NCBI GenBank assembly: GCA_020161615.1
Contig: JAIUPD010000001.1
Span: 620,584 to 684,583 of the forward strand
From: Pseudomonadota bacterium
Lineage (GTDB): Bacteria > Pseudomonadota > Alphaproteobacteria > Rhodobacterales > Rhodobacteraceae
Direction of reading: 5' to 3'
Length of the DNA: 64,000 bases
The stretch's first letter is position 1. Each line of letters opens with the position of its first letter. Shown one piece after another: positions 1 to 64,000 of this stretch. Position numbers and translations under genes: made by a program. A model generated the notes under the pieces. That model was given only the letters and a program-made list of their open reading frames with translations, was not told the DNA's origin and did not search any database.

Positions 1-2
1 CT

Positions 3-1943
3 CTGCACAGCGTGGAAGGGGCCTTTGGCCTGATTGTCTGGCATTTTTCGACCCTGATGCGGGGCGGCGGCCGGGGGCTGGATGTGCTGGGCCTGCCCGT
101 CGTTACCCGTGAGGGGGTGCAACTGCGGCTCAACCCCGCCGCCCGCGCCGCCTTCATGGGCGAGGAGGCCGAGGTGCTGGAGGCGCTCGAACAGGTCCTC
201 GACGCGGGCACCAGCGGCGTCTTCGCCCTCAGCCTGCCGGGCGGGCGGGGGATCCAGGCGGTCTCGGTTCCGTCGCGCGACGGGCTGGCCGATATCGTGC
301 TGTTGCCGCCGCGCGCCCTGCCCGAGGGGGGCGAGGGTAGCCCGGCGCCGCCCGCTTCGGTCTTCGAGGACATACCGGTCGCCCTGATGCAGATCGACGC
401 CGAGGGGCGGGTCGGCGGGTCCAACCGGCTGGCGCGGCAATTGCTGGGCCTGAGCGGCGAGGAAGCGCCCTTTTTCTCGGAGGTGGTCGAAGGTCTGGGG
501 CGCCCGGTCCCGGATTGGCTGGACGACGCAAGGGCGGGCCGTGCGCTGGGCCGGCCCGAGGTGCTGCGCGCGACCTTGCCGCAGCAGGAGACCTTCGTGC
601 AGATCATCCTGCGCCGCGCCACCGGCCAGAATGCCGAGGGCGCGCTGGTCGCGGTGATCTCGGACGCGACAGAGCTGAAATCGCTGGAGGCGCGCTTCGT
701 GCAGAGCCAGAAAATGCAGGCGATCGGGCAGCTTGCCGGGGGCATAGCCCATGATTTCAACAATCTACTGACCGCGATTTCGGGGCATTGTGACCTTCTG
801 CTGCTGAACCGTGACCGCTTCGACCCCGATTACAACGACCTGTTGCAGATCCATCAGAACGCCAACCGCGCCGCCGCCCTGGTCCGGCAGCTGCTGGCCT
901 TCTCGCGCAAGCAGACGCTGAAACCCGAGGTCGTCTCGCTGGAAAGCCTGCTTGAGGAACTCACGCATCTGCTGACCCGGCTGGTGGGTGAGCGGATCAC
1001 CCTGACGCTGACCCATGATCCGGCGCTGGCGGCGATCCGCGCCGACAAGCGGCAGCTCGAACAGGTCATCATGAATCTGGTGGTCAATGCCCGCGACGCC
1101 ATGCCGATGGGCGGCACGATCCGGATCGAGACCGAGGCGCTGCATCTGCTCGACGAGCATGAGCATGGCCGTGCCCGGCTGCCGGCGGGGGATTACGCGC
1201 TGATCCGGGTGATCGACCAGGGGATCGGCATCCCGGCCGACATCATCGACAAGATCTTCGAGCCCTTTTTCACCACCAAGAAGATCGGCGAGGGGACGGG
1301 ACTGGGCCTCTCGACCGCTTATGGCATCGTCAAGCAGATGGGCGGCTATATTTTCGCCGAGTCGATCGAGGGGGCGGGGACCACCTTCACCCTCTATTTC
1401 GCCGCCGAACCGGCCGAGGCCCTCGCCGATCCCGCCCCAGTCGCCGCCCGGCCCGAAGAACCGGCCGCTGCGCCCTCGGCCGCCCCCCTGTCGCGGCGTG
1501 TTCCGGCCCGCCCGCGGCCAAGCCCGCCGCCGGTCACCGTGAACAGCGCCGCGATCCTTCTGGTCGAGGATGAGGCCCCGGTCCGCGCCTTCGCCGCGCG
1601 GGCGCTGCGGCTTCAGGGCTACCAGGTCTTCGAGGCGCAGGACGGTGAGCAAGCCCTTGATTTCCTGCGCGATCCAGCGCTCAGGGTCGATCTCTTCGTC
1701 ACCGATGTCATCATGCCCGGGATCGACGGCCCCGGCTGGGTGGCCGAGGCGCTGGAGGATCGGCCGGGCACGCCCGTGGTCTTCGTCTCGGGCTATACCG
1801 AGGATTCGCTCAGCGCCGCCATGGGGCGTATTCCGGGATCGGTCTTCCTGGGCAAACCCTTCTCGCTCAAGGACCTGAGCGAGATGATCGCCCGCGAACT
1901 GGCGAAGCGCGACGCCCTTGCAGGGGTCGCAGGCGAGGGGTGA
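3..1943 (+). CDS. cckA: Hybrid sensor histidine kinase CckA (5' end outside window)
   Basis: The reading frame is open from the first bases, so the N-terminus, where membrane segments would be expected, lies upstream of the window. A PAS-like region is followed by a HisKA domain whose H-box reads HDFNNLLTAI (codon for the phospho-His at 750-752), an HATPase domain with N, G1 (DQGIGIP) and G2 (GEGTGLGLS) boxes, a Pro/Ala-rich linker, and a receiver domain (ILLVEDEAPVR) with the phospho-acceptor Asp in VTDV (codon at 1704-1706). This order is that of CckA. From knowledge of the family, CckA phosphorylates CtrA through ChpT and so controls the cell cycle, motility and gene-transfer-agent genes. 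cobT follows after 78 bp and is functionally unrelated. Confidence is high for the family; the exact N-terminus is unseen. Confidence 0.88.
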   Translation: MHSVEGAFGLIVWHFSTLMRGGGRGLDVLGLPVVTREGVQLRLNPAARAAFMGEEAEVLEALEQVLDAGTSGVFALSLPGGRGIQAVSVPSRDGLADIVLLPPRALPEGGEGSPAPPASVFEDIPVALMQIDAEGRVGGSNRLARQLLGLSGEEAPFFSEVVEGLGRPVPDWLDDARAGRALGRPEVLRATLPQQETFVQIILRRATGQNAEGALVAVISDATELKSLEARFVQSQKMQAIGQLAGGIAHDFNNLLTAISGHCDLLLLNRDRFDPDYNDLLQIHQNANRAAALVRQLLAFSRKQTLKPEVVSLESLLEELTHLLTRLVGERITLTLTHDPALAAIRADKRQLEQVIMNLVVNARDAMPMGGTIRIETEALHLLDEHEHGRARLPAGDYALIRVIDQGIGIPADIIDKIFEPFFTTKKIGEGTGLGLSTAYGIVKQMGGYIFAESIEGAGTTFTLYFAAEPAEALADPAPVAARPEEPAAAPSAAPLSRRVPARPRPSPPPVTVNSAAILLVEDEAPVRAFAARALRLQGYQVFEAQDGEQALDFLRDPALRVDLFVTDVIMPGIDGPGWVAEALEDRPGTPVVFVSGYTEDSLSAAMGRIPGSVFLGKPFSLKDLSEMIARELAKRDALAGVAGEG

Positions 1944-2021
1944 GCCGTCGCCCCCGGCCTTGCAACGCGGGGCGGGGCTGCTAGGAAGGGCGCGACCCCT
2001 TTCTCAGACCGGAACCTGCCC

Positions 2022-3023
2022 GTGACCGAAACCCTCGCCGACGCGATCCGCCGCACCATCGACACCAAGACCAAGCCGCTGGGCGCGTTGGGCCGGATCG
2101 AGAGCCTGGCCGAGCAGATCGCCCTCCTGCAGGGGACGATTGCGCCGGTGATGCGGGCCTGCACGCTGACCATCTTCGCCGCCGATCACGGGATCGCGCT
2201 GTCGGGCGTCTCGGCCTTTCCGCAGGTGGTGACCGGACAGATGGTGCTGAACTTCCTCGCCGGCGGCGCGGCGGCCAATGTCTTCGCCCGGGTCAATGAC
2301 GTGGCGCTGCAGGTGGTGGATGCGGGCGTCGCGGGCGAGCCGATCGCCCATCCCGCGCTGGTCTCGCGCCGGATCGGCCCGGGCACCGCCAATTTCCTCG
2401 ATGCGCCCGCCATGAGTGCCGCCGAGGCGCAGACCGCACTCGACCACGGCGCCGCGGTGGCCCGGGCGGCGAAGGGCGAGGCGCTGGCCTTCGGCGAGAT
2501 GGGCATCGCCAATACCGCCACCGCCGCCGCGCTTGCCCACAAGCTGACCGGCCTGCCGCTGGCCGATCTGGTGGGGCGCGGCACCGGGCTCGACGACGCC
2601 GGGCTTCGCCACAAGCTGTACGTGCTGACCCGCGCCGCCGCGCGGACCGGGGCGCTGACGCCGGCGCAGGCCATGGCCGAATACGGCGGGTTCGAGATCG
2701 TCATGATGGCGGGTGCCATGCTGGAGACGGCGCGGGCCAACCGCGTCGTCATGGTCGATGGATTCATCGCCACCGCGGCGGCGCTGCTGGCGACCCGGCT
2801 GGAGCCCGAGAGCCGCCGCGCCATGGTCTTCTGCCACAAGTCGCACGAAGCCGGGCACCGCGCGCTGCTCGCCGCGCTGGACGCCGATCCGCTGCTGGAA
2901 CTCGACATGCGGCTGGGCGAGGGGACAGGGGCGCTGCTGGCCTGGCCGCTGCTGAAGGCGGCGGCGGCGATGATGACCGACATGGCCAGTTTCGAAGCGG
3001 CCGGCGTCTCGAACCGCGACTGA
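2022..3023 (+). CDS. cobT: Nicotinate-nucleotide--dimethylbenzimidazole phosphoribosyltransferase CobT
   Basis: This 333-residue cytoplasmic enzyme makes alpha-ribazole 5'-phosphate from dimethylbenzimidazole and nicotinate mononucleotide, for the lower ligand of cobalamin. The N-terminal TKPLGALGRIE, the internal FGEMGIANTATAAA and the C-terminal LGEGTGA with the putative catalytic Glu are typical of CobT, and the length matches the family. The start is a GTG. It is the first of four overlapping or abutting cobalamin genes (cobT-cobS-cobC-cobU). I looked for a cobalamin riboswitch in the short gap after cckA and saw none. The identification is secure. Confidence 0.95.
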   Translation: MTETLADAIRRTIDTKTKPLGALGRIESLAEQIALLQGTIAPVMRACTLTIFAADHGIALSGVSAFPQVVTGQMVLNFLAGGAAANVFARVNDVALQVVDAGVAGEPIAHPALVSRRIGPGTANFLDAPAMSAAEAQTALDHGAAVARAAKGEALAFGEMGIANTATAAALAHKLTGLPLADLVGRGTGLDDAGLRHKLYVLTRAAARTGALTPAQAMAEYGGFEIVMMAGAMLETARANRVVMVDGFIATAAALLATRLEPESRRAMVFCHKSHEAGHRALLAALDADPLLELDMRLGEGTGALLAWPLLKAAAAMMTDMASFEAAGVSNRD

Positions 3024-3024
3024 G

Positions 3025-3747
3025 ATGCGGGGCGCGCGCGCAGCCCTGGCCTTTCTCACCCGCCTGCCCGCGGGGCCGCTCGACAGCGCCGATTTCGCGC
3101 GCGCGCCGGGCTGGTTCGGGGCTGTCGGGCTGGGGATCGGCGCGCTCTCGGCTGGCGTCTGGTTTCTGGCCTCTTGGCTCTGGGGGCCGGTGCTGGGGGC
3201 ACTGGCGGCGGTCACGGCCGGGCTCTTGCTGACGGGCGCGCTGCATGAGGACGGGCTTGCCGACACCTTCGACGGGCTGGGTTCCGGCCGTCCGGCCGAG
3301 CGCGCGCTGGAGATCATGCGCGACAGCCGCATCGGCAGTTTCGGGGCGCTGGCCCTGGGCGTGGTCCTGGCCGCGCGGGTGATGGCACTGGCGGCGCTGG
3401 GGCCTTGGGCCCCGGCCGCGCTGATCGCCGGACAGGGGCTCAGCCGCGGCGGGATGGGGGTGATGCTGCAGAGTGGGCCCTATGTCAGACTTTCAGGCGC
3501 GGGCACCGGGATGACCGGCCAGCAACCCCTGGCGCCGCCGCTGGGCGCCGCTTTGGCCGGCGGCGCGCTGCTGCTCTGGACCGCCGGTTGGGGGCTGTTG
3601 AGTGCGCTCGCGGGTCTTGCTTTGGCACAGCTGGCGATCCGCGCCTGGGCCCGGCGCCGGCTCGGCGGGATCACGGGCGATGTCCTGGGTGCGGCGCAGG
3701 TTCTGGGCGACCTGGGCCTCCTGCTGGGGCTTCTGGCATGGCGCTGA
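3025..3747 (+). CDS. cobS: Adenosylcobinamide-GDP ribazoletransferase (cobalamin synthase) CobS
   Basis: This 240-residue integral membrane protein joins adenosylcobinamide-GDP with alpha-ribazole (phosphate), the final assembly step of cobalamin. It begins ALAFLTRLP and carries the acidic motif ALHEDGLADTFDGLGSG followed by IMRDSRIGSFG, which is the family signature for metal and substrate binding. Several Ala/Leu/Gly-rich hydrophobic segments follow. Its ATG lies one base after the cobT stop, so the two are almost certainly translated together. The 3' end overlaps the next gene by 10 bp. Confidence 0.95.
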   Translation: MRGARAALAFLTRLPAGPLDSADFARAPGWFGAVGLGIGALSAGVWFLASWLWGPVLGALAAVTAGLLLTGALHEDGLADTFDGLGSGRPAERALEIMRDSRIGSFGALALGVVLAARVMALAALGPWAPAALIAGQGLSRGGMGVMLQSGPYVRLSGAGTGMTGQQPLAPPLGAALAGGALLLWTAGWGLLSALAGLALAQLAIRAWARRRLGGITGDVLGAAQVLGDLGLLLGLLAWR

Positions 3748-4259
3748 TCCTTCTGCGCCATACGCGCCCGGCGGTGGCCGAGGGCACCTGTTATGGCCGC
3801 ACCGATCTTGACCTCGCGCCGGAATTTGCCGGTGATGCGCGGAGGATCGCTTCGGAACTTCCTGATTTCACGCGCATCCTTTCCTCCCCCCTCTCGCGCT
3901 GCCACCGCCTCGCCCAGGCCATCAGCGCGGCCCGCGACCTGCCGGTCACGGTCGACCCGAGGCTGACCGAAATGGATTTCGGCCGCTGGGAAACCTGCCC
4001 CTGGGCCGAGATCCCGCGCGCCGAGATCGACGCCTGGCGCGACGATTTCCTGCACGCTCGTCCGCATGGCGGTGAGAGCGTTCAGGATCTTTACACCCGC
4101 GTCCGCGAGGCGCTGGCCGAGGCGGCGCAGGGCCCGGTCCCCGCGCTGATCGTCACCCATGCCGGGGTGATCAAGGCGGCGCTGGCGGCCCAGCGCGCGC
4201 CCGAGGCCTGGCGGGCGGAAACCACCTTCGGCACCTGGCGGAGGATCGACTGGCGATGA
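3738..4259 (+). CDS. cobC: Histidine phosphatase, probable alpha-ribazole phosphatase CobC
   Basis: A 173-residue histidine-phosphatase-superfamily protein. The phospho-accepting RHT motif is in LILLRHTRP at the N-terminus and a second catalytic His is in LIVTHAGVIKAAL near the C-terminus. CYGRTDLDL is typical of CobC-type members. The predicted reaction is removal of phosphate from alpha-ribazole 5'-phosphate or from cobalamin phosphate. The start at 3738 is chosen because an upstream extension in the same frame would run through cobS without homology. It overlaps cobS by 10 bp and the next start by ATGA. Function is inferred from family plus context; the phosphatase superfamily is broad. 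Confidence 0.82.
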   Translation: MALILLRHTRPAVAEGTCYGRTDLDLAPEFAGDARRIASELPDFTRILSSPLSRCHRLAQAISAARDLPVTVDPRLTEMDFGRWETCPWAEIPRAEIDAWRDDFLHARPHGGESVQDLYTRVREALAEAAQGPVPALIVTHAGVIKAALAAQRAPEAWRAETTFGTWRRIDWR

Positions 4260-4783
4260 GCGTGACCCTGATCCTCGGCGGCGCCCGCTCGGGCAAAAGC
4301 GCGCTGGCTGAACGTCTGGCATTATTGTCAACCAAGGATGCCCCGGTCTATCTCGCCACTGCTCAGGCCTGGGATGACGAGATGCGTGCGCGCATCGCGC
4401 TGCACCGCGTGCAGCGCGACGGGCAAGGCTGGCTGACGCGGGAAGAGCCGCTGAACCTCGCCGCATCATTGTCTGACATTAAAGATCAGACTGTTCTGGT
4501 TGATTGTCTGACATTGTGGCTGACCAATCACCTGCTGGCCGAGCATGATCTCGCCGCCGAAACCGAAATCCTGCTCGCCGCCCTGGCCGGCCGCCGCGCG
4601 CCGACCCTTCTGGTCAGCAATGAAGTGGGCCTCGGCATCGTTCCCGACAACGCGCTCGCCCGCCGGTTCCGTGACGAAGCCGGGCGCCTCAACCAGCGGG
4701 TTGCCGCCCTCGCCGATACCGTGGTCTTCACTGCCGCTGGATTGCCGTTGGTCCTGAAAGGGGCGCTGCCGCCCGGCGCTTGA
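4256..4783 (+). CDS. cobU: Bifunctional adenosylcobinamide kinase / adenosylcobinamide-phosphate guanylyltransferase
   Basis: This 175-residue protein carries a P-loop, GGARSGKS, at the extreme N-terminus, YLATAQAWDDEM (family YxATA), VDCLTLWLTN, and SNEVGLGIVP near the C-terminus, all hallmarks of CobU/CobP. It phosphorylates adenosylcobinamide and then transfers GMP, giving the substrate of CobS encoded two genes upstream. The start overlaps the cobC stop as ATGA, indicating translational coupling. The gene is also called cobP in alphaproteobacteria. It ends the cobalamin block; the next gene, a LysR regulator, starts 45 bp later. Confidence 0.94.
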   Translation: MSVTLILGGARSGKSALAERLALLSTKDAPVYLATAQAWDDEMRARIALHRVQRDGQGWLTREEPLNLAASLSDIKDQTVLVDCLTLWLTNHLLAEHDLAAETEILLAALAGRRAPTLLVSNEVGLGIVPDNALARRFRDEAGRLNQRVAALADTVVFTAAGLPLVLKGALPPGA

Positions 4784-4828
4784 ACCCGCCCCCTTGGCGC
4801 GCGTCGCGCGCCGGCATAGCCTCGCCCC

Positions 4829-5692
4829 ATGCAGCCCGATCAGATCGACACGTTCCTCGACCTCTGCGAGACGCGCAGCTTCCACCGGTCGGCCGAGCGG
4901 CTTGGGGTCACGCAATCGACCGTCTCGGGGCGGATCGCGGCGCTGGAACGCGCGTTGGGCGTCACGCTGCTCCGGCGGTCCCGGGCCGGGTGCGAGCTGA
5001 CCACCGAGGGCCTCAGGTTCGAGCCCCATGCCCGGGCGCTGCGTCACGCCATGGTCGAGGCCCGGGCTGCGGCGCGGGGCGCGGGCGGGCGGGCCATGAC
5101 CATCCGGCTGGGGCTGCAGAACGATCTCGCCGCCGAGGATCCGGCGCGCTGGGTGGCCCGGGTGCAGGCCCTGCTGCCCGAGGCCGCGCTCTATATCGAG
5201 GCCGATTATTCGGCGCAGATGTGCCGCGACGTGCTGGGCGGCGGCCTCGATCTGGCGCTGATCTTCACCCCCCACCCCTCGCCCGACATCCACTTCGAAT
5301 CGCTGGGCGAGCTGACCTACCGCATGGTGGCGCCGCCCGGACAGGGGCTGGAGGCGCTGGCGGCAGTCACGCCCGAACGCTACGTGCTGGCCAATCTCTC
5401 GCCCGCCTTCTCACGCACCCATGACGCGCTCTTGCCGGGCCTCGCCTTTCCGGTGCTCGCCGCCGGGCAAGGGGCGACGGTGCGCGGCATGATCCTGTCC
5501 CTGGGCGTCGCGGGGTATCAGGAGGAGCGTGCCGCCGAGCGGCTGATCCTGGCGGGGCAGGTCGTCGCGGTCGAGGGCGCGCCGCGCTTGACGCAGCCGA
5601 TCTTCGCCGCGATCCATTACCGTAACCGACACCGGCCCGTCTGGCGCAAGCTGATGGCCGCCATGCGTCTTAACCTAGGGAGTCCCGGATGA
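4829..5692 (+). CDS. LysR-family transcriptional regulator
   Basis: A 287-residue LysR-type regulator. The N-terminal winged helix-turn-helix (about residues 3-60) includes FHRSAERLGVTQSTVSGRI and ALERALGVTLLRRS, followed by a periplasmic-binding-protein-like effector domain. The stop overlaps the start of the downstream esterase by 4 bp (ATGA), so both are probably cotranscribed. LysR regulators are usually divergent from their targets, so this same-strand overlap with a single target-like gene is slightly unusual. The effector is unknown. Confidence 0.9.
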   Translation: MQPDQIDTFLDLCETRSFHRSAERLGVTQSTVSGRIAALERALGVTLLRRSRAGCELTTEGLRFEPHARALRHAMVEARAAARGAGGRAMTIRLGLQNDLAAEDPARWVARVQALLPEAALYIEADYSAQMCRDVLGGGLDLALIFTPHPSPDIHFESLGELTYRMVAPPGQGLEALAAVTPERYVLANLSPAFSRTHDALLPGLAFPVLAAGQGATVRGMILSLGVAGYQEERAAERLILAGQVVAVEGAPRLTQPIFAAIHYRNRHRPVWRKLMAAMRLNLGSPG

Positions 5693-6597
5693 CTGACACG
5701 ATAACCGATTACAGCTGGCTTCCGGCCGATATCCGCGCCTTCATCGACCGGACGCTTGCGGCCTATCCTGCCGATGCGGTCAACTTCTCCATCGCGCAGC
5801 AGCGGGCCTTCTATGACCAGCTCTGCCGCGATTTCGACCAGCCGCATCCGCCGGGCCTGAAAGCCACGGACGAGACCATCGCCGGCGTTCCCTGCCGCTG
5901 CTACGTGCCGACCAGGCCGCTGACGGGGATCACTGGGATCTATTTCCACGGCGGCGGTTTCGTGGTGGGAGGCCTGGAAAGCCATGATGCCATCGTCGCC
6001 GAACTGGCCGAGCAGGCGGGGCTGACCATGATCGCCGTCGATTACCGCCTGGTGCCCGAACATCCCCATCCCGCCGCCTATGACGATTGCGCGGCGGTGG
6101 TCGACGCGGTGCCGGGGCCGAAGGTCGTGGTGGGCGACAGCGCGGGCGGGACGCTCGCGGCCTCGATCAGCGCCACGCGGGGCGATATCGTCGGGCAGGT
6201 GCTGATCTATCCGGGGCTGGGCGGCGGGCCGGACATGCCCAGCTTCACCCGCCATGCCAAGGCGCCGATGCTGACGGCCGAGGAATGCCTTTACTACGAG
6301 AAGATCCGCTATGGCGGGGCCGAGCCGCCCCAGGGCGATGTGACCGCCCGGCCGCTTGATGCCGAAAGCTATGGCGACCTGCCGCCCACCGCGATCTTCA
6401 CCGCCGAGGCCGATCCCATCGCCTCGGGCGGGGTCGAATACGCGGCGCGGCTGGCCGAGGAGGGGGTGCCCGTCTCGCTGACCGAGGAGCCGGGCATGGT
6501 CCATGGCTACCTGCGCGCGCGCCACATGGCGAAGGGTGCGCGAGAGTCGTTCGACCGGATCGCCGAGGCGCTGCGGGATCTGGCGCGAAACGCCTGA
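5689..6597 (+). CDS. Alpha/beta hydrolase, HSL-type esterase
   Basis: This 302-residue hydrolase belongs to the hormone-sensitive-lipase/Aes group. The oxyanion-hole motif reads FHGGGFVVGG and the nucleophile elbow GDSAGG holds the catalytic Ser; the remaining acid and His are expected in EADPI and VHGYL near the C-terminus. No signal peptide is present, so it should be cytoplasmic. Such enzymes cleave short-chain carboxylic esters; the natural substrate cannot be told. It is translationally coupled to the preceding LysR gene and followed by a strong bidirectional terminator. Confidence 0.88.
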   Translation: MTDTITDYSWLPADIRAFIDRTLAAYPADAVNFSIAQQRAFYDQLCRDFDQPHPPGLKATDETIAGVPCRCYVPTRPLTGITGIYFHGGGFVVGGLESHDAIVAELAEQAGLTMIAVDYRLVPEHPHPAAYDDCAAVVDAVPGPKVVVGDSAGGTLAASISATRGDIVGQVLIYPGLGGGPDMPSFTRHAKAPMLTAEECLYYEKIRYGGAEPPQGDVTARPLDAESYGDLPPTAIFTAEADPIASGGVEYAARLAEEGVPVSLTEEPGMVHGYLRARHMAKGARESFDRIAEALRDLARNA

Positions 6598-6610
6598 GGA
6601 GGCACGAAAA

Positions 6611-6630
6611 AGGGCCCCCGCGGGGGCCCT
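6611..6630. terminator. Bidirectional hairpin terminator
   Basis: A perfect 20-bp palindrome of two AGGGCCCCCG-type arms is flanked by A-rich sequence on the left (AAAA) and TTTG on the right. It lies 13 bp after the esterase stop and 27 bp from the stop of the convergent lipoprotein gene, so it can end transcription from both sides. Confidence 0.85.
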
Positions 6631-6657
6631 TTGATTGTCCGGTCAGGGGCAGCCCGC

Positions 6658-7224
6658 TCAGTAGCGCACGACCGTCTCGAAGGTCTCGGGCAGCGTCAGG
6701 TCGGGGTCCAGCATGTCCACCAGGTTGAAGCTGAACGAGGCCGAGCGGCCATCTTCGGCGATGGTGCCGTTGCTGGAGACGACTTCGGCGCCGGCGATGC
6801 GGATGGTGAAGGTATGGCCCTCCAGCATCGGGCGCATCATCGCCGCGGCCTGCGGATCGGCGCGCATCTCTTCGGTCTGGGCGCCCATGTCGCCCAGCGG
6901 GAAGGTTACGCGCACGGTGCCGTCGCCCAGATCCTCGGCGGTGGGGGTCGGCTGGCCGGGCTCGCTCTCGAAGACCTCGGCGAAGCTGCCCTCGGTGCGG
7001 ACATCGCAGCGCGCTTCGGTTTCGGTGGTGGTCAGCGTGCCGCCTTCCTCGGCCGGGCAGAAGGCCTCGCCCCCGCCCATCATGTCCAGCATCTGCCGCT
7101 GCACGATCATGTGGCCGGTGACGGTCGCATGGTCGGCGCCGTCGATGGTGGCGGTCATGTCGACGTCGATACAGCCCGACAGGGCCAGGGCGCCAGCCAG
7201 GGCAGCGGCATGAATGAGACGCAT
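6658..7224 (-). CDS. Putative lipoprotein of unknown function (LppM/DUF3153-like)
   Basis: This 188-residue protein begins with a signal peptide ending in a lipobox, ALALSGC, so maturation at Cys19 and membrane anchoring are expected. Directly after it comes DVDMTATIDGADHATVTGHM, a beta-rich pattern like LppM/DUF3153 domains. Two further Cys (in FCPAE and ARCDV) could pair. A good ribosome-binding site (AAGGAGAG) precedes the start at 7224. It is transcribed away from the sulfur cluster's 3' end, across a gap of 113 bp from the small ORF. The function is unknown. Confidence 0.75.
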   Translation of the reverse strand: MRLIHAAALAGALALSGCIDVDMTATIDGADHATVTGHMIVQRQMLDMMGGGEAFCPAEEGGTLTTTETEARCDVRTEGSFAEVFESEPGQPTPTAEDLGDGTVRVTFPLGDMGAQTEEMRADPQAAAMMRPMLEGHTFTIRIAGAEVVSSNGTIAEDGRSASFSFNLVDMLDPDLTLPETFETVVRY

Positions 7225-7337
7225 GGAATTCTCTCCTTGAGAAATGATTTCGCGAAAGAATATCCGGGCGAAAGGCGCAGGGCCAGCCTCTTTGCTGGCC
7301 TTGCGCGGGGGCTTGCCATCACAGCTTGGTCAGGCGC

Positions 7338-7499
7338 TCAATTGGCCGTGCAATGCGCGCCCGACGGGGCCGCGCCCGATCCCAGGGCGATGGCCGCGGG
7401 GAAGCGGAAGGGTTCGGGCAGGCCGGTGGCGGCCGCGTCCCAGACCACGAGGGTGGCGATGGCGGCGATGGCCAGCAGTGCGACGCGGGGGCGGGTCAT
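7338..7499 (-). CDS. Small hydrophobic/secreted protein coupled to the YeeE gene
   Basis: This 53-residue frame begins MTRPRVALLAIAAIATLVV: two Arg followed by a hydrophobic stretch, as in a signal anchor or Sec signal peptide. The rest is short and Pro/Ala/Gly-rich, with a single Cys three residues from the end. Its ATG overlaps the stop of the YeeE transporter gene in the ATGA arrangement that marks translational coupling. Codon use is GC-rich like its neighbours. It is probably a third member of the sulfurtransferase-YeeE operon. No family is recognised. Confidence 0.55.
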   Translation of the reverse strand: MTRPRVALLAIAAIATLVVWDAAATGLPEPFRFPAAIALGSGAAPSGAHCTAN

Positions 7500-8611
7500 G
7501 CGGCCACTCCCTGACGGCGGGCGGGGATCAGCACGAAAGGCCTCAGCTTCAGCCCCAGCGCCGAGCCCGCGAAGGCGGCCGCGAACCAGACCCAGCCATG
7601 GGCCGAGCCGGTCGAGATGCCGCTGAAGAAAGCGCCGACGTTGCAGCCAAAGGCCATGCGGCTGGAATAGCCCAGCACCAGGCCCGCGATCAGGACCAGC
7701 AGCCAGCCCAGCGGGGCAAGGGGGGCCGGCGGGGCGCCCGGATCGCGCTTGCCGCGCATCACCAGGAACGCGCCGAGGATCAGGCCGATATCGGTCAGCG
7801 AGGTGACATCGGTCAGGATCGACTGATCGAGCCGCGCGGCATTGACCGGATTGGCCCAGAAGCCCGTCGCGCTGAGATCGGCACCGAACGCCGTCGCCAG
7901 TTTCGCGCCCCAGAGGCCCAGGCCATAGACGATGCCCCAGGGTTGGCCCGCCACCACGAGGTTGAGGACGGCAAGGCTCGCCAGCAGCGCGGCCGCTACG
8001 AAAAGCCGCGCGGGCGGACGGCGCTTGCCGGGGGCGGCGCGCCAGATCAGAAAGCCCGCGACCACCGCAAGGCCTGCCAGCGTCAGCCAGAGGCCGCCGT
8101 TCGGACCGGCCACGGATTGCGCCGAGATCAGCGGCAATTGCCCCAGCGAGGCCCAGAAACCCGCGTTCAGCGTGCCGAGGAAGGCGCCGCCGACGAAGCC
8201 CACCAGCGCCACGGCGCCGATGGTGTTGCCCGATCCCGCGTTGACCAACGTGCCCGAGCCGCAGCCCATGACGACCTGCATCGCCGCGCCGAAGATGAAG
8301 GCGCCCAGGATCATGCCGGTCCCGATCGGCGCCTGTGCGGGAGCCAGTTCCAGCGGGTTCGCGGCCAAGAGCGGGAAGGCTGCGGCGGCGACTAGCGCGA
8401 TCGCGAGGAGCTGCGCCAGCAGCCCCCGTGCGTCACGCTCGACGATCATCAGCCGCCAGGGACCGGCGAAGCCGAAGCGCAGCCCCTCCAGCACCAGGCC
8501 GTAGCCGATGCCGATGGCCACCAGGATCCCGGCCTGCGGCCCCGCCGCCAGCGCGACGGCGAGGACCACGGCCAATCCCAGGGCGCCGAGGCCCAGACGT
8601 CTGAGGATCAT
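7496..8611 (-). CDS. YeeE/YedE-family sulfur-compound (thiosulfate) transporter
   Basis: This 371-residue inner-membrane protein has about nine or ten hydrophobic segments and the two Cys-containing motifs of the family: VVMGCGSGTLVNAGSGN (Cys117) and MAFGCNVGAFFSGISTGS (Cys323). In TsuA, the structurally studied relative, such cysteines pass thiosulfate through the membrane. Its start overlaps by one base the stop of an exported rhodanese gene (TAATG), which supports a role in uptake or relay of sulfane sulfur. The exact substrate is inferred. Confidence 0.88.
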   Translation of the reverse strand: MILRRLGLGALGLAVVLAVALAAGPQAGILVAIGIGYGLVLEGLRFGFAGPWRLMIVERDARGLLAQLLAIALVAAAAFPLLAANPLELAPAQAPIGTGMILGAFIFGAAMQVVMGCGSGTLVNAGSGNTIGAVALVGFVGGAFLGTLNAGFWASLGQLPLISAQSVAGPNGGLWLTLAGLAVVAGFLIWRAAPGKRRPPARLFVAAALLASLAVLNLVVAGQPWGIVYGLGLWGAKLATAFGADLSATGFWANPVNAARLDQSILTDVTSLTDIGLILGAFLVMRGKRDPGAPPAPLAPLGWLLVLIAGLVLGYSSRMAFGCNVGAFFSGISTGSAHGWVWFAAAFAGSALGLKLRPFVLIPARRQGVAA

Positions 8612-9555
8612 TAGAAGAGGCTCCCGACCCAGTTGGTGGCCGCGCGCCAGGCGTATTGCAGGCGGTTCGGCGCGTTGTCGAGCGGCTGCGAGCCGTCGGC
8701 GGCGTATTCGGCCATGCTCTCGGCATAGAGGCGCACGTCGTCATAGCCCGCGACCTCGCTCAGCGCGAACCAGTTGATCGCCGCCCAATGGCCGGTGTTG
8801 CAGAAGCTCACCGCCGTGGTGCCGCCGGTATAGCCCGCCTCGGCGGCAGCGGCGCGGATCGCCTCGGCGCCGACCAGGCGGGTGCCGTCGAAGAACGCGG
8901 AATATTCCAGGTTGTCGGCGCCCTGGATCGTCCCGGGCGAGGCCACGGACCAGGTGAGGCCGTCGAAGAAATCGGCCGGGCGGGCGTCAATCAGCTCCGC
9001 GCTGCCATCGGCGACCATGGCGGTGACCTCGGCGGTGGTAGCGCGCCATTGGTCGGTCCATTCGCCCTGATAGTCGGACGGGAAGAACGAGGCATCGGCG
9101 GTCTCGACCGGCAGGCCGGCTTCGGTCCAGGCGGCGAGGCCGCCGTTCAGCAGGGCCAGATCCTCGATCCCCATCGAGCGCAGGGTCCAGTAGACGCGGG
9201 CGGCCGCGCCCATGTCGGTGGCGTCGCGGCCCGCATGGACCACGACGACCGGCGTGTCGGTGTCGATGCCGAGTTCCTGCACCACGGTGGTCAGATGCGG
9301 CAGGTCGCGCAGCGCGCCGGGATTCGGCATGTCCGAGCGCCAGGACGCATAGGGCGACCAGCCCGAGCCGGGGATATGGCCCTGGGAATATTCGCCGGTG
9401 ATCTGCACGACGCGGATATCCTCGCCGTATTGGTCAAGGAGGGCGCTGAGTTCGGCGGGTTCCAGCAGCGGCGACCAGCCTTCGGGCGTGGCGGCGGCGG
9501 CGAGGGGCGACAGGCTGACCGCGAGGGCGGTCGCGATGGCAAGGGAACGGGTCAT
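8611..9555 (-). CDS. Exported two-domain rhodanese / thiosulfate or mercaptopyruvate sulfurtransferase
   Basis: This 314-residue protein starts MTRSLAIATALAVSLSPLAAA, a clear Sec signal peptide, so it should be periplasmic. Two rhodanese domains follow. The first has VVVVHAGRDAT at the place of the active-site loop and lacks Cys; the second carries SFCNTGHWAA with the presumed catalytic Cys252. That is the standard division into an inactive and an active domain. A start at 9555 is preferred over longer upstream frames because it gives the signal peptide at the N-terminus and has GGAGA upstream. It leads a tight cluster with a YeeE transporter, suggesting periplasmic sulfur transfer to or from that transporter. 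Confidence 0.87.
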   Translation of the reverse strand: MTRSLAIATALAVSLSPLAAAATPEGWSPLLEPAELSALLDQYGEDIRVVQITGEYSQGHIPGSGWSPYASWRSDMPNPGALRDLPHLTTVVQELGIDTDTPVVVVHAGRDATDMGAAARVYWTLRSMGIEDLALLNGGLAAWTEAGLPVETADASFFPSDYQGEWTDQWRATTAEVTAMVADGSAELIDARPADFFDGLTWSVASPGTIQGADNLEYSAFFDGTRLVGAEAIRAAAAEAGYTGGTTAVSFCNTGHWAAINWFALSEVAGYDDVRLYAESMAEYAADGSQPLDNAPNRLQYAWRAATNWVGSLF

Positions 9556-9779
9556 GGCGGGGTCTCCGGCACTGAGGGCGGGGGTCATGACCGGCGATCT
9601 GGCGGCTTTGGGCCGGGCTGACAAGGCTCGCGCGCCCGGGCGGGTCCGCGCGCGCGAGGCGGGTATTCCGAATGGGGCGGAAGGGGCGGAACGCATGTTC
9701 GCGAAAAGCGCGTCCAGGGGGAAATCTGTCGCGCTTCGGCCGCATCGGGCGCGGTGTCGGGTCTTATTTCATCCGCGAA

Positions 9780-9816
9780 GCGCCCCGGGGCGGGAAATAT
9801 TTCCCGGTCGGGGCGC
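9780..9816. repeat. Nested inverted repeat
   Basis: Outer arms GCGCCCCG (9780-9787) and CGGGGCGC (9809-9816) enclose a perfect 16-bp palindrome, CGGGAAATATTTCCCG (9791-9806). The AT core inside GC arms could be an operator or a cruciform. It lies upstream of the rhodanese gene and downstream of the capsule genes. Confidence 0.6.
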
Positions 9817-9818
9817 GG

Positions 9819-9864
9819 AGGGTGGGCGGTTCCGAGGCCCGGGGGCTTCGGAACTGCCCACCCT
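9819..9864 (-). terminator. Long hairpin behind the kpsE-like gene
   Basis: Arms of about 21 bases (AGGGTGGGC... and ...GCCCACCCT) pair with only two G-T type mismatches and begin 2 bp after the stop of the kpsE-like gene. There is no obvious U-tract, so it may end transcription inefficiently or protect the 3' end of the mRNA. Confidence 0.5.
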
Positions 9865-9866
9865 GG

Positions 9867-11669
9867 TCAGCCGGTGACCTGCTCGCGCAGGATCGCCGCG
9901 GTCATCGAGATCATCAGATAGAGCCCCGCGAAGATCAGGAAGGCCAGCGCCGTATTCTCGAAGGCGCGAGGATAGGTCGGCTCGTCCGGCGCGACCGGGC
10001 TCACGCCGAGGGACAGATAGCGCACCTGGCGATTGGCCTCGATCCTCGCGGCCTCGAGCTGTTGCATCGCCTGGGTCAGCAGCATCTGCCTTGTGGCCAC
10101 ATCGGCCTCGGCCATGACCTGCTCGCGCTGAAGCCGGGCGATCGAGGTGCCGTCCTCGCCCCCCGCGGTCAGCGAATTGCGCAATTCGGCGATCCGCTCC
10201 TCCAGCGAGGCCACCCGCCGCTCGGCCTGTTCCAGCCGCGCGGTGTTCGGTCGCGGATTGGCGCGCAGGTCCGACAACTGCAGGCGTTCGGTGTTGAGCT
10301 GCGCGTCCAGCGTGCTGATCTGCTGGGTCAACAGCGAGACCTCGACCTCGGAGGACAGCATCTGGAAGCGCTCCTGCAGGTCGAGGTAGCGCGATTGCGC
10401 CTCGCTCATCCGGGCCTCGGCGGTCGCGACGGCTTCTTGCGCGTCGCTCATCTGGTTGTCGCGCACCCGTTGGGTCAACTGGTCGACCTGCGCCTCGGCA
10501 AAGCCGATCAGCGCCCGGGCGAAGCGTTCGCTGGTCTCGGGATCGGCCGCAATCACCTCCATCTTGATGATGCCTTCGGTCGGGTCGAAGGCGACCTGCA
10601 CCATGTCCTGATAGAGGCGATAGGCCGCCTCGTCGGTCGCATCGGGCGGCAGGCGGCGCAGCGGGTCGATGGATTCCTGCTGGAAATAGGTCTTGAAGCC
10701 CTCCTGCTCGTTCAGCTGCCGCATGGCATCGCGCGATTGCAGGTAGCTCTGCACGGTGATGGAATCGTTGGTCGTGCCCAGGCCCGCGCCGCCGAACATG
10801 CCCGCCAGCGCCCCGGCGCCGCCAAAACCCGCACCGCCGCCGCCGTCCGCCTGCTGGATGACGAATTCGGAATTGGTGGCGTAAAGGGGCGTCGCGACGA
10901 AATAGAAGTACCAGGCCGCCAGCAGCGTCGGCAGGGTCACGAAGACCCCCAGCCGCGCGCCCAGCAGTGCCATGCGCCGCCGCCGCCGCTTGGCGATGTC
11001 CCGCTGGATCTTCGAGATTTCGGCGCGGCGCTGTTTCTCGGTCGTCTGGGGCGCGGGGTCGATCTTGGCGGGCATGCCGGGCTGGCGATAGGCCTTGGGC
11101 AATTGGGGCCGGGCTTCCTCGGTCGTCGTCAGCTCGCGCGATTTCGAGCCTTCCTCCTTGACGATATCGAGCAGCGTCGAGCGTTCGAACGGGTCGATGC
11201 CCTGCTTGCGCAGAAGCCGGACGGCCTCGATCCCCGAACTGGCCTTGATGCCGTTGCGCTGCGCCACCCGCATCGCCATGCGCAGCTGCCGGCCCGAGAG
11301 TTCCTCGCCGCTTTCCGCCTCGCCCTGGACGGCGGGCTGCGCGGCAGGCTGGACGGTGTAAGGGGGCGCCGGGGCGTCGGCCCGGGAGGGGGACGCGGGC
11401 CGGGACGGCGGGGCATCCTCGTCAAAGAGCGCGTCATGGGGCGGCATGGCGGCGGCCGCCGCCGCGGCGGGGCTGCCGGGGCGCGGCGGGGCCGCCGGGC
11501 TTGCGCTGGCCTGCCGGGCCTGGGCCGGGGCAGCCGAGCGGGCCGCGGGCTGCGGCGCAGGGGGCGGCGTGCCGTCGGCCCGTTGGGGCGCGACGCTGGT
11601 GCGCAGCGTTTCCGACGCCTCGTCCCCCAGCCTGAGCCGGAACCGCCTAGCTTTGGGTTTCGTAGTCAT
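9867..11669 (-). CDS. kpsE: Capsule polysaccharide export inner-membrane protein, KpsE/Wzz-like
   Basis: This 600-residue protein has the KpsE/BexC/CtrB plan: a membrane segment near residues 235-260 (FVTLPTLLAAWYFYFV), a large periplasmic part with a Wzz-like beginning (ATPLYATNSEFVIQQ) and long coiled coils (about 400-540), and a second membrane segment at the C-terminus (FLIFAGLYLMISMTAAI). It should span inner membrane and periplasm and link the ABC exporter to the outer-membrane channel. It is clearly longer than typical KpsE because of a Pro/Ala-rich cytoplasmic N-terminal region of about 230 residues. The start overlaps the end of kpsT by 23 bp. KpsM and the outer-membrane component are not in the window. 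Confidence 0.85.
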   Translation of the reverse strand: MTTKPKARRFRLRLGDEASETLRTSVAPQRADGTPPPAPQPAARSAAPAQARQASASPAAPPRPGSPAAAAAAAMPPHDALFDEDAPPSRPASPSRADAPAPPYTVQPAAQPAVQGEAESGEELSGRQLRMAMRVAQRNGIKASSGIEAVRLLRKQGIDPFERSTLLDIVKEEGSKSRELTTTEEARPQLPKAYRQPGMPAKIDPAPQTTEKQRRAEISKIQRDIAKRRRRRMALLGARLGVFVTLPTLLAAWYFYFVATPLYATNSEFVIQQADGGGGAGFGGAGALAGMFGGAGLGTTNDSITVQSYLQSRDAMRQLNEQEGFKTYFQQESIDPLRRLPPDATDEAAYRLYQDMVQVAFDPTEGIIKMEVIAADPETSERFARALIGFAEAQVDQLTQRVRDNQMSDAQEAVATAEARMSEAQSRYLDLQERFQMLSSEVEVSLLTQQISTLDAQLNTERLQLSDLRANPRPNTARLEQAERRVASLEERIAELRNSLTAGGEDGTSIARLQREQVMAEADVATRQMLLTQAMQQLEAARIEANRQVRYLSLGVSPVAPDEPTYPRAFENTALAFLIFAGLYLMISMTAAILREQVTG

Positions 11670-12306
11670 AAAGTGCCTTCGCCTCTTCCAGAGACTCGTA
11701 GAACGTGAGTCTGCCGTCCCTGAGGACCGCTGCGGATTTGCAGTATTTTTCCAAGGTCTCGGCCTGGTGCGAGACGATGAGCACGGTCGCCTTTTCCAGC
11801 CGTTCCTTCAGCATCGCGCCCGCGCGCTTGTTGAATTTCACATCGGTCGTTGCGGGCATGCCTTCGTCCACCAGATAGAGGTCGAACTCGATCGCCAGCA
11901 TCAGCGAAAAGGCGAAACGCGCGCGCATTCCCTGGCTGTAGGTGCCGACCGCCATGTCGAAATAATCGCCGATGTCGCACATCCAGCGGCAGAAGGCCTC
12001 CACCTCGTCGGGGTCGAGCTGATAGAGCCGGGCGATGTAGCGCGCATTCTCGGTCGCGGTATGGCGGTGGTTCAGCCCGCCCATGAAGCCCAGCGGGAAC
12101 GAGACGCGGCAGGTGCGGGTGATCGTGCCCTCGTCGGGTTTCTCCAGCCCGGCCATCATGTTGATGATCGTGGTCTTGCCGGTGCCATTGGCGGCGAGGA
12201 TGCCGACGGACTGCCCCAGTTCGATGCGGAACGAGGCCTTGTGCAGGATGACCTTGCGGGTCTTCCCGGTCCAGAAGGACTTGCTGACGTTGTAGAACTC
12301 CAGCAT
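11647..12306 (-). CDS. kpsT: Capsule polysaccharide ABC transporter ATP-binding protein KpsT
   Basis: This 219-residue ATPase has a Walker A AANGTGKTT, a Q-loop region, a signature YSQGMRARFAF, a Walker B LYLVDEGM with the catalytic Glu, and an H-loop IVSHQAET. The length and the C-terminal region match KpsT/CtrD exporters of group 2 capsules. It energises export of capsular polysaccharide with a KpsM permease, which is not encoded next to it here. The gene is first in a two-gene minus-strand unit with the kpsE-like gene and overlaps it by 23 bp. No strong ribosome-binding site is visible before the ATG. Confidence 0.9.
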   Translation of the reverse strand: MLEFYNVSKSFWTGKTRKVILHKASFRIELGQSVGILAANGTGKTTIINMMAGLEKPDEGTITRTCRVSFPLGFMGGLNHRHTATENARYIARLYQLDPDEVEAFCRWMCDIGDYFDMAVGTYSQGMRARFAFSLMLAIEFDLYLVDEGMPATTDVKFNKRAGAMLKERLEKATVLIVSHQAETLEKYCKSAAVLRDGRLTFYESLEEAKALYDYETQS

Positions 12307-12552
12307 CTGCTACATTGCGCCCCAGGTCGCCCATCCGTCAGCGAAGTGTCGCATGCGGGTGTTTACAGGCTGTTTCTTGCGGCTGTCCACGGATCGGGCA
12401 GGCCGGGATGGGCGGATTATGCCGCAGAAGCCCCGGCGGGGGTAGTGAAAACTGCGTGTTAAGACTGTTGCGCAATCGTGTCCGCCTTTACTTTGTGCGG
12501 CAAACCGCCGACATCCGCGCCCATGCGACCGACCAGGATTCAGACCAGCCCC

Positions 12553-13377
12553 ATGGACGATACCCCCGAGACCGAGCTCAACGCCGCCATGCGCCGCCTG
12601 GCCCAGGCGCCCGAGGACAGCGCCGATGAGATCGCCGCCCGCCTGGCCTTTCACGCCGAACTGAGCCGGGCCGAGCTGTTCGTGTTGCTCACGGCCGAGG
12701 TGACGGGCGGCACGATGGCGCCCAAGGTCTTCGACCTGTCGGATGTGCGCGCCGTGCTGGCCTTCGACAGCGAGTTGCGGCTGGCCGGTTTCGCCGGCGA
12801 GGCCGCGGCCTATGCGGCGCTGCCCGGCCGCGTGCTGGTGGCGATGCTGGCCGAGGCGGCCGAGGGGCTCTCGCTGCTGGTCAATCCCGACACCGAACAC
12901 GCCGCGCTTCTGCCGCCCGAGGCGCTGGGCTGGCTGGCCGACACGCTGGCTGCGCCGGCCCCCGCCGAAGGGCAGGGCGTGCCGCTGGCCTTCGGCGCGC
13001 CGGATCTGCCCGAGGCGGTGCGCGCGCCGCTTGTCGCGGCGCTGGAGCGGCGGCTTTCGGGCACGCCGGGGCTGAGCGGGGCCGTGCTGGCCGCGGTCCA
13101 GTGGCAGGGCGGCGGGCGCGGTCATGTGCTGGCGCTGGCCGGTCTGCCCGAGGCCGCGCAGGCCCCGATCGCCCGGGCAGTGTCCGAGGCGCTGGCGCTC
13201 TCGGGACTGGAGGGCGGCGCGCTCGACGTGATCTTCCCCGAGGGGCGGGCCATGGCGGCCATCGCCGGGGTGGGGCTGGCGCTCTCGCCTGCGCCCTTTG
13301 CGCCCCCCGAAGAACAACGCCTGACACCGGGTGCCAATCCAGGGCTCGACCCCGCGCGCCCGCCGCGCCTCCGGTAG
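12553..13377 (+). CDS. SseB-family protein
   Basis: A 274-residue soluble protein. The N-terminal half (AHAxLSRAELFVLLT-type pattern, VFDLSDVRAVLAFDSELRLAGFAG, and YAALPGRVLVAML) matches the SseB N-terminal domain found in bacterial housekeeping proteins. The C-terminal part is Ala/Leu/Gly-rich and resembles the second SseB domain. The cellular role of these stand-alone proteins is not known. The start at 12553 is preferred; ATGs further upstream lack the family pattern. The next gene starts 4 bp after its stop, implying cotranscription. Confidence 0.65.
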   Translation: MDDTPETELNAAMRRLAQAPEDSADEIAARLAFHAELSRAELFVLLTAEVTGGTMAPKVFDLSDVRAVLAFDSELRLAGFAGEAAAYAALPGRVLVAMLAEAAEGLSLLVNPDTEHAALLPPEALGWLADTLAAPAPAEGQGVPLAFGAPDLPEAVRAPLVAALERRLSGTPGLSGAVLAAVQWQGGGRGHVLALAGLPEAAQAPIARAVSEALALSGLEGGALDVIFPEGRAMAAIAGVGLALSPAPFAPPEEQRLTPGANPGLDPARPPRLR

Positions 13378-13381
13378 CGCC

Positions 13382-14149
13382 ATGTTCGCGGAACTCGGCC
13401 GCTTTCTCGGACGCATCCTCGAGCGGGACAAACCCGAGAACCAGCCCGTCGTGGCCCAGGACCACGCGGCGCTGACTGCCGCGATCCGGGTGGGCGATGT
13501 GCTGCTGGTCGAGGGGCGGGCCAAGGTCTCGACCGCGATCAAGTACCTGACGCAGAGCACCTGGTCCCATGCCGCGCTCTGCGTGCAGGACCTGAGCGCG
13601 GGCACCGGCGAGGTGTTGCTGGTCGAGGTGACGATCCAGGAGGGGGCGCATCAGGTGCCCCTGGCGAAATACGCGAATTTCAACACCCGATTGTGCCGCG
13701 CCGCGGGCCTGTCGGTTGACGAACGCGCCGCCGTCGCCCGCTTCATGGTCGAGCGGATCGGCATGACCTACGACCTGCGCAACATCGTCGATCTGGCGCG
13801 CTATCTGTTCCCGACGCCGCCGATCCCGGTGCGGTGGCGGCGTCGGCTGCTGACGCTGGGGTCGGGCGATCCGACGCGGGCCATCTGCTCCTCGCTGGTG
13901 GCACAGGCCTTTCAGTCGGTCGGCTATCCGATCCTGCCGCAGATCGAGATGCTGCGCGAAAGTTCGGGCCGGCCGCTGGGCACCATCTGGCGCCAGCGAC
14001 ACGCCACGCTGATCGTGCCGCGCGACTTCGACCTTTCGCCCTATTTCGCCGTGGTCAAGCCGACCATCCAGCGCGGTTTCGATCACCGGCGGATTCCCTG
14101 GGCCTTGGGCGAGGAAGAGGGGCCGACGGGCAAGCGCTTGTTGGGGTAA
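13382..14149 (+). CDS. YiiX/YebB-like NlpC/P60-superfamily cysteine hydrolase
   Basis: This 255-residue protein looks like a circularly permuted NlpC/P60 papain-like enzyme. The conserved His is in TQSTWSHAALCV near residue 60 and the Cys in AICSSLVAQAF near residue 160, in the permuted His-first order of YiiX/YebB/LRAT-like proteins. Such enzymes act on amide or thioester bonds of lipids or peptides; the substrate here is unknown. No signal peptide is apparent. It follows the SseB-like gene by 4 bp. Confidence 0.72.
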   Translation: MFAELGRFLGRILERDKPENQPVVAQDHAALTAAIRVGDVLLVEGRAKVSTAIKYLTQSTWSHAALCVQDLSAGTGEVLLVEVTIQEGAHQVPLAKYANFNTRLCRAAGLSVDERAAVARFMVERIGMTYDLRNIVDLARYLFPTPPIPVRWRRRLLTLGSGDPTRAICSSLVAQAFQSVGYPILPQIEMLRESSGRPLGTIWRQRHATLIVPRDFDLSPYFAVVKPTIQRGFDHRRIPWALGEEEGPTGKRLLG

Positions 14150-14206
14150 TATGATACCTATTTTTCAAGCTATTGAAAACATACCAATATTTCGCGCGCA
14201 CCCCGC

Positions 14207-14234
14207 TTGACCCATCCGCGCATTCCGTTAGAAC
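14207..14234 (+). promoter_or_regulatory. Probable sigma-70 promoter of rplM-rpsI
   Basis: TTGACC (14207-14212) and TAGAAC (14229-14234) are separated by 16 bp and lie about 60 bp before the rplM start. The region just upstream is A/T-rich, unusual for this genome, and could act as an UP element. Confidence 0.55.
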
Positions 14235-14297
14235 AGCGCCATTCCGTGCCCGGGTTCTGCCCGGCTGCGACTCGCTTCTCACTTTCAGGGCTGGACC

Positions 14298-14762
14298 ATG
14301 AAAACCTACACCGCAAAACCGGCGGAGATCGAGAAGAAGTGGATCCTGATCGACGCCGAGGGCGTTGTTCTGGGCCGCCTCGCCACGATCGTCGCCAACA
14401 TCCTGCGTGGCAAGAACAAGCCGACGTTCACGCCGCACATGGACATGGGCGACAATGTCATCATCATCAACGCCGACAAGGTGCAGATGACCGGCAACAA
14501 GCGCGCCGACAAGCGTTACTACTGGCACACCGGCCACCCGGGCGGGATCAAGTTCCGCACCGCCGGTCAGGTGCTTGACGGCGCCCACCCCGAGCGCGTC
14601 GTGATCAAGGCCGTCGAGCGCATGATCACCCGCAACCGCCTGGGCCGTCAGCAGATGACCAACCTGCGCGTCTATGCCGGTGCCGAGCATCCGCACGAGG
14701 CCCAGCAGCCGACCGTCCTCGACGTCAAGTCGCTGAATCCCAAGAACACCCGGAGCGCCTGA
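14298..14762 (+). CDS. rplM: 50S ribosomal protein L13
   Basis: This 154-residue protein matches bacterial L13 along its full length: [21 protein letters not shown] at the start, [23 protein letters not shown], and [22 protein letters not shown] at the end. L13 is an early assembly protein of the large subunit. It is followed after 2 bp by rpsI, the universal pairing of these genes, and preceded by a probable strong promoter. Confidence 0.97.
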
Positions 14763-14764
14763 TC

Positions 14765-15274
14765 ATGGCCGATGAGATCAAGTCCCTCGACGCGCTGAAA
14801 GATGCCGTCGCCGGCGCCGCGGCTGCCCGTCCCGCCGCCGAGACCGAGACCGAGGCCGCTGCGCCCCGGACCCCCCAGCGCGACGCCCAGGGCCGCGCCT
14901 ATGCCACCGGCAAGCGGAAAGACGCGGTTGCCCGCGTCTGGATCAAGCCGGGTTCGGGCAAGGTCACCGTCAACGGCAAGCCGATGGCCGAGTATTTCGC
15001 CCGTCCCGTGCTGCAGATGATCCTCAAGCAGCCCTTTGAGATCACCAACACCGTCGGCCAGTTCGACGTGGTGGCGACCGTGGTCGGCGGCGGCCTCTCG
15101 GGCCAGTCGGGCGCGGTGAAGCACGGCGTGTCGAAAGCGCTGCAGCTCTACGATCCGACGCTGCGCGGCGTCCTCAAGGCTGCGGGCTTCCTGACCCGCG
15201 ACGCGCGGACCGTGGAACGGAAGAAATACGGCAAGCGCAAGGCGCGCCGGAGCTTCCAGTTCTCGAAGCGCTGA
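14765..15274 (+). CDS. rpsI: 30S ribosomal protein S9
   Basis: A 169-residue S9 with the alphaproteobacterial Ala/Glu-rich N-terminal extension (about 40 residues) before the conserved [20 protein letters not shown]. The C-terminus, ending [15 protein letters not shown], reaches the ribosomal P-site tRNA in known structures. It is cotranscribed with rplM and ends at a strong intrinsic terminator. Confidence 0.97.
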
Positions 15275-15294
15275 TCGCTTTCGCGATTTTTTCG

Positions 15295-15324
15295 AAAGGC
15301 GCGGCTTCGGCCGCGCCTTTTTCT
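15295..15324 (+). terminator. Intrinsic terminator after rpsI
   Basis: An 11-bp stem (AAAGGCGCGGC / GCCGCGCCTTT) with a TTCG tetraloop is followed by a T-rich tract (TTTTTCTTT). It lies 20 bp after the rpsI stop. Confidence 0.9.
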
Positions 15325-15362
15325 TTACTCCTGCCGCGTAGCCTGCCCGCGCAGGAGAAACG

Positions 15363-16475
15363 ATGCCGGCACGGATATTCCAGATCTATGCGCTGATGGT
15401 GATGCTGGCGGGCGTCGGCGTGCTGATGGCGCTGCATGGGGCGCCGGGCGGTTTGAGCCTCGGCGGCGAGGCGTCGCTGCTGCGCCGCGCCTGGGTCGCG
15501 GAGATTGCGCGCGGCGGGGCCGGCCATGCCTCGCCCTCGGCCCTGTCCGCGCTGCGGCTGGCGCTGGGCCTCGGCGATGGGCAGGCGCTGCTGCTGGCCG
15601 TTGCAGGGCAGGGGGTGGCGGTCTGGCTGCTGGCCGGGGCGCTTGGCCCGGCGGTGGCGGGGCGTCCGGCCTCGGCCGTGGTGGGGGCACCGCTGCTGGT
15701 GCAGGCCGTCAACGGCTTCGCCCTGCCGCTGGCGGGCATGGAAGGGGCTTGGCTGGTCGCCGCTTCGGTCGCGGTGCTGGTGGGGCTGTCGCGCGCGGCC
15801 AAGGGACCGGTGCCGGGGTTTCTGCTGCCGGCGATCCTCCTGGTCCTGGCCCTGAGGGTCGAGGGCGCGGCCTTGGCCCTCGCCGCGGTCATCGCCTTGT
15901 TATCCTTGGGCCATCGCCTGCCCGCGCTCCTGGCGTTGACGGGGCTGGGTCTGCTGACCGCGGCCCTTGCCGTCCTCCCCCCGGCGGTGGGCTTGCCGCC
16001 ATGGCCCCCGGTCCCGTCCCAGACCTTGGCTGGGGCGCTGGCGGGGGATGTCGAGGGGGTGCTGGTGGGCGTTGCCGTCAGTGTCATCCTCGCGCTGCGG
16101 GATTTGCCGGGTGTGCTGCTGGCGGTGCTGACGGGTTTGCTGGCGCTTCTGGCCCTCGTCCGGCCGAACCCGCCGCGCAACGCCGTCGTGTGGACGGCGC
16201 TGGCGGGGATCCTTCTGCCGCTGCTGTGCGGCAGCACCGGCTGGTTTCAGGAAACCGCCCCCTTGGCCCTGGCGGTCGCCGCCTATCTGCTGCAGCTGCG
16301 CCGTCCGGCTGTGGCGCCGCTGGCCCTGCTGGCCCTCTTCGGCTGTAGCCATGGGGCAAGTTCCCTCTGGCCTCCGATGCCAGCCCCGCCGCCGCAGTCC
16401 CTCGCACCCGGCTCCGACCCGGGGGGGACCGGCCCCGACCCGCCACGCGCCCCCTCCTCGGACGGCACGCCCTGA
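15363..16475 (+). CDS. Polytopic membrane protein of unknown function
   Basis: A 370-residue protein dominated by Ala/Leu/Val-rich hydrophobic segments, about nine or ten in all, from residue 8 to about 335. A short Pro/Gly/Ser-rich tail of about 35 residues follows. An AGGAGA ribosome-binding site precedes the ATG. No conserved motif is recognised. The presence of GC-rich coding codon use without stops, and a start just after the rpsI terminator, support a real gene. I would not assign a function. Confidence 0.6.
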   Translation: MPARIFQIYALMVMLAGVGVLMALHGAPGGLSLGGEASLLRRAWVAEIARGGAGHASPSALSALRLALGLGDGQALLLAVAGQGVAVWLLAGALGPAVAGRPASAVVGAPLLVQAVNGFALPLAGMEGAWLVAASVAVLVGLSRAAKGPVPGFLLPAILLVLALRVEGAALALAAVIALLSLGHRLPALLALTGLGLLTAALAVLPPAVGLPPWPPVPSQTLAGALAGDVEGVLVGVAVSVILALRDLPGVLLAVLTGLLALLALVRPNPPRNAVVWTALAGILLPLLCGSTGWFQETAPLALAVAAYLLQLRRPAVAPLALLALFGCSHGASSLWPPMPAPPPQSLAPGSDPGGTGPDPPRAPSSDGTP

Positions 16476-16552
16476 CGAGACGGGATGCCTCCGCGCTTGT
16501 CGTCGCCGGGCCGGGGGGCTACCTTCCCGCCGCCCCCAAGACCGGAGCCACC

Positions 16553-17173
16553 ATGTATTCCCCGGCCCATTTCACCGAAACCGACCAGGCCGAGATCGAG
16601 CGCCTGATCGACACGCATCCGCTGGCCGCGCTGGTGGCCATGACCGGGGCCGGGCTCGACGCCAATCACCTGCCGCTCTTGCGCGACGGCGAGGGCTTCG
16701 TCGGTCACGTCGCGCTGGCCAATGCCCTGCACCGCGAGGTGCCGGACGGCGCCCCCGTGCTGGCGATCTTCCACGCGGGCGAGGGCTATGTCAGCCCGAA
16801 CTGGTATCCATCCAAGGCCGAAACGCACAAGGCGGTGCCGACCTGGAATTACCAGGTGGTTCATGTCCATGCCCGCATCACCTGGTCCCACGCCGACAAG
16901 GACAAGCGGCGTGCGGTGGCGCTGCTGACGGCGCGGCACGAAAAGGCGGTGAATGGCGCCTCCGCCTGGAAGATGGGCGATGCGCCCACCGATTTCCTGG
17001 AGGAGCTGCTGGGCAAGTTCGTCGCCTTCCGCCTGAGCGTCGAACGGATCGAGGCGAAATCGAAGCTCAACCAGAACCGCAGCCCCGCCGACATCGCCGG
17101 GGTGGCTGACGCGCTTTCGGGGCAGGGCCGCACCGGGATTGCCGCCGCGATGCGCCGCCCGCCCAAGGCGTGA
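16553..17173 (+). CDS. PaiB-family FMN-binding negative transcriptional regulator
   Basis: This 206-residue protein fits the PaiB family: MYSPAHFTETD at the N-terminus, VAMTGAGLDANHLPLL, AIFHAGEGYVSPNWYPSKAETHKAVPTWNY and the C-terminal KLNQNRS. Members adopt an FMN-binding split-barrel fold. In Bacillus, PaiB represses sporulation and protease genes; in proteobacteria the role is unclear, and some are likely enzymes. The gene has a GGAG site before the ATG and ends 122 bp before purF. Confidence 0.85.
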   Translation: MYSPAHFTETDQAEIERLIDTHPLAALVAMTGAGLDANHLPLLRDGEGFVGHVALANALHREVPDGAPVLAIFHAGEGYVSPNWYPSKAETHKAVPTWNYQVVHVHARITWSHADKDKRRAVALLTARHEKAVNGASAWKMGDAPTDFLEELLGKFVAFRLSVERIEAKSKLNQNRSPADIAGVADALSGQGRTGIAAAMRRPPKA

Positions 17174-17295
17174 GCCCTCCGGCCCGCCGCCGTCACCGCG
17201 TCGTCGCAATTCCCGTGCCGCCCGTGCCATGGCCCTTGCCCCGGCGCGGCCAAGCGCCTAAAGGGGGCGCATCGCAGCTATCGGGGGCCCGAACC

Positions 17296-18774
17296 ATGGA
17301 GCCTTGGCTCAGCCATCCCTTCGACGACGACAAGTTGAAGGAGGAATGCGGGATTTTCGGCGCCGTCAACGTCCAGGATGCGGCGAATTTCGTCGCGCTG
17401 GGCCTGCACGCGCTGCAGCACCGCGGCCAGGAAGCAGGCGGCATCATCACCTACGACGAGTCGCGCGGCTTCCAGTCGGCGCATCGCTTCGGTCTGGTGC
17501 GGGACAATTTCACCTCGGCCAAGCTGATGGAAACCCTCCCGGGCTCGATCGGGATCGGCCATGTGCGCTATTCCACCGCCGGCTCGAAGGGCGCGACCGC
17601 GATCCGCGACGTGCAGCCCTTCTTCGGCGAATTCTCGATGGGCGGCGCGGCCATCGCGCATAACGGCAACATCACCAACGCCAATGCGATCCGCAAGGAA
17701 CTGATCGAGCGCGGCTCGATCTTCCAGTCGTCGAGCGATTCGGAATGCATCATCCACCTGATGGCGCGGTCGATCCAGCGCACCCATGCCGAACGGCTGA
17801 AGGATGCGCTGCGCCGCTGCGAAGGTGCCTTCTCGGTCATCGCCATGACCCGCACCAAGCTGATCGGCGTGCGCGACAAGCTGGGGGTGCGGCCGCTGGT
17901 GCTGGGCCGGATCGGTGCCGAGAAGGAGGGCGGCTGGGTGCTGGCCTCGGAAACCTGCGCGCTCGACATCATCGGCGCCGACTTCGTGCGCGAGATCGAG
18001 CCGGGCGAAATGGTCGTGATCGACCGGAAGGGTGTTGTCTCGTCGCGGCCCTTCGAGCGCACCTCGCCGCGGTTCTGCATCTTCGAGCAGGTCTATTTCT
18101 CGCGCCCCGATTCGATTCTGGGCGGGCGCTCGGTCTATGAGACGCGCCGCCAGATCGGTGTGGAACTGGCGCGCGAGGCGCCGGTCGAGGCCGATCTGGT
18201 CTGCCCGGTGCCCGACAGCGGTACGCCCGCGGCCATTGGCTACAGCCAGGAATCGGGCATCCCCTTCGCCATGGGGATCGTGCGTAACCAATACATGGGC
18301 CGCACTTTCATCGAACCCAGCGAGCAGATCCGCAACATGGGCGTCCGGCTGAAGCTGAACGTCAACCGCGCGCTGATCGCTGGCAAACGGGTGGTGCTGG
18401 TGGACGATTCGGTCGTGCGCGGCACGACCAGCCAGAAGATCAAGGAGATGATCCTCGAAGCCGGCGCCAAGGAGGTGCATTTCCGCATCGCCAGCCCGCC
18501 GACGACCTGGCCCTGTTTCTATGGCGTCGACACGCCGGAGCGGTCGAAACTGCTGGCGGCGCGGATGACCGAGGACGAGATGCGCGATTTCATCGGCGTC
18601 GACAGCCTCAAGTTCGTTTCGCTCGACGGGCTCTATCGCGCCGCGGGCGAGGCCGGGGGCCGCAACCCGGTGCAGCCGCAATTCTGCGATGCCTGTTTCT
18701 CGGGCGAATATCCAGTCGCGCCCTCGGACATGATCGAGGCCGGGTTCGAGCTGAAGGCGACGGCGGCCGAGTAA
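17296..18774 (+). CDS. purF: Amidophosphoribosyltransferase PurF
   Basis: A 492-residue enzyme that makes phosphoribosylamine from PRPP and glutamine, the first step of purine synthesis. Start at 17296 gives a 17-residue propeptide before the nucleophile Cys18 (EECGIFGAV), as in the Bacillus-type enzymes that cleave themselves. The PRPP loop is VVLVDDSVVRGTTS. Cys in WPCFYGVD and in FCDACFSGEYP fit an Fe-S cluster, again the Bacillus type. A strong terminator follows the gene. Confidence 0.96.
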   Translation: MEPWLSHPFDDDKLKEECGIFGAVNVQDAANFVALGLHALQHRGQEAGGIITYDESRGFQSAHRFGLVRDNFTSAKLMETLPGSIGIGHVRYSTAGSKGATAIRDVQPFFGEFSMGGAAIAHNGNITNANAIRKELIERGSIFQSSSDSECIIHLMARSIQRTHAERLKDALRRCEGAFSVIAMTRTKLIGVRDKLGVRPLVLGRIGAEKEGGWVLASETCALDIIGADFVREIEPGEMVVIDRKGVVSSRPFERTSPRFCIFEQVYFSRPDSILGGRSVYETRRQIGVELAREAPVEADLVCPVPDSGTPAAIGYSQESGIPFAMGIVRNQYMGRTFIEPSEQIRNMGVRLKLNVNRALIAGKRVVLVDDSVVRGTTSQKIKEMILEAGAKEVHFRIASPPTTWPCFYGVDTPERSKLLAARMTEDEMRDFIGVDSLKFVSLDGLYRAAGEAGGRNPVQPQFCDACFSGEYPVAPSDMIEAGFELKATAAE

Positions 18775-18799
18775 GACGCTGACAAGCAAGGAATTTCTG

Positions 18800-18828
18800 A
18801 GCCCGGCGCCGCGCGCGCCGGGCTTTTG
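18800..18828 (+). terminator. Intrinsic terminator after purF
   Basis: A 10-bp stem (AGCCCGGCGC / GCGCCGGGCT) with a 5-base loop is followed by TTTT, 25 bp after the purF stop. Confidence 0.85.
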
Positions 18829-18899
18829 CGTTCTGGCGCCCCTTGACGGCGACGGGCGGGCGGGCTGAACCTCCAGGGCCTTTGCATCGCAGGTCCTTC

Positions 18900-20150
18900 A
18901 TGAGTCTCGATACCCCCGGCCTCTGGGCCGTCACCGCCCCCGCCGCCCCGGCGCTGATCCCCCTTGAGGGCGACACCACGGCCGATATCGCCGTCGTCGG
19001 GGCGGGCTACACCGGCCTTTCCGCCGCGCTGACCGCCGCCGAATCCGGCGCGCGCGTCGTCGTGCTGGAGGCGCAGGGCATCGGCGCGGGCGGTTCGGGG
19101 CGCAATGTCGGGCTGGTCAATGCCGGGCTCTGGATCATGCCGGACGAGGTGGAGGCAAAGCTCTCGCCCGGCAATCCCCTGCCCAGCATGCTGGCCAATG
19201 CCCCCGCCGCCGTCTGGGCGACGATCGAGCGTCACCGGATCGCCTGTGAGGCCCGTCCCGTGGGCACGCTGCATTGCGCCCCGGATGCCGCAGGGCTGGC
19301 GGCGCTGGCCGAACGCGAGCGGCAATGGCAGGCGCGGCAGGTGGCCGTCAGGCTGCTGTCGCCCGACGAGACGCGGGCCCGCACCGGCTCGGCGTGCTTC
19401 CACGGCGCGCTTTTCGATCCGCGGGCGGGGACGGTGCAGCCGCTCGCCTATGCCCGGGGGCTGGGTCATGCGGCGATCAGGGCGGGGGCGCGGCTCCATG
19501 CGCCCAGCCCGGTGACATCGGCCGAACGGCGGGGCGGTGAGTGGATACTCACAACGCCCGGTGGCAGGGTGGCGGCGCCCAAGGTGATCTGGGCGGGCAA
19601 CGCCTATGGCCATGGACCGGCGGCCAACAAGGCCGTGGCGATCATGCCCTATTTCAACTTCGCCACCGACCCGCTGCCCGAGGATCTGCGCCGGACCATC
19701 CTGCCGGGGGGCGAGGGCGCCTGGGACACGGCGACGGTGCTCAGTTCGTTCCGGCTGGATGCGGCGGGGCGCTTCGTCATCGGCTCGATCGGGCAATTGG
19801 GTGTCGATCTGGCGGTGCACGAGGGCTGGGCGCGGCGGATGATGGGCCGGCTTTATCCGCAACTAAGGGGGCAGGTCTTTGCCCATCGCTGGTACGGGCG
19901 CATCGGCACCACGCCCGACGCGCTGCCGCGGCTGATCGAGGCGGGCGAGGGCGCTTTGGGGATCACCGGCTACAACGGCCGCGGCATCGCGCCGGGGACG
20001 GTGCTGGGAAGGGCATTGGCGCGGGCGGCGCTGGGGGAGGAGAAGCTGCCGCCGCTGGCCCCGGCCAAGCCCGATCCCTTGCGCGGCATTCGGACCCTGG
20101 GCCTCAGGGTCGGGGCCGCGGCGATGCATCTCATCGACCGCCGCGGCTGA
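18900..20150 (+). CDS. FAD-dependent amine/amino-acid oxidoreductase (DAO family, PuuB/OrdL-like)
   Basis: This 416-residue flavoprotein has an N-terminal dinucleotide-binding fold IAVVGAGYTGLSAAL, then EAQGIGAGGSGRNVGLVNAG, the FAD and substrate region typical of gamma-glutamylputrescine oxidase and related DAO enzymes. The C-terminal ITGYNGRGIAPGTVLGRALA is the conserved FAD-closing motif. It should oxidise an amine or amino acid with release of ammonia and peroxide. The start at 18900 is chosen by the AGG site and the position of the Rossmann motif. It converges with the helicase gene with 6 bp between stops. The substrate is unknown. Confidence 0.85.
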   Translation: MSLDTPGLWAVTAPAAPALIPLEGDTTADIAVVGAGYTGLSAALTAAESGARVVVLEAQGIGAGGSGRNVGLVNAGLWIMPDEVEAKLSPGNPLPSMLANAPAAVWATIERHRIACEARPVGTLHCAPDAAGLAALAERERQWQARQVAVRLLSPDETRARTGSACFHGALFDPRAGTVQPLAYARGLGHAAIRAGARLHAPSPVTSAERRGGEWILTTPGGRVAAPKVIWAGNAYGHGPAANKAVAIMPYFNFATDPLPEDLRRTILPGGEGAWDTATVLSSFRLDAAGRFVIGSIGQLGVDLAVHEGWARRMMGRLYPQLRGQVFAHRWYGRIGTTPDALPRLIEAGEGALGITGYNGRGIAPGTVLGRALARAALGEEKLPPLAPAKPDPLRGIRTLGLRVGAAAMHLIDRRG

Positions 20151-20156
20151 GGGCAT

Positions 20157-22463
<2,307 letters not shown>

Positions 22464-22577
22464 GGCAGATCCTTGAGACTGAACGCGCCCCCATACGCCC
22501 GGGCGGGCGCGCTGTATAGGGGAAGAATAGCAAGACAGGCAAAGCGACGCCATGTCAGAAGGGGGTAGGAGGGTCAG

Positions 22578-23429
22578 ATGAGCGTCGATTACAGAGCGAG
22601 ACTGCGCCGGGTCTATGCGGCGATCCACGACGATCCGGCGGGCGAACATTCGCTGGATGCGATGGCCGATCTGGCCGCGTTGTCGCGGTTCCACTTCCAC
22701 CGGGTCTTTGCCGCGATGACCGGCGAGACGCTGGCCGAGGCCGTGCGGCGGGTGCGGCTGCACCGCGCGGCCGAGGCGCTGGTGCGCGGCGAGGCGCCCT
22801 TGGCCGATCTGGCGGGAACCCATGGCTATGCCGATGCCGCCGGGTTCAGCCGGGCCTTCCGCGCCGCCTATGGCATGAGCCCCGGCGCGTTCCGGCGGCA
22901 GGGCAAGGCGCTGCCCGCGACACTGCGCCGGATCACCCCGGAAGGAGAAAGCATGTATCCCGTGACCCTCGATACCACGCCGCCGCAGCGCCTGATCGGC
23001 CTGCCCTTCACCGGCCCCTATCTGAAGATCGGGTCCGCCTTCGACCGGCTCTCGGCCGAGATCGGCGCGCTCGGCCTCTGGCCCCGGACGCGTGGCATGG
23101 TCGGGGTCTATCTCGACGATCCCGGATCGGTTCCCGCCGAGGCGCTCCGCAGTTTCGCGGGCGTTCTGGTGGCCGAGGATCTGCCCTTGCCCGAGGGGTT
23201 GCAGGAGTACCGACTGGCGGGCGGGCTCCATGCGCGGATGGCGTTCCGGGGACCCTATTCCGGGATGGGGATGGCCTATGACTGGCTCTATGGTTCCTGG
23301 CTGGCGGCCAGCGGCGAGGCGCCCCGCGGCGCCCCTTGCTGGGAACTCTATCTCAACACCCCGCTGAGCGCCGCGCCCGAGGATCTGCGCACCGACATCT
23401 TTCTGCCGCTGGAGGAAACGAATGACTGA
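22578..23429 (+). CDS. AraC-family regulator with GyrI-like effector domain
   Basis: This 283-residue protein has an N-terminal AraC-type double helix-turn-helix (about residues 8-105, with LSRFHFHRVFAAMTGET and GYADAAGFSRAFRAAYGMSPGAFR) and a C-terminal GyrI/SOUL-like small-molecule-binding domain (about 125-283). Activators of this plan (Rob/BmrR-like) respond to drugs or metabolites. AGGAGG precedes the start. It is divergent from the helicase gene and overlaps the next gene, another GyrI-like protein, by 8 bp, suggesting that both sense related ligands. Confidence 0.9.
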   Translation: MSVDYRARLRRVYAAIHDDPAGEHSLDAMADLAALSRFHFHRVFAAMTGETLAEAVRRVRLHRAAEALVRGEAPLADLAGTHGYADAAGFSRAFRAAYGMSPGAFRRQGKALPATLRRITPEGESMYPVTLDTTPPQRLIGLPFTGPYLKIGSAFDRLSAEIGALGLWPRTRGMVGVYLDDPGSVPAEALRSFAGVLVAEDLPLPEGLQEYRLAGGLHARMAFRGPYSGMGMAYDWLYGSWLAASGEAPRGAPCWELYLNTPLSAAPEDLRTDIFLPLEETND

Positions 23430-24012
23430 CCCGTTGCTCACGGGAAAACCCGGCCGCATCGACCATGTGACCGTGCCGCCGATGCGCTTTTTCGCCATCG
23501 AGGGGCAGGGCGCCCCGGGGGGCGAGGCGCATGCGGCGGCGGTGGCGGCCCTGTACCCGCTGGCCTATGGCGCGCGCTTCGCGGGCAAGGCACGGGGCCA
23601 TGACGAGAAGGTCGGGCCGCTGGAAGGCCTCTGGTGGTCCGAGGATTACGCGGTCTTCCAGCCCGGCGGCGACCGCGAGGCCTGGCGCTGGCGGATGCTG
23701 ATCCGGGCGCCGGGCTGGCTGGATCCGGCGGCGTTCGAGGATCTGCGCCGGGCGGCGATCGCCAAGAAGGGCGAGGGCGTCTTCGCGCAGGTCACGCTCT
23801 GGCCGCTGGACGAGGGGCTGTGCCTGCAGGCTCTTCACCTCGGCCCCTATGCCGACGAAGGCCCGCTGATCGCCCGGATCCATGCGCAGGCTGCGGCCGA
23901 GGGGCTGGCGCTGAGCGGCCTGCACCACGAGATCTACCTCTCGGACCCCCGACGCGTCGCGCCCGAGAAGCTGAAGACGATCCTGCGTCAGCCGGTGCGG
24001 GCGCATGTCTGA
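23422..24012 (+). CDS. Stand-alone GyrI-like small-molecule-binding protein
   Basis: This 196-residue protein has no DNA-binding domain. It starts with PGRIDHVTVPPMRFFAIEGQG, contains GLWWSEDY, and ends HHEIYLSDPRRVAPEKLKTILRQPVR, a pattern characteristic of the GyrI-like/YP_1130-type family. It may bind or hydrolyse a small toxic molecule. It overlaps the AraC/GyrI gene by 8 bp and the downstream DUF1801 gene by 8 bp. Confidence 0.85.
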   Translation: MTDPLLTGKPGRIDHVTVPPMRFFAIEGQGAPGGEAHAAAVAALYPLAYGARFAGKARGHDEKVGPLEGLWWSEDYAVFQPGGDREAWRWRMLIRAPGWLDPAAFEDLRRAAIAKKGEGVFAQVTLWPLDEGLCLQALHLGPYADEGPLIARIHAQAAAEGLALSGLHHEIYLSDPRRVAPEKLKTILRQPVRAHV

Positions 24013-24391
24013 TCCGGTCGAGGCCGCCATCGAGGCCGCGCCGGAGAGGGCACGCGCGGGCCTCATGGCCTTGCGGGCGCTGATCCACCGGGTGGCGCTG
24101 GCCGAGGGTGTCACGCTGGAGGAGGGGTTGCGCTGGGGGCAGCCCGCCTTTCTGGCCGCAAAAGGCGCGAGCCTGCGGATCGGGACGCCCTCCAAGGCGA
24201 TGAAAGATCAGGCGGATTTCGCGCTCTACGTCCATTGCCGGACCCCGCTGATTGCGGACTTCCTTGCGGGTCCCGGCGCCGGTCAGCGCGTCGAGGGCAC
24301 GCGGGCGGTGCTGTTCCGGCAGGGCGAGGAGCTGGACGAGGCGGCGCTCGCCTTCCTGGTCCGGCGCGCCTTGACATGGCACCAGCGCTGA
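24005..24391 (+). CDS. DUF1801 (YdhG-like) protein
   Basis: This 128-residue protein matches the DUF1801/YdhG fold: AGLMALRALIHRVALAEG, EEGLRWGQPAFL, and a central aromatic FALYVHC segment. The function is unknown; iron-chaperone-like roles have been suggested for relatives. It is the last gene of a three-gene overlapping set with an AraC-family regulator and a GyrI-like protein. Confidence 0.82.
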   Translation: MSDPVEAAIEAAPERARAGLMALRALIHRVALAEGVTLEEGLRWGQPAFLAAKGASLRIGTPSKAMKDQADFALYVHCRTPLIADFLAGPGAGQRVEGTRAVLFRQGEELDEAALAFLVRRALTWHQR

Positions 24392-24478
24392 AACGCAGAG
24401 CGCGCGCCAGACCCCTGTCCGGCGCGCGCCCCTCCTCCCCAATGCCCGGCGACCCTCCCCGGTGCCGGGCCGGGTAAC

Positions 24479-25438
24479 TCAGCCGCGGGCGATCAGCTCC
24501 GCCTGCTTCACGATGACTTCCGCCTGCTTCATCGAGGCGATGTCGATCAGCTTGCCCTTGTAGGTCGTGGCGCCCTGGCCCTGGGCCTTGGCCTCTTCCA
24601 TCGCGGCGAGGATGGCGCGGGCATCGGCCACGGCCTCGTCCGAGGGGGTGAAGACCTCATTGGCCAGCGCCACCTGCTTGGGATGGATCGCCCATTTGCC
24701 GACCATGCCCAGCGTGGCCGAGCGGCGGGCCTGAGCCCGGAACCCCTCGTCATCCGAGAAATCGCCGAACGGCCCGTCAACCGGCAGGATGCCATGGGTG
24801 CGGCAGGCGGCGACGATGGCGGTCTGGGCCCAGTGCCAGGGGTCGGACCAGTATTTCGCCCCCTCGCGCAGCATGTAATAGGCCTCTTGCGTGCCGCCGA
24901 TCCCGGTGGTCTGCATGCCCATCGAGGCGGCGAAATCGGCGGCGCCCAGGCTCATCGCCTGCAGGCGGGGGCTGGAGGCGGCGATCTCCTCGACATGGGC
25001 GATGCCGGCGGCGCTTTCGATGATCACCTCAAGGCTGATCGGCTTGGTGCGGCCTTTGGCGCGTTCCACGGCGGTGACCAGCGCGTCCACGGCATAGACA
25101 TCCGCCGCGCAGCCGACCTTGGGGATCATGATCTGGTCAAGCCGGTCGCTCGCCTGTTCCAGCAGGTCCACGACATCCTTGTACCAATAGGGCGTGTCGA
25201 GGCCGTTGATCCTGACCGACAGATACTTGTTGCCCCAATCGACCTCATGCGTCGCCTGGATGATGTTGGCCCGCGCGGAATCCTTGTCGGACGGTGCCAC
25301 CGAATCCTCGAGGTCGAGGTTGATCACATCCGCCGCCGAGGCCGCCATCTTCTCGAAGAGCGCCGTGCGCGATCCCGGGCCGAAGAGCTGGCAACGGTTC
25401 GGACGGGCCGGGGCGGGGGGCTGGATGCGAAACGACAT
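24479..25438 (-). CDS. mcl1: L-malyl-CoA / beta-methylmalyl-CoA lyase Mcl1
   Basis: This 319-residue protein is a full-length match to Rhodobacter Mcl1 of the CitE-like family: LFGPGSRTALFEKMAASAADVINLDLEDSVAPSDK, ISLEVIIESAAGI with the Mg2+-binding Glu, and MSLGAADFAASMGM. It reversibly cleaves malyl-CoA to acetyl-CoA and glyoxylate and beta-methylmalyl-CoA to propionyl-CoA and glyoxylate. From knowledge of the family this serves the ethylmalonyl-CoA pathway of acetate assimilation, used by Rhodobacter species that lack isocitrate lyase. No partner genes of that pathway are adjacent. Confidence 0.94.
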   Translation of the reverse strand: MSFRIQPPAPARPNRCQLFGPGSRTALFEKMAASAADVINLDLEDSVAPSDKDSARANIIQATHEVDWGNKYLSVRINGLDTPYWYKDVVDLLEQASDRLDQIMIPKVGCAADVYAVDALVTAVERAKGRTKPISLEVIIESAAGIAHVEEIAASSPRLQAMSLGAADFAASMGMQTTGIGGTQEAYYMLREGAKYWSDPWHWAQTAIVAACRTHGILPVDGPFGDFSDDEGFRAQARRSATLGMVGKWAIHPKQVALANEVFTPSDEAVADARAILAAMEEAKAQGQGATTYKGKLIDIASMKQAEVIVKQAELIARG

Positions 25439-25629
25439 GCAGGGCCTTGGGCTAAGGAAATTACGTCTTGGCTTGGGTGCTGGTTATAATGTTGCGCTGC
25501 CGGATGCAAGCCGATTTCTGCGCCCGCGAAGGGCCGGGTGCTGCTGCAGCATGGCGCCGCATGGCGGGCGGCCTTGATTGACGGGGGGCCGTTGCGGGGT
25601 TTATCCCGGGGCGATCAAGGAGTAGCCCG

Positions 25630-26244
25630 ATGACCGAGACCGCCGTTCAGCCTTTCGACCAGCGTATCCGCTACTGGACGGTGCGGGTGGCGTTCATCGC
25701 CTGCGTGCCGGTGATCCTGCTGGGGGTGCCGGTCTGGTGGCCGGGCTTCGCCACGCTGCTCAAACTCATGGGCACGCTGCTGGTCATCGCCGCGATCCTC
25801 TATCGATTCTGGGCGATCCTCTATATCGGGGGGCGCAAGAACCAGCGGGTGGTGCAGGAAGGCCCCTATTCGATGAGCCGCCACCCGCTCTATTTCGGGA
25901 CCACGCTGGGCGCGCTGGGTTTCGGGCTGATGCTGGGATCGGTGCTGCTGGCGGCGCTGTTCGGGGCGCTGACGCTGGGGATCCTGGTCGCCACAGCCTC
26001 GCGCGAGGAGCGCTTTCTGCGCGCCGAATTCGGCCCGGATTACGAGGCCTATGCCAGCCGGGTGCGCAACCGGGTGCTGCCGCAGCCCGAGCTTTTCACC
26101 ACGCCCGCCGAGGTGACCTTCGTGCCGAGAATCCTGCGCACCAATGGCGGCGACGCGCTGGGCTTTCTGGTGGTGCTGCCGCTGGTCGAGGTGATCGAAT
26201 GGATCCGCGACCTGCATCTGGCCGGCGCTTTTCCGATCTTCTGA
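25630..26244 (+). CDS. Isoprenylcysteine methyltransferase-family (ICMT/PEMT-like) membrane protein
   Basis: This 204-residue membrane protein has about four or five hydrophobic segments. The C-terminal signature is present: GPYSMSRHPLYFG, then REERFLRAEFGPDYEAYASRVRN. These features bind S-adenosylmethionine in the ICMT and phospholipid-methyltransferase families. The bacterial substrates are mostly unknown, with lipids or small thiols possible. AAGGAG precedes the start. It is followed 140 bp later by the dgcN-like gene. Confidence 0.85.
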   Translation: MTETAVQPFDQRIRYWTVRVAFIACVPVILLGVPVWWPGFATLLKLMGTLLVIAAILYRFWAILYIGGRKNQRVVQEGPYSMSRHPLYFGTTLGALGFGLMLGSVLLAALFGALTLGILVATASREERFLRAEFGPDYEAYASRVRNRVLPQPELFTTPAEVTFVPRILRTNGGDALGFLVVLPLVEVIEWIRDLHLAGAFPIF

Positions 26245-26384
26245 CGAGCTGGCGCACGTTTCTTGCGCAATCTATCGCAGCTGTCGAAGGATCTTCGATC
26301 AGCCTGGCGGTCTCGGCGCAAGATATCAAGGACATTCCGCGACAAACGCGGCATCCTCCCGCCAGAAGCGCGATGGAGTCCGCC

Positions 26385-27386
26385 ATGATCGAAACCCCCT
26401 ATCTGTTGTTCCTGGGCGATGCGCCCGACATGCTGGCGGCCAAGGTGGCGCAGGGCATCAAGGATTGGCGCCCGGAATATGCGCTGGGCCAGTTCCGCCT
26501 GCCCGGCTGCAAGGCGGATATGGGCCTGCCGGACATGAGTCTGGCCGAGGCCAAGGCGGCGGGGGTGAAAACCGTCGTCATCGGCGTCGCCAATCGCGGC
26601 GGGATCATCAGCCAGTCCTGGAAGAAGGTCCTTGTCGAAGCGCTGGAAGAAGGGTTCGACCTCGCCTCGGGCCTGCATAACCTGTTGCGCGACGAGGAAG
26701 ATCTGGCCGCCGTCGCCAAGGCCACCGGCCGCAAGCTGCATGACGTGCGCATCCCCTCGGTGAAATACCCGATCGCCAACGGCGAGAAGCGGACCGGCAA
26801 GCGGATGCTGGCCGTCGGCACCGATTGCTCGGTCGGCAAGATGTACACCGCGCTCTGCATGGAAAAGGAAATGCGCGAGCGCGGCATGAAGGCCTCGTTC
26901 CGCGCGACCGGCCAGACCGGGATCCTGATCACCGGCGGCGGCGTGCCGCTGGATGCCGTGATCGCCGATTTCATGGCCGGGTCCATCGAATACCTGACGC
27001 CCGACAACGACGCCGACCATTGGGACCTGATCGAGGGACAGGGTTCGCTGTACCACGTCAGCTATTCCGGGGTGACGCTGGCGCTGGTCCATGGCGGCCA
27101 GCCCGATGCGCTGGTCATCTGCCACGAGCCGACCCGGCCCCATATGCGCGGCCTGCCGGGCTACAAGCTGCCGACGATTGCCCAGGTGCGCGATACGGCG
27201 CTGGCGCTGGCCCGGGTGCCGAACCCGGCCTGCGTGGCGGTGGGCGTGTCGATCAACACCCAGCATATGGCCGATGCCGAGGCGAAGGCCTATCTGGCCC
27301 AGGTCGAGGCCGAGACCGGCCTGCCCGCGACCGATCCCTTCCGCTATGGCGCGGGGAAACTGGTCGACGCGCTGGCGGCTGTCTGA
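26385..27386 (+). CDS. dgcN: DUF1611-family protein, probable D-glutamate N-acetyltransferase DgcN
   Basis: This 333-residue protein belongs to DUF1611, whose P-loop-like motif reads GTDCSVGKMYTAL. It starts MIETPYLLFLGDAPD with a GGAG site 6 bases before the chosen ATG; an in-frame ATG 12 bases upstream is less likely. DgcN homologues were shown in marine bacteria to acetylate D-glutamate in a catabolic pathway with the racemase DgcA, and the DgcA-like gene follows here. I infer the same role. The gap to dgcA holds a dispersed hairpin repeat. Confidence 0.8.
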   Translation: MIETPYLLFLGDAPDMLAAKVAQGIKDWRPEYALGQFRLPGCKADMGLPDMSLAEAKAAGVKTVVIGVANRGGIISQSWKKVLVEALEEGFDLASGLHNLLRDEEDLAAVAKATGRKLHDVRIPSVKYPIANGEKRTGKRMLAVGTDCSVGKMYTALCMEKEMRERGMKASFRATGQTGILITGGGVPLDAVIADFMAGSIEYLTPDNDADHWDLIEGQGSLYHVSYSGVTLALVHGGQPDALVICHEPTRPHMRGLPGYKLPTIAQVRDTALALARVPNPACVAVGVSINTQHMADAEAKAYLAQVEAETGLPATDPFRYGAGKLVDALAAV

Positions 27387-27394
27387 GAGAAGGG

Positions 27395-27491
27395 GCGAGG
27401 GGGCTGCTCGCCCCCTCGCGCTCCCCTCGCCAAAGGGGGAGCACGCTCCCCCTTTTGGAAACCCGTGGATATTTAGAGAACAAAGATGAAG
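27395..27491 (+). repeat. Dispersed multi-hairpin intergenic repeat, copy 1
   Basis: Hairpin one (27395-27419, arms GCGAGGGGG / CCCCCTCGC) and hairpin two (27432-27455, arms AAAGGGGGAG / CTCCCCCTTT) are followed by GGATATTTAGAGAACAAAG (from 27467). The same order is present at 43716-43808 and, reversed, at 43848-43905 and 55127-55202. It lies between dgcN and dgcA and could attenuate dgcA. Confidence 0.75.
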
Positions 27492-27499
27492 AGGCGCGG

Positions 27500-28462
27500 A
27501 TGATCAGCGTGACGCCCGAAAGTTTCCGTCTGGCCGAGGTCTTCACCATCTCGCGCGGGTCGCGCACCGAGGCGAAGGTGCTGACTGTGCGCGTCGAGCG
27601 GGACGGGCTGGTCGGCTGGGGCGAATGCGTGCCCTATGCGCGCTATGGCGAGACGCTGGAGAGCGTGGCGGACGAGATCCGGTCGCTGCCCGAGGGGATC
27701 GACCGGATGGCCTTGCAGGACGCCCTGCCGCCGGGCGCCGCGCGGAACGCCGTCGATTGCGCGCTGTGGGATTGGGAGGCCAAGCGCGCGGGCAAGCGGG
27801 TCTGGGAACTGGCGGGGCTTTCCGCGCCCGGGCCTGAGATCACCTGTTTCACCCTGTCACTGGACACGCCCGAGAACATGCGGGCGGCGGCGGCGCGGCA
27901 CGCGCACCGGCCGGTCCTGAAAATCAAGCTGGGCACGCCCGACGACATGGCGCGGTTGGAGGCGGTCCGCGCGGGCGCCCCCAAGGCCCGGATCGTGGTG
28001 GACGCCAACGAGGGCTGGACGGCCGACGTCTATTCCGAACTGGCGCCGCATCTGTTGCGGCTCGGCGTGGCGATGGTCGAGCAACCCTTGCCGGCGGGGC
28101 AGGACGATCTGCTGGCCGGGATCGCCCGGCCGCTGCCGGTCTGCGCCGATGAAAGCTGCCATGACCGGGCCTCCTTGTCCGGGCTCAAGGGCAAGTACGA
28201 CATGGTGAACATCAAGCTCGACAAGACCGGCGGGCTGACCGAGGCGCTGGCCCTGCGCGATGCCGCGCGGGCCGAGGGCTACCGGGTGATGGTCGGCTGC
28301 ATGGTCGGCACCTCGCTGGCCATGGCGCCCGCCGTGCTGGTGGCGCAGGGGGCGGAGGTGACCGACCTCGACGGGCCGCTTCTGCTGGCCGAGGATCGCG
28401 ATCTGCCGCTGGTCTATGACGCGGCGGGGGTGCATCCGTCGGAGCCGGGGCTCTGGGGGTGA
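27500..28462 (+). CDS. dgcA: Enolase-superfamily racemase, probable N-acetyl-D-glutamate racemase DgcA
   Basis: This 320-residue muconate-lactonising/mandelate-racemase-group enzyme has both catalytic lysines (LKIKLG and INIKLDKTGG) and the three metal ligands (VVDANEGW, MVEQPLP and CADES), so it should be active as a 1,1-proton-transfer racemase. Older annotation would call it L-Ala-D/L-Glu epimerase. Adjacency to a DUF1611 gene makes N-acetyl-glutamate racemisation more likely. GAGG precedes the start at 27500. Its stop overlaps the start of a phosphoesterase as GTGA. Confidence 0.8.
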   Translation: MISVTPESFRLAEVFTISRGSRTEAKVLTVRVERDGLVGWGECVPYARYGETLESVADEIRSLPEGIDRMALQDALPPGAARNAVDCALWDWEAKRAGKRVWELAGLSAPGPEITCFTLSLDTPENMRAAAARHAHRPVLKIKLGTPDDMARLEAVRAGAPKARIVVDANEGWTADVYSELAPHLLRLGVAMVEQPLPAGQDDLLAGIARPLPVCADESCHDRASLSGLKGKYDMVNIKLDKTGGLTEALALRDAARAEGYRVMVGCMVGTSLAMAPAVLVAQGAEVTDLDGPLLLAEDRDLPLVYDAAGVHPSEPGLWG

Positions 28463-29187
28463 AACGCGCGGTTCTGGCCGATATCCACGGCAATGCCGAT
28501 GCGCTGGCGGCGGTGCTGGCGGATCTGTCGGGGCAGAGGGCGGATGAGGTCCTGATCCTGGGCGATCATTTCAGCGGCCCGCTGGCGGCGGCCGAGACCT
28601 GGGACCTGCTCAGGGACCTGCCGGCGCGGGCGCTGCGGGGGAACCACGACCGCTACCTGCTGGAGGTGCCGCGCGGGGCCATGGGCGCCTCGGATGGCGC
28701 GGCGCATGACGATCTGCCGCCCGGGGCGCTGGACTGGCTGGCGAGCCTGCCGCCGACCCTTTCGGGCGGGGATGTCTTCGCCTGCCACGGCACGCCCGCC
28801 TCGGACGAGACCTATCTTTGCGAGCGCATCACCCCGGACGGCGGCGTGGCGCAGCGCGATGCGGCGACCATCGCCCGGCTGCTGGCGGGGATCCAGGCGC
28901 CGGTGATCCTTTGCGCGCATTCGCATCTGCCGCGGGCGCTCAGGCTGCCCGACGGGCGGCTGGTGGTGAACCCGGGCTCGGTCGGTTGCCCGGCCTATAC
29001 CGATGCAACGCCCGTGCCCCATGCGGTCGAAGCCGGGTTCCCCGAGGCCTCGTATGCGCTGGTCGAGGGCGATAGCGTCACTTTCCGCCGCGTGCCCTAT
29101 GACAGCGCCCGGATGGCGGCGCGCGCCCGGGCCGCCGGTCGGCCGGAATGGGCCCGCGCGCTCGCCACCGGCTGGATCGCCTCTTGA
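28459..29187 (+). CDS. Calcineurin-like metallophosphoesterase (YfcE/MJ0936 type)
   Basis: This 242-residue protein has the metal-binding motifs of the family in order: LADIHGN, GDHFSG, RGNHDR, CHGTP and CAHSHLP, followed by VNPGSVG. It should be a dinuclear-metal phosphodiesterase of unknown substrate. The GTG start overlaps the dgcA stop by four bases, so it is translated with the D-glutamate genes although a link to that pathway is not obvious. It is soluble and cytoplasmic by sequence. Confidence 0.87.
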   Translation: MKRAVLADIHGNADALAAVLADLSGQRADEVLILGDHFSGPLAAAETWDLLRDLPARALRGNHDRYLLEVPRGAMGASDGAAHDDLPPGALDWLASLPPTLSGGDVFACHGTPASDETYLCERITPDGGVAQRDAATIARLLAGIQAPVILCAHSHLPRALRLPDGRLVVNPGSVGCPAYTDATPVPHAVEAGFPEASYALVEGDSVTFRRVPYDSARMAARARAAGRPEWARALATGWIAS

Positions 29188-29237
29188 CGCGCGGCGCGGC
29201 CTCGCGGATGAACCCTGCACGAACCCAAGGAGCCCCC

Positions 29238-30101
29238 ATGACCCGCACCGTCTATGTCAACGGCGAATTCCTGCCCGAGGATCAGGCCAAGATCTCGATC
29301 TTCGACCGCGCCTTCCTGATGGCCGACGGGGTCTATGAGGTGACCTCGGTCCTCGGCGGCAAGCTGATCGATTTCAGCGGCCACCTGAAGCGCCTCGCCC
29401 GTTCGCTCGACGCGCTGGAAATGGCCAATCCGCTGACCGAGGAGGAATGGCTGTCCGTTCACCGCAAGCTGGTCGAGGTCAACGGCATCGACGAGGGGCT
29501 GGTCTATCTGCAGGTGACGCGCGGCGCGCCGGGCGACCGCGATTTCGCCTGGCCCGATCCCGCGACCTGCCCGCCCGGTGTCGTGCTGTTCACGCAGAAC
29601 AAGCCGGGGCTGGCGGACAGCCCGGCGGCGAAGGTCGGCATGAAGGTCATTTCGATCCCCGACATCCGCTGGGGCCGGCGCGACATCAAGACCACGCAGC
29701 TCCTCTATCCCTCCATGGGCAAGATGATGGCCAAGAAGGCGGGTGCCGACGATGCTTGGCTGGTCGAGGACGGGCTGGTGACCGAGGGGACCTCGAACAA
29801 CACCTATATCGTCAAGGACAACCAGATCATCACCCGGCAACTGTCCACCGACATCCTGCACGGGATCACCCGCGCGGCGGTGCTGAAACTGGCGCGCGAG
29901 GCGCAGATGGAGGTGGTCGAGCGCCCCTTCACCATCGCCGAGGCGCAGCAGGCGGACGAGGCGTTCATCACCTCGGCCTCGGCTTTCGTCATGCCGGTGG
30001 TCGAGATCGACGGCGCCACGCTGGGCGATGGCAAGCCGGGCCGCGTGGCGACCCGCATGCGCGAGATCTATCTGGACGAGATGCGCAAGGCGGCGATCTG
30101 A
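29238..30101 (+). CDS. dat: D-amino-acid aminotransferase (class IV)
   Basis: This 287-residue PLP enzyme has the class IV pattern: VNGEFLPEDQAKISIFDRAFLMADGVYEV, the PLP-binding Lys151 in RRDIKTTQLL, and TEGTSNNTYIV. This matches D-alanine/D-glutamate transaminases, which exchange D-alanine and 2-oxoglutarate with pyruvate and D-glutamate. The dgcN-dgcA genes just upstream make a D-amino-acid role more likely than branched-chain transamination. AAGGAG precedes the ATG at 29238. About 50 bp separate it from the phosphoesterase gene. Confidence 0.85.
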   Translation: MTRTVYVNGEFLPEDQAKISIFDRAFLMADGVYEVTSVLGGKLIDFSGHLKRLARSLDALEMANPLTEEEWLSVHRKLVEVNGIDEGLVYLQVTRGAPGDRDFAWPDPATCPPGVVLFTQNKPGLADSPAAKVGMKVISIPDIRWGRRDIKTTQLLYPSMGKMMAKKAGADDAWLVEDGLVTEGTSNNTYIVKDNQIITRQLSTDILHGITRAAVLKLAREAQMEVVERPFTIAEAQQADEAFITSASAFVMPVVEIDGATLGDGKPGRVATRMREIYLDEMRKAAI

Positions 30102-30155
30102 TCGCAGCCTGTGCCGCGACAGCGCCGCCCGCCCGGGAAGGGCCGGGCGGCGTTG

Positions 30156-30383
30156 TCATCTTCGGGGGCAGGCGAGGCGGGGGGTGCTGGCCCCGAGGGC
30201 GATCTCCGTCGCCGCGTCGCGGATGCCCGCGTCCTGGATCACCCGCACGACCCGGCGGTCAAGCAGCAGGTTGACGCTGGCCGCGCCCTCGATCCGCTCG
30301 ATGCCGGCGGTGCGTATGGGATGGCTGATCGACGGATTGTTGATGGCGGCTGAGGTCGCTGTTCCCCGGCGTTCCGCGATCAA
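30156..30383 (-). CDS. Possible small protein coupled to the RTX gene
   Basis: This 75-residue frame starts with TTG inside the stop of the RTX gene (four-base overlap, TTGA). Codon use is coding-like (GC-rich third positions) over its last 55 codons, with SVNLLLDRRVVRVIQDAGIRD as a regular beta/alpha pattern. There is no recognised family, no ATG, and it could equally be a remnant of an older gene. A conserved homologue would decide. Confidence 0.3.
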   Translation of the reverse strand: MIAERRGTATSAAINNPSISHPIRTAGIERIEGAASVNLLLDRRVVRVIQDAGIRDAATEIALGASTPRLACPRR

Positions 30384-31531
30384 TCCAGCGTGGTGAGCGG
30401 CGTGAGATAGACCGCCACATCGGCCTCCACGTCGATACCCGCGCCGCCGGTGATCACCGTGACCAGCGTGCCATCAATCAGCACGTTCAGGTTGCCGCTT
30501 TCGGCATCGGGTTCCAGCGTGACCTCGGGCGGGGTGGTGCCGTCGAGATAGGGGATGGTGAGGTGCAGCTGATCGACACCCGCTTCGAAATCGACCACTT
30601 CGCCCACGCCGTCGTAGGTGATGCTCTCGCCGACTTTCTGTTCGATGACAAAGAGGTCCTCGCCCTCGCCGCCGGAATAGGTGTCATTGGCATCGCCATA
30701 GAGGGAATCATTGCCCGCGCCGCCGTCGAAGACATCGCGCCCGCCCATGCTGCGCAGGATGTCGACGCCCTCGCCGCCCAGAAGCGTGTCGTTGCCGTCG
30801 CCGGTTTCCAGCAGGTCGTTGCCCGCGCCGCCATCGACCTCCTTGTCGCCGTCGAAGACCGCATTGACGGTATCGTCACCCTCGCCCGCCAGGATCGTGT
30901 CGCGCCCGAGGCCGCTGAGCATCGTGTCCTCGCCATCGCCGCCTTCCAGCAAATCGTTGCCGTCGCCGCCGTCGAGCGAATCCTGGCCGTTGCCGCCGAA
31001 CAGACGGTCATCGCCGGCGCCGCCCAGCAGCGTGTCGTCCCAGTCGCCGCCGAACAGCGTGTCGTTGCCGTCACCGCCGTCCATCATGTCGCGACCGGGG
31101 CCGCCGCCAAGCTGGTCGTTGCCCGCGCCACCCAGAAGCGTGTCGTCGCCGACCCCGCCCCAGAGCGTGTCGCTGCCTTCGTTGCCCCAGAGCCGGTCAT
31201 TGCCCTGTTCGCCATAAAGCTCGTCATCGCCGCGTCCGCCCGACAGGCGGTCCCAGCCGTCGTTGCCATGCAAGGTGTCGTTGCCGGTGCCGCCGTGCAG
31301 GTTGTCGGCGCCGGCGCCGCCATGCAGCGTATCCTCGCCCGGGCCCCCGGCCAGCGTGTCGTTGCCCGCCAGCCCGTTCAGCAGGTCGTCGCCACCCTGG
31401 CCCTCCAGCAGATCCGCGCCTTCGGTGCCGTCCAGCACGTCGTCTTCGGTCTCGGTCGGGGGTTCCGAGGAATCCTGATTACCAAGGCCCATGACCACAA
31501 AGCTCGCCAGGATCAGCGCCAGAAGCCCCAT
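30380..31531 (-). CDS. RTX calcium-binding repeat protein with N-terminal hydrophobic segment
   Basis: This 383-residue protein begins MGLLALILASFVVMGLGN, a hydrophobic segment, then an acidic linker and about 18-20 nonapeptides of the GGxGxDxLx type (about residues 40-260), which fold into a calcium-binding beta roll. The C-terminal 100 residues are acidic and beta-rich (YDGVGEVVDFEAGVDQLHL), typical of RTX C-terminal domains. It could be secreted by a type I system or be membrane-anchored through the N-terminus. No T1SS genes are nearby. The role, perhaps adhesion or surface layer, is not known. Confidence 0.8.
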   Translation of the reverse strand: MGLLALILASFVVMGLGNQDSSEPPTETEDDVLDGTEGADLLEGQGGDDLLNGLAGNDTLAGGPGEDTLHGGAGADNLHGGTGNDTLHGNDGWDRLSGGRGDDELYGEQGNDRLWGNEGSDTLWGGVGDDTLLGGAGNDQLGGGPGRDMMDGGDGNDTLFGGDWDDTLLGGAGDDRLFGGNGQDSLDGGDGNDLLEGGDGEDTMLSGLGRDTILAGEGDDTVNAVFDGDKEVDGGAGNDLLETGDGNDTLLGGEGVDILRSMGGRDVFDGGAGNDSLYGDANDTYSGGEGEDLFVIEQKVGESITYDGVGEVVDFEAGVDQLHLTIPYLDGTTPPEVTLEPDAESGNLNVLIDGTLVTVITGGAGIDVEADVAVYLTPLTTLD

Positions 31532-31742
31532 CGTCCCACCCCTTAACTTGCATGCGTTAACTGTTTGGTTACCACATTCAAGATTGCTAGAGTCAAGGGA
31601 TTCTTGGAAATTCCGCGGTTTGCCCGACGGGGATTCGGATCAATTCTCTCTTTATCGACAGATAGTTGCCAGAATGGAAACAGTGCCATCATCCCCCGGC
31701 CACCCCGCGTCACTGGCGAGTGAAAGCCGGGCGCCAGGGCGA

Positions 31743-32057
31743 TCAGTCGCGCTTGCCGACGTTCTCGGCGAAGCTTTTCTCGAAAGCCTTCACCTGATCG
31801 GCCGAGGCCTCGCGCTGGTGCTCGGCACGCCATGCGTCATAGGGCATGCCGTAGACGATCTCGCGCGATTGCTCCTTGTCCAGGGTGATCCCTTCCTCGG
31901 CAGCGGCCTCGCCATACCAGCGGCTCAGGCAGTTGCGGCAGAAACCGGCCAGGTTCATCAGGTCGATGTTCTGGGCATCGGGGCGGTCATGCATCAGATG
32001 CTGAAGCAGGCGGCGAAAAGTCGCGGCCTCGATGCGGGTTCTGGTGGCCTCGTCCAT
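31743..32057 (-). CDS. DUF1244 protein
   Basis: This 104-residue protein matches DUF1244 along its length. Its hallmark GFCRNCLSRWY has a CxxC that could bind metal or be redox-active, followed by the acidic/aromatic IVYGMPYDAWRAEHQ. The function is unknown although it is widely conserved in proteobacteria. GAGGAAGCC precedes the ATG. It is divergent from pyk. Confidence 0.88.
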   Translation of the reverse strand: MDEATRTRIEAATFRRLLQHLMHDRPDAQNIDLMNLAGFCRNCLSRWYGEAAAEEGITLDKEQSREIVYGMPYDAWRAEHQREASADQVKAFEKSFAENVGKRD

Positions 32058-32178
32058 GGCTTCCTCGTTGAAACGGTGATCGCTTTGCCTCAGAACTGTC
32101 CTGCCTGTGCCATCGGGTCAAGCCGCCCTTTCGGCCCGCGTCACGCGATCGTCACCGCAAACCGCGCAAATTATTCGC

Positions 32179-32190
32179 GTTAGCGGTATC
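32179..32190. promoter_or_regulatory. Imperfect palindrome upstream of pyk, possible operator
   Basis: GTTAGCGGTATC is an imperfect LacI-type operator core about 100 bp before pyk. It resembles the GTTANCG half-sites reported for the alphaproteobacterial carbon regulator CceR, but only by eye. Confidence 0.25.
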
Positions 32191-32289
32191 GCAAAAGACT
32201 GCCCGGCCTGTTGCCGCAGGGGCGCGTTTGGGCGATACGGGAAGCAAGAAGCCGGGAAGGGCCGGTCAGGGAACAGGAAAGAGGGCACC

Positions 32290-33732
32290 ATGCGCCGCAA
32301 CCGCAACGTCAAGATCGTCGCCACGCTGGGCCCGGCCTCGTCCGATCTGGCCACGATCCGCGCGCTTTTCGAGGCCGGAGCCGATGTCTTCCGGCTGAAC
32401 ATGAGCCATGGCTCGCATGAGGAGATCGCCGCCCGCCACGCCATCGTCCGCCAGGTCGAGCGCGAGGCGGGGCGCCCCATCGCCCTGCTGGCCGATCTGC
32501 AGGGGCCGAAGCTGCGTGTCGGCACCTTCGGCGTCAGCTCGGTCGAGCTGGAGGAGGGGCAGAAATTCCGCTTCGACCTCGACGAAGCCGAGGGCAATCA
32601 TACCCGCGTCACGCTGCCCCATCCCGAGATCTTCGCCGCCCTCGAACCCGGCGCCCGGCTTCTGGTCAACGACGGCAAGATCAAGCTGGTGGTCGATGAT
32701 TGCGGCGCCGATTACGCGAATTGCACCGTCGCGGTCGGCGGCGTCATCTCGAACCGCAAGGGCGTGAACGTGCCCGATGTGGTGCTGCCGCTCCGCGCGC
32801 TCAGCCCCAAGGACAAGGCCGATCTGGAATTCGTCTGCGATCTGGGCGTGGACTGGCTGGCGCTCAGCTTCGTGCAGCGCCCCGAGGATGTCGAGGAAGC
32901 GCGCGAACTGGCCCGGGGCCGCGCCGCGATCCTGGCCAAGATCGAGAAACCGGCGGCGGTCAATGCCTTCGACGCCATCGCCGCGGTCTCGGACGGGATC
33001 ATGGTGGCGCGCGGCGACCTGGGGGTCGAACTGCCGGTCCATGCCGTGCCGCCGATCCAAAAGCGTCTGGTGCGCCGGGCGCGGGCGCTGGCCAAGCCGG
33101 TGATCGTCGCCACGCAAATGCTGGAATCGATGATCGAAAGCCCGATGCCCACCCGGGCCGAGGTTTCGGACGTCGCCACCGCCATCTACGAGGGCGCCGA
33201 TGCGGTCATGCTGTCGGCGGAATCGGCAGCGGGCAATTATCCGGTCGAAGCGGTGCGCACCATGCACAACGTTGCCCTCTCGGTCGAGAAGGACACGACC
33301 TATCGCCAGGTCATCGCCGCCTTCCGTACCTATGAGCGCACCTCGGTCGCCGATGCCATCGTCTCGGCCGCGCGGGAAATCGCGGAATCGACCAATATCA
33401 AGGCGATCTGCTGCTTTACCGAATCCGGCACTACCGCGCTCAAGGTCGCGCGCGAGCGGCCGCAGGTGCCGATCCTGGCGCTGAGCCCCAAGGCCGCGAC
33501 GCTGCGGCGGCTCTGCCTGGTCTGGGGCGTGACCTGCGTGGCGACCGGCAGCGTGGACCGCTTCAAATCCGCCGTCGTCAGCGCCGCGCGGGCAGCCCGT
33601 GAGCTGGGTTTCGCCGAGCAGACCGACCAGATCGTCGTCACCGCCGGTGTGCCCTTCAACCAGCCGGGCACCACCAATATCCTGCGCGTGGCGCCTTGTG
33701 ATGAGCGTCTGATCTTCCGCGCCGAGGAATGA
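32290..33732 (+). CDS. pyk: Pyruvate kinase
   Basis: This 480-residue enzyme converts phosphoenolpyruvate and ADP to pyruvate and ATP. Family motifs are complete: KIVATLGPAS, FRLNMSHGSHE, LADLQGPKLR, the active-site ILAKIEKPAAVNAFD, MVARGDLGVE, and ATQMLESMI..PTRAEVSDVA. A C-terminal regulatory domain is present. The start at 32290 follows a GAGGG site; longer upstream frames lack homology. It is divergent from a DUF1244 gene and followed by a small membrane-protein gene after 30 bp. Confidence 0.96.
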   Translation: MRRNRNVKIVATLGPASSDLATIRALFEAGADVFRLNMSHGSHEEIAARHAIVRQVEREAGRPIALLADLQGPKLRVGTFGVSSVELEEGQKFRFDLDEAEGNHTRVTLPHPEIFAALEPGARLLVNDGKIKLVVDDCGADYANCTVAVGGVISNRKGVNVPDVVLPLRALSPKDKADLEFVCDLGVDWLALSFVQRPEDVEEARELARGRAAILAKIEKPAAVNAFDAIAAVSDGIMVARGDLGVELPVHAVPPIQKRLVRRARALAKPVIVATQMLESMIESPMPTRAEVSDVATAIYEGADAVMLSAESAAGNYPVEAVRTMHNVALSVEKDTTYRQVIAAFRTYERTSVADAIVSAAREIAESTNIKAICCFTESGTTALKVARERPQVPILALSPKAATLRRLCLVWGVTCVATGSVDRFKSAVVSAARAARELGFAEQTDQIVVTAGVPFNQPGTTNILRVAPCDERLIFRAEE

Positions 33733-33762
33733 TCCCCTCGGCCCCGTGACCCCGGAGGGCCC

Positions 33763-33993
33763 ATGGATCGCGACCTTCTGTTCCTTGTCGGGCTGGTGTT
33801 CCTGCCGCTGGCCTTCGTCGCGCTGGTTTCCGCCTGGGCCGACCGTCGGCGGCCCTGGGCGGCGCTGATCCTGGTGGCGGTGGGAGTTGGGGTGGCGGCC
33901 TGGGCCTCGCTCACCAACCCCGCCGGCCCCTATGATTGGCGCCTGATCCCGGACCTCGCGGTCGAGACGATCGCCCGCTACTGGCCGCGCTAG
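33763..33993 (+). CDS. Small two-helix membrane protein
   Basis: This 76-residue protein has two hydrophobic segments (about residues 5-24 and 32-48) and a short polar tail, DWRLIPDLAVETIARYWPR. GGAGGG precedes the ATG 30 bp after pyk, so it is probably cotranscribed with it. The stop codon overlaps, tail to tail, the stop of the convergent thioesterase gene by four bases. The function is unknown; similar proteins occur next to pyk in related bacteria, as far as I recall. Confidence 0.65.
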   Translation: MDRDLLFLVGLVFLPLAFVALVSAWADRRRPWAALILVAVGVGVAAWASLTNPAGPYDWRLIPDLAVETIARYWPR

Positions 33994-34436
33994 CTCGGTT
34001 GCGGCACCGGGCGGTCGATCACCGCCAGCGTCATGCGCGAGATGCAGACGAGCTTGTCGTTCTCGTCCACGATCCGGGTTTCCCAGACCTGGCTGCGCCG
34101 GCCGATATGCACCGGCCGGGTGGTGCCGGTGACCCAGCCGCCGGTGGCCGGGCGCAGATGGTTGGCGTTGATCTCCTGCCCGACGACGCTTTCTCGGGCC
34201 ACATCGACGCAGAAGGCGCCGGCCCAGCTGGCCAGTGTCTCGGCAAGAAGGACCGAGGCGCCGCCGTGCAGGATCCCGGCCGGCTGCTTTGTGCGCGCAT
34301 CGACCGGCATCCGGCCCGTCAGGTAATCCGGCCCCTTTTCCAGCACCTCGATCCCGAGATGGGCGTTCGCGGTCCCCTGGCCATAGGCATTGGCCATCTC
34401 GACGGTGAAGGGGGTCTTCCAGATGCTCTCGGTCAT
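33990..34436 (-). CDS. PaaI-type hotdog thioesterase
   Basis: This 148-residue hotdog-fold protein has the motif GILHGGASVLLAETLASW, in which the HGG and a following acidic residue (Glu) mark PaaI/YbdB-type acyl-CoA thioesterases, and ends with NDKLVCISRMTLAVI. It should hydrolyse an acyl- or aryl-CoA in the cytoplasm. The start at 34436 has GAGGAG upstream; the longer frame is without homology. The substrate is unknown. Confidence 0.87.
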   Translation of the reverse strand: MTESIWKTPFTVEMANAYGQGTANAHLGIEVLEKGPDYLTGRMPVDARTKQPAGILHGGASVLLAETLASWAGAFCVDVARESVVGQEINANHLRPATGGWVTGTTRPVHIGRRSQVWETRIVDENDKLVCISRMTLAVIDRPVPQPS

Positions 34437-34565
34437 GCGCGTCTCCTCGCCTTTTTGTCGGACCTGCGCCCGGTTGACGCACGCGGCAAGCCCCCGGCGT
34501 GGATGACCTTGCGTCCGGCGGCGCGGCCTGTCATGGAGCGGTGATCGTCCCGGGGCCGCGCCCCC

Positions 34566-34594
34566 TTGCAAAGCGGGGGAGGGCGGGGTATTGG
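34566..34594 (+). promoter_or_regulatory. Probable promoter of rpmI-rplT
   Basis: TTGCAA (34566-34571) and TATTGG (34589-34594) are separated by 17 bp, about 85 bp before rpmI. The leader between could carry the autoregulatory L20 site known in other bacteria, but none was recognised. Confidence 0.45.
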
Positions 34595-34676
34595 GGCGCC
34601 CTCTGAGCCCGCGCGGCCGGCCGGTGTGGCATGCCGAGTCGCGCGTTATGACCTCTCGAGAAGACAGGAGACGGAA

Positions 34677-34877
34677 ATGCCCAAGATGAAGACCAAATCG
34701 GCCGCCAAAAAGCGGTTCAAGGTCACTGCTACCGGCAAGATCAAATCGGCCCAGGCCGGCAAGCGCCACGGCATGATCAAGCGTACGACGAAATTCATCC
34801 GCGACGCCCGCGGCACCATGGTGCTGAGCGAGCCGGATACGAAGATCGTCAAGACCTACATGCCCTACGCCCGCTGA
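34677..34877 (+). CDS. rpmI: 50S ribosomal protein L35
   Basis: This 66-residue basic protein begins [20 protein letters not shown] and matches bacterial L35 from end to end. The start at 34677 is fixed by family length. It is followed after 17 bp by rplT, as in most bacteria. infC is not upstream and pheS is not downstream here, so the usual longer cluster has been split. Confidence 0.97.
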
Positions 34878-34894
34878 GCTGAGGAGAGACACAC

Positions 34895-35260
34895 ATGGCA
34901 CGCGTCAAATCCGGCAAGGTGACCCACGCCCGTCACCGCAAGGTGATCAAGGCCGCCTCGGGCTATTACAGCGCCCGTTCGCGCAACTTCCGCACCGCCA
35001 CCCAGGCGGTCGACAAGGCGAACCAATACGCCACCCGTGACCGCAAGACCCGCAAGCGCAACTTCCGCGCCCTGTGGATCCAGCGGATCAACGCCGCGGT
35101 GCGTCTGGTCGATCCCGACCTGACCTATTCGCGCTTCATCAACCTGCTGGCCGTTGCCGGGATCGAAGTGGACCGCAAGGTTCTGGCCGATCTCGCCGTG
35201 CACGAGCCCGAAGCCTTCGCGCTGATCGTCGAGCAGGCCAAGGCCGGCGCCACCGCCTGA
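34895..35260 (+). CDS. rplT: 50S ribosomal protein L20
   Basis: This 121-residue protein begins [17 protein letters not shown], with [14 protein letters not shown] and YSRFINLL further on, the standard L20 pattern. L20 is needed for early assembly of the 50S subunit and in other bacteria represses its own operon. It has a GAGGAG ribosome-binding site and ends before a strong terminator. Confidence 0.97.
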
Positions 35261-35285
35261 GCGGAGCGCTGTCACTGAAATGGAA

Positions 35286-35316
35286 AACCCGCCGGGCTTG
35301 CGCTCGGCGGGTTTTT
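35286..35316. terminator. Intrinsic terminator between rplT and hisN
   Basis: Stem AACCCGCCG / CGGCGGGTT with a GC-rich loop is followed by TTTTT and preceded by AAAA, 25 bp after rplT and 18 bp from the convergent hisN stop. It may serve both genes. Confidence 0.85.
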
Positions 35317-35334
35317 CGTTGACCTGCGGACAGG

Positions 35335-36153
35335 TTAGCCGTTCAGCAGGGCCATCGCCTCGGCGTGGAGCGCGGGGGACGAGGCGGCGAGGATCCGCCC
35401 GCCCTGATGCGCGGGCCGCCCCTGCCAGTCGGTAACGACACCGCCCGCCGCCTCGATCACCGCGATGGGGGCCATCACGTCATAGGGCTGTAACCCCGCC
35501 TCGATCACCAGGTCGATCTGGCCCGCAGCCAGCAGCGCATAGGCGTAGCAATCGGTGCCATAGCGCGTCAGCCGCGCCTGGGCCGAGACGCGGCGGAAGG
35601 CGGCGCCTTCTTCGGCGGTGCCGATTTCGGGAAATGTGGTGAAGAGGATCGCCTGCGACAGCGGCCGGGCAGGGCGGGCGCGCAGGGGATGGCGGCCGAG
35701 GGGGCCGTCAACCCGGGCCTCGCCCAGGCCGCCCCGGAACCGCTCGCCGATATAGGGTTGGTCGATGATGCCCAGAAACGGGCCATGGTCATCCGCCAGC
35801 GCGATCAGCACACCCCAGGTGGGGGTGCCCGACAGGTAGCCGCGGGTGCCGTCGATCGGGTCCAGCACCCAGGTCAGGCCCGAGGTGCCGGGTTTGGCTT
35901 CCTCTTCCTCGCCGAGGATCGCGTCGTCGGGGCGGAATTGCGCCAGAACCGCCCGCATCGCCGCCTCGCTGGCGCGGTCGGCGGCGGTCACCGGGTCGAA
36001 ACCGGCGATGGCCTTGTTGTCGGCGGAAAGCCCCTCGGTGCGGAAATGCGCCAGCGTCGCCGGACGCGCGGCATCGGCCACCGCATCGGCCGCCTGCCAG
36101 AGCGCGGCGATTTCAGCCGGCGAGAAACGGGAACGGAGGGGGGATCGGGTCAT
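35335..36153 (-). CDS. hisN: Inositol-phosphatase-family protein, probable histidinol-phosphatase HisN
   Basis: This 272-residue enzyme has the metal sites of the inositol monophosphatase superfamily: GEEEE, WVLDPIDGTRGYLSG and PYDVMAPIAVIEAAGG. The substitution pattern (DPIDGTRGYLSGTPTWGVLIAL) is that of HisN-type histidinol phosphatases, though nucleotide or inositol substrates cannot be excluded. Two ATGs are possible. I prefer 36153 because GAGGAG lies 9 bases upstream; the ATG at 36162 directly abuts that site. Confidence 0.82.
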   Translation of the reverse strand: MTRSPLRSRFSPAEIAALWQAADAVADAARPATLAHFRTEGLSADNKAIAGFDPVTAADRASEAAMRAVLAQFRPDDAILGEEEEAKPGTSGLTWVLDPIDGTRGYLSGTPTWGVLIALADDHGPFLGIIDQPYIGERFRGGLGEARVDGPLGRHPLRARPARPLSQAILFTTFPEIGTAEEGAAFRRVSAQARLTRYGTDCYAYALLAAGQIDLVIEAGLQPYDVMAPIAVIEAAGGVVTDWQGRPAHQGGRILAASSPALHAEAMALLNG

Positions 36154-36243
36154 CGGCGGCATCTCCTCAACCGGGCGTGAAAGCCCTGTCTAGGCGTGCC
36201 GGCGCGGGCGGGCAAGAGTACCCGCCCCCAGGAAACCCGGATG

Positions 36244-36606
36244 TCAGGCGGCGTCGGAGAGGACGCGGGCCAGGTCGAACAGGCGTTTGCGCTGCGCTTC
36301 GGGGATCGAGTAATAGGCGCGGACCAGTTCCATCGCTTCCTTGTTGGCCAGGATATCGGCCGAGGGTGCCGCTTCACCGGCGTTTTCGCCAGCCAGGCCT
36401 TCGAAGAAGAAGCCGATCTGCACGCCCAGGGTACGGGCGATGTCCCACAGACGCGAGGCGCTGACGCGGTTCATCCCGGTTTCGTATTTCTGGATCTGCT
36501 GGAACTTGATGCCGACCGAATCGGCCAGCTGCTGCTGGGTCATGCCCACCATCCAGCGGCGATGACGGATCCGCTTGCCAACATGCACGTCAACCGGGTG
36601 CTTCAC
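36244..36606 (-). CDS. Small XRE-family helix-turn-helix regulator
   Basis: This 120-residue protein has a Cro/C1-type helix-turn-helix (about residues 8-62: VGKRIRHRRWMVGMTQQQLADSVGIKFQQIQKYETGMNRVS) followed by a short helical part, FFFEGLAG and LVRAYYSIPEAQRKRLFDLARVL. Many Rhodobacterales encode such a regulator. The GTG start at 36606 is chosen from GAGGAG seven bases upstream and from the usual KHPVDVHVGKRI N-terminus. Its long upstream region has several palindromes that may be its own operators. Confidence 0.85.
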   Translation of the reverse strand: MKHPVDVHVGKRIRHRRWMVGMTQQQLADSVGIKFQQIQKYETGMNRVSASRLWDIARTLGVQIGFFFEGLAGENAGEAAPSADILANKEAMELVRAYYSIPEAQRKRLFDLARVLSDAA

Positions 36607-37094
36607 TTCCTGACTCCTCTTGTCAACCAATCCCCGGGACCGATCGGGCCATCGGGGACCAAACCCTTCGTAGCCAAGAGAAGCAATTTCCGTGCCAACT
36701 TCTGCACCACGAGTCATTTTTTTCGCCTCACACATAGGGATGTCCCGAAAACGGGACTTCGGATCGCCGGAAAGGGCCGCGCGTTGCTGATCGCGCAACA
36801 GATGTCCCTGTCGTTTACGCTAACGTCACGGTTGACGTAACGGCAGGAGCCGAGTCGTGGCCGTACACCCGGAAGGATGTAAGCATCCCTCGCCCATTCC
36901 ATCAAGACGTGTTTTGCAATTTGCAATGCGTTACGCAAACAACCTTTGCGTGTATTCGCAAAATGCAAACGTGATTTGGCGGGAGTTTCATGCGCGGGAC
37001 GCTATGTCATCTCGGCCCCGGCCCGGCGCGGTCTTGTCCTTGCCCGGGGGGCGGCCCATCCTGCCATCCCGATTCCCCTAGCCGGAGCCTGCCG
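36607..37094. other. 488-bp regulatory-looking intergenic region
   Basis: No gene is seen between the divergent HTH and quinone-oxidoreductase genes. It contains GTCCCG-AAAA-CGGGAC (36742-36757), ACGTCA-CGGT-TGACGT (36823-36838), and a run of TTTGC(A/G)/(T/C)GCAAA words at 36912-36970. The A+T content is above the genome average. Confidence 0.6.
36912..36970. promoter_or_regulatory. Cluster of TTTGCA/CGCAAA half-sites
   Basis: TTTTGCAA, TTTGCAA, CGCAAA, TTTGCG, TCGCAAAA and TGCAAA occur within 60 bp, about 125 bp before the oxidoreductase start. RamB/ScfR-type regulators are known to use TTTGCAAA-like sites, which is a possible but untested link. Confidence 0.4.
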
Positions 37095-38060
37095 ATGCGC
37101 GCCTTCGTCCTCGCCTCGACCGAGACCCCGCCCGCCCTTACCGATCTGCCGATGCCCGAGCCGGGTCCGGGCGAGCTGCGGGTGAAGATCCGCGCCTGCG
37201 GCCTGAACTTCGCCGATCTGCTGATGGCGAAGGGCACCTATCAGGATATCCCGCCGATGCCCTTCGTCATGGGGATGGAGCTGTCCGGCACCGTCGACGC
37301 GCTGGGCGCGGGCGTCACCGGCTTCACTCCCGGTCAGAAGGTCGCGGTCTTCGCCGGGCAGGGGGGGCTTGCCGAATACGGCTGCTTCCCGGTCGAGCGC
37401 TGCCTGCCGCTGCCCGAGGCCATGCCCTTCGATCAGGCGGCCGGGTTCATGGTGGCCTATGGCACCTCGCATCTGGCGCTGACCCATCGCGCGCGGCTGA
37501 AAGCGGGCGAGACGCTGCTGGTGCTGGGGGCTGCGGGGGGCGTCGGCCTGACGGCGGTCGAGATCGGTGCGCGGCTGGGGGCGAAGGTTGTCGCCGTGGC
37601 CCGTGGCCCCGAGAAGCTGAAAGTGGCCGAGGCCGCCGGGGCCTCGGTCCTGATCGACAGCGAGGGGGCGGACCTGAAGGCCGCGTTCAAGGCGCTGGGC
37701 GGGGTCGATGTGGTCTATGACGCGGTGGGGGAACCCGCTGCCTCGGCCGCCCTGCGCGCGCTGAAACCCGAGGGGCGCTTCGTCGTCATCGGCTTCGCCG
37801 GCGGCGGCGTGCCGCAATTCCCGGCGAATATCCTGCTGGTCAAGAATATCGACGTGATCGGCCTATACTGGGGGGGCTACAACATCTTCGCGCCGCAGGT
37901 CCTGACCCGCTCGCTGGCCGATCTCATGGCCATGTACGCGCGGGGCGAGCTGCATCCCCATGTCAGCCATGCCCTGCCGCTCGACCGGGTGGACGAGGCG
38001 ATGGAACTGATGCGCAGCCGCGCCTCGACCGGCAAGGTGGTCATCACCATCGGCGACTGA
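37095..38060 (+). CDS. NADPH:quinone oxidoreductase-like zinc-independent MDR enzyme
   Basis: This 321-residue member of the medium-chain dehydrogenase/reductase family lacks the zinc ligands of alcohol dehydrogenases. It has CGLNFADLLMAKGTY, the NADPH-binding VLGAAGGVGLTAVEIG and VYDAVGEPA, fitting the quinone oxidoreductase or acryloyl-CoA-reductase-like subgroup (QOR/AcuI relatives). It should be cytoplasmic. The start at 37095 is supported by GGAG. The convergent LysR gene ends 3 bp after its stop. Confidence 0.87.
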   Translation: MRAFVLASTETPPALTDLPMPEPGPGELRVKIRACGLNFADLLMAKGTYQDIPPMPFVMGMELSGTVDALGAGVTGFTPGQKVAVFAGQGGLAEYGCFPVERCLPLPEAMPFDQAAGFMVAYGTSHLALTHRARLKAGETLLVLGAAGGVGLTAVEIGARLGAKVVAVARGPEKLKVAEAAGASVLIDSEGADLKAAFKALGGVDVVYDAVGEPAASAALRALKPEGRFVVIGFAGGGVPQFPANILLVKNIDVIGLYWGGYNIFAPQVLTRSLADLMAMYARGELHPHVSHALPLDRVDEAMELMRSRASTGKVVITIGD

Positions 38061-38063
38061 GCC

Positions 38064-38981
38064 CTATTCGGCGGCCATCCCCTGCGGGATCCGGCCGTCG
38101 CTGTCCCAGGCCTTGCGCAAGAGGTCGGCCAGCGCCGCGACCCCGGGCGTGGCGTTGCCCGGGCGCATGTAGAGGTTGATGAGATAGCTGTTGAGGTCGG
38201 GCAGGGCGCCGCCATGGGCGATCCGCTCGACATGCGGCGGCTCGGTCCCGGCCAGCAGCGCATGGATCGCCATGTCGCAGCTCACCGCGGCTTCCAGCGT
38301 GCGGTCGCTTTCCGATTCCACCGCCGTTTCCCAGGGAATGTCCGCCCGGTCCAGCGCCGCGACGATCCCGGCCCGGAAGGCACAGACGCGACCCTGCGCC
38401 AGCCGAAGGGGGCGCTGCCGCCAGGCATTGCCCCCGGGGGCGCCGATCCACAGCAGCGGCAGCCGCGTCAGCGTCTCGCCGCCCGCGTCGCAATGCGCCT
38501 CGGTCGTCAGGATCAGGTCGCATTCGCCCCGGGCGAAGGATTCCTTGGCGCGGAGCGTGTTCTGGGTCAGCAACTGCACCTGCATGCGCGGATACATCGA
38601 GTGGAAATGACGCAGCACCTGGGGGATATGCGGATAAACGATGTCATGGGGCACGACCACGGTGATCACCCCCTCGTATTCGCTGTCGGTCAGCCGCTCG
38701 ACCGCCTCATCGTTCAGGGCGATGATCCGGCGCGCATAGCTGAGCAGTTGCTCGCCGGCCGAGGTGAGCGAGACGCCGCGCCCCGTGCGGTCCAGCAGCG
38801 TCAGCCCCAGCGATTCCTCCAGCCGCTTGATCTGCATCGAGACCGCCGATTGCGTGAGGTTCAGCAACTGCGCGGCCCGGGTGACGCCGCCGAAATCGGC
38901 GATGGCGGCCAGGGCGCGCAGGGCGGAGAGGTCGAGATTGCGTCGCATATCAGTATCCGTGATCATGACCATCAGAAACAT
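38064..38981 (-). CDS. LysR-family transcriptional regulator
   Basis: This 305-residue LysR regulator has a helix-turn-helix (FGGVTRAAQLLNLTQSAVSMQIKRLEESLG) and an effector domain with VPHDIVYPHIPQVLRHFHSMYPRMQV. Several in-frame ATGs exist at the start; 38981 is kept because GGAA lies upstream at good spacing, but MRRNLDLS at 38948 is the point where homology usually begins. It is divergent from a DUF1127 gene 89 bp away, which is a candidate target. Confidence 0.88.
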   Translation of the reverse strand: MFLMVMITDTDMRRNLDLSALRALAAIADFGGVTRAAQLLNLTQSAVSMQIKRLEESLGLTLLDRTGRGVSLTSAGEQLLSYARRIIALNDEAVERLTDSEYEGVITVVVPHDIVYPHIPQVLRHFHSMYPRMQVQLLTQNTLRAKESFARGECDLILTTEAHCDAGGETLTRLPLLWIGAPGGNAWRQRPLRLAQGRVCAFRAGIVAALDRADIPWETAVESESDRTLEAAVSCDMAIHALLAGTEPPHVERIAHGGALPDLNSYLINLYMRPGNATPGVAALADLLRKAWDSDGRIPQGMAAE

Positions 38982-39070
38982 TCGTTTCCATCATATCCCG
39001 ACTCCGGCTACTCAATCAATACCCGTGATGCAAAGCGCGGGACTCATAGCCGCTCTGAAAGGATGATCCG

Positions 39071-39295
39071 ATGGCCAGCTCGACCTGCACCACTCCCGCT
39101 TCCGTTGCCGCCGCCCGGCGTCCGGTCCTGCGCCGGGTGCTGAAGGCCCTGGCCACGGCCCGCGCACTGCGCCGCCAGCGCATTGACCTGGCGGCGCTCG
39201 ATGACCAGATGCTGGCCGATATCGGCATCACCCGCGAACAGGCCCAGCGCGAGGCCCGGCGCCCCCTGTGGGACGCACCCAGCTACTGGCGTTGA
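39071..39295 (+). CDS. DUF1127 (YjiS-like) small protein
   Basis: This 74-residue Arg-rich protein has the DUF1127 core DLAALDDQMLADIGITREQAQREARRPLW at its C-terminus. In other alphaproteobacteria, DUF1127 proteins affect RNA turnover and phosphate or carbon metabolism, probably through RNA binding. AAGGA precedes the ATG. It is divergent from a LysR gene and upstream of a Bax-inhibitor-like gene that has its own promoter. Confidence 0.88.
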   Translation: MASSTCTTPASVAAARRPVLRRVLKALATARALRRQRIDLAALDDQMLADIGITREQAQREARRPLWDAPSYWR

Positions 39296-39324
39296 AAACC
39301 CGACAGAACCGCTGAACGCGAGTC

Positions 39325-39353
39325 TTGAAATAAGGGTTCGCAATCCCGATATT
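39325..39353 (+). promoter_or_regulatory. Probable promoter of the Bax-inhibitor-like gene
   Basis: TTGAAA (39325-39330) and GATATT (39348-39353) with a 17-bp spacer, 66 bp before the ATG at 39419. The sequence is close to consensus for the region. Confidence 0.6.
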
Positions 39354-39418
39354 GGAACCATTCGCGGGGGCTCGGGGAACCGGGCCTTCGTGACAAGATG
39401 GTTCCAACGGAGGGTTAC

Positions 39419-40201
39419 ATGGCCAACTACCAGTCGGTGCGCACGTCTGACGCTGGCGCGCTTGGCGCACGGATCGACGCCGGCCTGCGCACGCATATGA
39501 ACAAGGTCTACGGCACGATGTCCGTGGGCATGCTGATCACGGCGGCGGGCGCCTGGGCAATCTCCGGCCTTGCCACCACGACTGACCCGAACGCGGCTGC
39601 GGCGATGCTGCCGAACGGCACTTATCTGTCGCAATTCGGCTATCTGATTTACGCCTCGGCGTTCCGCTGGGTGGTGATGTTCGCCCCGCTCGCCTTCCTG
39701 TTCTTCGGCTTCGGCGCGCTGATGCGCAATGCCTCGGCCGCGGCGATGCAGGTCGGCTTCTTCGTCTTCGCGGCGATGATCGGCGTCTCGCTCAGCTCGA
39801 TCTTCCTCGTCTACACCAGTTTCTCGATCACCCAGACCTTCCTGATTACCGCGATCGCCTTCGCCGGTCTCAGCCTTTACGGCTATACCACGAAGCGTGA
39901 CCTGTCGGGCATGGGCACCTTCCTGGTGATGGGCGTGATCGGCCTTCTGGTCGCCATGGTCGTCAACATCTTCATCGGCTCGTCGGCGCTGGCCTTCGCG
40001 ATCTCGGTGATCGGTGTGCTGATCTTCGCGGGCCTGACCGCCTTCGACACCCAGACGATCAAGGCGAATTACATCGCTCATGCGGCGCAGGGCGACACCG
40101 AATGGCTGGAAAAATCGGCCATCGCGGGCGCGCTTAACCTCTACCTCGACTTCCTGAACATGTTCCAGTTCCTGCTGATGTTCCTGGGCAACCGGGAATA
40201 A
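39419..40201 (+). CDS. Bax inhibitor-1/YccA family membrane protein
   Basis: This 260-residue protein has seven hydrophobic segments. The BI-1 signature is present: YGTMSVGMLITAAGAW at the start, VYTSFSITQTFLITAIAFAG and LTAFDTQTIK in the last third, the latter with the conserved acidic pair region. Bacterial members (YccA, YbhL, YetJ) modulate FtsH or leak calcium. GGAGGG precedes the start. It has its own promoter and terminator, so it is probably a single-gene unit. Confidence 0.92.
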   Translation: MANYQSVRTSDAGALGARIDAGLRTHMNKVYGTMSVGMLITAAGAWAISGLATTTDPNAAAAMLPNGTYLSQFGYLIYASAFRWVVMFAPLAFLFFGFGALMRNASAAAMQVGFFVFAAMIGVSLSSIFLVYTSFSITQTFLITAIAFAGLSLYGYTTKRDLSGMGTFLVMGVIGLLVAMVVNIFIGSSALAFAISVIGVLIFAGLTAFDTQTIKANYIAHAAQGDTEWLEKSAIAGALNLYLDFLNMFQFLLMFLGNRE

Positions 40202-40222
40202 GCGGACGGACGGAAAAGAAGG

Positions 40223-40252
40223 GGGCCGGTCCTGCGGGACCGGCCCTTTTTT
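40223..40252 (+). terminator. Intrinsic terminator after the Bax-inhibitor-like gene
   Basis: A 10-bp stem (GGGCCGGTCC / GGACCGGCCC) with a TGCG loop is followed by TTTTTT, 21 bp after the stop. The T-run touches the stop codon of the convergent guaD. Confidence 0.92.
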
Positions 40253-41541
40253 CATGCCCGGTGGATTGGCTTGCCGTTCACCCAGGTGGCAAGGATCGCC
40301 CGGTCGTCGCCCATCATGATGGTCGGGAAAAGCGCCTCCCACAGGTCGCCCGCCCGCGCCGCCCGCTGGGCGATGGCAGGGGTCGAGGCCAGATCGACCA
40401 CCGCCAGATCCGCCTCATAACCCGGCGCAATCCGCCCGATGCTTTCGCCCAGCCCCAGCGCCCCGGCCGAGCCTGCGGTCGCCAGCCACCAGAGCTGCGC
40501 CGGATGCAGCGCCTCGCCGCGCAGCTGGGCGATCTCATAGGCCGCCGCCATGGTACGCAGCATCGAGAAGCTGGAGCCCCCGCCGATATCGGTGGCGAGG
40601 CCGATGCGGTGCCCCGCAGCCTTGAGCCCCGCCATGTCGAAGAGCCCCGAGCCGATGAAGGCGTTCGAGGTCGGGCAATGCACCAGCGCCGCGCCGACCT
40701 CGCGCAGCCGGTCCCGCTCGCGTGGCTCCAGGTGGATGGCATGGCCGTAAAGCCCGCGCGGGCCCAGAAGCCCGAACCGCTCATAGACATCGAGGTAATC
40801 GCGCGCCTCAGGGAATAGCTCCGCCACCCAGCGGATTTCCTCCTTCTGTTCGGACAAATGCGTCTGCATCGCGACCTCCGGGTGTTCGGCCCAGAGCGCC
40901 CCCAGCGCCGCCAGCTGGTCGGGGGTCGAGGTCGGCGCGAAACGCGGTGTGATCACATAGCCCAGGCGGTCCACGCCATGCCAACGCTCAAGCAGCGCCT
41001 TCGACTGGTCATAGGCCGCTTGGGCCGTGTCCCGCAGGCTGTCGGGCGCGTTGCGGTCCATGCAGGTCTTGCCCGCCATCACCCGCATCCCCCGCGCCTG
41101 CGCCGCGGCAAAGAAGGCGTCGACGCTTTCGGGATGGATGGTGCAGAAACTGCAGACGCTGGTCGTGCCATGGGCCAGCATCAGATCGAGGCAGGTCTCT
41201 GCCGCCTGCCGCGCATGCACAGGGTCGCCGAAACGCGCTTCCTCGGGGAAGGTATAGGTATTCAGCCAGTCGATCAGCCGCTTGCCCCAGCTGGCGATGA
41301 TCCCGGTCTGCGGATAATGCGCATGGGCATCGACGAAACCGGGCGAGATCAGCGCCCTGCCGTAATCGTGAAGGCGCGCGCCGGGATGCGCTGCCCGCAA
41401 ATCCGCGGCCGGTCCGACCGCCAGAATGCGCCCGCCCTCGATCAGGACGGCGCCCTCGGCCTCGTATCGGGCGGCGGCGGGGCCGTGCAGAAACGGGTCG
41501 TCATCGAAACTCAGCACCTGGCCGATAAGCAGGTCGCGCAT
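40252..41541 (-). CDS. guaD: Guanine deaminase
   Basis: This 429-residue amidohydrolase converts guanine to xanthine. It has SPGFVDAHAHYPQTG (metal-binding HxH), the internal FCTIHPESVDAFF, THLSEQKEEI, GHAIHLEPRE and TDIGGGSSFSML with the catalytic Asp, matching bacterial GuaD. The start at 41541 has GGAGG upstream; a longer frame lacks homology. It is convergent with the Bax-inhibitor-like gene and divergent from mgtE. Confidence 0.92.
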   Translation of the reverse strand: MRDLLIGQVLSFDDDPFLHGPAAARYEAEGAVLIEGGRILAVGPAADLRAAHPGARLHDYGRALISPGFVDAHAHYPQTGIIASWGKRLIDWLNTYTFPEEARFGDPVHARQAAETCLDLMLAHGTTSVCSFCTIHPESVDAFFAAAQARGMRVMAGKTCMDRNAPDSLRDTAQAAYDQSKALLERWHGVDRLGYVITPRFAPTSTPDQLAALGALWAEHPEVAMQTHLSEQKEEIRWVAELFPEARDYLDVYERFGLLGPRGLYGHAIHLEPRERDRLREVGAALVHCPTSNAFIGSGLFDMAGLKAAGHRIGLATDIGGGSSFSMLRTMAAAYEIAQLRGEALHPAQLWWLATAGSAGALGLGESIGRIAPGYEADLAVVDLASTPAIAQRAARAGDLWEALFPTIMMGDDRAILATWVNGKPIHRA

Positions 41542-41656
41542 GGGAACCTCCAGGGGGGCGGCTGACCCTTTATCGCGCGGCCGTTTGCGCTTAACAACCA
41601 CGGGCACGGGGACGATTCGACCCGGGCGCAGGCCGAAACGGGAACGGGAGGCGGCG

Positions 41657-43096
41657 ATGACGGAACCGGAACACCACAAACCCGGGAACCCGGAGACCCC
41701 GATACCCGAACCGACGCCCCGGCCCGAGCCGCCGGAAGAGGACCGTGAGGTCGGAGAGCTGGACGCCGAACGCATTGAAACGGTGCTGGAGGCCGTCGAT
41801 GCGGGCGATGCCGAGGCGGTTGCCGCGGCGCTGGACCCGCTGCACCCGGCCGACATCTCGGACCTGCTGGAACAGATCTCCAGCCAGGAGCGCAAGGCGC
41901 TGCTGACCCTCTATCCCGAGGGCGTCGATGGTGACGTGCTCTCGGAACTCGACGAGGCGGTGCGCGAAGAGGTCATTGAGGCCATGCCGCGCGAGGCCCT
42001 GGCCGAGGCGGTGCGCGAACTCGACACCGACGATGTGGTCGACATCCTCGAGGATCTGGAGGACCACGATCAGGCCTTCATCCTCGAGTCGCTGGAAAAG
42101 GATGACCGGGCAGCGGTCGAAAGCTCGCTCGCCTGGCCCGAATATTCCGCCGGCCGTCTCATGCAATCCGAGACGGTCAGCGTGCCGCAGGACTGGAATG
42201 TCGGGCAGACCATCGACCACCTGCGCTCGGCCGATTGGCTGCCCGACCAGTTCTACCACGTGATCCTGGTCGATGAACGCCACCGCCCGACCGGCTATGC
42301 GACGCTGGGCCGGGTGCTGGCAGCGAAACGCGATACCGCGCTGTCTGACATTATCGAGGACAGTTTCATGACAGTCGAGGCCACCGAAGAGGAGGCCGAG
42401 GTGGCGCGAATGTTCAACAAGTACCATCTCATCTCGACTCCGGTCGTCGATGGGGCGGGGCGGCTGGTGGGCGTGATCACCATCGACGACGCCATGGTCG
42501 TGCTCGATGACGAGCACGAGGAGGACATGCTGCGCATGGCCGGGGTCGGCGACGAATCGAGCCTGTCGGACGGGGTCTGGGAGACGGTGAAACAGCGCTT
42601 CCCCTGGCTGGCGGTGAACCTGCTGACCGCCAATATCGCCGCCGCCGTCATCGGGCTTTTCGAAGGCACGATCGCCGTTCTGGTGGCGCTGGCGGCGCTG
42701 ATGCCGATCGTGGCCTCGATGGGCGGCAATGCCGGGACGCAATCCCTGACCGTGGCGGTACGGGCCTTGGCGACCAAGGATCTGACGGAATCGAACGCCG
42801 CCCGGGTGGTGCGGCGGGAACTGGTCGTCGGGCTGATCAACGGGCTGGGCTTTGCCATGGTCATGGGGGTGGTGGCCTGGGCGCTCTATGGTCGCGATGT
42901 CTGGCTGGGGGCGGTGATCGGCGCCGCGCTGATCATCAACCTGACGGTGGCGGCGCTGGGCGGGGTGCTGGTGCCGCTGGCGCTGAACCGGCTGAAACTG
43001 GACCCGGCGCTGGCCTCGGGCACTTTCGTCACCACGCTCACCGATGTGGTCGGCTTCTTCGTCTTCCTCGGCCTCGCCACGCTGGTGCTGCTGTGA
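41657..43096 (+). CDS. mgtE: Magnesium transporter MgtE
   Basis: This 479-residue protein has the MgtE domain order: an acidic N domain (about 35-150, LHPADISDLLEQI), two CBS domains (about 150-280), a plug helix, and about five membrane helices (GTIAVLVALAALMPIVASMGGNAGTQSLT and onward). The MGGNAGTQ motif lines the ion pore. It is a Mg2+-gated Mg2+ channel of the inner membrane. GGGAGG precedes the ATG at 41657. The stop overlaps the next gene as GTGA. Confidence 0.95.
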   Translation: MTEPEHHKPGNPETPIPEPTPRPEPPEEDREVGELDAERIETVLEAVDAGDAEAVAAALDPLHPADISDLLEQISSQERKALLTLYPEGVDGDVLSELDEAVREEVIEAMPREALAEAVRELDTDDVVDILEDLEDHDQAFILESLEKDDRAAVESSLAWPEYSAGRLMQSETVSVPQDWNVGQTIDHLRSADWLPDQFYHVILVDERHRPTGYATLGRVLAAKRDTALSDIIEDSFMTVEATEEEAEVARMFNKYHLISTPVVDGAGRLVGVITIDDAMVVLDDEHEEDMLRMAGVGDESSLSDGVWETVKQRFPWLAVNLLTANIAAAVIGLFEGTIAVLVALAALMPIVASMGGNAGTQSLTVAVRALATKDLTESNAARVVRRELVVGLINGLGFAMVMGVVAWALYGRDVWLGAVIGAALIINLTVAALGGVLVPLALNRLKLDPALASGTFVTTLTDVVGFFVFLGLATLVLL

Positions 43097-43647
43097 ACGT
43101 CGACCAGATCAAGGCCGAGGCCCGCCGCGCCGCCTTCGCCGCCCGCAAATCGGTCTTCGGCACCGGCAGGGATTCGGCGGCCCAGGCGCATCTGAGGGCG
43201 GCGCTGGCCGAGTTCGGCGCGGCGCCGGCCTCGGGCTACCTGCCGATCCGCACCGAGATCGACCCGATGCCGGTGATGGCCACCCATCCCGGCCCGGTCG
43301 GCGTGCCGGTGATCCTGGGCAACGGCCAGCCGCTCGATTTCCATCTCTGGACGCCCGAGGCACCGCTGGTCGAGGGCCCGTTCGGCGCCAGAATCCCGGC
43401 CGACGGGGTGGCGATGGTGCCCCGCGTGGTCATCGTGCCGATGCTGGCTTTCGACGCGCGGGGCTACAGGCTGGGCTATGGCGGCGGCTTCTACGACCGG
43501 ACGCTGGCCCGGCTGCGCGCGGCGGGTCCGGTCACGGCGCTGGGCTTCGCCTATGACGTACAGGAACAGGCCGAGGTTCCGACCGACCTGTACGACCAGC
43601 CGCTCGACGGCATCGTCACCGAAAGCGGCCTGCGGCTCTTCGGCTGA
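43093..43647 (+). CDS. 5-formyltetrahydrofolate cyclo-ligase
   Basis: This 184-residue protein converts 5-formyl-THF to 5,10-methenyl-THF using ATP. Family motifs are IRTEIDP near residue 55 and FDARGYRLGYGGGFYDRTL near residue 120, the latter forming the nucleotide site. The GTG start overlaps the mgtE stop by four bases, implying coupling despite unrelated function. It is followed by repetitive non-coding DNA. Confidence 0.93.
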   Translation: MNVDQIKAEARRAAFAARKSVFGTGRDSAAQAHLRAALAEFGAAPASGYLPIRTEIDPMPVMATHPGPVGVPVILGNGQPLDFHLWTPEAPLVEGPFGARIPADGVAMVPRVVIVPMLAFDARGYRLGYGGGFYDRTLARLRAAGPVTALGFAYDVQEQAEVPTDLYDQPLDGIVTESGLRLFG

Positions 43648-43715
43648 CGGGGAGGGGTTTCGCCCTCGTGGCTCGGGCGACCAAGGGCGGGGGCCGCCCC
43701 AAGAAACCACGAAGG

Positions 43716-43808
43716 GCGGGGGGCTGCCGCCCCCCGCACCCCCTGCTTCAAGGAGGGTTTTCCACCCTCCTTGAAAATCCTCCCGAGGATAGTTGGAGAA
43801 CGAAGATG
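43716..43808 (+). repeat. Dispersed multi-hairpin intergenic repeat, copy 2
   Basis: Hairpin one GCGGGGGG / CCCCCCGC (43716-43737), hairpin two with a 12-bp stem (43747-43758 / 43764-43775), then GGATAGTTGGAGAACGAAG from 43787. The order and tail match copy 1 at 27395. Confidence 0.75.
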
Positions 43809-43847
43809 GGAAAGGGCGCCCGCCTGTCGGCACGCTCCGCCCCTCCC

Positions 43848-43905
43848 CTCACTTTGCCGAAAATACGCCGGGGGGTCCGGGGGGCTGGCCCCCCGGGGCC
43901 GACCC
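43848..43905 (-). repeat. Dispersed intergenic repeat, copy 3 (reverse, shortened)
   Basis: On the minus strand it reads hairpin CCGGGGGG / CCCCCCGG (43877-43896) followed by GGCGTATTTTCGGCAAAG. It is a degenerate version of the tail found in copies 1, 2 and 4. Confidence 0.55.
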
Positions 43906-43984
43906 TAGCATTGCCCTCTCCGTGGCGGGAGGCGCGCGGGGTGGGCGGGTGGGAGCGTGCCTCACGCCGCCGTGCGGAAATAGG

Positions 43985-44012
43985 AAAAGGGCCGTCCTTG
44001 CGGGCGGCCCTT
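43985..44012 (-). terminator. Intrinsic terminator of the RTX-Hint gene
   Basis: An 11-bp stem (43987-43997 with 44002-44012) and 4-base loop; on the minus strand it ends in TTTTCC, 24 bp after the RTX-Hint stop. Confidence 0.8.
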
Positions 44013-44036
44013 GCTCGTTGGTGCGGCTCGAAGGCC

Positions 44037-45563
44037 TCAGGCGGCGAAGAGGGTCTTCGCTTCGGCGCCCGACAGCACCGGGCGGGCTGCGGCGAAACCG
44101 GCGCGGCCGGCTTCGGTGGCCAGCGCCGGGAAGAGCGCGAGCAGCTCGGCCCGGGTCGCTTCCTCCAGCGCATCGACCACCGCTTCCGCCGGCTGGAAGC
44201 TTTCGGTCCAGGCGCCCTCGGCGCGGATGATCTCGTGGCGCTCGCACATCACATGGATGTAGCTGACCGGCGCCAGATCGGCGCGGGAGACGCCCGGCAG
44301 GCCCAGCAGATCCTGCGCCGCGACCAGCACCTCGCGCTCGCCGAACATCAGTTCCGCGCGCGCGCCGGTGACCAGCATCCGGTGGCGGGGCGAGACGGTC
44401 AGGTCACGCTCCGGCAGGCCGCGGCCGAGCGCGCCGGCGGCGATGCGCACCGGACCCACCTCCGGGCTGCCGGCGAGATCGGCCATGGTGAGGTCGCGCC
44501 GGCCGGTCCAGGTCAGTTCCTGATAGCCATGGTCGCGGGTCAGCACCTTGTCGCCCGCCACCAGCCCCTCGACCGCCACCCGGCCCCGCAGCGTGTCGAT
44601 CAGCGTGCCGGGGGTGAAGCAGATGCATTTGTTCTCGATCTTCTCGAAGCTCTCGAAATCGAGCCGCGAGCCGTCCTTGAACATCACATAACCGGTCTTC
44701 GAAGTCGCGCCGGGCACCGCCGGATAGGGGACTTCGCTGGTGATGACCACTTCCGGCGCGTCGTCGCCCTCGGGCAGGATCAGCGTGTCGAAGCTGTCGC
44801 CGCCATGCACATAGCCGGTGGTCGTGTCGATCACCTCGACCCGGTCGTCGCCGGTGCCGAGATACATCTTCTCGATTTCCGAGAAGTTCACCGTCGCGCC
44901 GTAATCGGTGAAGGTGCCCTTCTCGTCGCTGGTGTAATACATCGTCAGATCGGCGGTCACCGCCGAGGCGTCGAGCGTGTCGCCCTCGGTCTCGCCCGTC
45001 TCGCCGCCGACGATGTGGTGATGGCCGAATTCGTCGAAGACGCGGAACACGTCATCGCCCGAGCCGCCATAGGCGGTGTCGTTGCCGGTCGAGGTGACGA
45101 GCGTATCGTTTCCGAAGCCGGGTTCCGCCGGATCCTCGGGCGAGAGGCCGCCTTGGTCGCCCGGATTGTTGTCGCCGATCAGCAGGTCATTGCCCTCGCC
45201 GCCGGTGAGAAGGTCGTCGCCCGCGCCGCCGATCAGCTTGTCGTCGCCCTCGTTGCCGTAAAGCGAGTCATTGCCCTCGTCGCCCCAGAGCGTGTCATTG
45301 TCCGCGCCGCCCGAGAGCATGTCATCGCCCTGGCTGCCGAAGAGCCAGTCGCTGCCGGTGCCGCCGTCGATCGTGTCGTCGCCATAGCCCGCATAGACCG
45401 TATCATTCCCGGCGCCCGCGTTGATGACATTGCCGCCGTCGGTCACCTGATCGCCATCCCCGTCGGTATCGCCGTAGCGGATCACGTCATCGCCATCGGT
45501 GCCCTCGAAGATGCCGGGATCGGCGGCGGTCGGGGTGAGGGGAGTGTCGTTTCTCGGCGGCAT
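44037..45563 (-). CDS. RTX-repeat protein with C-terminal Hedgehog/intein (Hint) domain
   Basis: This 508-residue protein has no signal peptide. Residues about 20-140 hold RTX nonapeptides (GGxGNDxLxG), a spacer region of about 170 residues follows, and from about residue 315 there is a Hint_2-type domain beginning CICFTPGTLIDTLRGRVAVEGLVAGDKVLTRDHG with the catalytic Cys and ending near a block containing MLFGEREVLVAAQDLL-like sequence. Rhodobacteraceae often have such RTX-Hint proteins, which may be exported by type I systems and process themselves. A GAGGAG site precedes the ATG. A full CtrA-type motif lies about 160 bp upstream. Confidence 0.85.
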   Translation of the reverse strand: MPPRNDTPLTPTAADPGIFEGTDGDDVIRYGDTDGDGDQVTDGGNVINAGAGNDTVYAGYGDDTIDGGTGSDWLFGSQGDDMLSGGADNDTLWGDEGNDSLYGNEGDDKLIGGAGDDLLTGGEGNDLLIGDNNPGDQGGLSPEDPAEPGFGNDTLVTSTGNDTAYGGSGDDVFRVFDEFGHHHIVGGETGETEGDTLDASAVTADLTMYYTSDEKGTFTDYGATVNFSEIEKMYLGTGDDRVEVIDTTTGYVHGGDSFDTLILPEGDDAPEVVITSEVPYPAVPGATSKTGYVMFKDGSRLDFESFEKIENKCICFTPGTLIDTLRGRVAVEGLVAGDKVLTRDHGYQELTWTGRRDLTMADLAGSPEVGPVRIAAGALGRGLPERDLTVSPRHRMLVTGARAELMFGEREVLVAAQDLLGLPGVSRADLAPVSYIHVMCERHEIIRAEGAWTESFQPAEAVVDALEEATRAELLALFPALATEAGRAGFAAARPVLSGAEAKTLFAA

Positions 45564-46228
45564 CTTGCATCTCCTCGGGTCCTTGCGCGGACCATTGTCT
45601 TAAATCACACCCAGCCATCGGCGGCCTGGCGCAGGATGGAACGGCACGGGCGCCGTCCCCGAAACGATGCATGCAGAGGACACGGGGCTCCGCGCGGCTG
45701 TCGCCACGGTTGCGGTCGTCGATCTTAACCCCGGTTTAACCTTGGCAGCATCTCGCCGAACCACCCCCATGATCCGGCCCCCCTTTCGGGTCGAGGTTCA
45801 ATATAGCAGAGGGGTCTGGAAAACAAAAAGAAATCACCGGAAGGGCGGGTCAGGGCCGACGACAGGCCCGGGTCATTCCCCTGTCGCAGGAAAGAACTGT
45901 TGCGTCTAAGGAAACAGTCGGCGCCCCATTTTGGACACATTTTTGCCAGGTATGGGCCACCTTTGCGCCATTCTTGCCGAAATTCGGCCATTCCGGCGCC
46001 AGACCTGCCGATCATTGTCTCTGCCTCCGAACCACCGTCACACAAGGATGTGAAGCCGGCCCGGCGATAGGCCGCGCAAAGGCGCGTTTCTCGGCTGGGC
46101 GGGGATTGGCGCGGTTTGCCGGGATTGTTCGCATTTTATGAAACTCGTCTGATTCGCGGCGGGGCGGGCGGTTTCCGCCCGGCCGGGTGGTCGGCTTTGG
46201 CTTGTCAACCTGTGGTTGTGGACGGGGG
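45564..46228. other. 665-bp intergenic region
   Basis: No supported gene is seen. The left part carries a CtrA-type motif before the RTX-Hint gene; the centre is relatively A+T-rich with repeated GCCA(T/C) words (about 45935-46005); the right part has small hairpins (GGGCGG-TTT-CCGCCC near 46163 and CAACC-TGT-GGTTG near 46205) behind the DUF4405 gene. Confidence 0.55.
45725..45739. promoter_or_regulatory. CtrA-type binding motif TTAA-N7-TTAA
   Basis: TTAA (45725-45728), seven bases, TTAA (45736-45739): an exact match to the CtrA consensus. It lies 162 bp upstream of the RTX-Hint start codon. TTAA is rare in this GC-rich sequence, so a chance match is unlikely but not excluded. Confidence 0.6.
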
Positions 46229-46735
46229 TTAACGCCCGGTGCTCAGCAGCAGCGCCATGACCTCGCCGCTGGTCCGGCCCTGAGCGGCGGCGATCTCGGC
46301 CAATGTCTGATCGGAGGTCGAGGCATAGCCCGCGGCCGCGAGATCCGCGGCGAGGGCGGCGGGCTCCCGGTCCAGGACGGCGGCGAGTTCCGGCAGCGTG
46401 CCGCTCATCATCCGCTCGGCGAAGGCGAAATGCGGCGGACGGCCGCCCGCGCCCGCGCCGCCGGTTGCCGCAGGCAGGGCGAAGGCCAGCGCCAGCACCA
46501 GCGAGCCGGCGAGCGCGATCCAGAGCGGCGGGTGTTTCAGATAGGCCGTCACCGGGCGCCAGTTCTTCCACAGATGCAGCCCGAAAGGCAGGATCAGCGC
46601 CAGGCTCAGCCATTCGTGCATCCCGTGAAACCAGGCCGAGCCCCAGTGCAGGAACAGCGCCACCCCCGAGACCAGCGAGATCAGGAACAGCCCCGTGATG
46701 AGGGGCGTGGCGTAACGGTTGAAAAGGGCAGGCAT
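46229..46735 (-). CDS. DUF4405 (cytochrome b-like) membrane protein
   Basis: This 168-residue protein has three hydrophobic segments in the first 90 residues with HGMHEWLSLALILPFGLHLWKNW, whose His residues could bind heme as in DUF4405/cytochrome b561-like proteins. The C-terminal 70 residues are soluble and contain two related helical stretches (LPELAAVLDREPAALAADL and TLAEIAAAQGRTSGEVMALLL). The ATG at 46735 has GGAG at 6 bases and is preferred to one 12 bases upstream. Electron transfer is plausible but inferred. Confidence 0.72.
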   Translation of the reverse strand: MPALFNRYATPLITGLFLISLVSGVALFLHWGSAWFHGMHEWLSLALILPFGLHLWKNWRPVTAYLKHPPLWIALAGSLVLALAFALPAATGGAGAGGRPPHFAFAERMMSGTLPELAAVLDREPAALAADLAAAGYASTSDQTLAEIAAAQGRTSGEVMALLLSTGR

Positions 46736-46828
46736 CGGAAGCTCCATCGCAGACCGGGATCGTCCCGGAACAACGATGTCACGCGGGGCACGGGGCGTTC
46801 CGGCGGCGGTGCGGCAGAATGTCAGGGT

Positions 46829-47929
46829 TCAGAAGAGCGAGAGTTGCGCGTCTTCGGAATGTGCCTCGGCTTCGTCGCCCGAGAGGGTCGAAAGGGTCAC
46901 GCCGAGCAGCCGGATACCCTTGGCGGTGGGAAACAGCGGATCTAGCAGGGCGAAGCACAACGCTTCCATCTGCGCGGCCGAGGCTAGGGGCACTGACAGC
47001 GTGCGCGAGCGGGTGATCTGCTGGAAATCGGCGTATTTCACCTTCAGCACCACGGTGCGGGCCTTCAGCCCCTTGCCCTCGGTATGGCGCCAGACGCGGG
47101 CGGCGAGCTTCGCCACCTCCTCGCGCGCGAGGTCGAGGGCGTGGATGTCCTCCAGAAACGTATCCTCGGCGCCGACCGATTTGCGTTCACGATGCGGCTG
47201 GACGGCGCGGTCGTCGATGCCGCGGCTGATCCGGTGATACCAGCCGCCCGACTTGCCGAAATGCTCGCGCAGGAAATCGAGAGATTGCGCTTTCAGGTCG
47301 GCGCCGGTGACGATGCCGAGGCGCCCCATCTTGGCCGCCGTCGCGGGGCCGACGCCGTGGAATTTGGCGACCGGCAGCGCCTCGACAAACGCCGGGCCGC
47401 GTCTTGGGGTGATGACCGCCTGGCCGTTCGGCTTGTTCAGGTCGGACGCCATCTTGGCCAGAAACTTGCAGTAGGAAATCCCGGCCGAGGCATTGAGCCC
47501 CGTCACCGCCTTGATCCGCGCCCGCACCTGCTGCGCCAGTTCGGTGGCCGAGGCGATGCCCTGCTTGTTCTCGGTCACGTCGAGATAGGCCTCGTCCAGC
47601 GACAGGGGCTCGATCAGGTCGGTGTGTTCGGCAAAGATCTCGCGAATCTGGTTCGAGACTTCGCGGTAGGTATCGAACCGGGGCCGGACAAAGATCAGCT
47701 CAGGACATTTGCGCCGCGCAGTGACCGAGGGCATGGCCGAGCGCACGCCGAATTCCCGCGCTTCGTAGCTGGCGGCGGCCACGACGCCGCGCGGCCCGGC
47801 GCCGCCGACCGCCACGGGCTTGCCCCGCAACTCGGGATTGTCGCGCTGTTCGACCGAGGCATAGAAGGCATCCATATCGACATGGATGATCTTGCGCTGC
47901 GGCCTTTGTGCTTCGCTCTCGTCGCTCAT
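46829..47929 (-). CDS. dinB: DNA polymerase IV
   Basis: This 366-residue Y-family translesion polymerase has IIHVDMDAFYASVEQRD, VAAASYEAREFGVRSAMP, and LSLDEAYLDVT with the catalytic Asp and Glu, then helix-hairpin-helix and little-finger domains. The C-terminus QLSLF is a clear beta-clamp-binding motif. The start at 47929 fits family length. Regulation by LexA could not be confirmed: I saw no convincing SOS box. Confidence 0.95.
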   Translation of the reverse strand: MSDESEAQRPQRKIIHVDMDAFYASVEQRDNPELRGKPVAVGGAGPRGVVAAASYEAREFGVRSAMPSVTARRKCPELIFVRPRFDTYREVSNQIREIFAEHTDLIEPLSLDEAYLDVTENKQGIASATELAQQVRARIKAVTGLNASAGISYCKFLAKMASDLNKPNGQAVITPRRGPAFVEALPVAKFHGVGPATAAKMGRLGIVTGADLKAQSLDFLREHFGKSGGWYHRISRGIDDRAVQPHRERKSVGAEDTFLEDIHALDLAREEVAKLAARVWRHTEGKGLKARTVVLKVKYADFQQITRSRTLSVPLASAAQMEALCFALLDPLFPTAKGIRLLGVTLSTLSGDEAEAHSEDAQLSLF

Positions 47930-47997
47930 GCCCCGCCCCCAAGGCTGCGCCGAGGATAGCGCGTCCCCGGAGGATAAGGAAGAACAAACCGGGAAAA

Positions 47998-49182
47998 TCA
48001 GGCGGGCAGCCGCCCGGCGATCATCTCGCCGATGGGCAGGGCCGAGGTGGCGGCGGGCGAGGGGGCGTTCAGCACATGCAGCATCCGCGCCGTGCCCTCG
48101 ATCAGGAAATCCTGCACCATCGACCCGTCCGGCCCCACCGCCTGTGCCCGGATGCCGGGGTCCATGGGCCGCATGTCGTCCAGCGTGAGCGAGGGGCAAT
48201 AGCGCCGGCAGGCGGCCAGATAGCGGCGTTTGAAGAGGGAATTGCCGATCTCATCCAGCCCCGGGCGGATGTTCTTGGCCAATGAGCGCCAGAAGCCGGG
48301 GAAGCCCGCCATCTCCAGCATGTCCCGGGCATTCATCGAGAATTTCGGATAGCCCTCGCGCGAAAGGCCCAGCATGGCGTTGGGGCCCACGGTCATCGAG
48401 CCGTCGATCATCGGCGTCAGATGCACGCCGAGGAAGGGCAGCCCGGGTTCGGGCACCGGATAGATCATCGCCCGCGCCACGCCCGACCGTTCGGGCCGGA
48501 GGCGCCAGTATTCGCCGCGGAACGGCACGATGCGGTGACGGATCGGCAGGCCGGCCATCCGCGCCAGACGGTCCGATTGCAGCCCGGCGCAGGCGATCAG
48601 GCGGCGGGCTTTCAGTGTTTCGGCCGCGGTTGCGATCTCGACATGCGTGTCGGTCTCGCGGATCGCGGTGAGGGCGGTGGCAAAGCGGATCTCGGCGCCC
48701 TTGGCGGTGATCTCGTCGGCCAGAGCCGCCAGCACGCGCTTGTAATCGACGATGGCGGCTTCGGGAACCCAGATGGCCTTCAGCCCGGTGATGGCGGGTT
48801 CCCGGGCGCGGATTTCGGCCGCGTCGATCAATTCGGCCCGGATGCCGTTCTCGCCCGCGCGGGTGTGCAGCGCGTCGAGGCGGGGGATTTCATCAGCGCG
48901 GGTCGCCACGATCAGCTTGCCGCGGTCCTCATAGGGAATGCCATGCTCGCGGCAGAAGGCCTTGGTCCGTGCGGCACCTTCCCGGCAAAGACGCGCCTTC
49001 AGGCTGCCCGGCGCGTAATAGATGCCGGAATGGATGACGCCGGAGTTATGCCCGGTCTGGTGACGGCCGAGGCCGGCTTCCTTTTCCAAGAGCACCAGAC
49101 TGGCGCCGGGATGCCGGTCCAGCAGCGCCCGCGCGGTGGCCAGACCGACGATCCCGCCGCCGATGACGCAGAAATCCCGCAT
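47998..49182 (-). CDS. lhgO: L-2-hydroxyglutarate oxidase
   Basis: This 394-residue FAD enzyme has the N-terminal FCVIGGGIVGLATARALL, then GLGRHQTGHNSGVIHSGIYYAPGSLKA, the LhgO/YgaF signature, and ends in NAPSPAATSALPIGE. It oxidises L-2-hydroxyglutarate to 2-oxoglutarate and passes electrons to the membrane quinone pool. Its ATG overlaps the stop of the RNase T2 gene (TGATG), so the two are translated from one mRNA although functionally unrelated. Confidence 0.93.
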   Translation of the reverse strand: MRDFCVIGGGIVGLATARALLDRHPGASLVLLEKEAGLGRHQTGHNSGVIHSGIYYAPGSLKARLCREGAARTKAFCREHGIPYEDRGKLIVATRADEIPRLDALHTRAGENGIRAELIDAAEIRAREPAITGLKAIWVPEAAIVDYKRVLAALADEITAKGAEIRFATALTAIRETDTHVEIATAAETLKARRLIACAGLQSDRLARMAGLPIRHRIVPFRGEYWRLRPERSGVARAMIYPVPEPGLPFLGVHLTPMIDGSMTVGPNAMLGLSREGYPKFSMNARDMLEMAGFPGFWRSLAKNIRPGLDEIGNSLFKRRYLAACRRYCPSLTLDDMRPMDPGIRAQAVGPDGSMVQDFLIEGTARMLHVLNAPSPAATSALPIGEMIAGRLPA

Positions 49183-49832
49183 CAGCGCAGCGGCAGCAGC
49201 GTCGCCGCGTCGCGCCGGCATTCGCGGCGGGTCAGGGCGGGCGCGCAGTCCTCGGGCTGCAAGTCGCGCGTCAGGCAGAGGCGCAGCTCCACCAGGTCGC
49301 CGCCGGGGCAGGAGGTGATCATCATGTCCGGGGTCAGGCCCGGATTGGCCTCGATGAAGGCCGCCTCGACCACATCGGGATCGACGCGCAATTCCCGGTC
49401 GATGCCCTCGAAGACCTCGGGCAGGGCGATGCGGTCCAGCGCCGCCTGCACCAGCCGGTAGTAATTGGCGGCCGAAAGCCCAGTGCAGCGCCCGTGCTTG
49501 TTCCACTGATGCCAGGCCGAGCCCGAGGTGCCGAAGAGCCCCGCCTGCGCCGCCGTCTCCTGGCGCGAGGGCGAGCGCTGGCTGGTGTGGCAATACTCGG
49601 GCCAGCCGCCATCGTCGTGCTGCGGCCAGAGCCCGTGCACCGCCCAACCGACCCGCCGCCCGTCCTCGCACCGCGGATCGTCGCGCTCGTCGCCATCGGT
49701 GGCGCAATAGGCCGGGATCCAGCTGAGCGCCAGCAGGTAGGAATCGAACTCGCCCGCGCGGTCCTGGGCAAGCGCGGCGGGGGCGGCGAAAATCGGCAGC
49801 AGGGCCAGAAAGGCGGCGGTCAGACGGTGCAT
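49182..49832 (-). CDS. Ribonuclease T2-family, exported
   Basis: This 216-residue protein begins with a Sec signal peptide (LTAAFLALLPIFAAPAALA) and has both catalytic motifs: CAS I VHGLWPQ and CAS II WHQWNKHGRC. Several Cys suggest disulphides in the periplasm. It should cleave RNA without base specificity and salvage phosphate or nucleosides. GAGGAAAG precedes the start. It is divergent from trcR. Confidence 0.93.
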   Translation of the reverse strand: MHRLTAAFLALLPIFAAPAALAQDRAGEFDSYLLALSWIPAYCATDGDERDDPRCEDGRRVGWAVHGLWPQHDDGGWPEYCHTSQRSPSRQETAAQAGLFGTSGSAWHQWNKHGRCTGLSAANYYRLVQAALDRIALPEVFEGIDRELRVDPDVVEAAFIEANPGLTPDMMITSCPGGDLVELRLCLTRDLQPEDCAPALTRRECRRDAATLLPLR

Positions 49833-49969
49833 TTTCTCTTTCCTCGGATCGACGGCGCGCTTATATACGCTCCATTCCCCGAAATCGAGGATGCGTGGCC
49901 CGCGGCCGCGGCCGGTCCTTCCGGCGAGTGCCGCGGTTTGCGGTTCTCGCAGGTTGAAGGACGTTTACG

Positions 49970-50740
49970 ATGGCAAAACCCCTGATGGCCAAGGCGACTG
50001 CCGTCTGGCTGGTCGACAACACCACCCTGACCTTCAGGCAGGTGGCGGATTTCTGTGGCCTGCACGAGCTGGAAGTGCAGGGCATCGCCGATGGCGATGT
50101 GGCGACCGGCGTGAAGGGCTTCGACCCGATCGCCCATAACCAGCTCGACGAGACCGAGATCAAGAAGGGCGAGGCGGACCCGCGCTATACCCTCAAGCTG
50201 AAGTACAACCCCGCCGCGGTGGGCGAGGAAAAGCGCCGTGGCCCGCGCTACACGCCGCTCTCCAAGCGCCAGGACCGTCCGGCGGCGATCTTGTGGCTGG
50301 TCAAGTTCCACCCGGAACTGGCCGATGCCCAGATCCGCAAGCTGGTGGGCACGACCAACCCCTCGATCCAGGCGATCCGCGAACGGACCCACTGGAACAT
50401 CCAGAACATCACCCCGATCGACCCGGTGGCGCTGGGTCTCTGCCGCCAGTCGGAACTTGACATGGAAGTGCAGAAGGCCGCCAAGAAGCGCGAGGCCGAA
50501 GGCTCGGTGATGACCGATGACGAGCGGCGCAAGCTGGTCTCGACCGAGCAATCGCTGGAGATGGCGCCCGAGCCCCGTCTGCCGCGCAACATCGCCGGGC
50601 TGGAGAACTTCACCCTGGGCGGCTCGGACGAGGACGAGCACAAGAAGCCGGTCGATTACTCGAACGCCGACAGCTTCTTCAACCTGCCCGATGCGGATGA
50701 CGAGGACGACGACGAAGACAGCGACGATCCGCGCCGCTGA
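49970..50740 (+). CDS. trcR: DUF1013 / TrcR cell-cycle-associated transcriptional regulator
   Basis: This 256-residue protein is a full-length match to DUF1013, named TrcR in some alphaproteobacterial annotations and reported to act with RNA polymerase at growth and cell-cycle genes. It has a helix-turn-helix-like N-terminus (LTFRQVADFCGLHELEVQGIADG), RGPRYTPLSKRQDRPAAILWLVK and a very acidic tail ending DEDDDEDSDDPRR. It is conserved in alphaproteobacteria. The window also encodes CckA, another cell-cycle component, but 48 kb away. Confidence 0.85.
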   Translation: MAKPLMAKATAVWLVDNTTLTFRQVADFCGLHELEVQGIADGDVATGVKGFDPIAHNQLDETEIKKGEADPRYTLKLKYNPAAVGEEKRRGPRYTPLSKRQDRPAAILWLVKFHPELADAQIRKLVGTTNPSIQAIRERTHWNIQNITPIDPVALGLCRQSELDMEVQKAAKKREAEGSVMTDDERRKLVSTEQSLEMAPEPRLPRNIAGLENFTLGGSDEDEHKKPVDYSNADSFFNLPDADDEDDDEDSDDPRR

Positions 50741-50771
50741 TCTATCGTCACAGGCCAGCGGGGCCGGGGCG

Positions 50772-51194
50772 TCACCAGGTGACGACCCCGGCCCTTGCCA
50801 TTCTGAGCCCCGCGCCCGAGGCATTGGTGCAGGTCAGCCCGTTGCGGGACGCGAGGCAGGTGAAGGGCCCGGCCTGCCAGAAGCTGCCGTAGGGCAGGGT
50901 GCCCGCCATCGGCAGCCCCGGCGCCTCGCCGCGCCGGATCGGCTGCGGGGCACCCAGATGTGCCTCAAGCACAACGGTGGTGTAGACCGGCTCGACGATG
51001 GTGCAATGCAGCTCGGCCATGCCGGTCATCGTCTGGTAGACGGGCGTGCCGCCCGCCGGGATGAAGGTGCAGCCGACATTGCCCGAGGGCATGGTGAAGG
51101 ACACCGTCCCGTCCGGGTTCGGCGCGAAGGCGCGTTCGTTGGTGGCCAGCGCAGGGCTGGCGGCGAGGAGGATGGCAAGGATCAGGCGCAGCAT
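50772..51194 (-). CDS. Small exported protein, DUF6636-like
   Basis: This 140-residue protein begins MLRLILAILLAASPALA, a Sec signal peptide. The mature part has four Cys in a pattern (MPSGNVGCTF, LHCTIV, FTCLASRNGLTCTN) ending in SGAGLRMARAG, as in DUF6636 proteins of the bacterial periplasm. The start at 51194 has GGAG upstream and puts the signal peptide first. The function is unknown. It converges with trcR. Confidence 0.72.
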   Translation of the reverse strand: MLRLILAILLAASPALATNERAFAPNPDGTVSFTMPSGNVGCTFIPAGGTPVYQTMTGMAELHCTIVEPVYTTVVLEAHLGAPQPIRRGEAPGLPMAGTLPYGSFWQAGPFTCLASRNGLTCTNASGAGLRMARAGVVTW

Positions 51195-51249
51195 CGGGGG
51201 CTCCGGCGTTGAGGGTCCGCTCGTGGGTTCGCGGCCGCTGCCCGGCGGT

Positions 51250-51639
51250 TCAAACACTCCGGTCGCGGGGCCAGTATTTCAGGATCAGCGCCGCGACCAG
51301 CACCTCGATCAGGCTCAGCGGCACGGCGTAGAAGAGCAGCGCAAAGGGCAGGACGCCAAGGTTGCCCGTCACCACCCACATCATCAGAAAGCCCGCGAAC
51401 CAGGCGACCCCGGTCGCCTCGGCCAGGGTGAAGCGCCTCAGCAGCATCCAGAGCAGGACGGCCAGGCACAGCGACCACAGCCCCCAGGCCGCGCCGTTCA
51501 GGGCCGCGTCGGGGAAGGCCAGCCCTAGCCCCTCGTAATGGCGCTGCCAATAGGCCTTGAACAGGAATTCGTTGCGGATGAATTCGCTGATCATGATCCA
51601 GAGCGCGGCGACGATGACCGGGACGGCGGGATGCTTCAC
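51250..51639 (-). CDS. Small polytopic membrane protein
   Basis: This 129-residue protein has four hydrophobic segments. The GTG start at 51639 follows a strong GGAGG at 5 bases, which decides it against the longer open frame. FIRNEFLFKAYWQRHYEGLGL between the first and second segments is the most distinctive stretch and resembles DUF1761-like proteins. No function can be given. The next gene upstream on the same strand is a pseudogene. Confidence 0.65.
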   Translation of the reverse strand: MKHPAVPVIVAALWIMISEFIRNEFLFKAYWQRHYEGLGLAFPDAALNGAAWGLWSLCLAVLLWMLLRRFTLAEATGVAWFAGFLMMWVVTGNLGVLPFALLFYAVPLSLIEVLVAALILKYWPRDRSV

Positions 51640-51701
51640 GGGAACCTCCAACGGGGATGAGACGCCATCGTGCCGCGTCGGGGCGCCGCTGCCAACGGCT
51701 T

Positions 51702-52490
51702 TCAGCGAAAGACCAGATCGAGGTCCAGATCCGGCACCGCCCCCTGCGCCAGCTCGGCCATGAGGCCGATGCCCAACCGGAAATGGCCGGGTTCGGGCGC
51801 GGCCTCGGCCCCGATCCCGTTGACGCGGAGCGGGGCTTCTGGCGCCGGGCCGGCGAAGCGGACGATGATCCAGGTTTCGGCCTCGGGCAGGAACGGGTCG
51901 TTTCGGCGATACTCCAGCGCCGGGCGGCTGAGCGCGCGTCCCGGCAGGCGGCGGCCGAGACGGGCCAGCAGTTCGGCGCGTTCGGGAGGGAGGTGCGCCA
52001 GAACCGCGGTATCGGCCGCTTCCAACGCCGCGTTTTCGCGCCGCATCAGGGCCGCGCCATGCCGCGCCGACAGGCGATTGCGCCCGGCGCGCGCCGATGC
52101 GGGCCGCGCCGCCCACCAGCCGCTGTCGCAGCACGGCCCGGTTGCGGGCCGCGAAGGCCGCCTCGGCCGCGACCGAGGCGCCGGTGCCTGCAGGCGCTCG
52201 ACCAAGGTGCGGGCGCCGGGTGCCACCAGATAGCCCGCCATCGCCGGTGCCGCGGCCTTCTGCAGCGCGGCGTCGAAAGGGAGCGGACGCGGCTGCGCGC
52301 CGGTCAGCCGCCCCGCCTGATCCTAGTCATCGCGCCTGAACTGATAGGCAAGGCGCAGGGGCCGCGTCCCGCTGGCCCGCGCGTGCCGCGCCCCACCCAA
52401 GAGCGTCCACAGCACCGGGCCCCGCAGCGCCGGCTCCGGCACTTCGCTGTCGGTCAGCGCCAGCGCGGCAAGCAGGGCTCCTTTCCGCAT
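51702..52490 (-). pseudogene. Broken gene of unknown function (nonsense codon plus two frameshifts)
   Basis: From the ATG at 52490, 55 codons with normal coding statistics end at TAG (52323-52325), and coding-like sequence continues in the same frame (DQAGRLTGAQPRPLPFDAAL). Near 52187 the coding signal moves to another frame (ACC GGC GCC TCG GTC..., reading TGASVAAEAAFAARNRAVLRQ) and returns near 52085 to the original frame, which runs to the stop at 51702. Three disruptions in under 450 bases argue for decay rather than sequencing error, but error cannot be excluded. The intact product would be about 260 residues; its family is not recognised. Confidence 0.65.
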
Positions 52491-52643
52491 CGCATCCTTC
52501 CATGGTGCGGCGGCAAGGATGCAAAAAGTATTCGCCCGCCGGACACCCCTGGCAACGCTGCAAGGCCGGCAGGGGCCGGGTGGCTTTCCTTGGCCGCGGC
52601 AATCGGCTAACAGGGCGCCGAAACCAACCGCGAAGGTCCGGCG

Positions 52644-55061
52644 ATGAAATTCACCCTGTCCTGGCTCAAGGAGCACCTGGAAACCACGGCCACGCTCGAC
52701 GCGATCGTCGAGGCGCTGACCGATCTGGGCCTCGAGGTCGAGGAGGTGGTCGATCCCGCCACCACGCTGGGCGCGTTTCGCATCGCCCGCATCATCGAGG
52801 CGGTGAAGCATCCCGATGCCGACAAGCTGAATCTCTGCCGGGTCGAGGTGCTGGACGGTCCCGGCGGCAAGGCCGAAGAGGTGCAGGTGGTCTGCGGCGC
52901 GCCCAATGCCCGCACCGGCCTCGTGGGCGTCTTCGCGCCCGTGGGCACGCATATTCCGGGCACCGGCGTCGATCTGAAACCGGGCGTGATCCGCGGCCAG
53001 GCCTCGAACGGGATGATGTGTTCCGAGCGCGAGCTGGAGCTGTCCGACAACCACGACGGCATTATCGACCTGCCGCCCGACACGCCGCTGGGCCTGCGCT
53101 ATATCGATTACGCCGGGCTCAACGACCCGATGATCTACATCAAGATCACCCCCAACCGCCCCGATGCCTTGGGCGTGCGCGGCATCGCCCGCGACCTCGC
53201 CGCGCGCGGCCTCGGCACGCTGAAGCCGCTCGATGTGCAGCCGGTGGCGGGGGCGTTCCCCAGCCCCGTCTCGGTCCGCATCGACCCCGCGCTGAAGGAG
53301 AAGGGCTGCCCGCTGTTCGCCGGGCGGGTGATCCGGGGCGTGAAGAACGGCCCCTCGCCGAAATGGCTGCAGCAGCGGCTGAAGGCCATCGGGCTGCGGC
53401 CGATCTCGGCGCTGGTCGATGTGACGAACTTCTTCACCTTCGCCCATAACCGGCCGCTGCATGTCTTCGACCTGGCCAAGGTTGAGGGCGGCGCGCTGCG
53501 GATCCATCCGGCCGGGGGCGGCGAGGAGATCCTCGCGCTCGACGGCAAGACCTATGCGCTGGCCCCGGGCATGATGGCGATTTCCGACGCCCAGGGCGTG
53601 GAAAGCATCGCCGGGATCATGGGCGGCGAGCATTCGGGCTGCACCGACGAGACGGTCGATGTCTTCCTGGAATCGGCCTATTGGGACCCGATTACCATCG
53701 CCACCACCGGCCGGGCGCTGAAGATCAACTCGGACGCCCGCTATCGGTTCGAGCGCGGCGTGGATCCGGAATTCACCCTGCCGGGGCTGGAACTGGCGAC
53801 GCGCATGATCCTCGACCTCTGCGGCGGCGAGGCGTCGGAGGTGGTCGTGGACGGCGCGGTGCCCGACACCGCGCGCGAATACCGCTTCGACGCCGCGCGC
53901 TGCTCCAGCCTGGTCGGGATGGAGATTCCTGAGGCCGAACAGCGCCGCATCCTGGAATCGCTGGGCTTCCGGCTGGAGGGCGACCGCGCCACGCCGCCGA
54001 GTTGGCGGCCGGACGTGCTGGGCGACGCCGATCTGGTGGAAGAAGTGGCGCGCGTCGCCTCGCTGACCAAGCTTGAGGGCAAGCCGATGCGCCGTCCGCA
54101 AGCGGGGGTTCCGGCACCGATCCTGACCCCGCTGCAAAAGCGCGAGCGGCTGATGCGGCGGACGCTGGCCGCGCTGGGCTACCACGAATGCGTCACCTAT
54201 TCCTTCATCGACGCGGCCTCCGCCACGCTCTTCGGCGGCGGCGAGGATGCGCTGAAGCTGGAGAACCCGATCTCCAGCGAGATGACGCATATGCGCCCCG
54301 ACCTGCTGCCGGGCCTCCTGCAGGCCGCCGCCCGCAATCAGGCCCGCGGTTTCGCCGACATGGCGCTTTTCGAGTTGGGGCCGGTGTTCCACGGCGGCGA
54401 GCCGGGGGAACAGGTGATCCATGCCACGGGCCTGCTGATCGGCGCCAATGGCCCGCGCGACCCGCACCACGCCCGCCGCCCCGCGGACCTCTATGACGCC
54501 AAGGCCGATGCCGAGGCAGTGCTGGCCGCCATCGGCGCGCCCGCCCGCACCCAATCGGACCGCAACGTCGCCGCCTGGTTCCACCCCGGCCGCGCCGGGC
54601 GCCTGACGCTGGGCAAGAACGCGCTGGCGAGTTTCGGCGAGGTGCATCCGCGCATCCTGAAAGCCTATGGCATCAAGGGTGCGGCCGTGGCCTTCACCCT
54701 GCCGGTGGCGGCGGCGCCGATGCCGAAGAATGCCTCCGCCACCCGCCCGGCGCTGGTGCTGAACGACCTGCAGGCGGTCGAGCGTGACTTCGCCTTCGTG
54801 CTGGACACCTCGGTCGAGGCGCTCGCGGTGGTCAACGCTGCCCAGGGCGCCGACAAGGCGCTGATCGAATCGGTGCGGGTCTTCGACGAATTCTCGGGCC
54901 AGAAGGCGGAAAGCCAGATGGGCCCGGGCAAGAAGTCGCTGGCCATCGCCGTGCGCCTGCAGCCGCAGGGCAAGACCCTGACCGAGGACGAGATCGAGGC
55001 GGTGTCGGCCAAGATCGTCGACAAGGTCGCCAAGGCGACCGGCGGGGCGCTCCGCGGCTGA
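52644..55061 (+). CDS. pheT: Phenylalanyl-tRNA synthetase beta subunit
   Basis: This 805-residue protein has the bacterial PheT order: N-terminal MKFTLSWLKEHLETTA, an EMAPII-like tRNA-binding domain (about 40-150), B3/B4 editing domain, B5, the catalytic-like core and a C-terminal ferredoxin-fold anticodon-binding domain (DFAFVLDTSVEALAV and onward). It charges tRNA-Phe in an alpha2beta2 complex. pheS is not adjacent here, as it would be in most bacteria. It is divergent from the broken gene and ends in a strong terminator. Confidence 0.97.
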   Translation: MKFTLSWLKEHLETTATLDAIVEALTDLGLEVEEVVDPATTLGAFRIARIIEAVKHPDADKLNLCRVEVLDGPGGKAEEVQVVCGAPNARTGLVGVFAPVGTHIPGTGVDLKPGVIRGQASNGMMCSERELELSDNHDGIIDLPPDTPLGLRYIDYAGLNDPMIYIKITPNRPDALGVRGIARDLAARGLGTLKPLDVQPVAGAFPSPVSVRIDPALKEKGCPLFAGRVIRGVKNGPSPKWLQQRLKAIGLRPISALVDVTNFFTFAHNRPLHVFDLAKVEGGALRIHPAGGGEEILALDGKTYALAPGMMAISDAQGVESIAGIMGGEHSGCTDETVDVFLESAYWDPITIATTGRALKINSDARYRFERGVDPEFTLPGLELATRMILDLCGGEASEVVVDGAVPDTAREYRFDAARCSSLVGMEIPEAEQRRILESLGFRLEGDRATPPSWRPDVLGDADLVEEVARVASLTKLEGKPMRRPQAGVPAPILTPLQKRERLMRRTLAALGYHECVTYSFIDAASATLFGGGEDALKLENPISSEMTHMRPDLLPGLLQAAARNQARGFADMALFELGPVFHGGEPGEQVIHATGLLIGANGPRDPHHARRPADLYDAKADAEAVLAAIGAPARTQSDRNVAAWFHPGRAGRLTLGKNALASFGEVHPRILKAYGIKGAAVAFTLPVAAAPMPKNASATRPALVLNDLQAVERDFAFVLDTSVEALAVVNAAQGADKALIESVRVFDEFSGQKAESQMGPGKKSLAIAVRLQPQGKTLTEDEIEAVSAKIVDKVAKATGGALRG

Positions 55062-55084
55062 GCCGTCGCCCGACAGACCGACGC

Positions 55085-55109
55085 AAAAGGGGCCCGCGTG
55101 GCCCCTTTT
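55085..55109 (+). terminator. Intrinsic terminator after pheT
   Basis: A 10-bp stem AAAAGGGGCC / GGCCCCTTTT with a 5-base loop, 24 bp after the pheT stop; the final Ts lie within the stem end. Confidence 0.85.
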
Positions 55110-55126
55110 ACCATCCCGTCCCGTCG

Positions 55127-55202
55127 CTTCTTTGCGCTTCAAATATCCCGGGGGGTGAATTCGGCCCCGCTTGCGGGGACGAAGAGGGGGGCTGGCCCCC
55201 CT
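55127..55202 (-). repeat. Dispersed multi-hairpin intergenic repeat, copy 4 (reverse)
   Basis: Read on the minus strand it has hairpin AGGGGG / CCCCCT (55185-55202), hairpin CCCCGC / GCGGGG (55165-55178), then GGATATTTGAAGCGCAAAG. The tail is closest to that of copy 1 (27467). Confidence 0.65.
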
Positions 55203-55292
55203 CCCTTGCCCCGGCACTCTCGCAGCCCTAGGGTTGCGATGTGATCGCTAACTTCCCGCCGCTGCCGCTTCCGGCCACTGAGTTCTTCGCCC

Positions 55293-56330
55293 ATGAGTCA
55301 TTCCGATAGCGACACGCCGATCCGGGCCCCCTCGGGCCCCGTCGGTCCGATCATGGCGCTGGGCAGTTTCGCGCTCTACGCCACCCATGACGTGCTGATC
55401 CGCATCCTGGGCGAGACATACAGCGTCTTCCAGATCATGTTCTTCATGGGATTGATGAGCTTCCCGCTCCTGGTCCTCATGCTGATCCGCGATCCCGAGC
55501 CGGGGACGCTGCGCGCGGTCCATCCCGGCTGGTCGGCGGCGCGGACCGCCTGCGTGGTGATCTCGGCCGGCGGCGCCTTCTACGCCTTCACCGTGCTGCC
55601 GCTGACCCAGGTCTATGCCGTCCTCTTCGCCTCGCCGCTGCTGGTCACGCTGCTGGCGATCCCGATGCTGGGCGAGAAAGTCGGCATCCACCGCGGGCTG
55701 GCCGTGGCGGTGGGCCTGGCGGGCGTGCTGGTCGTGCTGCGGCCGGGCGGGGGCGAGGCGCTGGGCCTCGGCCATCTGGCGGCGCTGGCCTCGGCCCTGA
55801 CGGCGGCGATGAACGGGGTCATCGTGCGCAAGATCGGCCGGGACGAGCGTCCGGCGGTGCTGCTGCTCTATCCGATGCTGGCTAATGTGGTGATCATGGC
55901 GGCCACGCTGCCGCTGGTCTATGTGCCGATGGCGCTGCCGCATCTGGGCATCGTCGCGCTGATTGCGCTCCTGGCCTTTGGCGCGATGACTCTCTCCATC
56001 GGCGCCTACCGCCGGGCCGAGGCGGCGCTGGTCGCACCGATGCAATATTCGCAGATCGTCTGGGCCACGCTCTATGGCGCGCTCCTCTTCGGGGAATCGC
56101 CCGACCGCTGGACGGTGGCCGGGGCCGCGCTGATCATCGCCTCGGGCCTCTATATCGTGTTCCGGGAATCGCGGCGCGACGTCTCGGCCAACCGCCCGGT
56201 GCAGAGCACCCGGCTGCGCAACGAATCGGTCGCGGCGCCCCGCCCGGTCATGCCGGACGAGGACCTGGCCGAGGCCATGGCCGAACAGGGGGCCGATGCT
56301 GTCGGCGACACGGAAAATCCCCCACGCTGA
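55293..56330 (+). CDS. EamA/DMT-family transporter
   Basis: This 345-residue inner-membrane protein has ten hydrophobic segments arranged as two EamA repeats (about 15-145 and 155-290), including ALYATHDVLIRILGE and PLTQVYAVLFASPLLVTLLA. Members export metabolites or amino acids; the substrate is unknown. A soluble tail of about 50 residues, acidic near the end, follows the last segment. It is separated from pheT by a terminator and a dispersed repeat. Confidence 0.9.
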   Translation: MSHSDSDTPIRAPSGPVGPIMALGSFALYATHDVLIRILGETYSVFQIMFFMGLMSFPLLVLMLIRDPEPGTLRAVHPGWSAARTACVVISAGGAFYAFTVLPLTQVYAVLFASPLLVTLLAIPMLGEKVGIHRGLAVAVGLAGVLVVLRPGGGEALGLGHLAALASALTAAMNGVIVRKIGRDERPAVLLLYPMLANVVIMAATLPLVYVPMALPHLGIVALIALLAFGAMTLSIGAYRRAEAALVAPMQYSQIVWATLYGALLFGESPDRWTVAGAALIIASGLYIVFRESRRDVSANRPVQSTRLRNESVAAPRPVMPDEDLAEAMAEQGADAVGDTENPPR

Positions 56331-56397
56331 ACCTGCTCCGGGCGCGCGATCTGCCCTTGCAAACCCCGCCGCGCCGGGGTAATCCCCGCCCCACGGT

Positions 56398-56474
56398 CGG
56401 AGTGTAGCTCAGTCTGGTAGAGCACTGTCTTCGGGAGGCAGGGGCCGGAGGTTCGAATCCTCTCACTCCGACCA
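56398..56474 (+). tRNA. tRNA-Pro (anticodon CGG)
   Basis: The 77-base cloverleaf has acceptor arms CGGAGTG / CACTCCG, a D-arm AGCTC...GAGC, an anticodon stem CTGTC / GGCAG with loop TTCGGGA (anticodon CGG at 56432-56434), a T-arm with GGTTCGAATCC, and an encoded ACCA end. The 3' half of tRNA genes is a common integration site, and foreign-looking genes begin directly downstream. Confidence 0.95.
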
Positions 56475-56518
56475 GTATTTCCAACAAGTTAGCAGCAAGT
56501 CCGCCCCTCCGGGGGCAA

Positions 56519-56555
56519 CCGCAAACTGTGCAGCCGCACAGATTGCGGCTTTTTG
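56519..56555 (+). terminator. Terminator of tRNA-Pro
   Basis: CCGCAAACTGTGC (56519-56531) pairs with GCACAGATTGCGG (56536-56548) with one mismatch and a 4-base loop, followed by CTTTTTG. It lies 45 bp after the tRNA. Confidence 0.85.
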
Positions 56556-56890
56556 CGTTGGCTTGGAAGCGGGAATCCACAGTGCGCTGGCAAGCGTAAC
56601 CGGGGCCGAGGCCGAAGGTCCGATCATCGGGACAGAGGCATATTGGAAGCGATTCGAGGCGGCAGCTGCCTTGATCGTCGCATGCCGTGAATGCCAGCCC
56701 GAGGCCGCGGTGCCGATGCCGGCAATCGCTCACGGTAGTCTCTCCCCCGAGTTCCCCGACAGTGCTCTCGGTTCCTCCGCAGAGGGACCGGAGGGCTTTG
56801 CCATGCGCGCAAAATGTGGCGAGCGCTTTCGCTCCATCAGCCTTTCGCCTCGCACGATCTGCCAAGCGCCGCTCACTGAAACGCCTCGCC
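56556..56890. other. Non-coding or degraded DNA after tRNA-Pro
   Basis: Open frames exist on both strands here but have mixed codon use and no recognised domain. One frame without an ATG is open all the way from the tRNA 3' end to 56901. This may be the remains of a gene lost at the element's left edge. Confidence 0.45.
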
Positions 56891-57544
56891 ATGCAGCCTG
56901 ACCGGATACCCAGGCGGTCATCCCGACGGGCGGCGCCGCTTTCCCCTGACGCCTGGTCTTCGCTGGTCAACGACCTGATGGAATTCATGCTGTCGCTCGA
57001 CGCGTCGATCTACGGGCGCAAGCGACTGTCCTGGCTTGAGGAGCCGCCGTCCTGTGCCTTCGAGGCGGAGGCGGGGGCGGGGCGGGATCCTGGGGAGCTG
57101 GCGCGGGTGCGGGCGAAGCTGGCGGCGGGGCAGGCGCTGTCGCCCGTGGATCGCGCGGCGCTCCTCTCCGCGCTGCCCGCGCCCGGGCGGCCGGGGCGGC
57201 CGAGGAAGAACCGCCTGGCGCTCGAGGATCGCGACCGCACGCTGGCGCTCTGCGCCATCGCGGTGCGCGAGGTCTATGGCCTCAGCCTCTATCGGCGCGA
57301 CGGCGCCAGGACGCCCGATGCGCCGAGGCAAAGCGCCTGTGACGCGGTGGCGGATGCCTTGAAGGGGCATGTCATCGACGGCCGCACCAGCAGCGCCCTG
57401 GGCTATTCCACGATCAGGCTCGCCACCCGCAAATCCCGCATCCAGGCGGAATGGGAATGGCAATTCCTGCTCCGCAATGCCGAGGCCGCAAAGGCCAGAA
57501 AGTGCGCGATTCAGAAACTCATGACCACCAATTTCGAGGAATAA
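56891..57544 (+). CDS. Hypothetical protein of the integrated element
   Basis: This 217-residue, Arg/Ala-rich protein has no recognised domain. A central disordered part is rich in Gly/Arg/Pro (APGRPGRPRKNRLALEDRDR), the rest is predicted helical, with YSTIRLATRKSRIQAEWEWQFLLRNAEAAKARK near the end. It starts directly with ATG at 56891 although no strong ribosome-binding site is visible. It is the first convincing gene in the element and is followed by attenuator-like hairpins. A regulatory or DNA-binding role would be a guess. Confidence 0.55.
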   Translation: MQPDRIPRRSSRRAAPLSPDAWSSLVNDLMEFMLSLDASIYGRKRLSWLEEPPSCAFEAEAGAGRDPGELARVRAKLAAGQALSPVDRAALLSALPAPGRPGRPRKNRLALEDRDRTLALCAIAVREVYGLSLYRRDGARTPDAPRQSACDAVADALKGHVIDGRTSSALGYSTIRLATRKSRIQAEWEWQFLLRNAEAAKARKCAIQKLMTTNFEE

Positions 57545-57546
57545 CG

Positions 57547-57606
57547 CCCCGGAATCCAATTATTTTCGGGGTTTGGTGGACAATAAAAGGGACCCCGGAT
57601 TTTTTT
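57547..57606 (+). promoter_or_regulatory. Attenuator-like set of mutually exclusive hairpins
   Basis: CCCCG (57547-57551) can pair with CGGGG (57567-57571), but the same CGGGGT (57567-57572) can pair with ACCCCG (57592-57597), which is followed by a run of seven Ts broken only by GA at its start. The second pairing would form a terminator-like hairpin (loop 19 bases). TGGTGG/CCACCA across the T-run offers a third pairing. Confidence 0.4.
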
Positions 57607-57655
57607 GCCCACCACGGATCGCCATAAAGGAAAGACAGCCACAGGAGGCATTGGA

Positions 57656-57994
57656 ATGAGCCCCAGGAAATTCACGTTCAACCAGGCACTAACCGGCACT
57701 GCGAAAGAGCCGCCCGGCAAGAAACAGCCGGACAGGAAGGAGGCCCGCAAGGTGGTCCTGGCCGAGCGGCGCCGGGTCGCGGCGATCCTCGCCCAGGCCT
57801 GCCCGCTGACGGTGGCCGAGGCCGCAAGGCTGGCCTGCTTCACCGATACCACCGCCGAAGAGGCGGGCCTGCACCTGATGGCCGCCCGCAAGCGCGCCAC
57901 GGCCAGGGCGCGGAAGGAAGCGCGCGCGCCCGATGCCCTGCCGCCCGAACTCAAGGCGGCCCAGCAACGCCTCATCCGTCATCCCCAGAAGTGA
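57656..57994 (+). CDS. Hypothetical small basic protein of the element
   Basis: This 112-residue protein is basic at both ends, with a helical centre (RKEARKVVLAERRRVAAILAQACPLTVAEAARLACFTDTTAEEAGLHLM) that looks like a small DNA-binding helical bundle. AGGAGG seven bases before the ATG at 57656 fixes the start. Such proteins commonly precede primase genes in alphaproteobacterial prophages. No function is assigned. Confidence 0.6.
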   Translation: MSPRKFTFNQALTGTAKEPPGKKQPDRKEARKVVLAERRRVAAILAQACPLTVAEAARLACFTDTTAEEAGLHLMAARKRATARARKEARAPDALPPELKAAQQRLIRHPQK

Positions 57995-58019
57995 AGGCCC
58001 AGAAGTGAAGGTCAAAACC

Positions 58020-58796
58020 ATGTCTGCAAGCCCAAAGAAAGAAACGCCCCTCACGGCGCATGCCACGCTCTCCGACAGGGTGGCGGCCCTGCTGTCCGAT
58101 CCCCTGCGGACGGCGTCCGGCATGGCGTCCCTGTCGACCGAGGTCGATGCCGCCGCCGACCGGGCGACCGAAGAGGCCGAGCGCGCCCGCAGCGCGGCGC
58201 TCGACCCGCGCCTGACCAGCAAGGACGTCGCCGAGCTGCGCCGCGCCCGCGCCGATGCCGAGTTCCAGGCCGAGCGCCTGACCGCCGCCTCGGCGGCCCT
58301 GCGCGCCGAGGTCGCCGAGCTGGAAGCCGCCGAGAAGGAGGCGGACCGGGTGGCGGCCTACGAGGCCGCTGCCCGCGGCTCGCAGGCGGTCGCCGACCAG
58401 ATCACCGCCGAGTATCCCGAGCTGTCCCGCAAGCTCATGGCGCTGATCGAGAAGATCCGCAGCGCAACCGAGCAGGTGGTCGCCGTGAACCGCGATCTGC
58501 CCGAGGGCAGGGCGCCGCTCCACGGTCCCGAGGGGCTGGCGCGCGGCTTCAACGATTGCACGGGCACCAAGCACCGGCAGCCGGTCGTGCGGATCATGAA
58601 CTCGCTTGTCGCGCCCTTCGCACCGGCGGCCCATTACGCCTGGCCGATTGACGCGGGGCGCTTGGTGAGTGCCGCGAGCGTGGACGGCTTTGCCCCGCAC
58701 GGCTCCTGGCCGACCAGCGCCGACGTCCGCAAGGGCGTCGAGCTGTCGGCCAATCTGGCGCTCAAGGCGCCGCCCACCTTCGACGATCCCGCCTAG
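58020..58796 (+). CDS. Coiled-coil protein of the element
   Basis: This 258-residue protein has a coiled coil over about residues 40-125 (alternating Ala/Leu with Glu/Arg: VDAAADRATEEAERARSAAL and ERLTAASAALRAEVAELEAAEKEADRV), then a globular C-terminal part without recognised motif. GAAGG precedes the ATG at 58020. It lies in the run of genes leading to the primase. It might be structural or replicative; the sequence does not say. Confidence 0.6.
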   Translation: MSASPKKETPLTAHATLSDRVAALLSDPLRTASGMASLSTEVDAAADRATEEAERARSAALDPRLTSKDVAELRRARADAEFQAERLTAASAALRAEVAELEAAEKEADRVAAYEAAARGSQAVADQITAEYPELSRKLMALIEKIRSATEQVVAVNRDLPEGRAPLHGPEGLARGFNDCTGTKHRQPVVRIMNSLVAPFAPAAHYAWPIDAGRLVSAASVDGFAPHGSWPTSADVRKGVELSANLALKAPPTFDDPA

Positions 58797-58932
58797 CGCG
58801 CCGCTGACCGGCCTGGCGTGACGGGAGGCACGAGGCCCCCAGCGCGCCGGGCAGGTCCCACAGCGTTCCTGACGACACTGATCGACCCGGCACCGCGCCG
58901 GGGCGGTCCTTTGCATCCTCGAGAGGCCGATT

Positions 58933-59340
58933 GTGGCACAGGACTTCCATAGCCGGGCAGGCGGCATCGCCGACAAGGCGGATCTGCGCCGGGCCTGGGC
59001 TGAGGCGCTTTGCTACGCTCTGGGCCAATGCCACGCCCGGGATGCGGCGGTGATCTGCGCCGCCTTCCTGGCAGAGCGGGAGACCGGCGGCCCGGCGCTG
59101 GCCGCACAGGACCGGCTGTCGGTCGAGGATGCCCGCTGGTGGGCCGACATCGCCCCGCCGCACGAGCTGGTCGCCTATGGCATGGCCGCGCTCGACCGAC
59201 TGCGCAGCACGGCCCTGGCGCCGACCACGCGCAAGAAACTGTTCGTGTCCCTCTGGGAAAGCTTCTCCGACGCGGAGCGGCTGCGGTTCGTGCAGCGGAT
59301 CGACCCCGAGGGACTGGTGATCCGGAGGGACCATGACTGA
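58933..59340 (+). CDS. Hypothetical protein preceding the primase
   Basis: This 135-residue helical protein has two Cys in the first half (ALCYALGQCHARD). It starts with GTG at 58933 after GAGAGG and overlaps the primase-helicase gene by 8 bp, so it is probably made together with it. No family is recognised. The overlap suggests a replication-associated role. Confidence 0.6.
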   Translation: MAQDFHSRAGGIADKADLRRAWAEALCYALGQCHARDAAVICAAFLAERETGGPALAAQDRLSVEDARWWADIAPPHELVAYGMAALDRLRSTALAPTTRKKLFVSLWESFSDAERLRFVQRIDPEGLVIRRDHD

Positions 59341-60877
59341 CGATCCGCTAGATCGGGCCTCCGGCCTGAAGGTGATCGAGGGCGGCGGCGGCAAGGGGCG
59401 CGCGGCATCGGGCAACACCGGGGAGGGGACGGCCGAGGTCAGCGCCTCCCGGGAGGCCACAGGAGGCCCGGCGAGGGCCAAGCCCCCGCCTGGCGGTGCA
59501 GCCAGGAGAAAGCGCAAGCCTGCCGCCCCTGCGGCGCTCTCTGGGGGCGTCCTGACCGAAGACGCGGTGGCGCTCCTCTTCACCGCCGAGCACGGCCAGA
59601 GCGCGCGCTTTGACCACGAGCTGGGCAAATGGGCGATCTGGGACGCCGAGGCCCGGCGCTGGCGCTGGGACAAGCGCCAGACGGCGGCGCATTGGTGCCG
59701 CGAGCTGGCCCGCGAGGCCAGCGACGGCGAGGCGCCCAAGGTGCTGGAACGGGTGCGCCGGCGCAGCTTCCTGTCCGGGGTCGAGGCCATGTGCCGCGCC
59801 GATCCGACCCATGCCGTCACGCAGGAGGTCTGGGACCCGGACGACATGCTCCTGGGCTGCCCGGGCGTGACCGTGGATCTGCGCAGCGGGCGTCACCAGG
59901 CGCCGCGCCCCGAGGACATGCTCACCCGGCTGGCGGCCGTGGCGCCCGATCCGACCCTGCCGATCCCGATCTGGCGGGAGTTCCTGCGCCGGGCGACGGG
60001 GGAGGACGATGAGCTGGAGCGCTTCCTGCAGGTCTTCGCGGGCTACTCGCTGACCGGATCGGTCAAGGAACATCAGATGGTGTTCTTCCACGGCGGCGGC
60101 GGCAACGGCAAGTCGCTCTTGCTCAACACCTTGGTGGGCATCCTGGGCGAGTACGCCCAGACCGCCAGCATGGACACCTTCGCCGCCTCCACCTTCGAGC
60201 GGCATTCGACCGACCTGGCAGCAATGCGGGGCGCGCGCGTGGTGGCGGTCTCCGAGGTCGCCCAGGGCGTGGGTTGGAACCAGCAGCGGCTGACGCAGAT
60301 GACCGGCGGCGACAAGGTGCGCGCCCGTTTCATGCGGCAGGATGAGTTCGAGTATCACCCCAAGTTCAAGCTCTGGGTGGTCGGCAACCACAAGCCCGAG
60401 CTGGGCAATGTCAACGAGGCGATGCGGCGGCGGATGAACATCATCCCCTTCAACCACAAGCCCGAACGCCCCGACCCGGACCTGTTCGAGCGGCTGAAAC
60501 CGGAATGGCCGGGCATCCTGCACTGGATGATCCTCGGCTGCCTGGAATGGCAGAGCGAAGGCCTCTCACGGCCGCAGGTGATCTCGGCCGAGACCGACGA
60601 GTATTTCGGGGAGCAGGACACGTTTGGGCAATGGATCTCGGAATGCTGCCGGGTGGACAGCCGGGACCCGCATTGCTGGGACGTGGCGCTGGAGCTGTTC
60701 CAGAGCTGGAAGACCTTCGCCGAGGCCCGCAACGCGGCCCCGGGTAGTTCGAAGGCGTTCGCGGAGCTGTTGAAGGCGAAGGGAGCGCAAGCGACGAAAA
60801 CATATGTGCAGGGGAAACAGGTGCGAATCTGGCGCGGCATCATGTTGCATCGCCTGCACTTGGAAGGCGGGATCTAG
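59333..60877 (+). CDS. P4-type primase / SF3 DNA helicase
   Basis: This 514-residue protein has, after a disordered basic N-terminus of about 70 residues, a D5-N-like domain (about 100-230) and an SF3 helicase with Walker A GGGGNGKS (Gly254-Ser261), Walker B region GARVVAVSEVAQG, motif C LWVVGNHKPE and RRRMNIIPF. It ends with a winged-helix-like region. It matches the phage/plasmid primase family (P4 alpha type, C-terminal part). It should unwind the element's origin. No complete primase (Toprim or AEP) active site was recognised, so priming may depend on the host. Confidence 0.85.
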   Translation: MTDDPLDRASGLKVIEGGGGKGRAASGNTGEGTAEVSASREATGGPARAKPPPGGAARRKRKPAAPAALSGGVLTEDAVALLFTAEHGQSARFDHELGKWAIWDAEARRWRWDKRQTAAHWCRELAREASDGEAPKVLERVRRRSFLSGVEAMCRADPTHAVTQEVWDPDDMLLGCPGVTVDLRSGRHQAPRPEDMLTRLAAVAPDPTLPIPIWREFLRRATGEDDELERFLQVFAGYSLTGSVKEHQMVFFHGGGGNGKSLLLNTLVGILGEYAQTASMDTFAASTFERHSTDLAAMRGARVVAVSEVAQGVGWNQQRLTQMTGGDKVRARFMRQDEFEYHPKFKLWVVGNHKPELGNVNEAMRRRMNIIPFNHKPERPDPDLFERLKPEWPGILHWMILGCLEWQSEGLSRPQVISAETDEYFGEQDTFGQWISECCRVDSRDPHCWDVALELFQSWKTFAEARNAAPGSSKAFAELLKAKGAQATKTYVQGKQVRIWRGIMLHRLHLEGGI

Positions 60878-60893
60878 CGGGTGACCAAGACGC

Positions 60894-60990
60894 ATAAGAC
60901 GGATGAGACGGATCGATTTGTAACTTTCTCACGCGCGTACGCGCGCGTGCGCGCGGCAGAGTTACCCAGAGATCTGTCTTATCCGTCTTG
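60894..60990. repeat. Nested palindrome unit 1 (candidate origin or structured RNA)
   Basis: Outer arms 60894-60913 and 60972-60990 pair over about 20 bp with three G-T pairs (sequence type AAGACGGATGAGACGGAT). An inner GTAACT / AGTTAC pair (60920-60925, 60960-60965) encloses a CGCG-rich centre, CACGCGCGTACGCGCGCGTG. It starts 17 bp after the primase-helicase stop. The core is shared with unit 2. Confidence 0.7.
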
Positions 60991-61032
60991 TGGAGCCGAG
61001 GCGGCGGCGAAAGAGGCAATGAAACAAGGGGC

Positions 61033-61126
61033 TGTAACGGATGTAACGGATCGATTTGTAACTTCCTCACGCGCGTACACGCGTGCGCGCGGCAGAGTTA
61101 CCGAAGTATCCGTTACATCCGTTACA
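61033..61126. repeat. Nested palindrome unit 2 (candidate origin or structured RNA)
   Basis: Perfect 19-bp inverted repeat TGTAACGGATGTAACGGAT (61033-61051) and its complement (61108-61126), each arm itself a direct repeat. Inside are GTAACT / AGTTAC and a CGCG-rich centre almost identical to unit 1. The arms differ from unit 1 yet remain self-complementary. Confidence 0.75.
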
Positions 61127-61153
61127 CCCCCGGCAACTGGGAAAGGAAAGACC

Positions 61154-61402
61154 ATGGGAATGATGAGGAAGAACCCGGATCAGGGCCGCGCGGTCGAGCT
61201 GTGCGAGCGGGTGCGAGACCTGGACCGCGAGCTGATCGAACTGGTCATGACCTACCAGGATGACATGACCCTGAAAGGGACGGGCGAGCTGGTCAAGATG
61301 CAGACCAGGCTCCGCCACCTGCGCTACATGATCGAGGGGGAGGCCCGCATCGACCTGCCGATGCGAGCGGGTCCTTCCCAAGCAAACCCCCTCCGCGGGT
61401 AA
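61154..61402 (+). CDS. Small helical protein of the element
   Basis: This 82-residue protein starts at the ATG at 61154 after AAAGGAAAG. It is mostly one long helix pair (AVELCERVRDLDRELIELVMTYQDDMTLKGTGELVKMQTRLRHLRYMIEGE). The frame is open back to 60881, but that upstream part is the palindrome region and its translation has no sensible composition, so I do not include it. No family is recognised. Confidence 0.5.
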   Translation: MGMMRKNPDQGRAVELCERVRDLDRELIELVMTYQDDMTLKGTGELVKMQTRLRHLRYMIEGEARIDLPMRAGPSQANPLRG

Positions 61403-61817
61403 TTCGCACCCCGGTGGTCAAGCCCCGCTTAACTCTAAGGAAAGCCTAAACTTAACAAAGGCATGGCGAGGTGAAAGAGCCCTCAGTTGACCGAGTGGAT
61501 GCCTGCGCGAAAGCCGAAAGGTTAGGGAGGGGGAATACAGCAGTCGTGGTTGGCGGCTGAGTCTTCTGCGGTAAGTGTTACAAACAGGGCGGGGAGTGGA
61601 TGCCCGTATTGGGTGCGAGGCTAGATCTGAGCGACCGCAGCGGAGCTCTTTAGAGACTGGGAGGTGGATTAGTATGCGTTGCGTGCCTGCCGGTGCGGGC
61701 TTCGTTTGAACAATTTCGCCCTGCGCCGGGCGTCGCTTCAATTAAGGGTCGACACCGGATTGGTTCTTTAGCATCTACTTGTGCAGTTCTTGGTCTTGAA
61801 GTCGATGTATACCAATC
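61403..61817. other. Non-coding stretch before the SIR2 gene
   Basis: These 415 bases have a lower G+C content than the chromosome and many stops in all frames. No gene, promoter or hairpin was convincing. The SIR2 gene has no clear ribosome-binding site, so its leader may matter. Confidence 0.5.
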
Positions 61818-63902
61818 ATGCCGCTTCGCTTTTCCGAGGAAGGACCAGAGTTTCCTTCGCCGTTGGTCGACGCTTTGCTCAAGGGCGACGTTGTATTCCT
61901 GTGTGGCGCGGGCATTAGTGCCCCGCAGCTACCTGGCTTTGCTGATCTTGTTGATCTTTGCTACGCTGAGCTGAACCTTGAAAAAGATCGCTCTGAGCAC
62001 TTCTCGTACTCAGAATACAGGTTCGAAGAGGTTCTGGGTTCCCTCAGTCGCAGGATCGCCGATCCTGATGAGTTGGTTCGCACCGTCAGCGGCTTGGTCA
62101 AACTGCCAGACCCTCCGGACCTCTCATGCCATCGAACGCTCCTCCGGTTATCGCGCGATTTGGAAAACCGGCCAAGCATTGTCACTACAAACTTCGACAC
62201 CTTGATCGAGCACGCCTGGATGCAGGAAGGTGCGCCCCGGAAGGTTGTCGCGGGAGCGAGTTTCGCAGGCCAAGCGCTGCCCTTGCCTGGCAGCGCCGGG
62301 TTTCAGGGCGTCATCCACATCCACGGCCGCATCGGCGACCAGGCCATCGGGGTGGAACAGTCCGCCCTTGTCATGACCAGCGCCGATTATGGCGACGCCT
62401 ACATGAGGTCCGGTTGGGTCTCGCGGTTCCTGTTCGACCTGTGCCGCTGCAAGACGGTTGTACTGGTCGGTTACAGTGCCAATGACGCGCCGGTTCGGTA
62501 CTTCCTCAACGTGCTGGAGGCTGACAGGACCCGCTTCCCTGACCTTCGTACGGTCTACGCTCTTGATGCTGTTCGGGACAGCGAGGAAGACACGATAGCT
62601 CGTTGGGCGGCCTTGGCAGTCGAAGTGCTGCCTTATCGAGCTGTGGTAGGCCCTGATGAGCAACCGCAGCAGCATACTGCATTGTGGCGAGACCTGGAGA
62701 AGCTCGCCGACCTGGTTGAGACGCCGAAAGCAACGCGCCGTCGCTGGGCTTCGGATCTCCTGTGTAGGCCATTTAATGAAGCTACCCCGACCGAGCTCGA
62801 TTGGGTCGCATGGCTCTTTACGGGCCGGCGCGACCTTTTCGATCTCGTAATCGACGCCGTTCAGGATAGCGCTTGGCTGGACTTCTGTGCTGATCGAAAG
62901 CTCTGGACGGACCAAGATGCTGACTGGATATCGGCTGCGTGGGCGAGCAAGGACTTTCAGAGCAAGGCACGCTTTCAGGCGGCGCTCAAATGGAATGCAA
63001 AGCTCGGAAAAGGTTTCCGGTCACAACTGGGCTTTCGGCTAGGTCAGGCGCGAGAACTGCCTGAACTATGGCGCTTAGCTTGGCGTCTCATGGCGACCAG
63101 TGAGCCGCAGCGATTGCACTGGGATGATCGATCCTACGCCGTGCGGCGAGAACTGGCGCATGAAACTGTCTTGTATGCTGATCTTCGAAAGGCCGTGGGC
63201 TTGCTGTCTCCGCGCCTCATTCTTGAACCGAACCGGAGCGATCTCTACGGCTCGCCAACTCTAGACTCTCCTGAACGTCTGACGGACCTTACCTGGATCA
63301 GATTGGGCGTTCCCGACCACGGAGGCGCCGCCGAACTGCTCCACGCGCTGCTCAGGCATCCTCAGCCCTCAGTGCTCATTGGCTTGGCCACGGCAGAGCT
63401 GCGCGACGCTATCGGCAGGGGAGTTGACGCAGGCCTGGTTGGGGAAGACTTCGACCGGCTCGACTCAGGCGTTCCGTCGATTGAGCCCCATGCTCAGAAC
63501 GAGCACCGAGATGGGATCGTCTTCCTCACCGAGCTGCTTGCCCGCCTGCTCCCATTGGTCGCGGCGACTGACGCGCCGGGGGCGCGGCGGCAAGCAGAGG
63601 AGTGGCGCATCATGCCAAGCCGGGTCGGCCTCCGCCTCTGGATGCACGCACTTCGCAATCCAAACCTCTTTGCCGCTACGGAGGCCATGGCAGCGCTACT
63701 TGGCCTCTCGCTCGATGATTTCTGGCGGACCCACCGCGAGCTGGCGCTCGTTGTGCGGGACCGCTCAAGTGACGCAGACCGAAAGGTGGTCGAGAGCCTA
63801 GAAAACCGCGTTCGGAGTGAAGCGCAGCTGTTCTATCAGCGCTATGAGGTCGAAGAAGGGCAGCCGGACTGGCGTAAGCGGGAAGGGAACCCCGTGGGTT
63901 AA
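61818..63902 (+). CDS. SIR2-domain protein, probable anti-phage defence NADase
   Basis: This 694-residue protein has an N-terminal SIR2-like domain: FLCGAGISAP with Gly30-Ala31-Gly32, TTNFDTLIEHA with Asn125 and Asp127, IHIHGRIGD with the presumed catalytic His169, and LVGYSANDAP. The remaining 400 residues are helical and unrecognised. SIR2 proteins of this kind (DSR, Thoeris ThsA, AVAST relatives) deplete NAD+ in infected cells, and mobile elements often carry them. Codon use and G+C are lower than in the core genome, suggesting transfer. It ends at a TAA 98 bases from the window edge; relatives known to me can be longer, so it may be shortened. Confidence 0.8.
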   Translation: MPLRFSEEGPEFPSPLVDALLKGDVVFLCGAGISAPQLPGFADLVDLCYAELNLEKDRSEHFSYSEYRFEEVLGSLSRRIADPDELVRTVSGLVKLPDPPDLSCHRTLLRLSRDLENRPSIVTTNFDTLIEHAWMQEGAPRKVVAGASFAGQALPLPGSAGFQGVIHIHGRIGDQAIGVEQSALVMTSADYGDAYMRSGWVSRFLFDLCRCKTVVLVGYSANDAPVRYFLNVLEADRTRFPDLRTVYALDAVRDSEEDTIARWAALAVEVLPYRAVVGPDEQPQQHTALWRDLEKLADLVETPKATRRRWASDLLCRPFNEATPTELDWVAWLFTGRRDLFDLVIDAVQDSAWLDFCADRKLWTDQDADWISAAWASKDFQSKARFQAALKWNAKLGKGFRSQLGFRLGQARELPELWRLAWRLMATSEPQRLHWDDRSYAVRRELAHETVLYADLRKAVGLLSPRLILEPNRSDLYGSPTLDSPERLTDLTWIRLGVPDHGGAAELLHALLRHPQPSVLIGLATAELRDAIGRGVDAGLVGEDFDRLDSGVPSIEPHAQNEHRDGIVFLTELLARLLPLVAATDAPGARRQAEEWRIMPSRVGLRLWMHALRNPNLFAATEAMAALLGLSLDDFWRTHRELALVVRDRSSDADRKVVESLENRVRSEAQLFYQRYEVEEGQPDWRKREGNPVG

Positions 63903-64000
63903 GAGCGCGTCCGGTGTGGAGTAGGCTTCTTGCGTTGCTCTGATCGCCGAGGTTCCATGTCTAGAACTAGTTCTACGCCTATGCCTACGACTGGTAGCTT

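Follow-up and report, generated by a model that had tools for sequence, protein, structure and literature searches.

Two palindromes of inverted 9-bp repeats behind a D5-type helicase gene are predicted replication-origin units in a Rhodobacteraceae contig

What purpose do two large palindromes serve when they lie one after the other directly behind a helicase gene? The question arises from a 64,000-nucleotide stretch of DNA from a member of the Rhodobacteraceae (contig JAIUPD010000001.1), hereafter called the window. A preliminary description of this DNA reported two nested palindromes with covarying arms around a shared core and suggested an element replication origin with iterons. The features on which our analysis centers are as follows.

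59333..60877, plus strand: SF3/D5-type helicase, 514 aa, likely initiator (Pfam, PHROG, structure model)
60893..60992, no strand assigned: predicted origin unit 1, palindrome with iteron RAGACGGAT (detector score 32, fold)
60896..60913, plus strand: unit 1, two direct 9-bp iterons, arm AAGACGGATGAGACGGAT
60914..60971, no strand assigned: unit 1 centre, with an inner short palindrome GTAACT/AGTTAC around an alternating CGCG tract (60930-60955)
60972..60989, minus strand: unit 1, two inverted 9-bp iterons, arm ATCTGTCTTATCCGTCTT
61028..61131, no strand assigned: predicted origin unit 2, palindrome with iteron GTAACGGAT (detector score 36, fold)
61033..61051, plus strand: unit 2, two direct 9-bp iterons, arm TGTAACGGATGTAACGGAT
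61052..61107, no strand assigned: unit 2 centre, with an alternating CGCG tract (61068-61091)
61108..61126, minus strand: unit 2, two inverted 9-bp iterons, arm ATCCGTTACATCCGTTACA
61154..61402, plus strand: small ORF, 82 aa, 3' of the units (ORF list, relatives)

The palindromes are real and lie where they had been placed, starting 16 bp (unit 1) and 151 bp (unit 2) past the helicase stop at 60877. They have a common core, CGATTTGTAACT ... GGCAGAGTTACC (60914-60925 / 60955-60966 and 61052-61063 / 61091-61102), and their centres, in which the two halves of this core enclose the alternating CGCG tract, are nearly identical; the centre of unit 2 is 57% G+C. The left arm of unit 1 is a tandem 9-bp pair, AAGACGGAT GAGACGGAT, and its right arm repeats this pair in inverted orientation, with the last copy one base off; the left arm of unit 2 is a tandem GTAACGGAT GTAACGGAT and its right arm the inverted pair. 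The arms of unit 2 are exact reverse complements over 19 bp, and those of unit 1 are imperfect, with 19/22 positions matching. The covariation described for the arms is likewise present, as AAG or GAG in unit 1 is replaced by GTA in unit 2 in both arms. Complementarity of this kind follows from one 9-bp repeat array placed in both orientations. We scored the inverted 9-bp-repeat layout with a detector that counts 18 complementary positions and 9 period-9 matches per arm (maximum 36). Across the whole window, scores of at least 29 occurred only at units 1 and 2, and the best score in two 64-kb shuffles was 26. The predicted RNA folds of the units have energies of -64.9 (unit 1) and -65.2 kcal/mol (unit 2), corresponding to z-scores of -10.0 and -9.3 against dinucleotide shuffles, with 0/200 shuffles as good in either case.

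The gene upstream had been called a P4-type primase-helicase, of which the helicase part stands: Pfam assigns D5_N (1e-20) and DUF5906 (6e-11) to the protein, and the same search gave no primase domain match. The protein is related to PHROG phage DNA primase/helicase families. Its structure model (pLDDT 77.7; residues 1-71 below 50) has Foldseek matches to AsfvPrimPol, MPXV E5, D5, and the SaPI5 primase-helicase 7ola, the last with a Foldseek E value of 3e-17 and a sequence E value of 1e-4.

We asked how often such a unit accompanies a helicase of this type. Related D5_N/SF3 helicases were collected from genomes, viral contigs, and one phage, yielding 69 distinct downstream regions once three duplicates (L013, L022, L023) had been dropped; near relatives, namely the Pararhodobacter aggregans locus L009 and Rhodovulum-type loci, were retained in this count. 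As the iterons differ between loci, we used the period detector and called a unit at a score of at least 28 of 36, with both the detector and this threshold fixed after the first loci had been viewed. A unit was found behind 46 of the 69 helicase loci, compared with 0/65 upstream controls of the same loci and 2/690 shuffles, and the median unit began 38.5 bp 3' of the helicase stop. Units were present at every level of identity to the window helicase (3/4 loci at ≥60%, 18/26 at 38-60%, 17/24 at 30-37%, and 8/15 below 30%). Phage AcaML1 (L028), counted within the 69, has a unit scoring 34, and its layout, like that of others, closely resembles the one in the window. This comparative evidence supports the suggestion of an iteron-bearing replication origin next to an SF3 helicase, and we predict with considerable confidence that both palindromes serve the helicase encoded immediately before them as replication-origin units.

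Run with the detector and threshold unchanged, 26 loci sampled later from the same phylum gave a unit in 12/26 downstream regions, 0/26 upstream regions, and 0/260 shuffles; one of these loci (L099) repeats the unit of L012 (11/25 without it), and some lineages are common to both samples. All loci were gathered via the helicase, and helicase-free occurrence was gauged in the upstream controls, in this window, and in 16 longer loci that included the last 14 kb of the window. Of these longer loci, 13 had a unit scoring at least 29 behind the helicase, and units of that score elsewhere were limited to one each in L024 and L025. Helicase loci below the threshold numbered 23/69 and, in the later sample, 14/26; by eye, some of them (L020, L030, L101, L111) hold degenerate or 10-bp-spaced arrays and others nothing. 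L020 has two long palindromes (2167-2266 and 2304-2403), with iterons apparently spaced 10 bp rather than 9; the helicase relative in front of them has a stop codon within its matched stretch. A second related helicase in one genome (L054; G000:C1:284066-284884) has its own unit (score 32, arm GGGTCGTCAGGGTCGTAT) with a different iteron, as expected for orthogonal replicons.

The arms themselves bear on whether the palindromes act as DNA or as RNA. When arms were picked by complementarity alone, 42/69 regions reached at least 17/20 and 0/345 shuffles did so, and the 84 arms thus picked showed an identity of 0.745 at lag 9, compared with 0.19-0.31 at the other lags from 4 to 14. Iteron sequence varied widely, with 43 distinct iterons among 46 units; complementarity was 91% between the two arms of a unit and 29% between arms taken from different units, rising to 52% at the best register. 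A structured RNA, or a terminator or attenuator, between the helicase gene and the 82-aa gene, with the two hairpins acting in RNA, would account for the very stable folds, the covarying arms, and the position of the units in a gap between two genes of the same direction. However, an RNA has no need of tandem 9-bp repeats within its arms, and the only Rfam match in the window is a tRNA, with none at the units. The mismatches also fail to point to an RNA: the first sample had 71 in 828 arm pairs, 19 of them G-T and 21 A-C, and the later sample had 6 G-T and 2 A-C, so that at these small counts neither strand is clearly favored as a transcript. We therefore set the structured RNA aside as highly improbable. 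The covariation, which had been taken as strong evidence for a selected structure, is thus real but does not serve as proof of a selected transcript hairpin. The arm pattern agrees better with a duplex-DNA binding site repeated in inverted arrays than with an RNA hairpin under selection. We also rejected the idea that the units are coding sequence. A GTG ORF (60881-61402) spans both, but the start in L009 and L010 is by eye the ATG at 61154, L009 lacks unit 1, and the centre measures 56 nt in unit 2 versus 54 nt in L010, from which we conclude that no conserved reading frame runs through the units.

The centre shows a regularity of its own. CGCG was present in the centre of 19/21 units in the group of at least 38% helicase identity, the window included (mean 2.48 versus 0.37 expected), in 13/17 units at 30-37%, and in 2/8 below 30%, where the mean loop G+C was 0.41. 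Searching viral contigs with the core pattern matched 6 contigs. In four of them (L002, L004, L005, L006) the match appears by eye to be a coincidence inside one phage gene, and these were discarded. The other two, L001 and L003, contain core-like sequence with TGTAACTTT repeats and no detectable relative of the window helicase in the stretch examined; in the phage contig L001 there are many TGTAACTTT repeats at 595-612 and around, and terminase and portal genes follow.

If the palindromes are protein-binding arrays, the next question is which protein would read them. Small DNA-binding proteins often use inverted arrays, and the repeats stand in front of a small gene, so the iterons might instead be an operator or partition array, read by a repressor or centromere protein belonging to the element rather than by the helicase. 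The upstream controls were nonetheless empty, Pfam and PHROG scans gave no family match for the five ORFs of the block other than the helicase, and iteron divergence follows the helicase C-terminus. In partial Mantel tests on 44 of 45 units that were usable, with L009 excluded beforehand, iteron distance was associated with the C-terminus given the motor (r 0.205, p 0.0005, a p-value that does not fully remove shared ancestry) and showed r -0.07 with the motor given the C-terminus. The constancy of the helicase at these loci is partly by design, as they were collected by helicase. Overall, we consider an operator or partition array very unlikely.

To place the units in their element, we compared the window with its nearest relative, L009, and scanned the neighborhood. 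Two further features of this neighborhood are as follows.

56398..56474, plus strand: tRNA-Pro(cgg), inside the block common to the window and L009, left of the element's genes
61367..61378, plus strand: cos-like motif GCGGGTCCTTCC (recurrence downstream of the origin in relatives)

Between 55001, which precedes the tRNA, and 61491, the point at which homology is lost, the window and L009 share 93% identity. The only gap in this alignment is the stretch holding unit 1; L009 has a single unit, which carries the iterons of unit 2, and unit 1 is accordingly either dispensable or new. Pfam and PHROG gave no match for the four ORFs between the tRNA-Pro and the helicase or for the 82-aa ORF, the start region of which is by eye also present in L009 and L010. 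Among the ORFs scanned, no PICI gene set (int, rpr, xis-pri-rep) was recognized, and contig and window end at the same position. These observations raise the possibility that the units are a relic, left out of use in a decayed prophage or satellite remnant: the block common to L009 extends about 5 kb from the tRNA, no integrase is found among its scanned ORFs, and unit 1 is absent from L009. Against this, the arms of unit 2 are identical in the window and L009 although the surrounding block is 93% identical, and the helicase frame is open in both. We thus regard a relic as unlikely. A search for att repeats of the tRNA-Pro end gave no exact match of at least 11 bp in 61301-64000 of the window or 7901-9600 of L009.

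Downstream of the origin, the motif GGGTCCTTCC recurs in the window (61367-61416), L009 (7888), L010 (7318), L011 (7479), L014 (7552), L018 (9801), and L024 (9517), followed in several loci by GGGTAATTCGC. In L018 it directly precedes the terminase genes Nu1 and GpA, and in this position it looks like a packaging (cos) site that this small element carries; judged from such sequence context, the cos-like motif at 61367..61378 is probably a packaging site. Just beyond the end of the L009 homology, a 694-aa protein with a SIR2_2 domain (61818-63902) is perhaps an anti-phage defence gene.

The preliminary description knew of no named system with this layout; in fact, P4 crr and the PICI/SaPI origins have it. 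P4 crr, like the window units, lies directly behind a D5-type primase/helicase gene (alpha), in two copies annotated as 120 bp each with 8-bp type 1 repeats. These repeats are spaced 9 bp where direct, as in the window, and are followed by inverted ones spaced 18 bp. The P4 type 1 repeat TGTTCACC differs in sequence from the window iterons RAGACGGAT and GTAACGGAT, and its arms are degenerate, with a detector score of 24 that equals the best shuffle. P4 has a further origin elsewhere; in this window no other score reaches 29, though the element may extend beyond the contig end. The phiadh (L086) and Sfi21 origins also start where a related primase gene ends (annotated rep_origin 3612-3997 with primase stop 3619, and annotated origin 34487-34784 with primase stop 34515, respectively), with inverted repeat arrays by eye. 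They differ from the window in being AT-rich, without a clean 9-bp spacing, and below threshold (both score 26, against best shuffles of 26 and 25, respectively). All three known origins score at or near shuffle level as their repeats are degenerate or, by eye, spaced 8 to 11 bp. The detector was run on 14 phage records, made up of 12 phages (phiadh among them), Sfi21, and P4, with non-proteobacterial hosts in 11 cases. Guanica15 alone passed, with a unit inside an annotated CDS. The three whose hosts are proteobacterial, namely P4 of E. coli and the Shewanella and Proteus phages (L093 and L094), did not pass, and the latter two gave nothing. In several actinobacteriophages there is no gap after the primase gene.

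The SaPI/PICI rep-ori regions (SaPIbov1, SaPI5, EcCICFT073) resemble the window in having the origin immediately 3' of rep and two iteron sets, and the window helicase is of the SaPI5 Rep type. SV40 T antigen and papillomavirus E1 are also helicases that recognize their own origin, loaded as two hexamers on paired sites. Their binding domain is N-terminal, and they belong to eukaryotic viruses; a comparison of them with SaPI Rep is made in PMC7581432. PMC6092414 places PICI origins 3' of rep, with two iteron sets flanking an AT-rich region, and describes a replicating EcCICFT073 rep-ori plasmid. According to PMC7581432, the C-terminal domain of SaPI Rep recognizes iterons directly downstream of its own gene, and Cch2, a D5-type helicase, uses its C-terminal domain to bind its putative origin; this binding requires the direct repeats but not the inverted ones. 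The palindrome as such may therefore matter less than the iterons. The window centre is CGCG-rich rather than AT-rich, which is why we class the units as a variant of the P4-crr/PICI kind and not as a PICI origin. The best reading of the sequence evidence is that the units are predicted origins of a self-loading helicase, of the P4-crr/PICI kind with a CGCG-rich centre in place of an AT-rich one.

The most likely mechanism, drawn by analogy from SaPI Rep, P4 alpha, and Cch2, is one in which the helicase would bind the two tandem and two inverted 9-bp iterons through its C-terminal domain; two SF3 rings would be set head to head over the centre, and the centre would then be melted. Two forks may depart in opposite directions, as for P4 alpha, SaPI Rep, and SV40 T antigen, and helicase and iteron would have diverged together in each element. 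Tentatively, and with rather less than even confidence, we extend this to the self-loading D5_N/SF3 helicases that phages, satellites, and prophages encode in general: a C-terminal domain would read a private 9-bp iteron, arranged as inverted tandem arrays immediately 3' of the helicase gene, and rapid joint diversification of iteron and helicase would leave each element with an orthogonal replicon. The same tentative proposal includes unit 1 as a second address, for example for the helicase of a helper phage, since its iteron differs from that of unit 2 in three variable positions. The general code is the likelier of these two parts. In our literature searches, no title or abstract described a 9-bp rule.

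These results turn an unnamed palindrome into a predicted origin. They suggest a rule by which inverted 9-bp-repeat arrays just behind a D5_N helicase may locate many prophage and satellite origins from sequence, and the 58 helicase-unit pairs (46 + 12; 57 without L099) provide a first data set for matching C-terminal residues to the bases they read.
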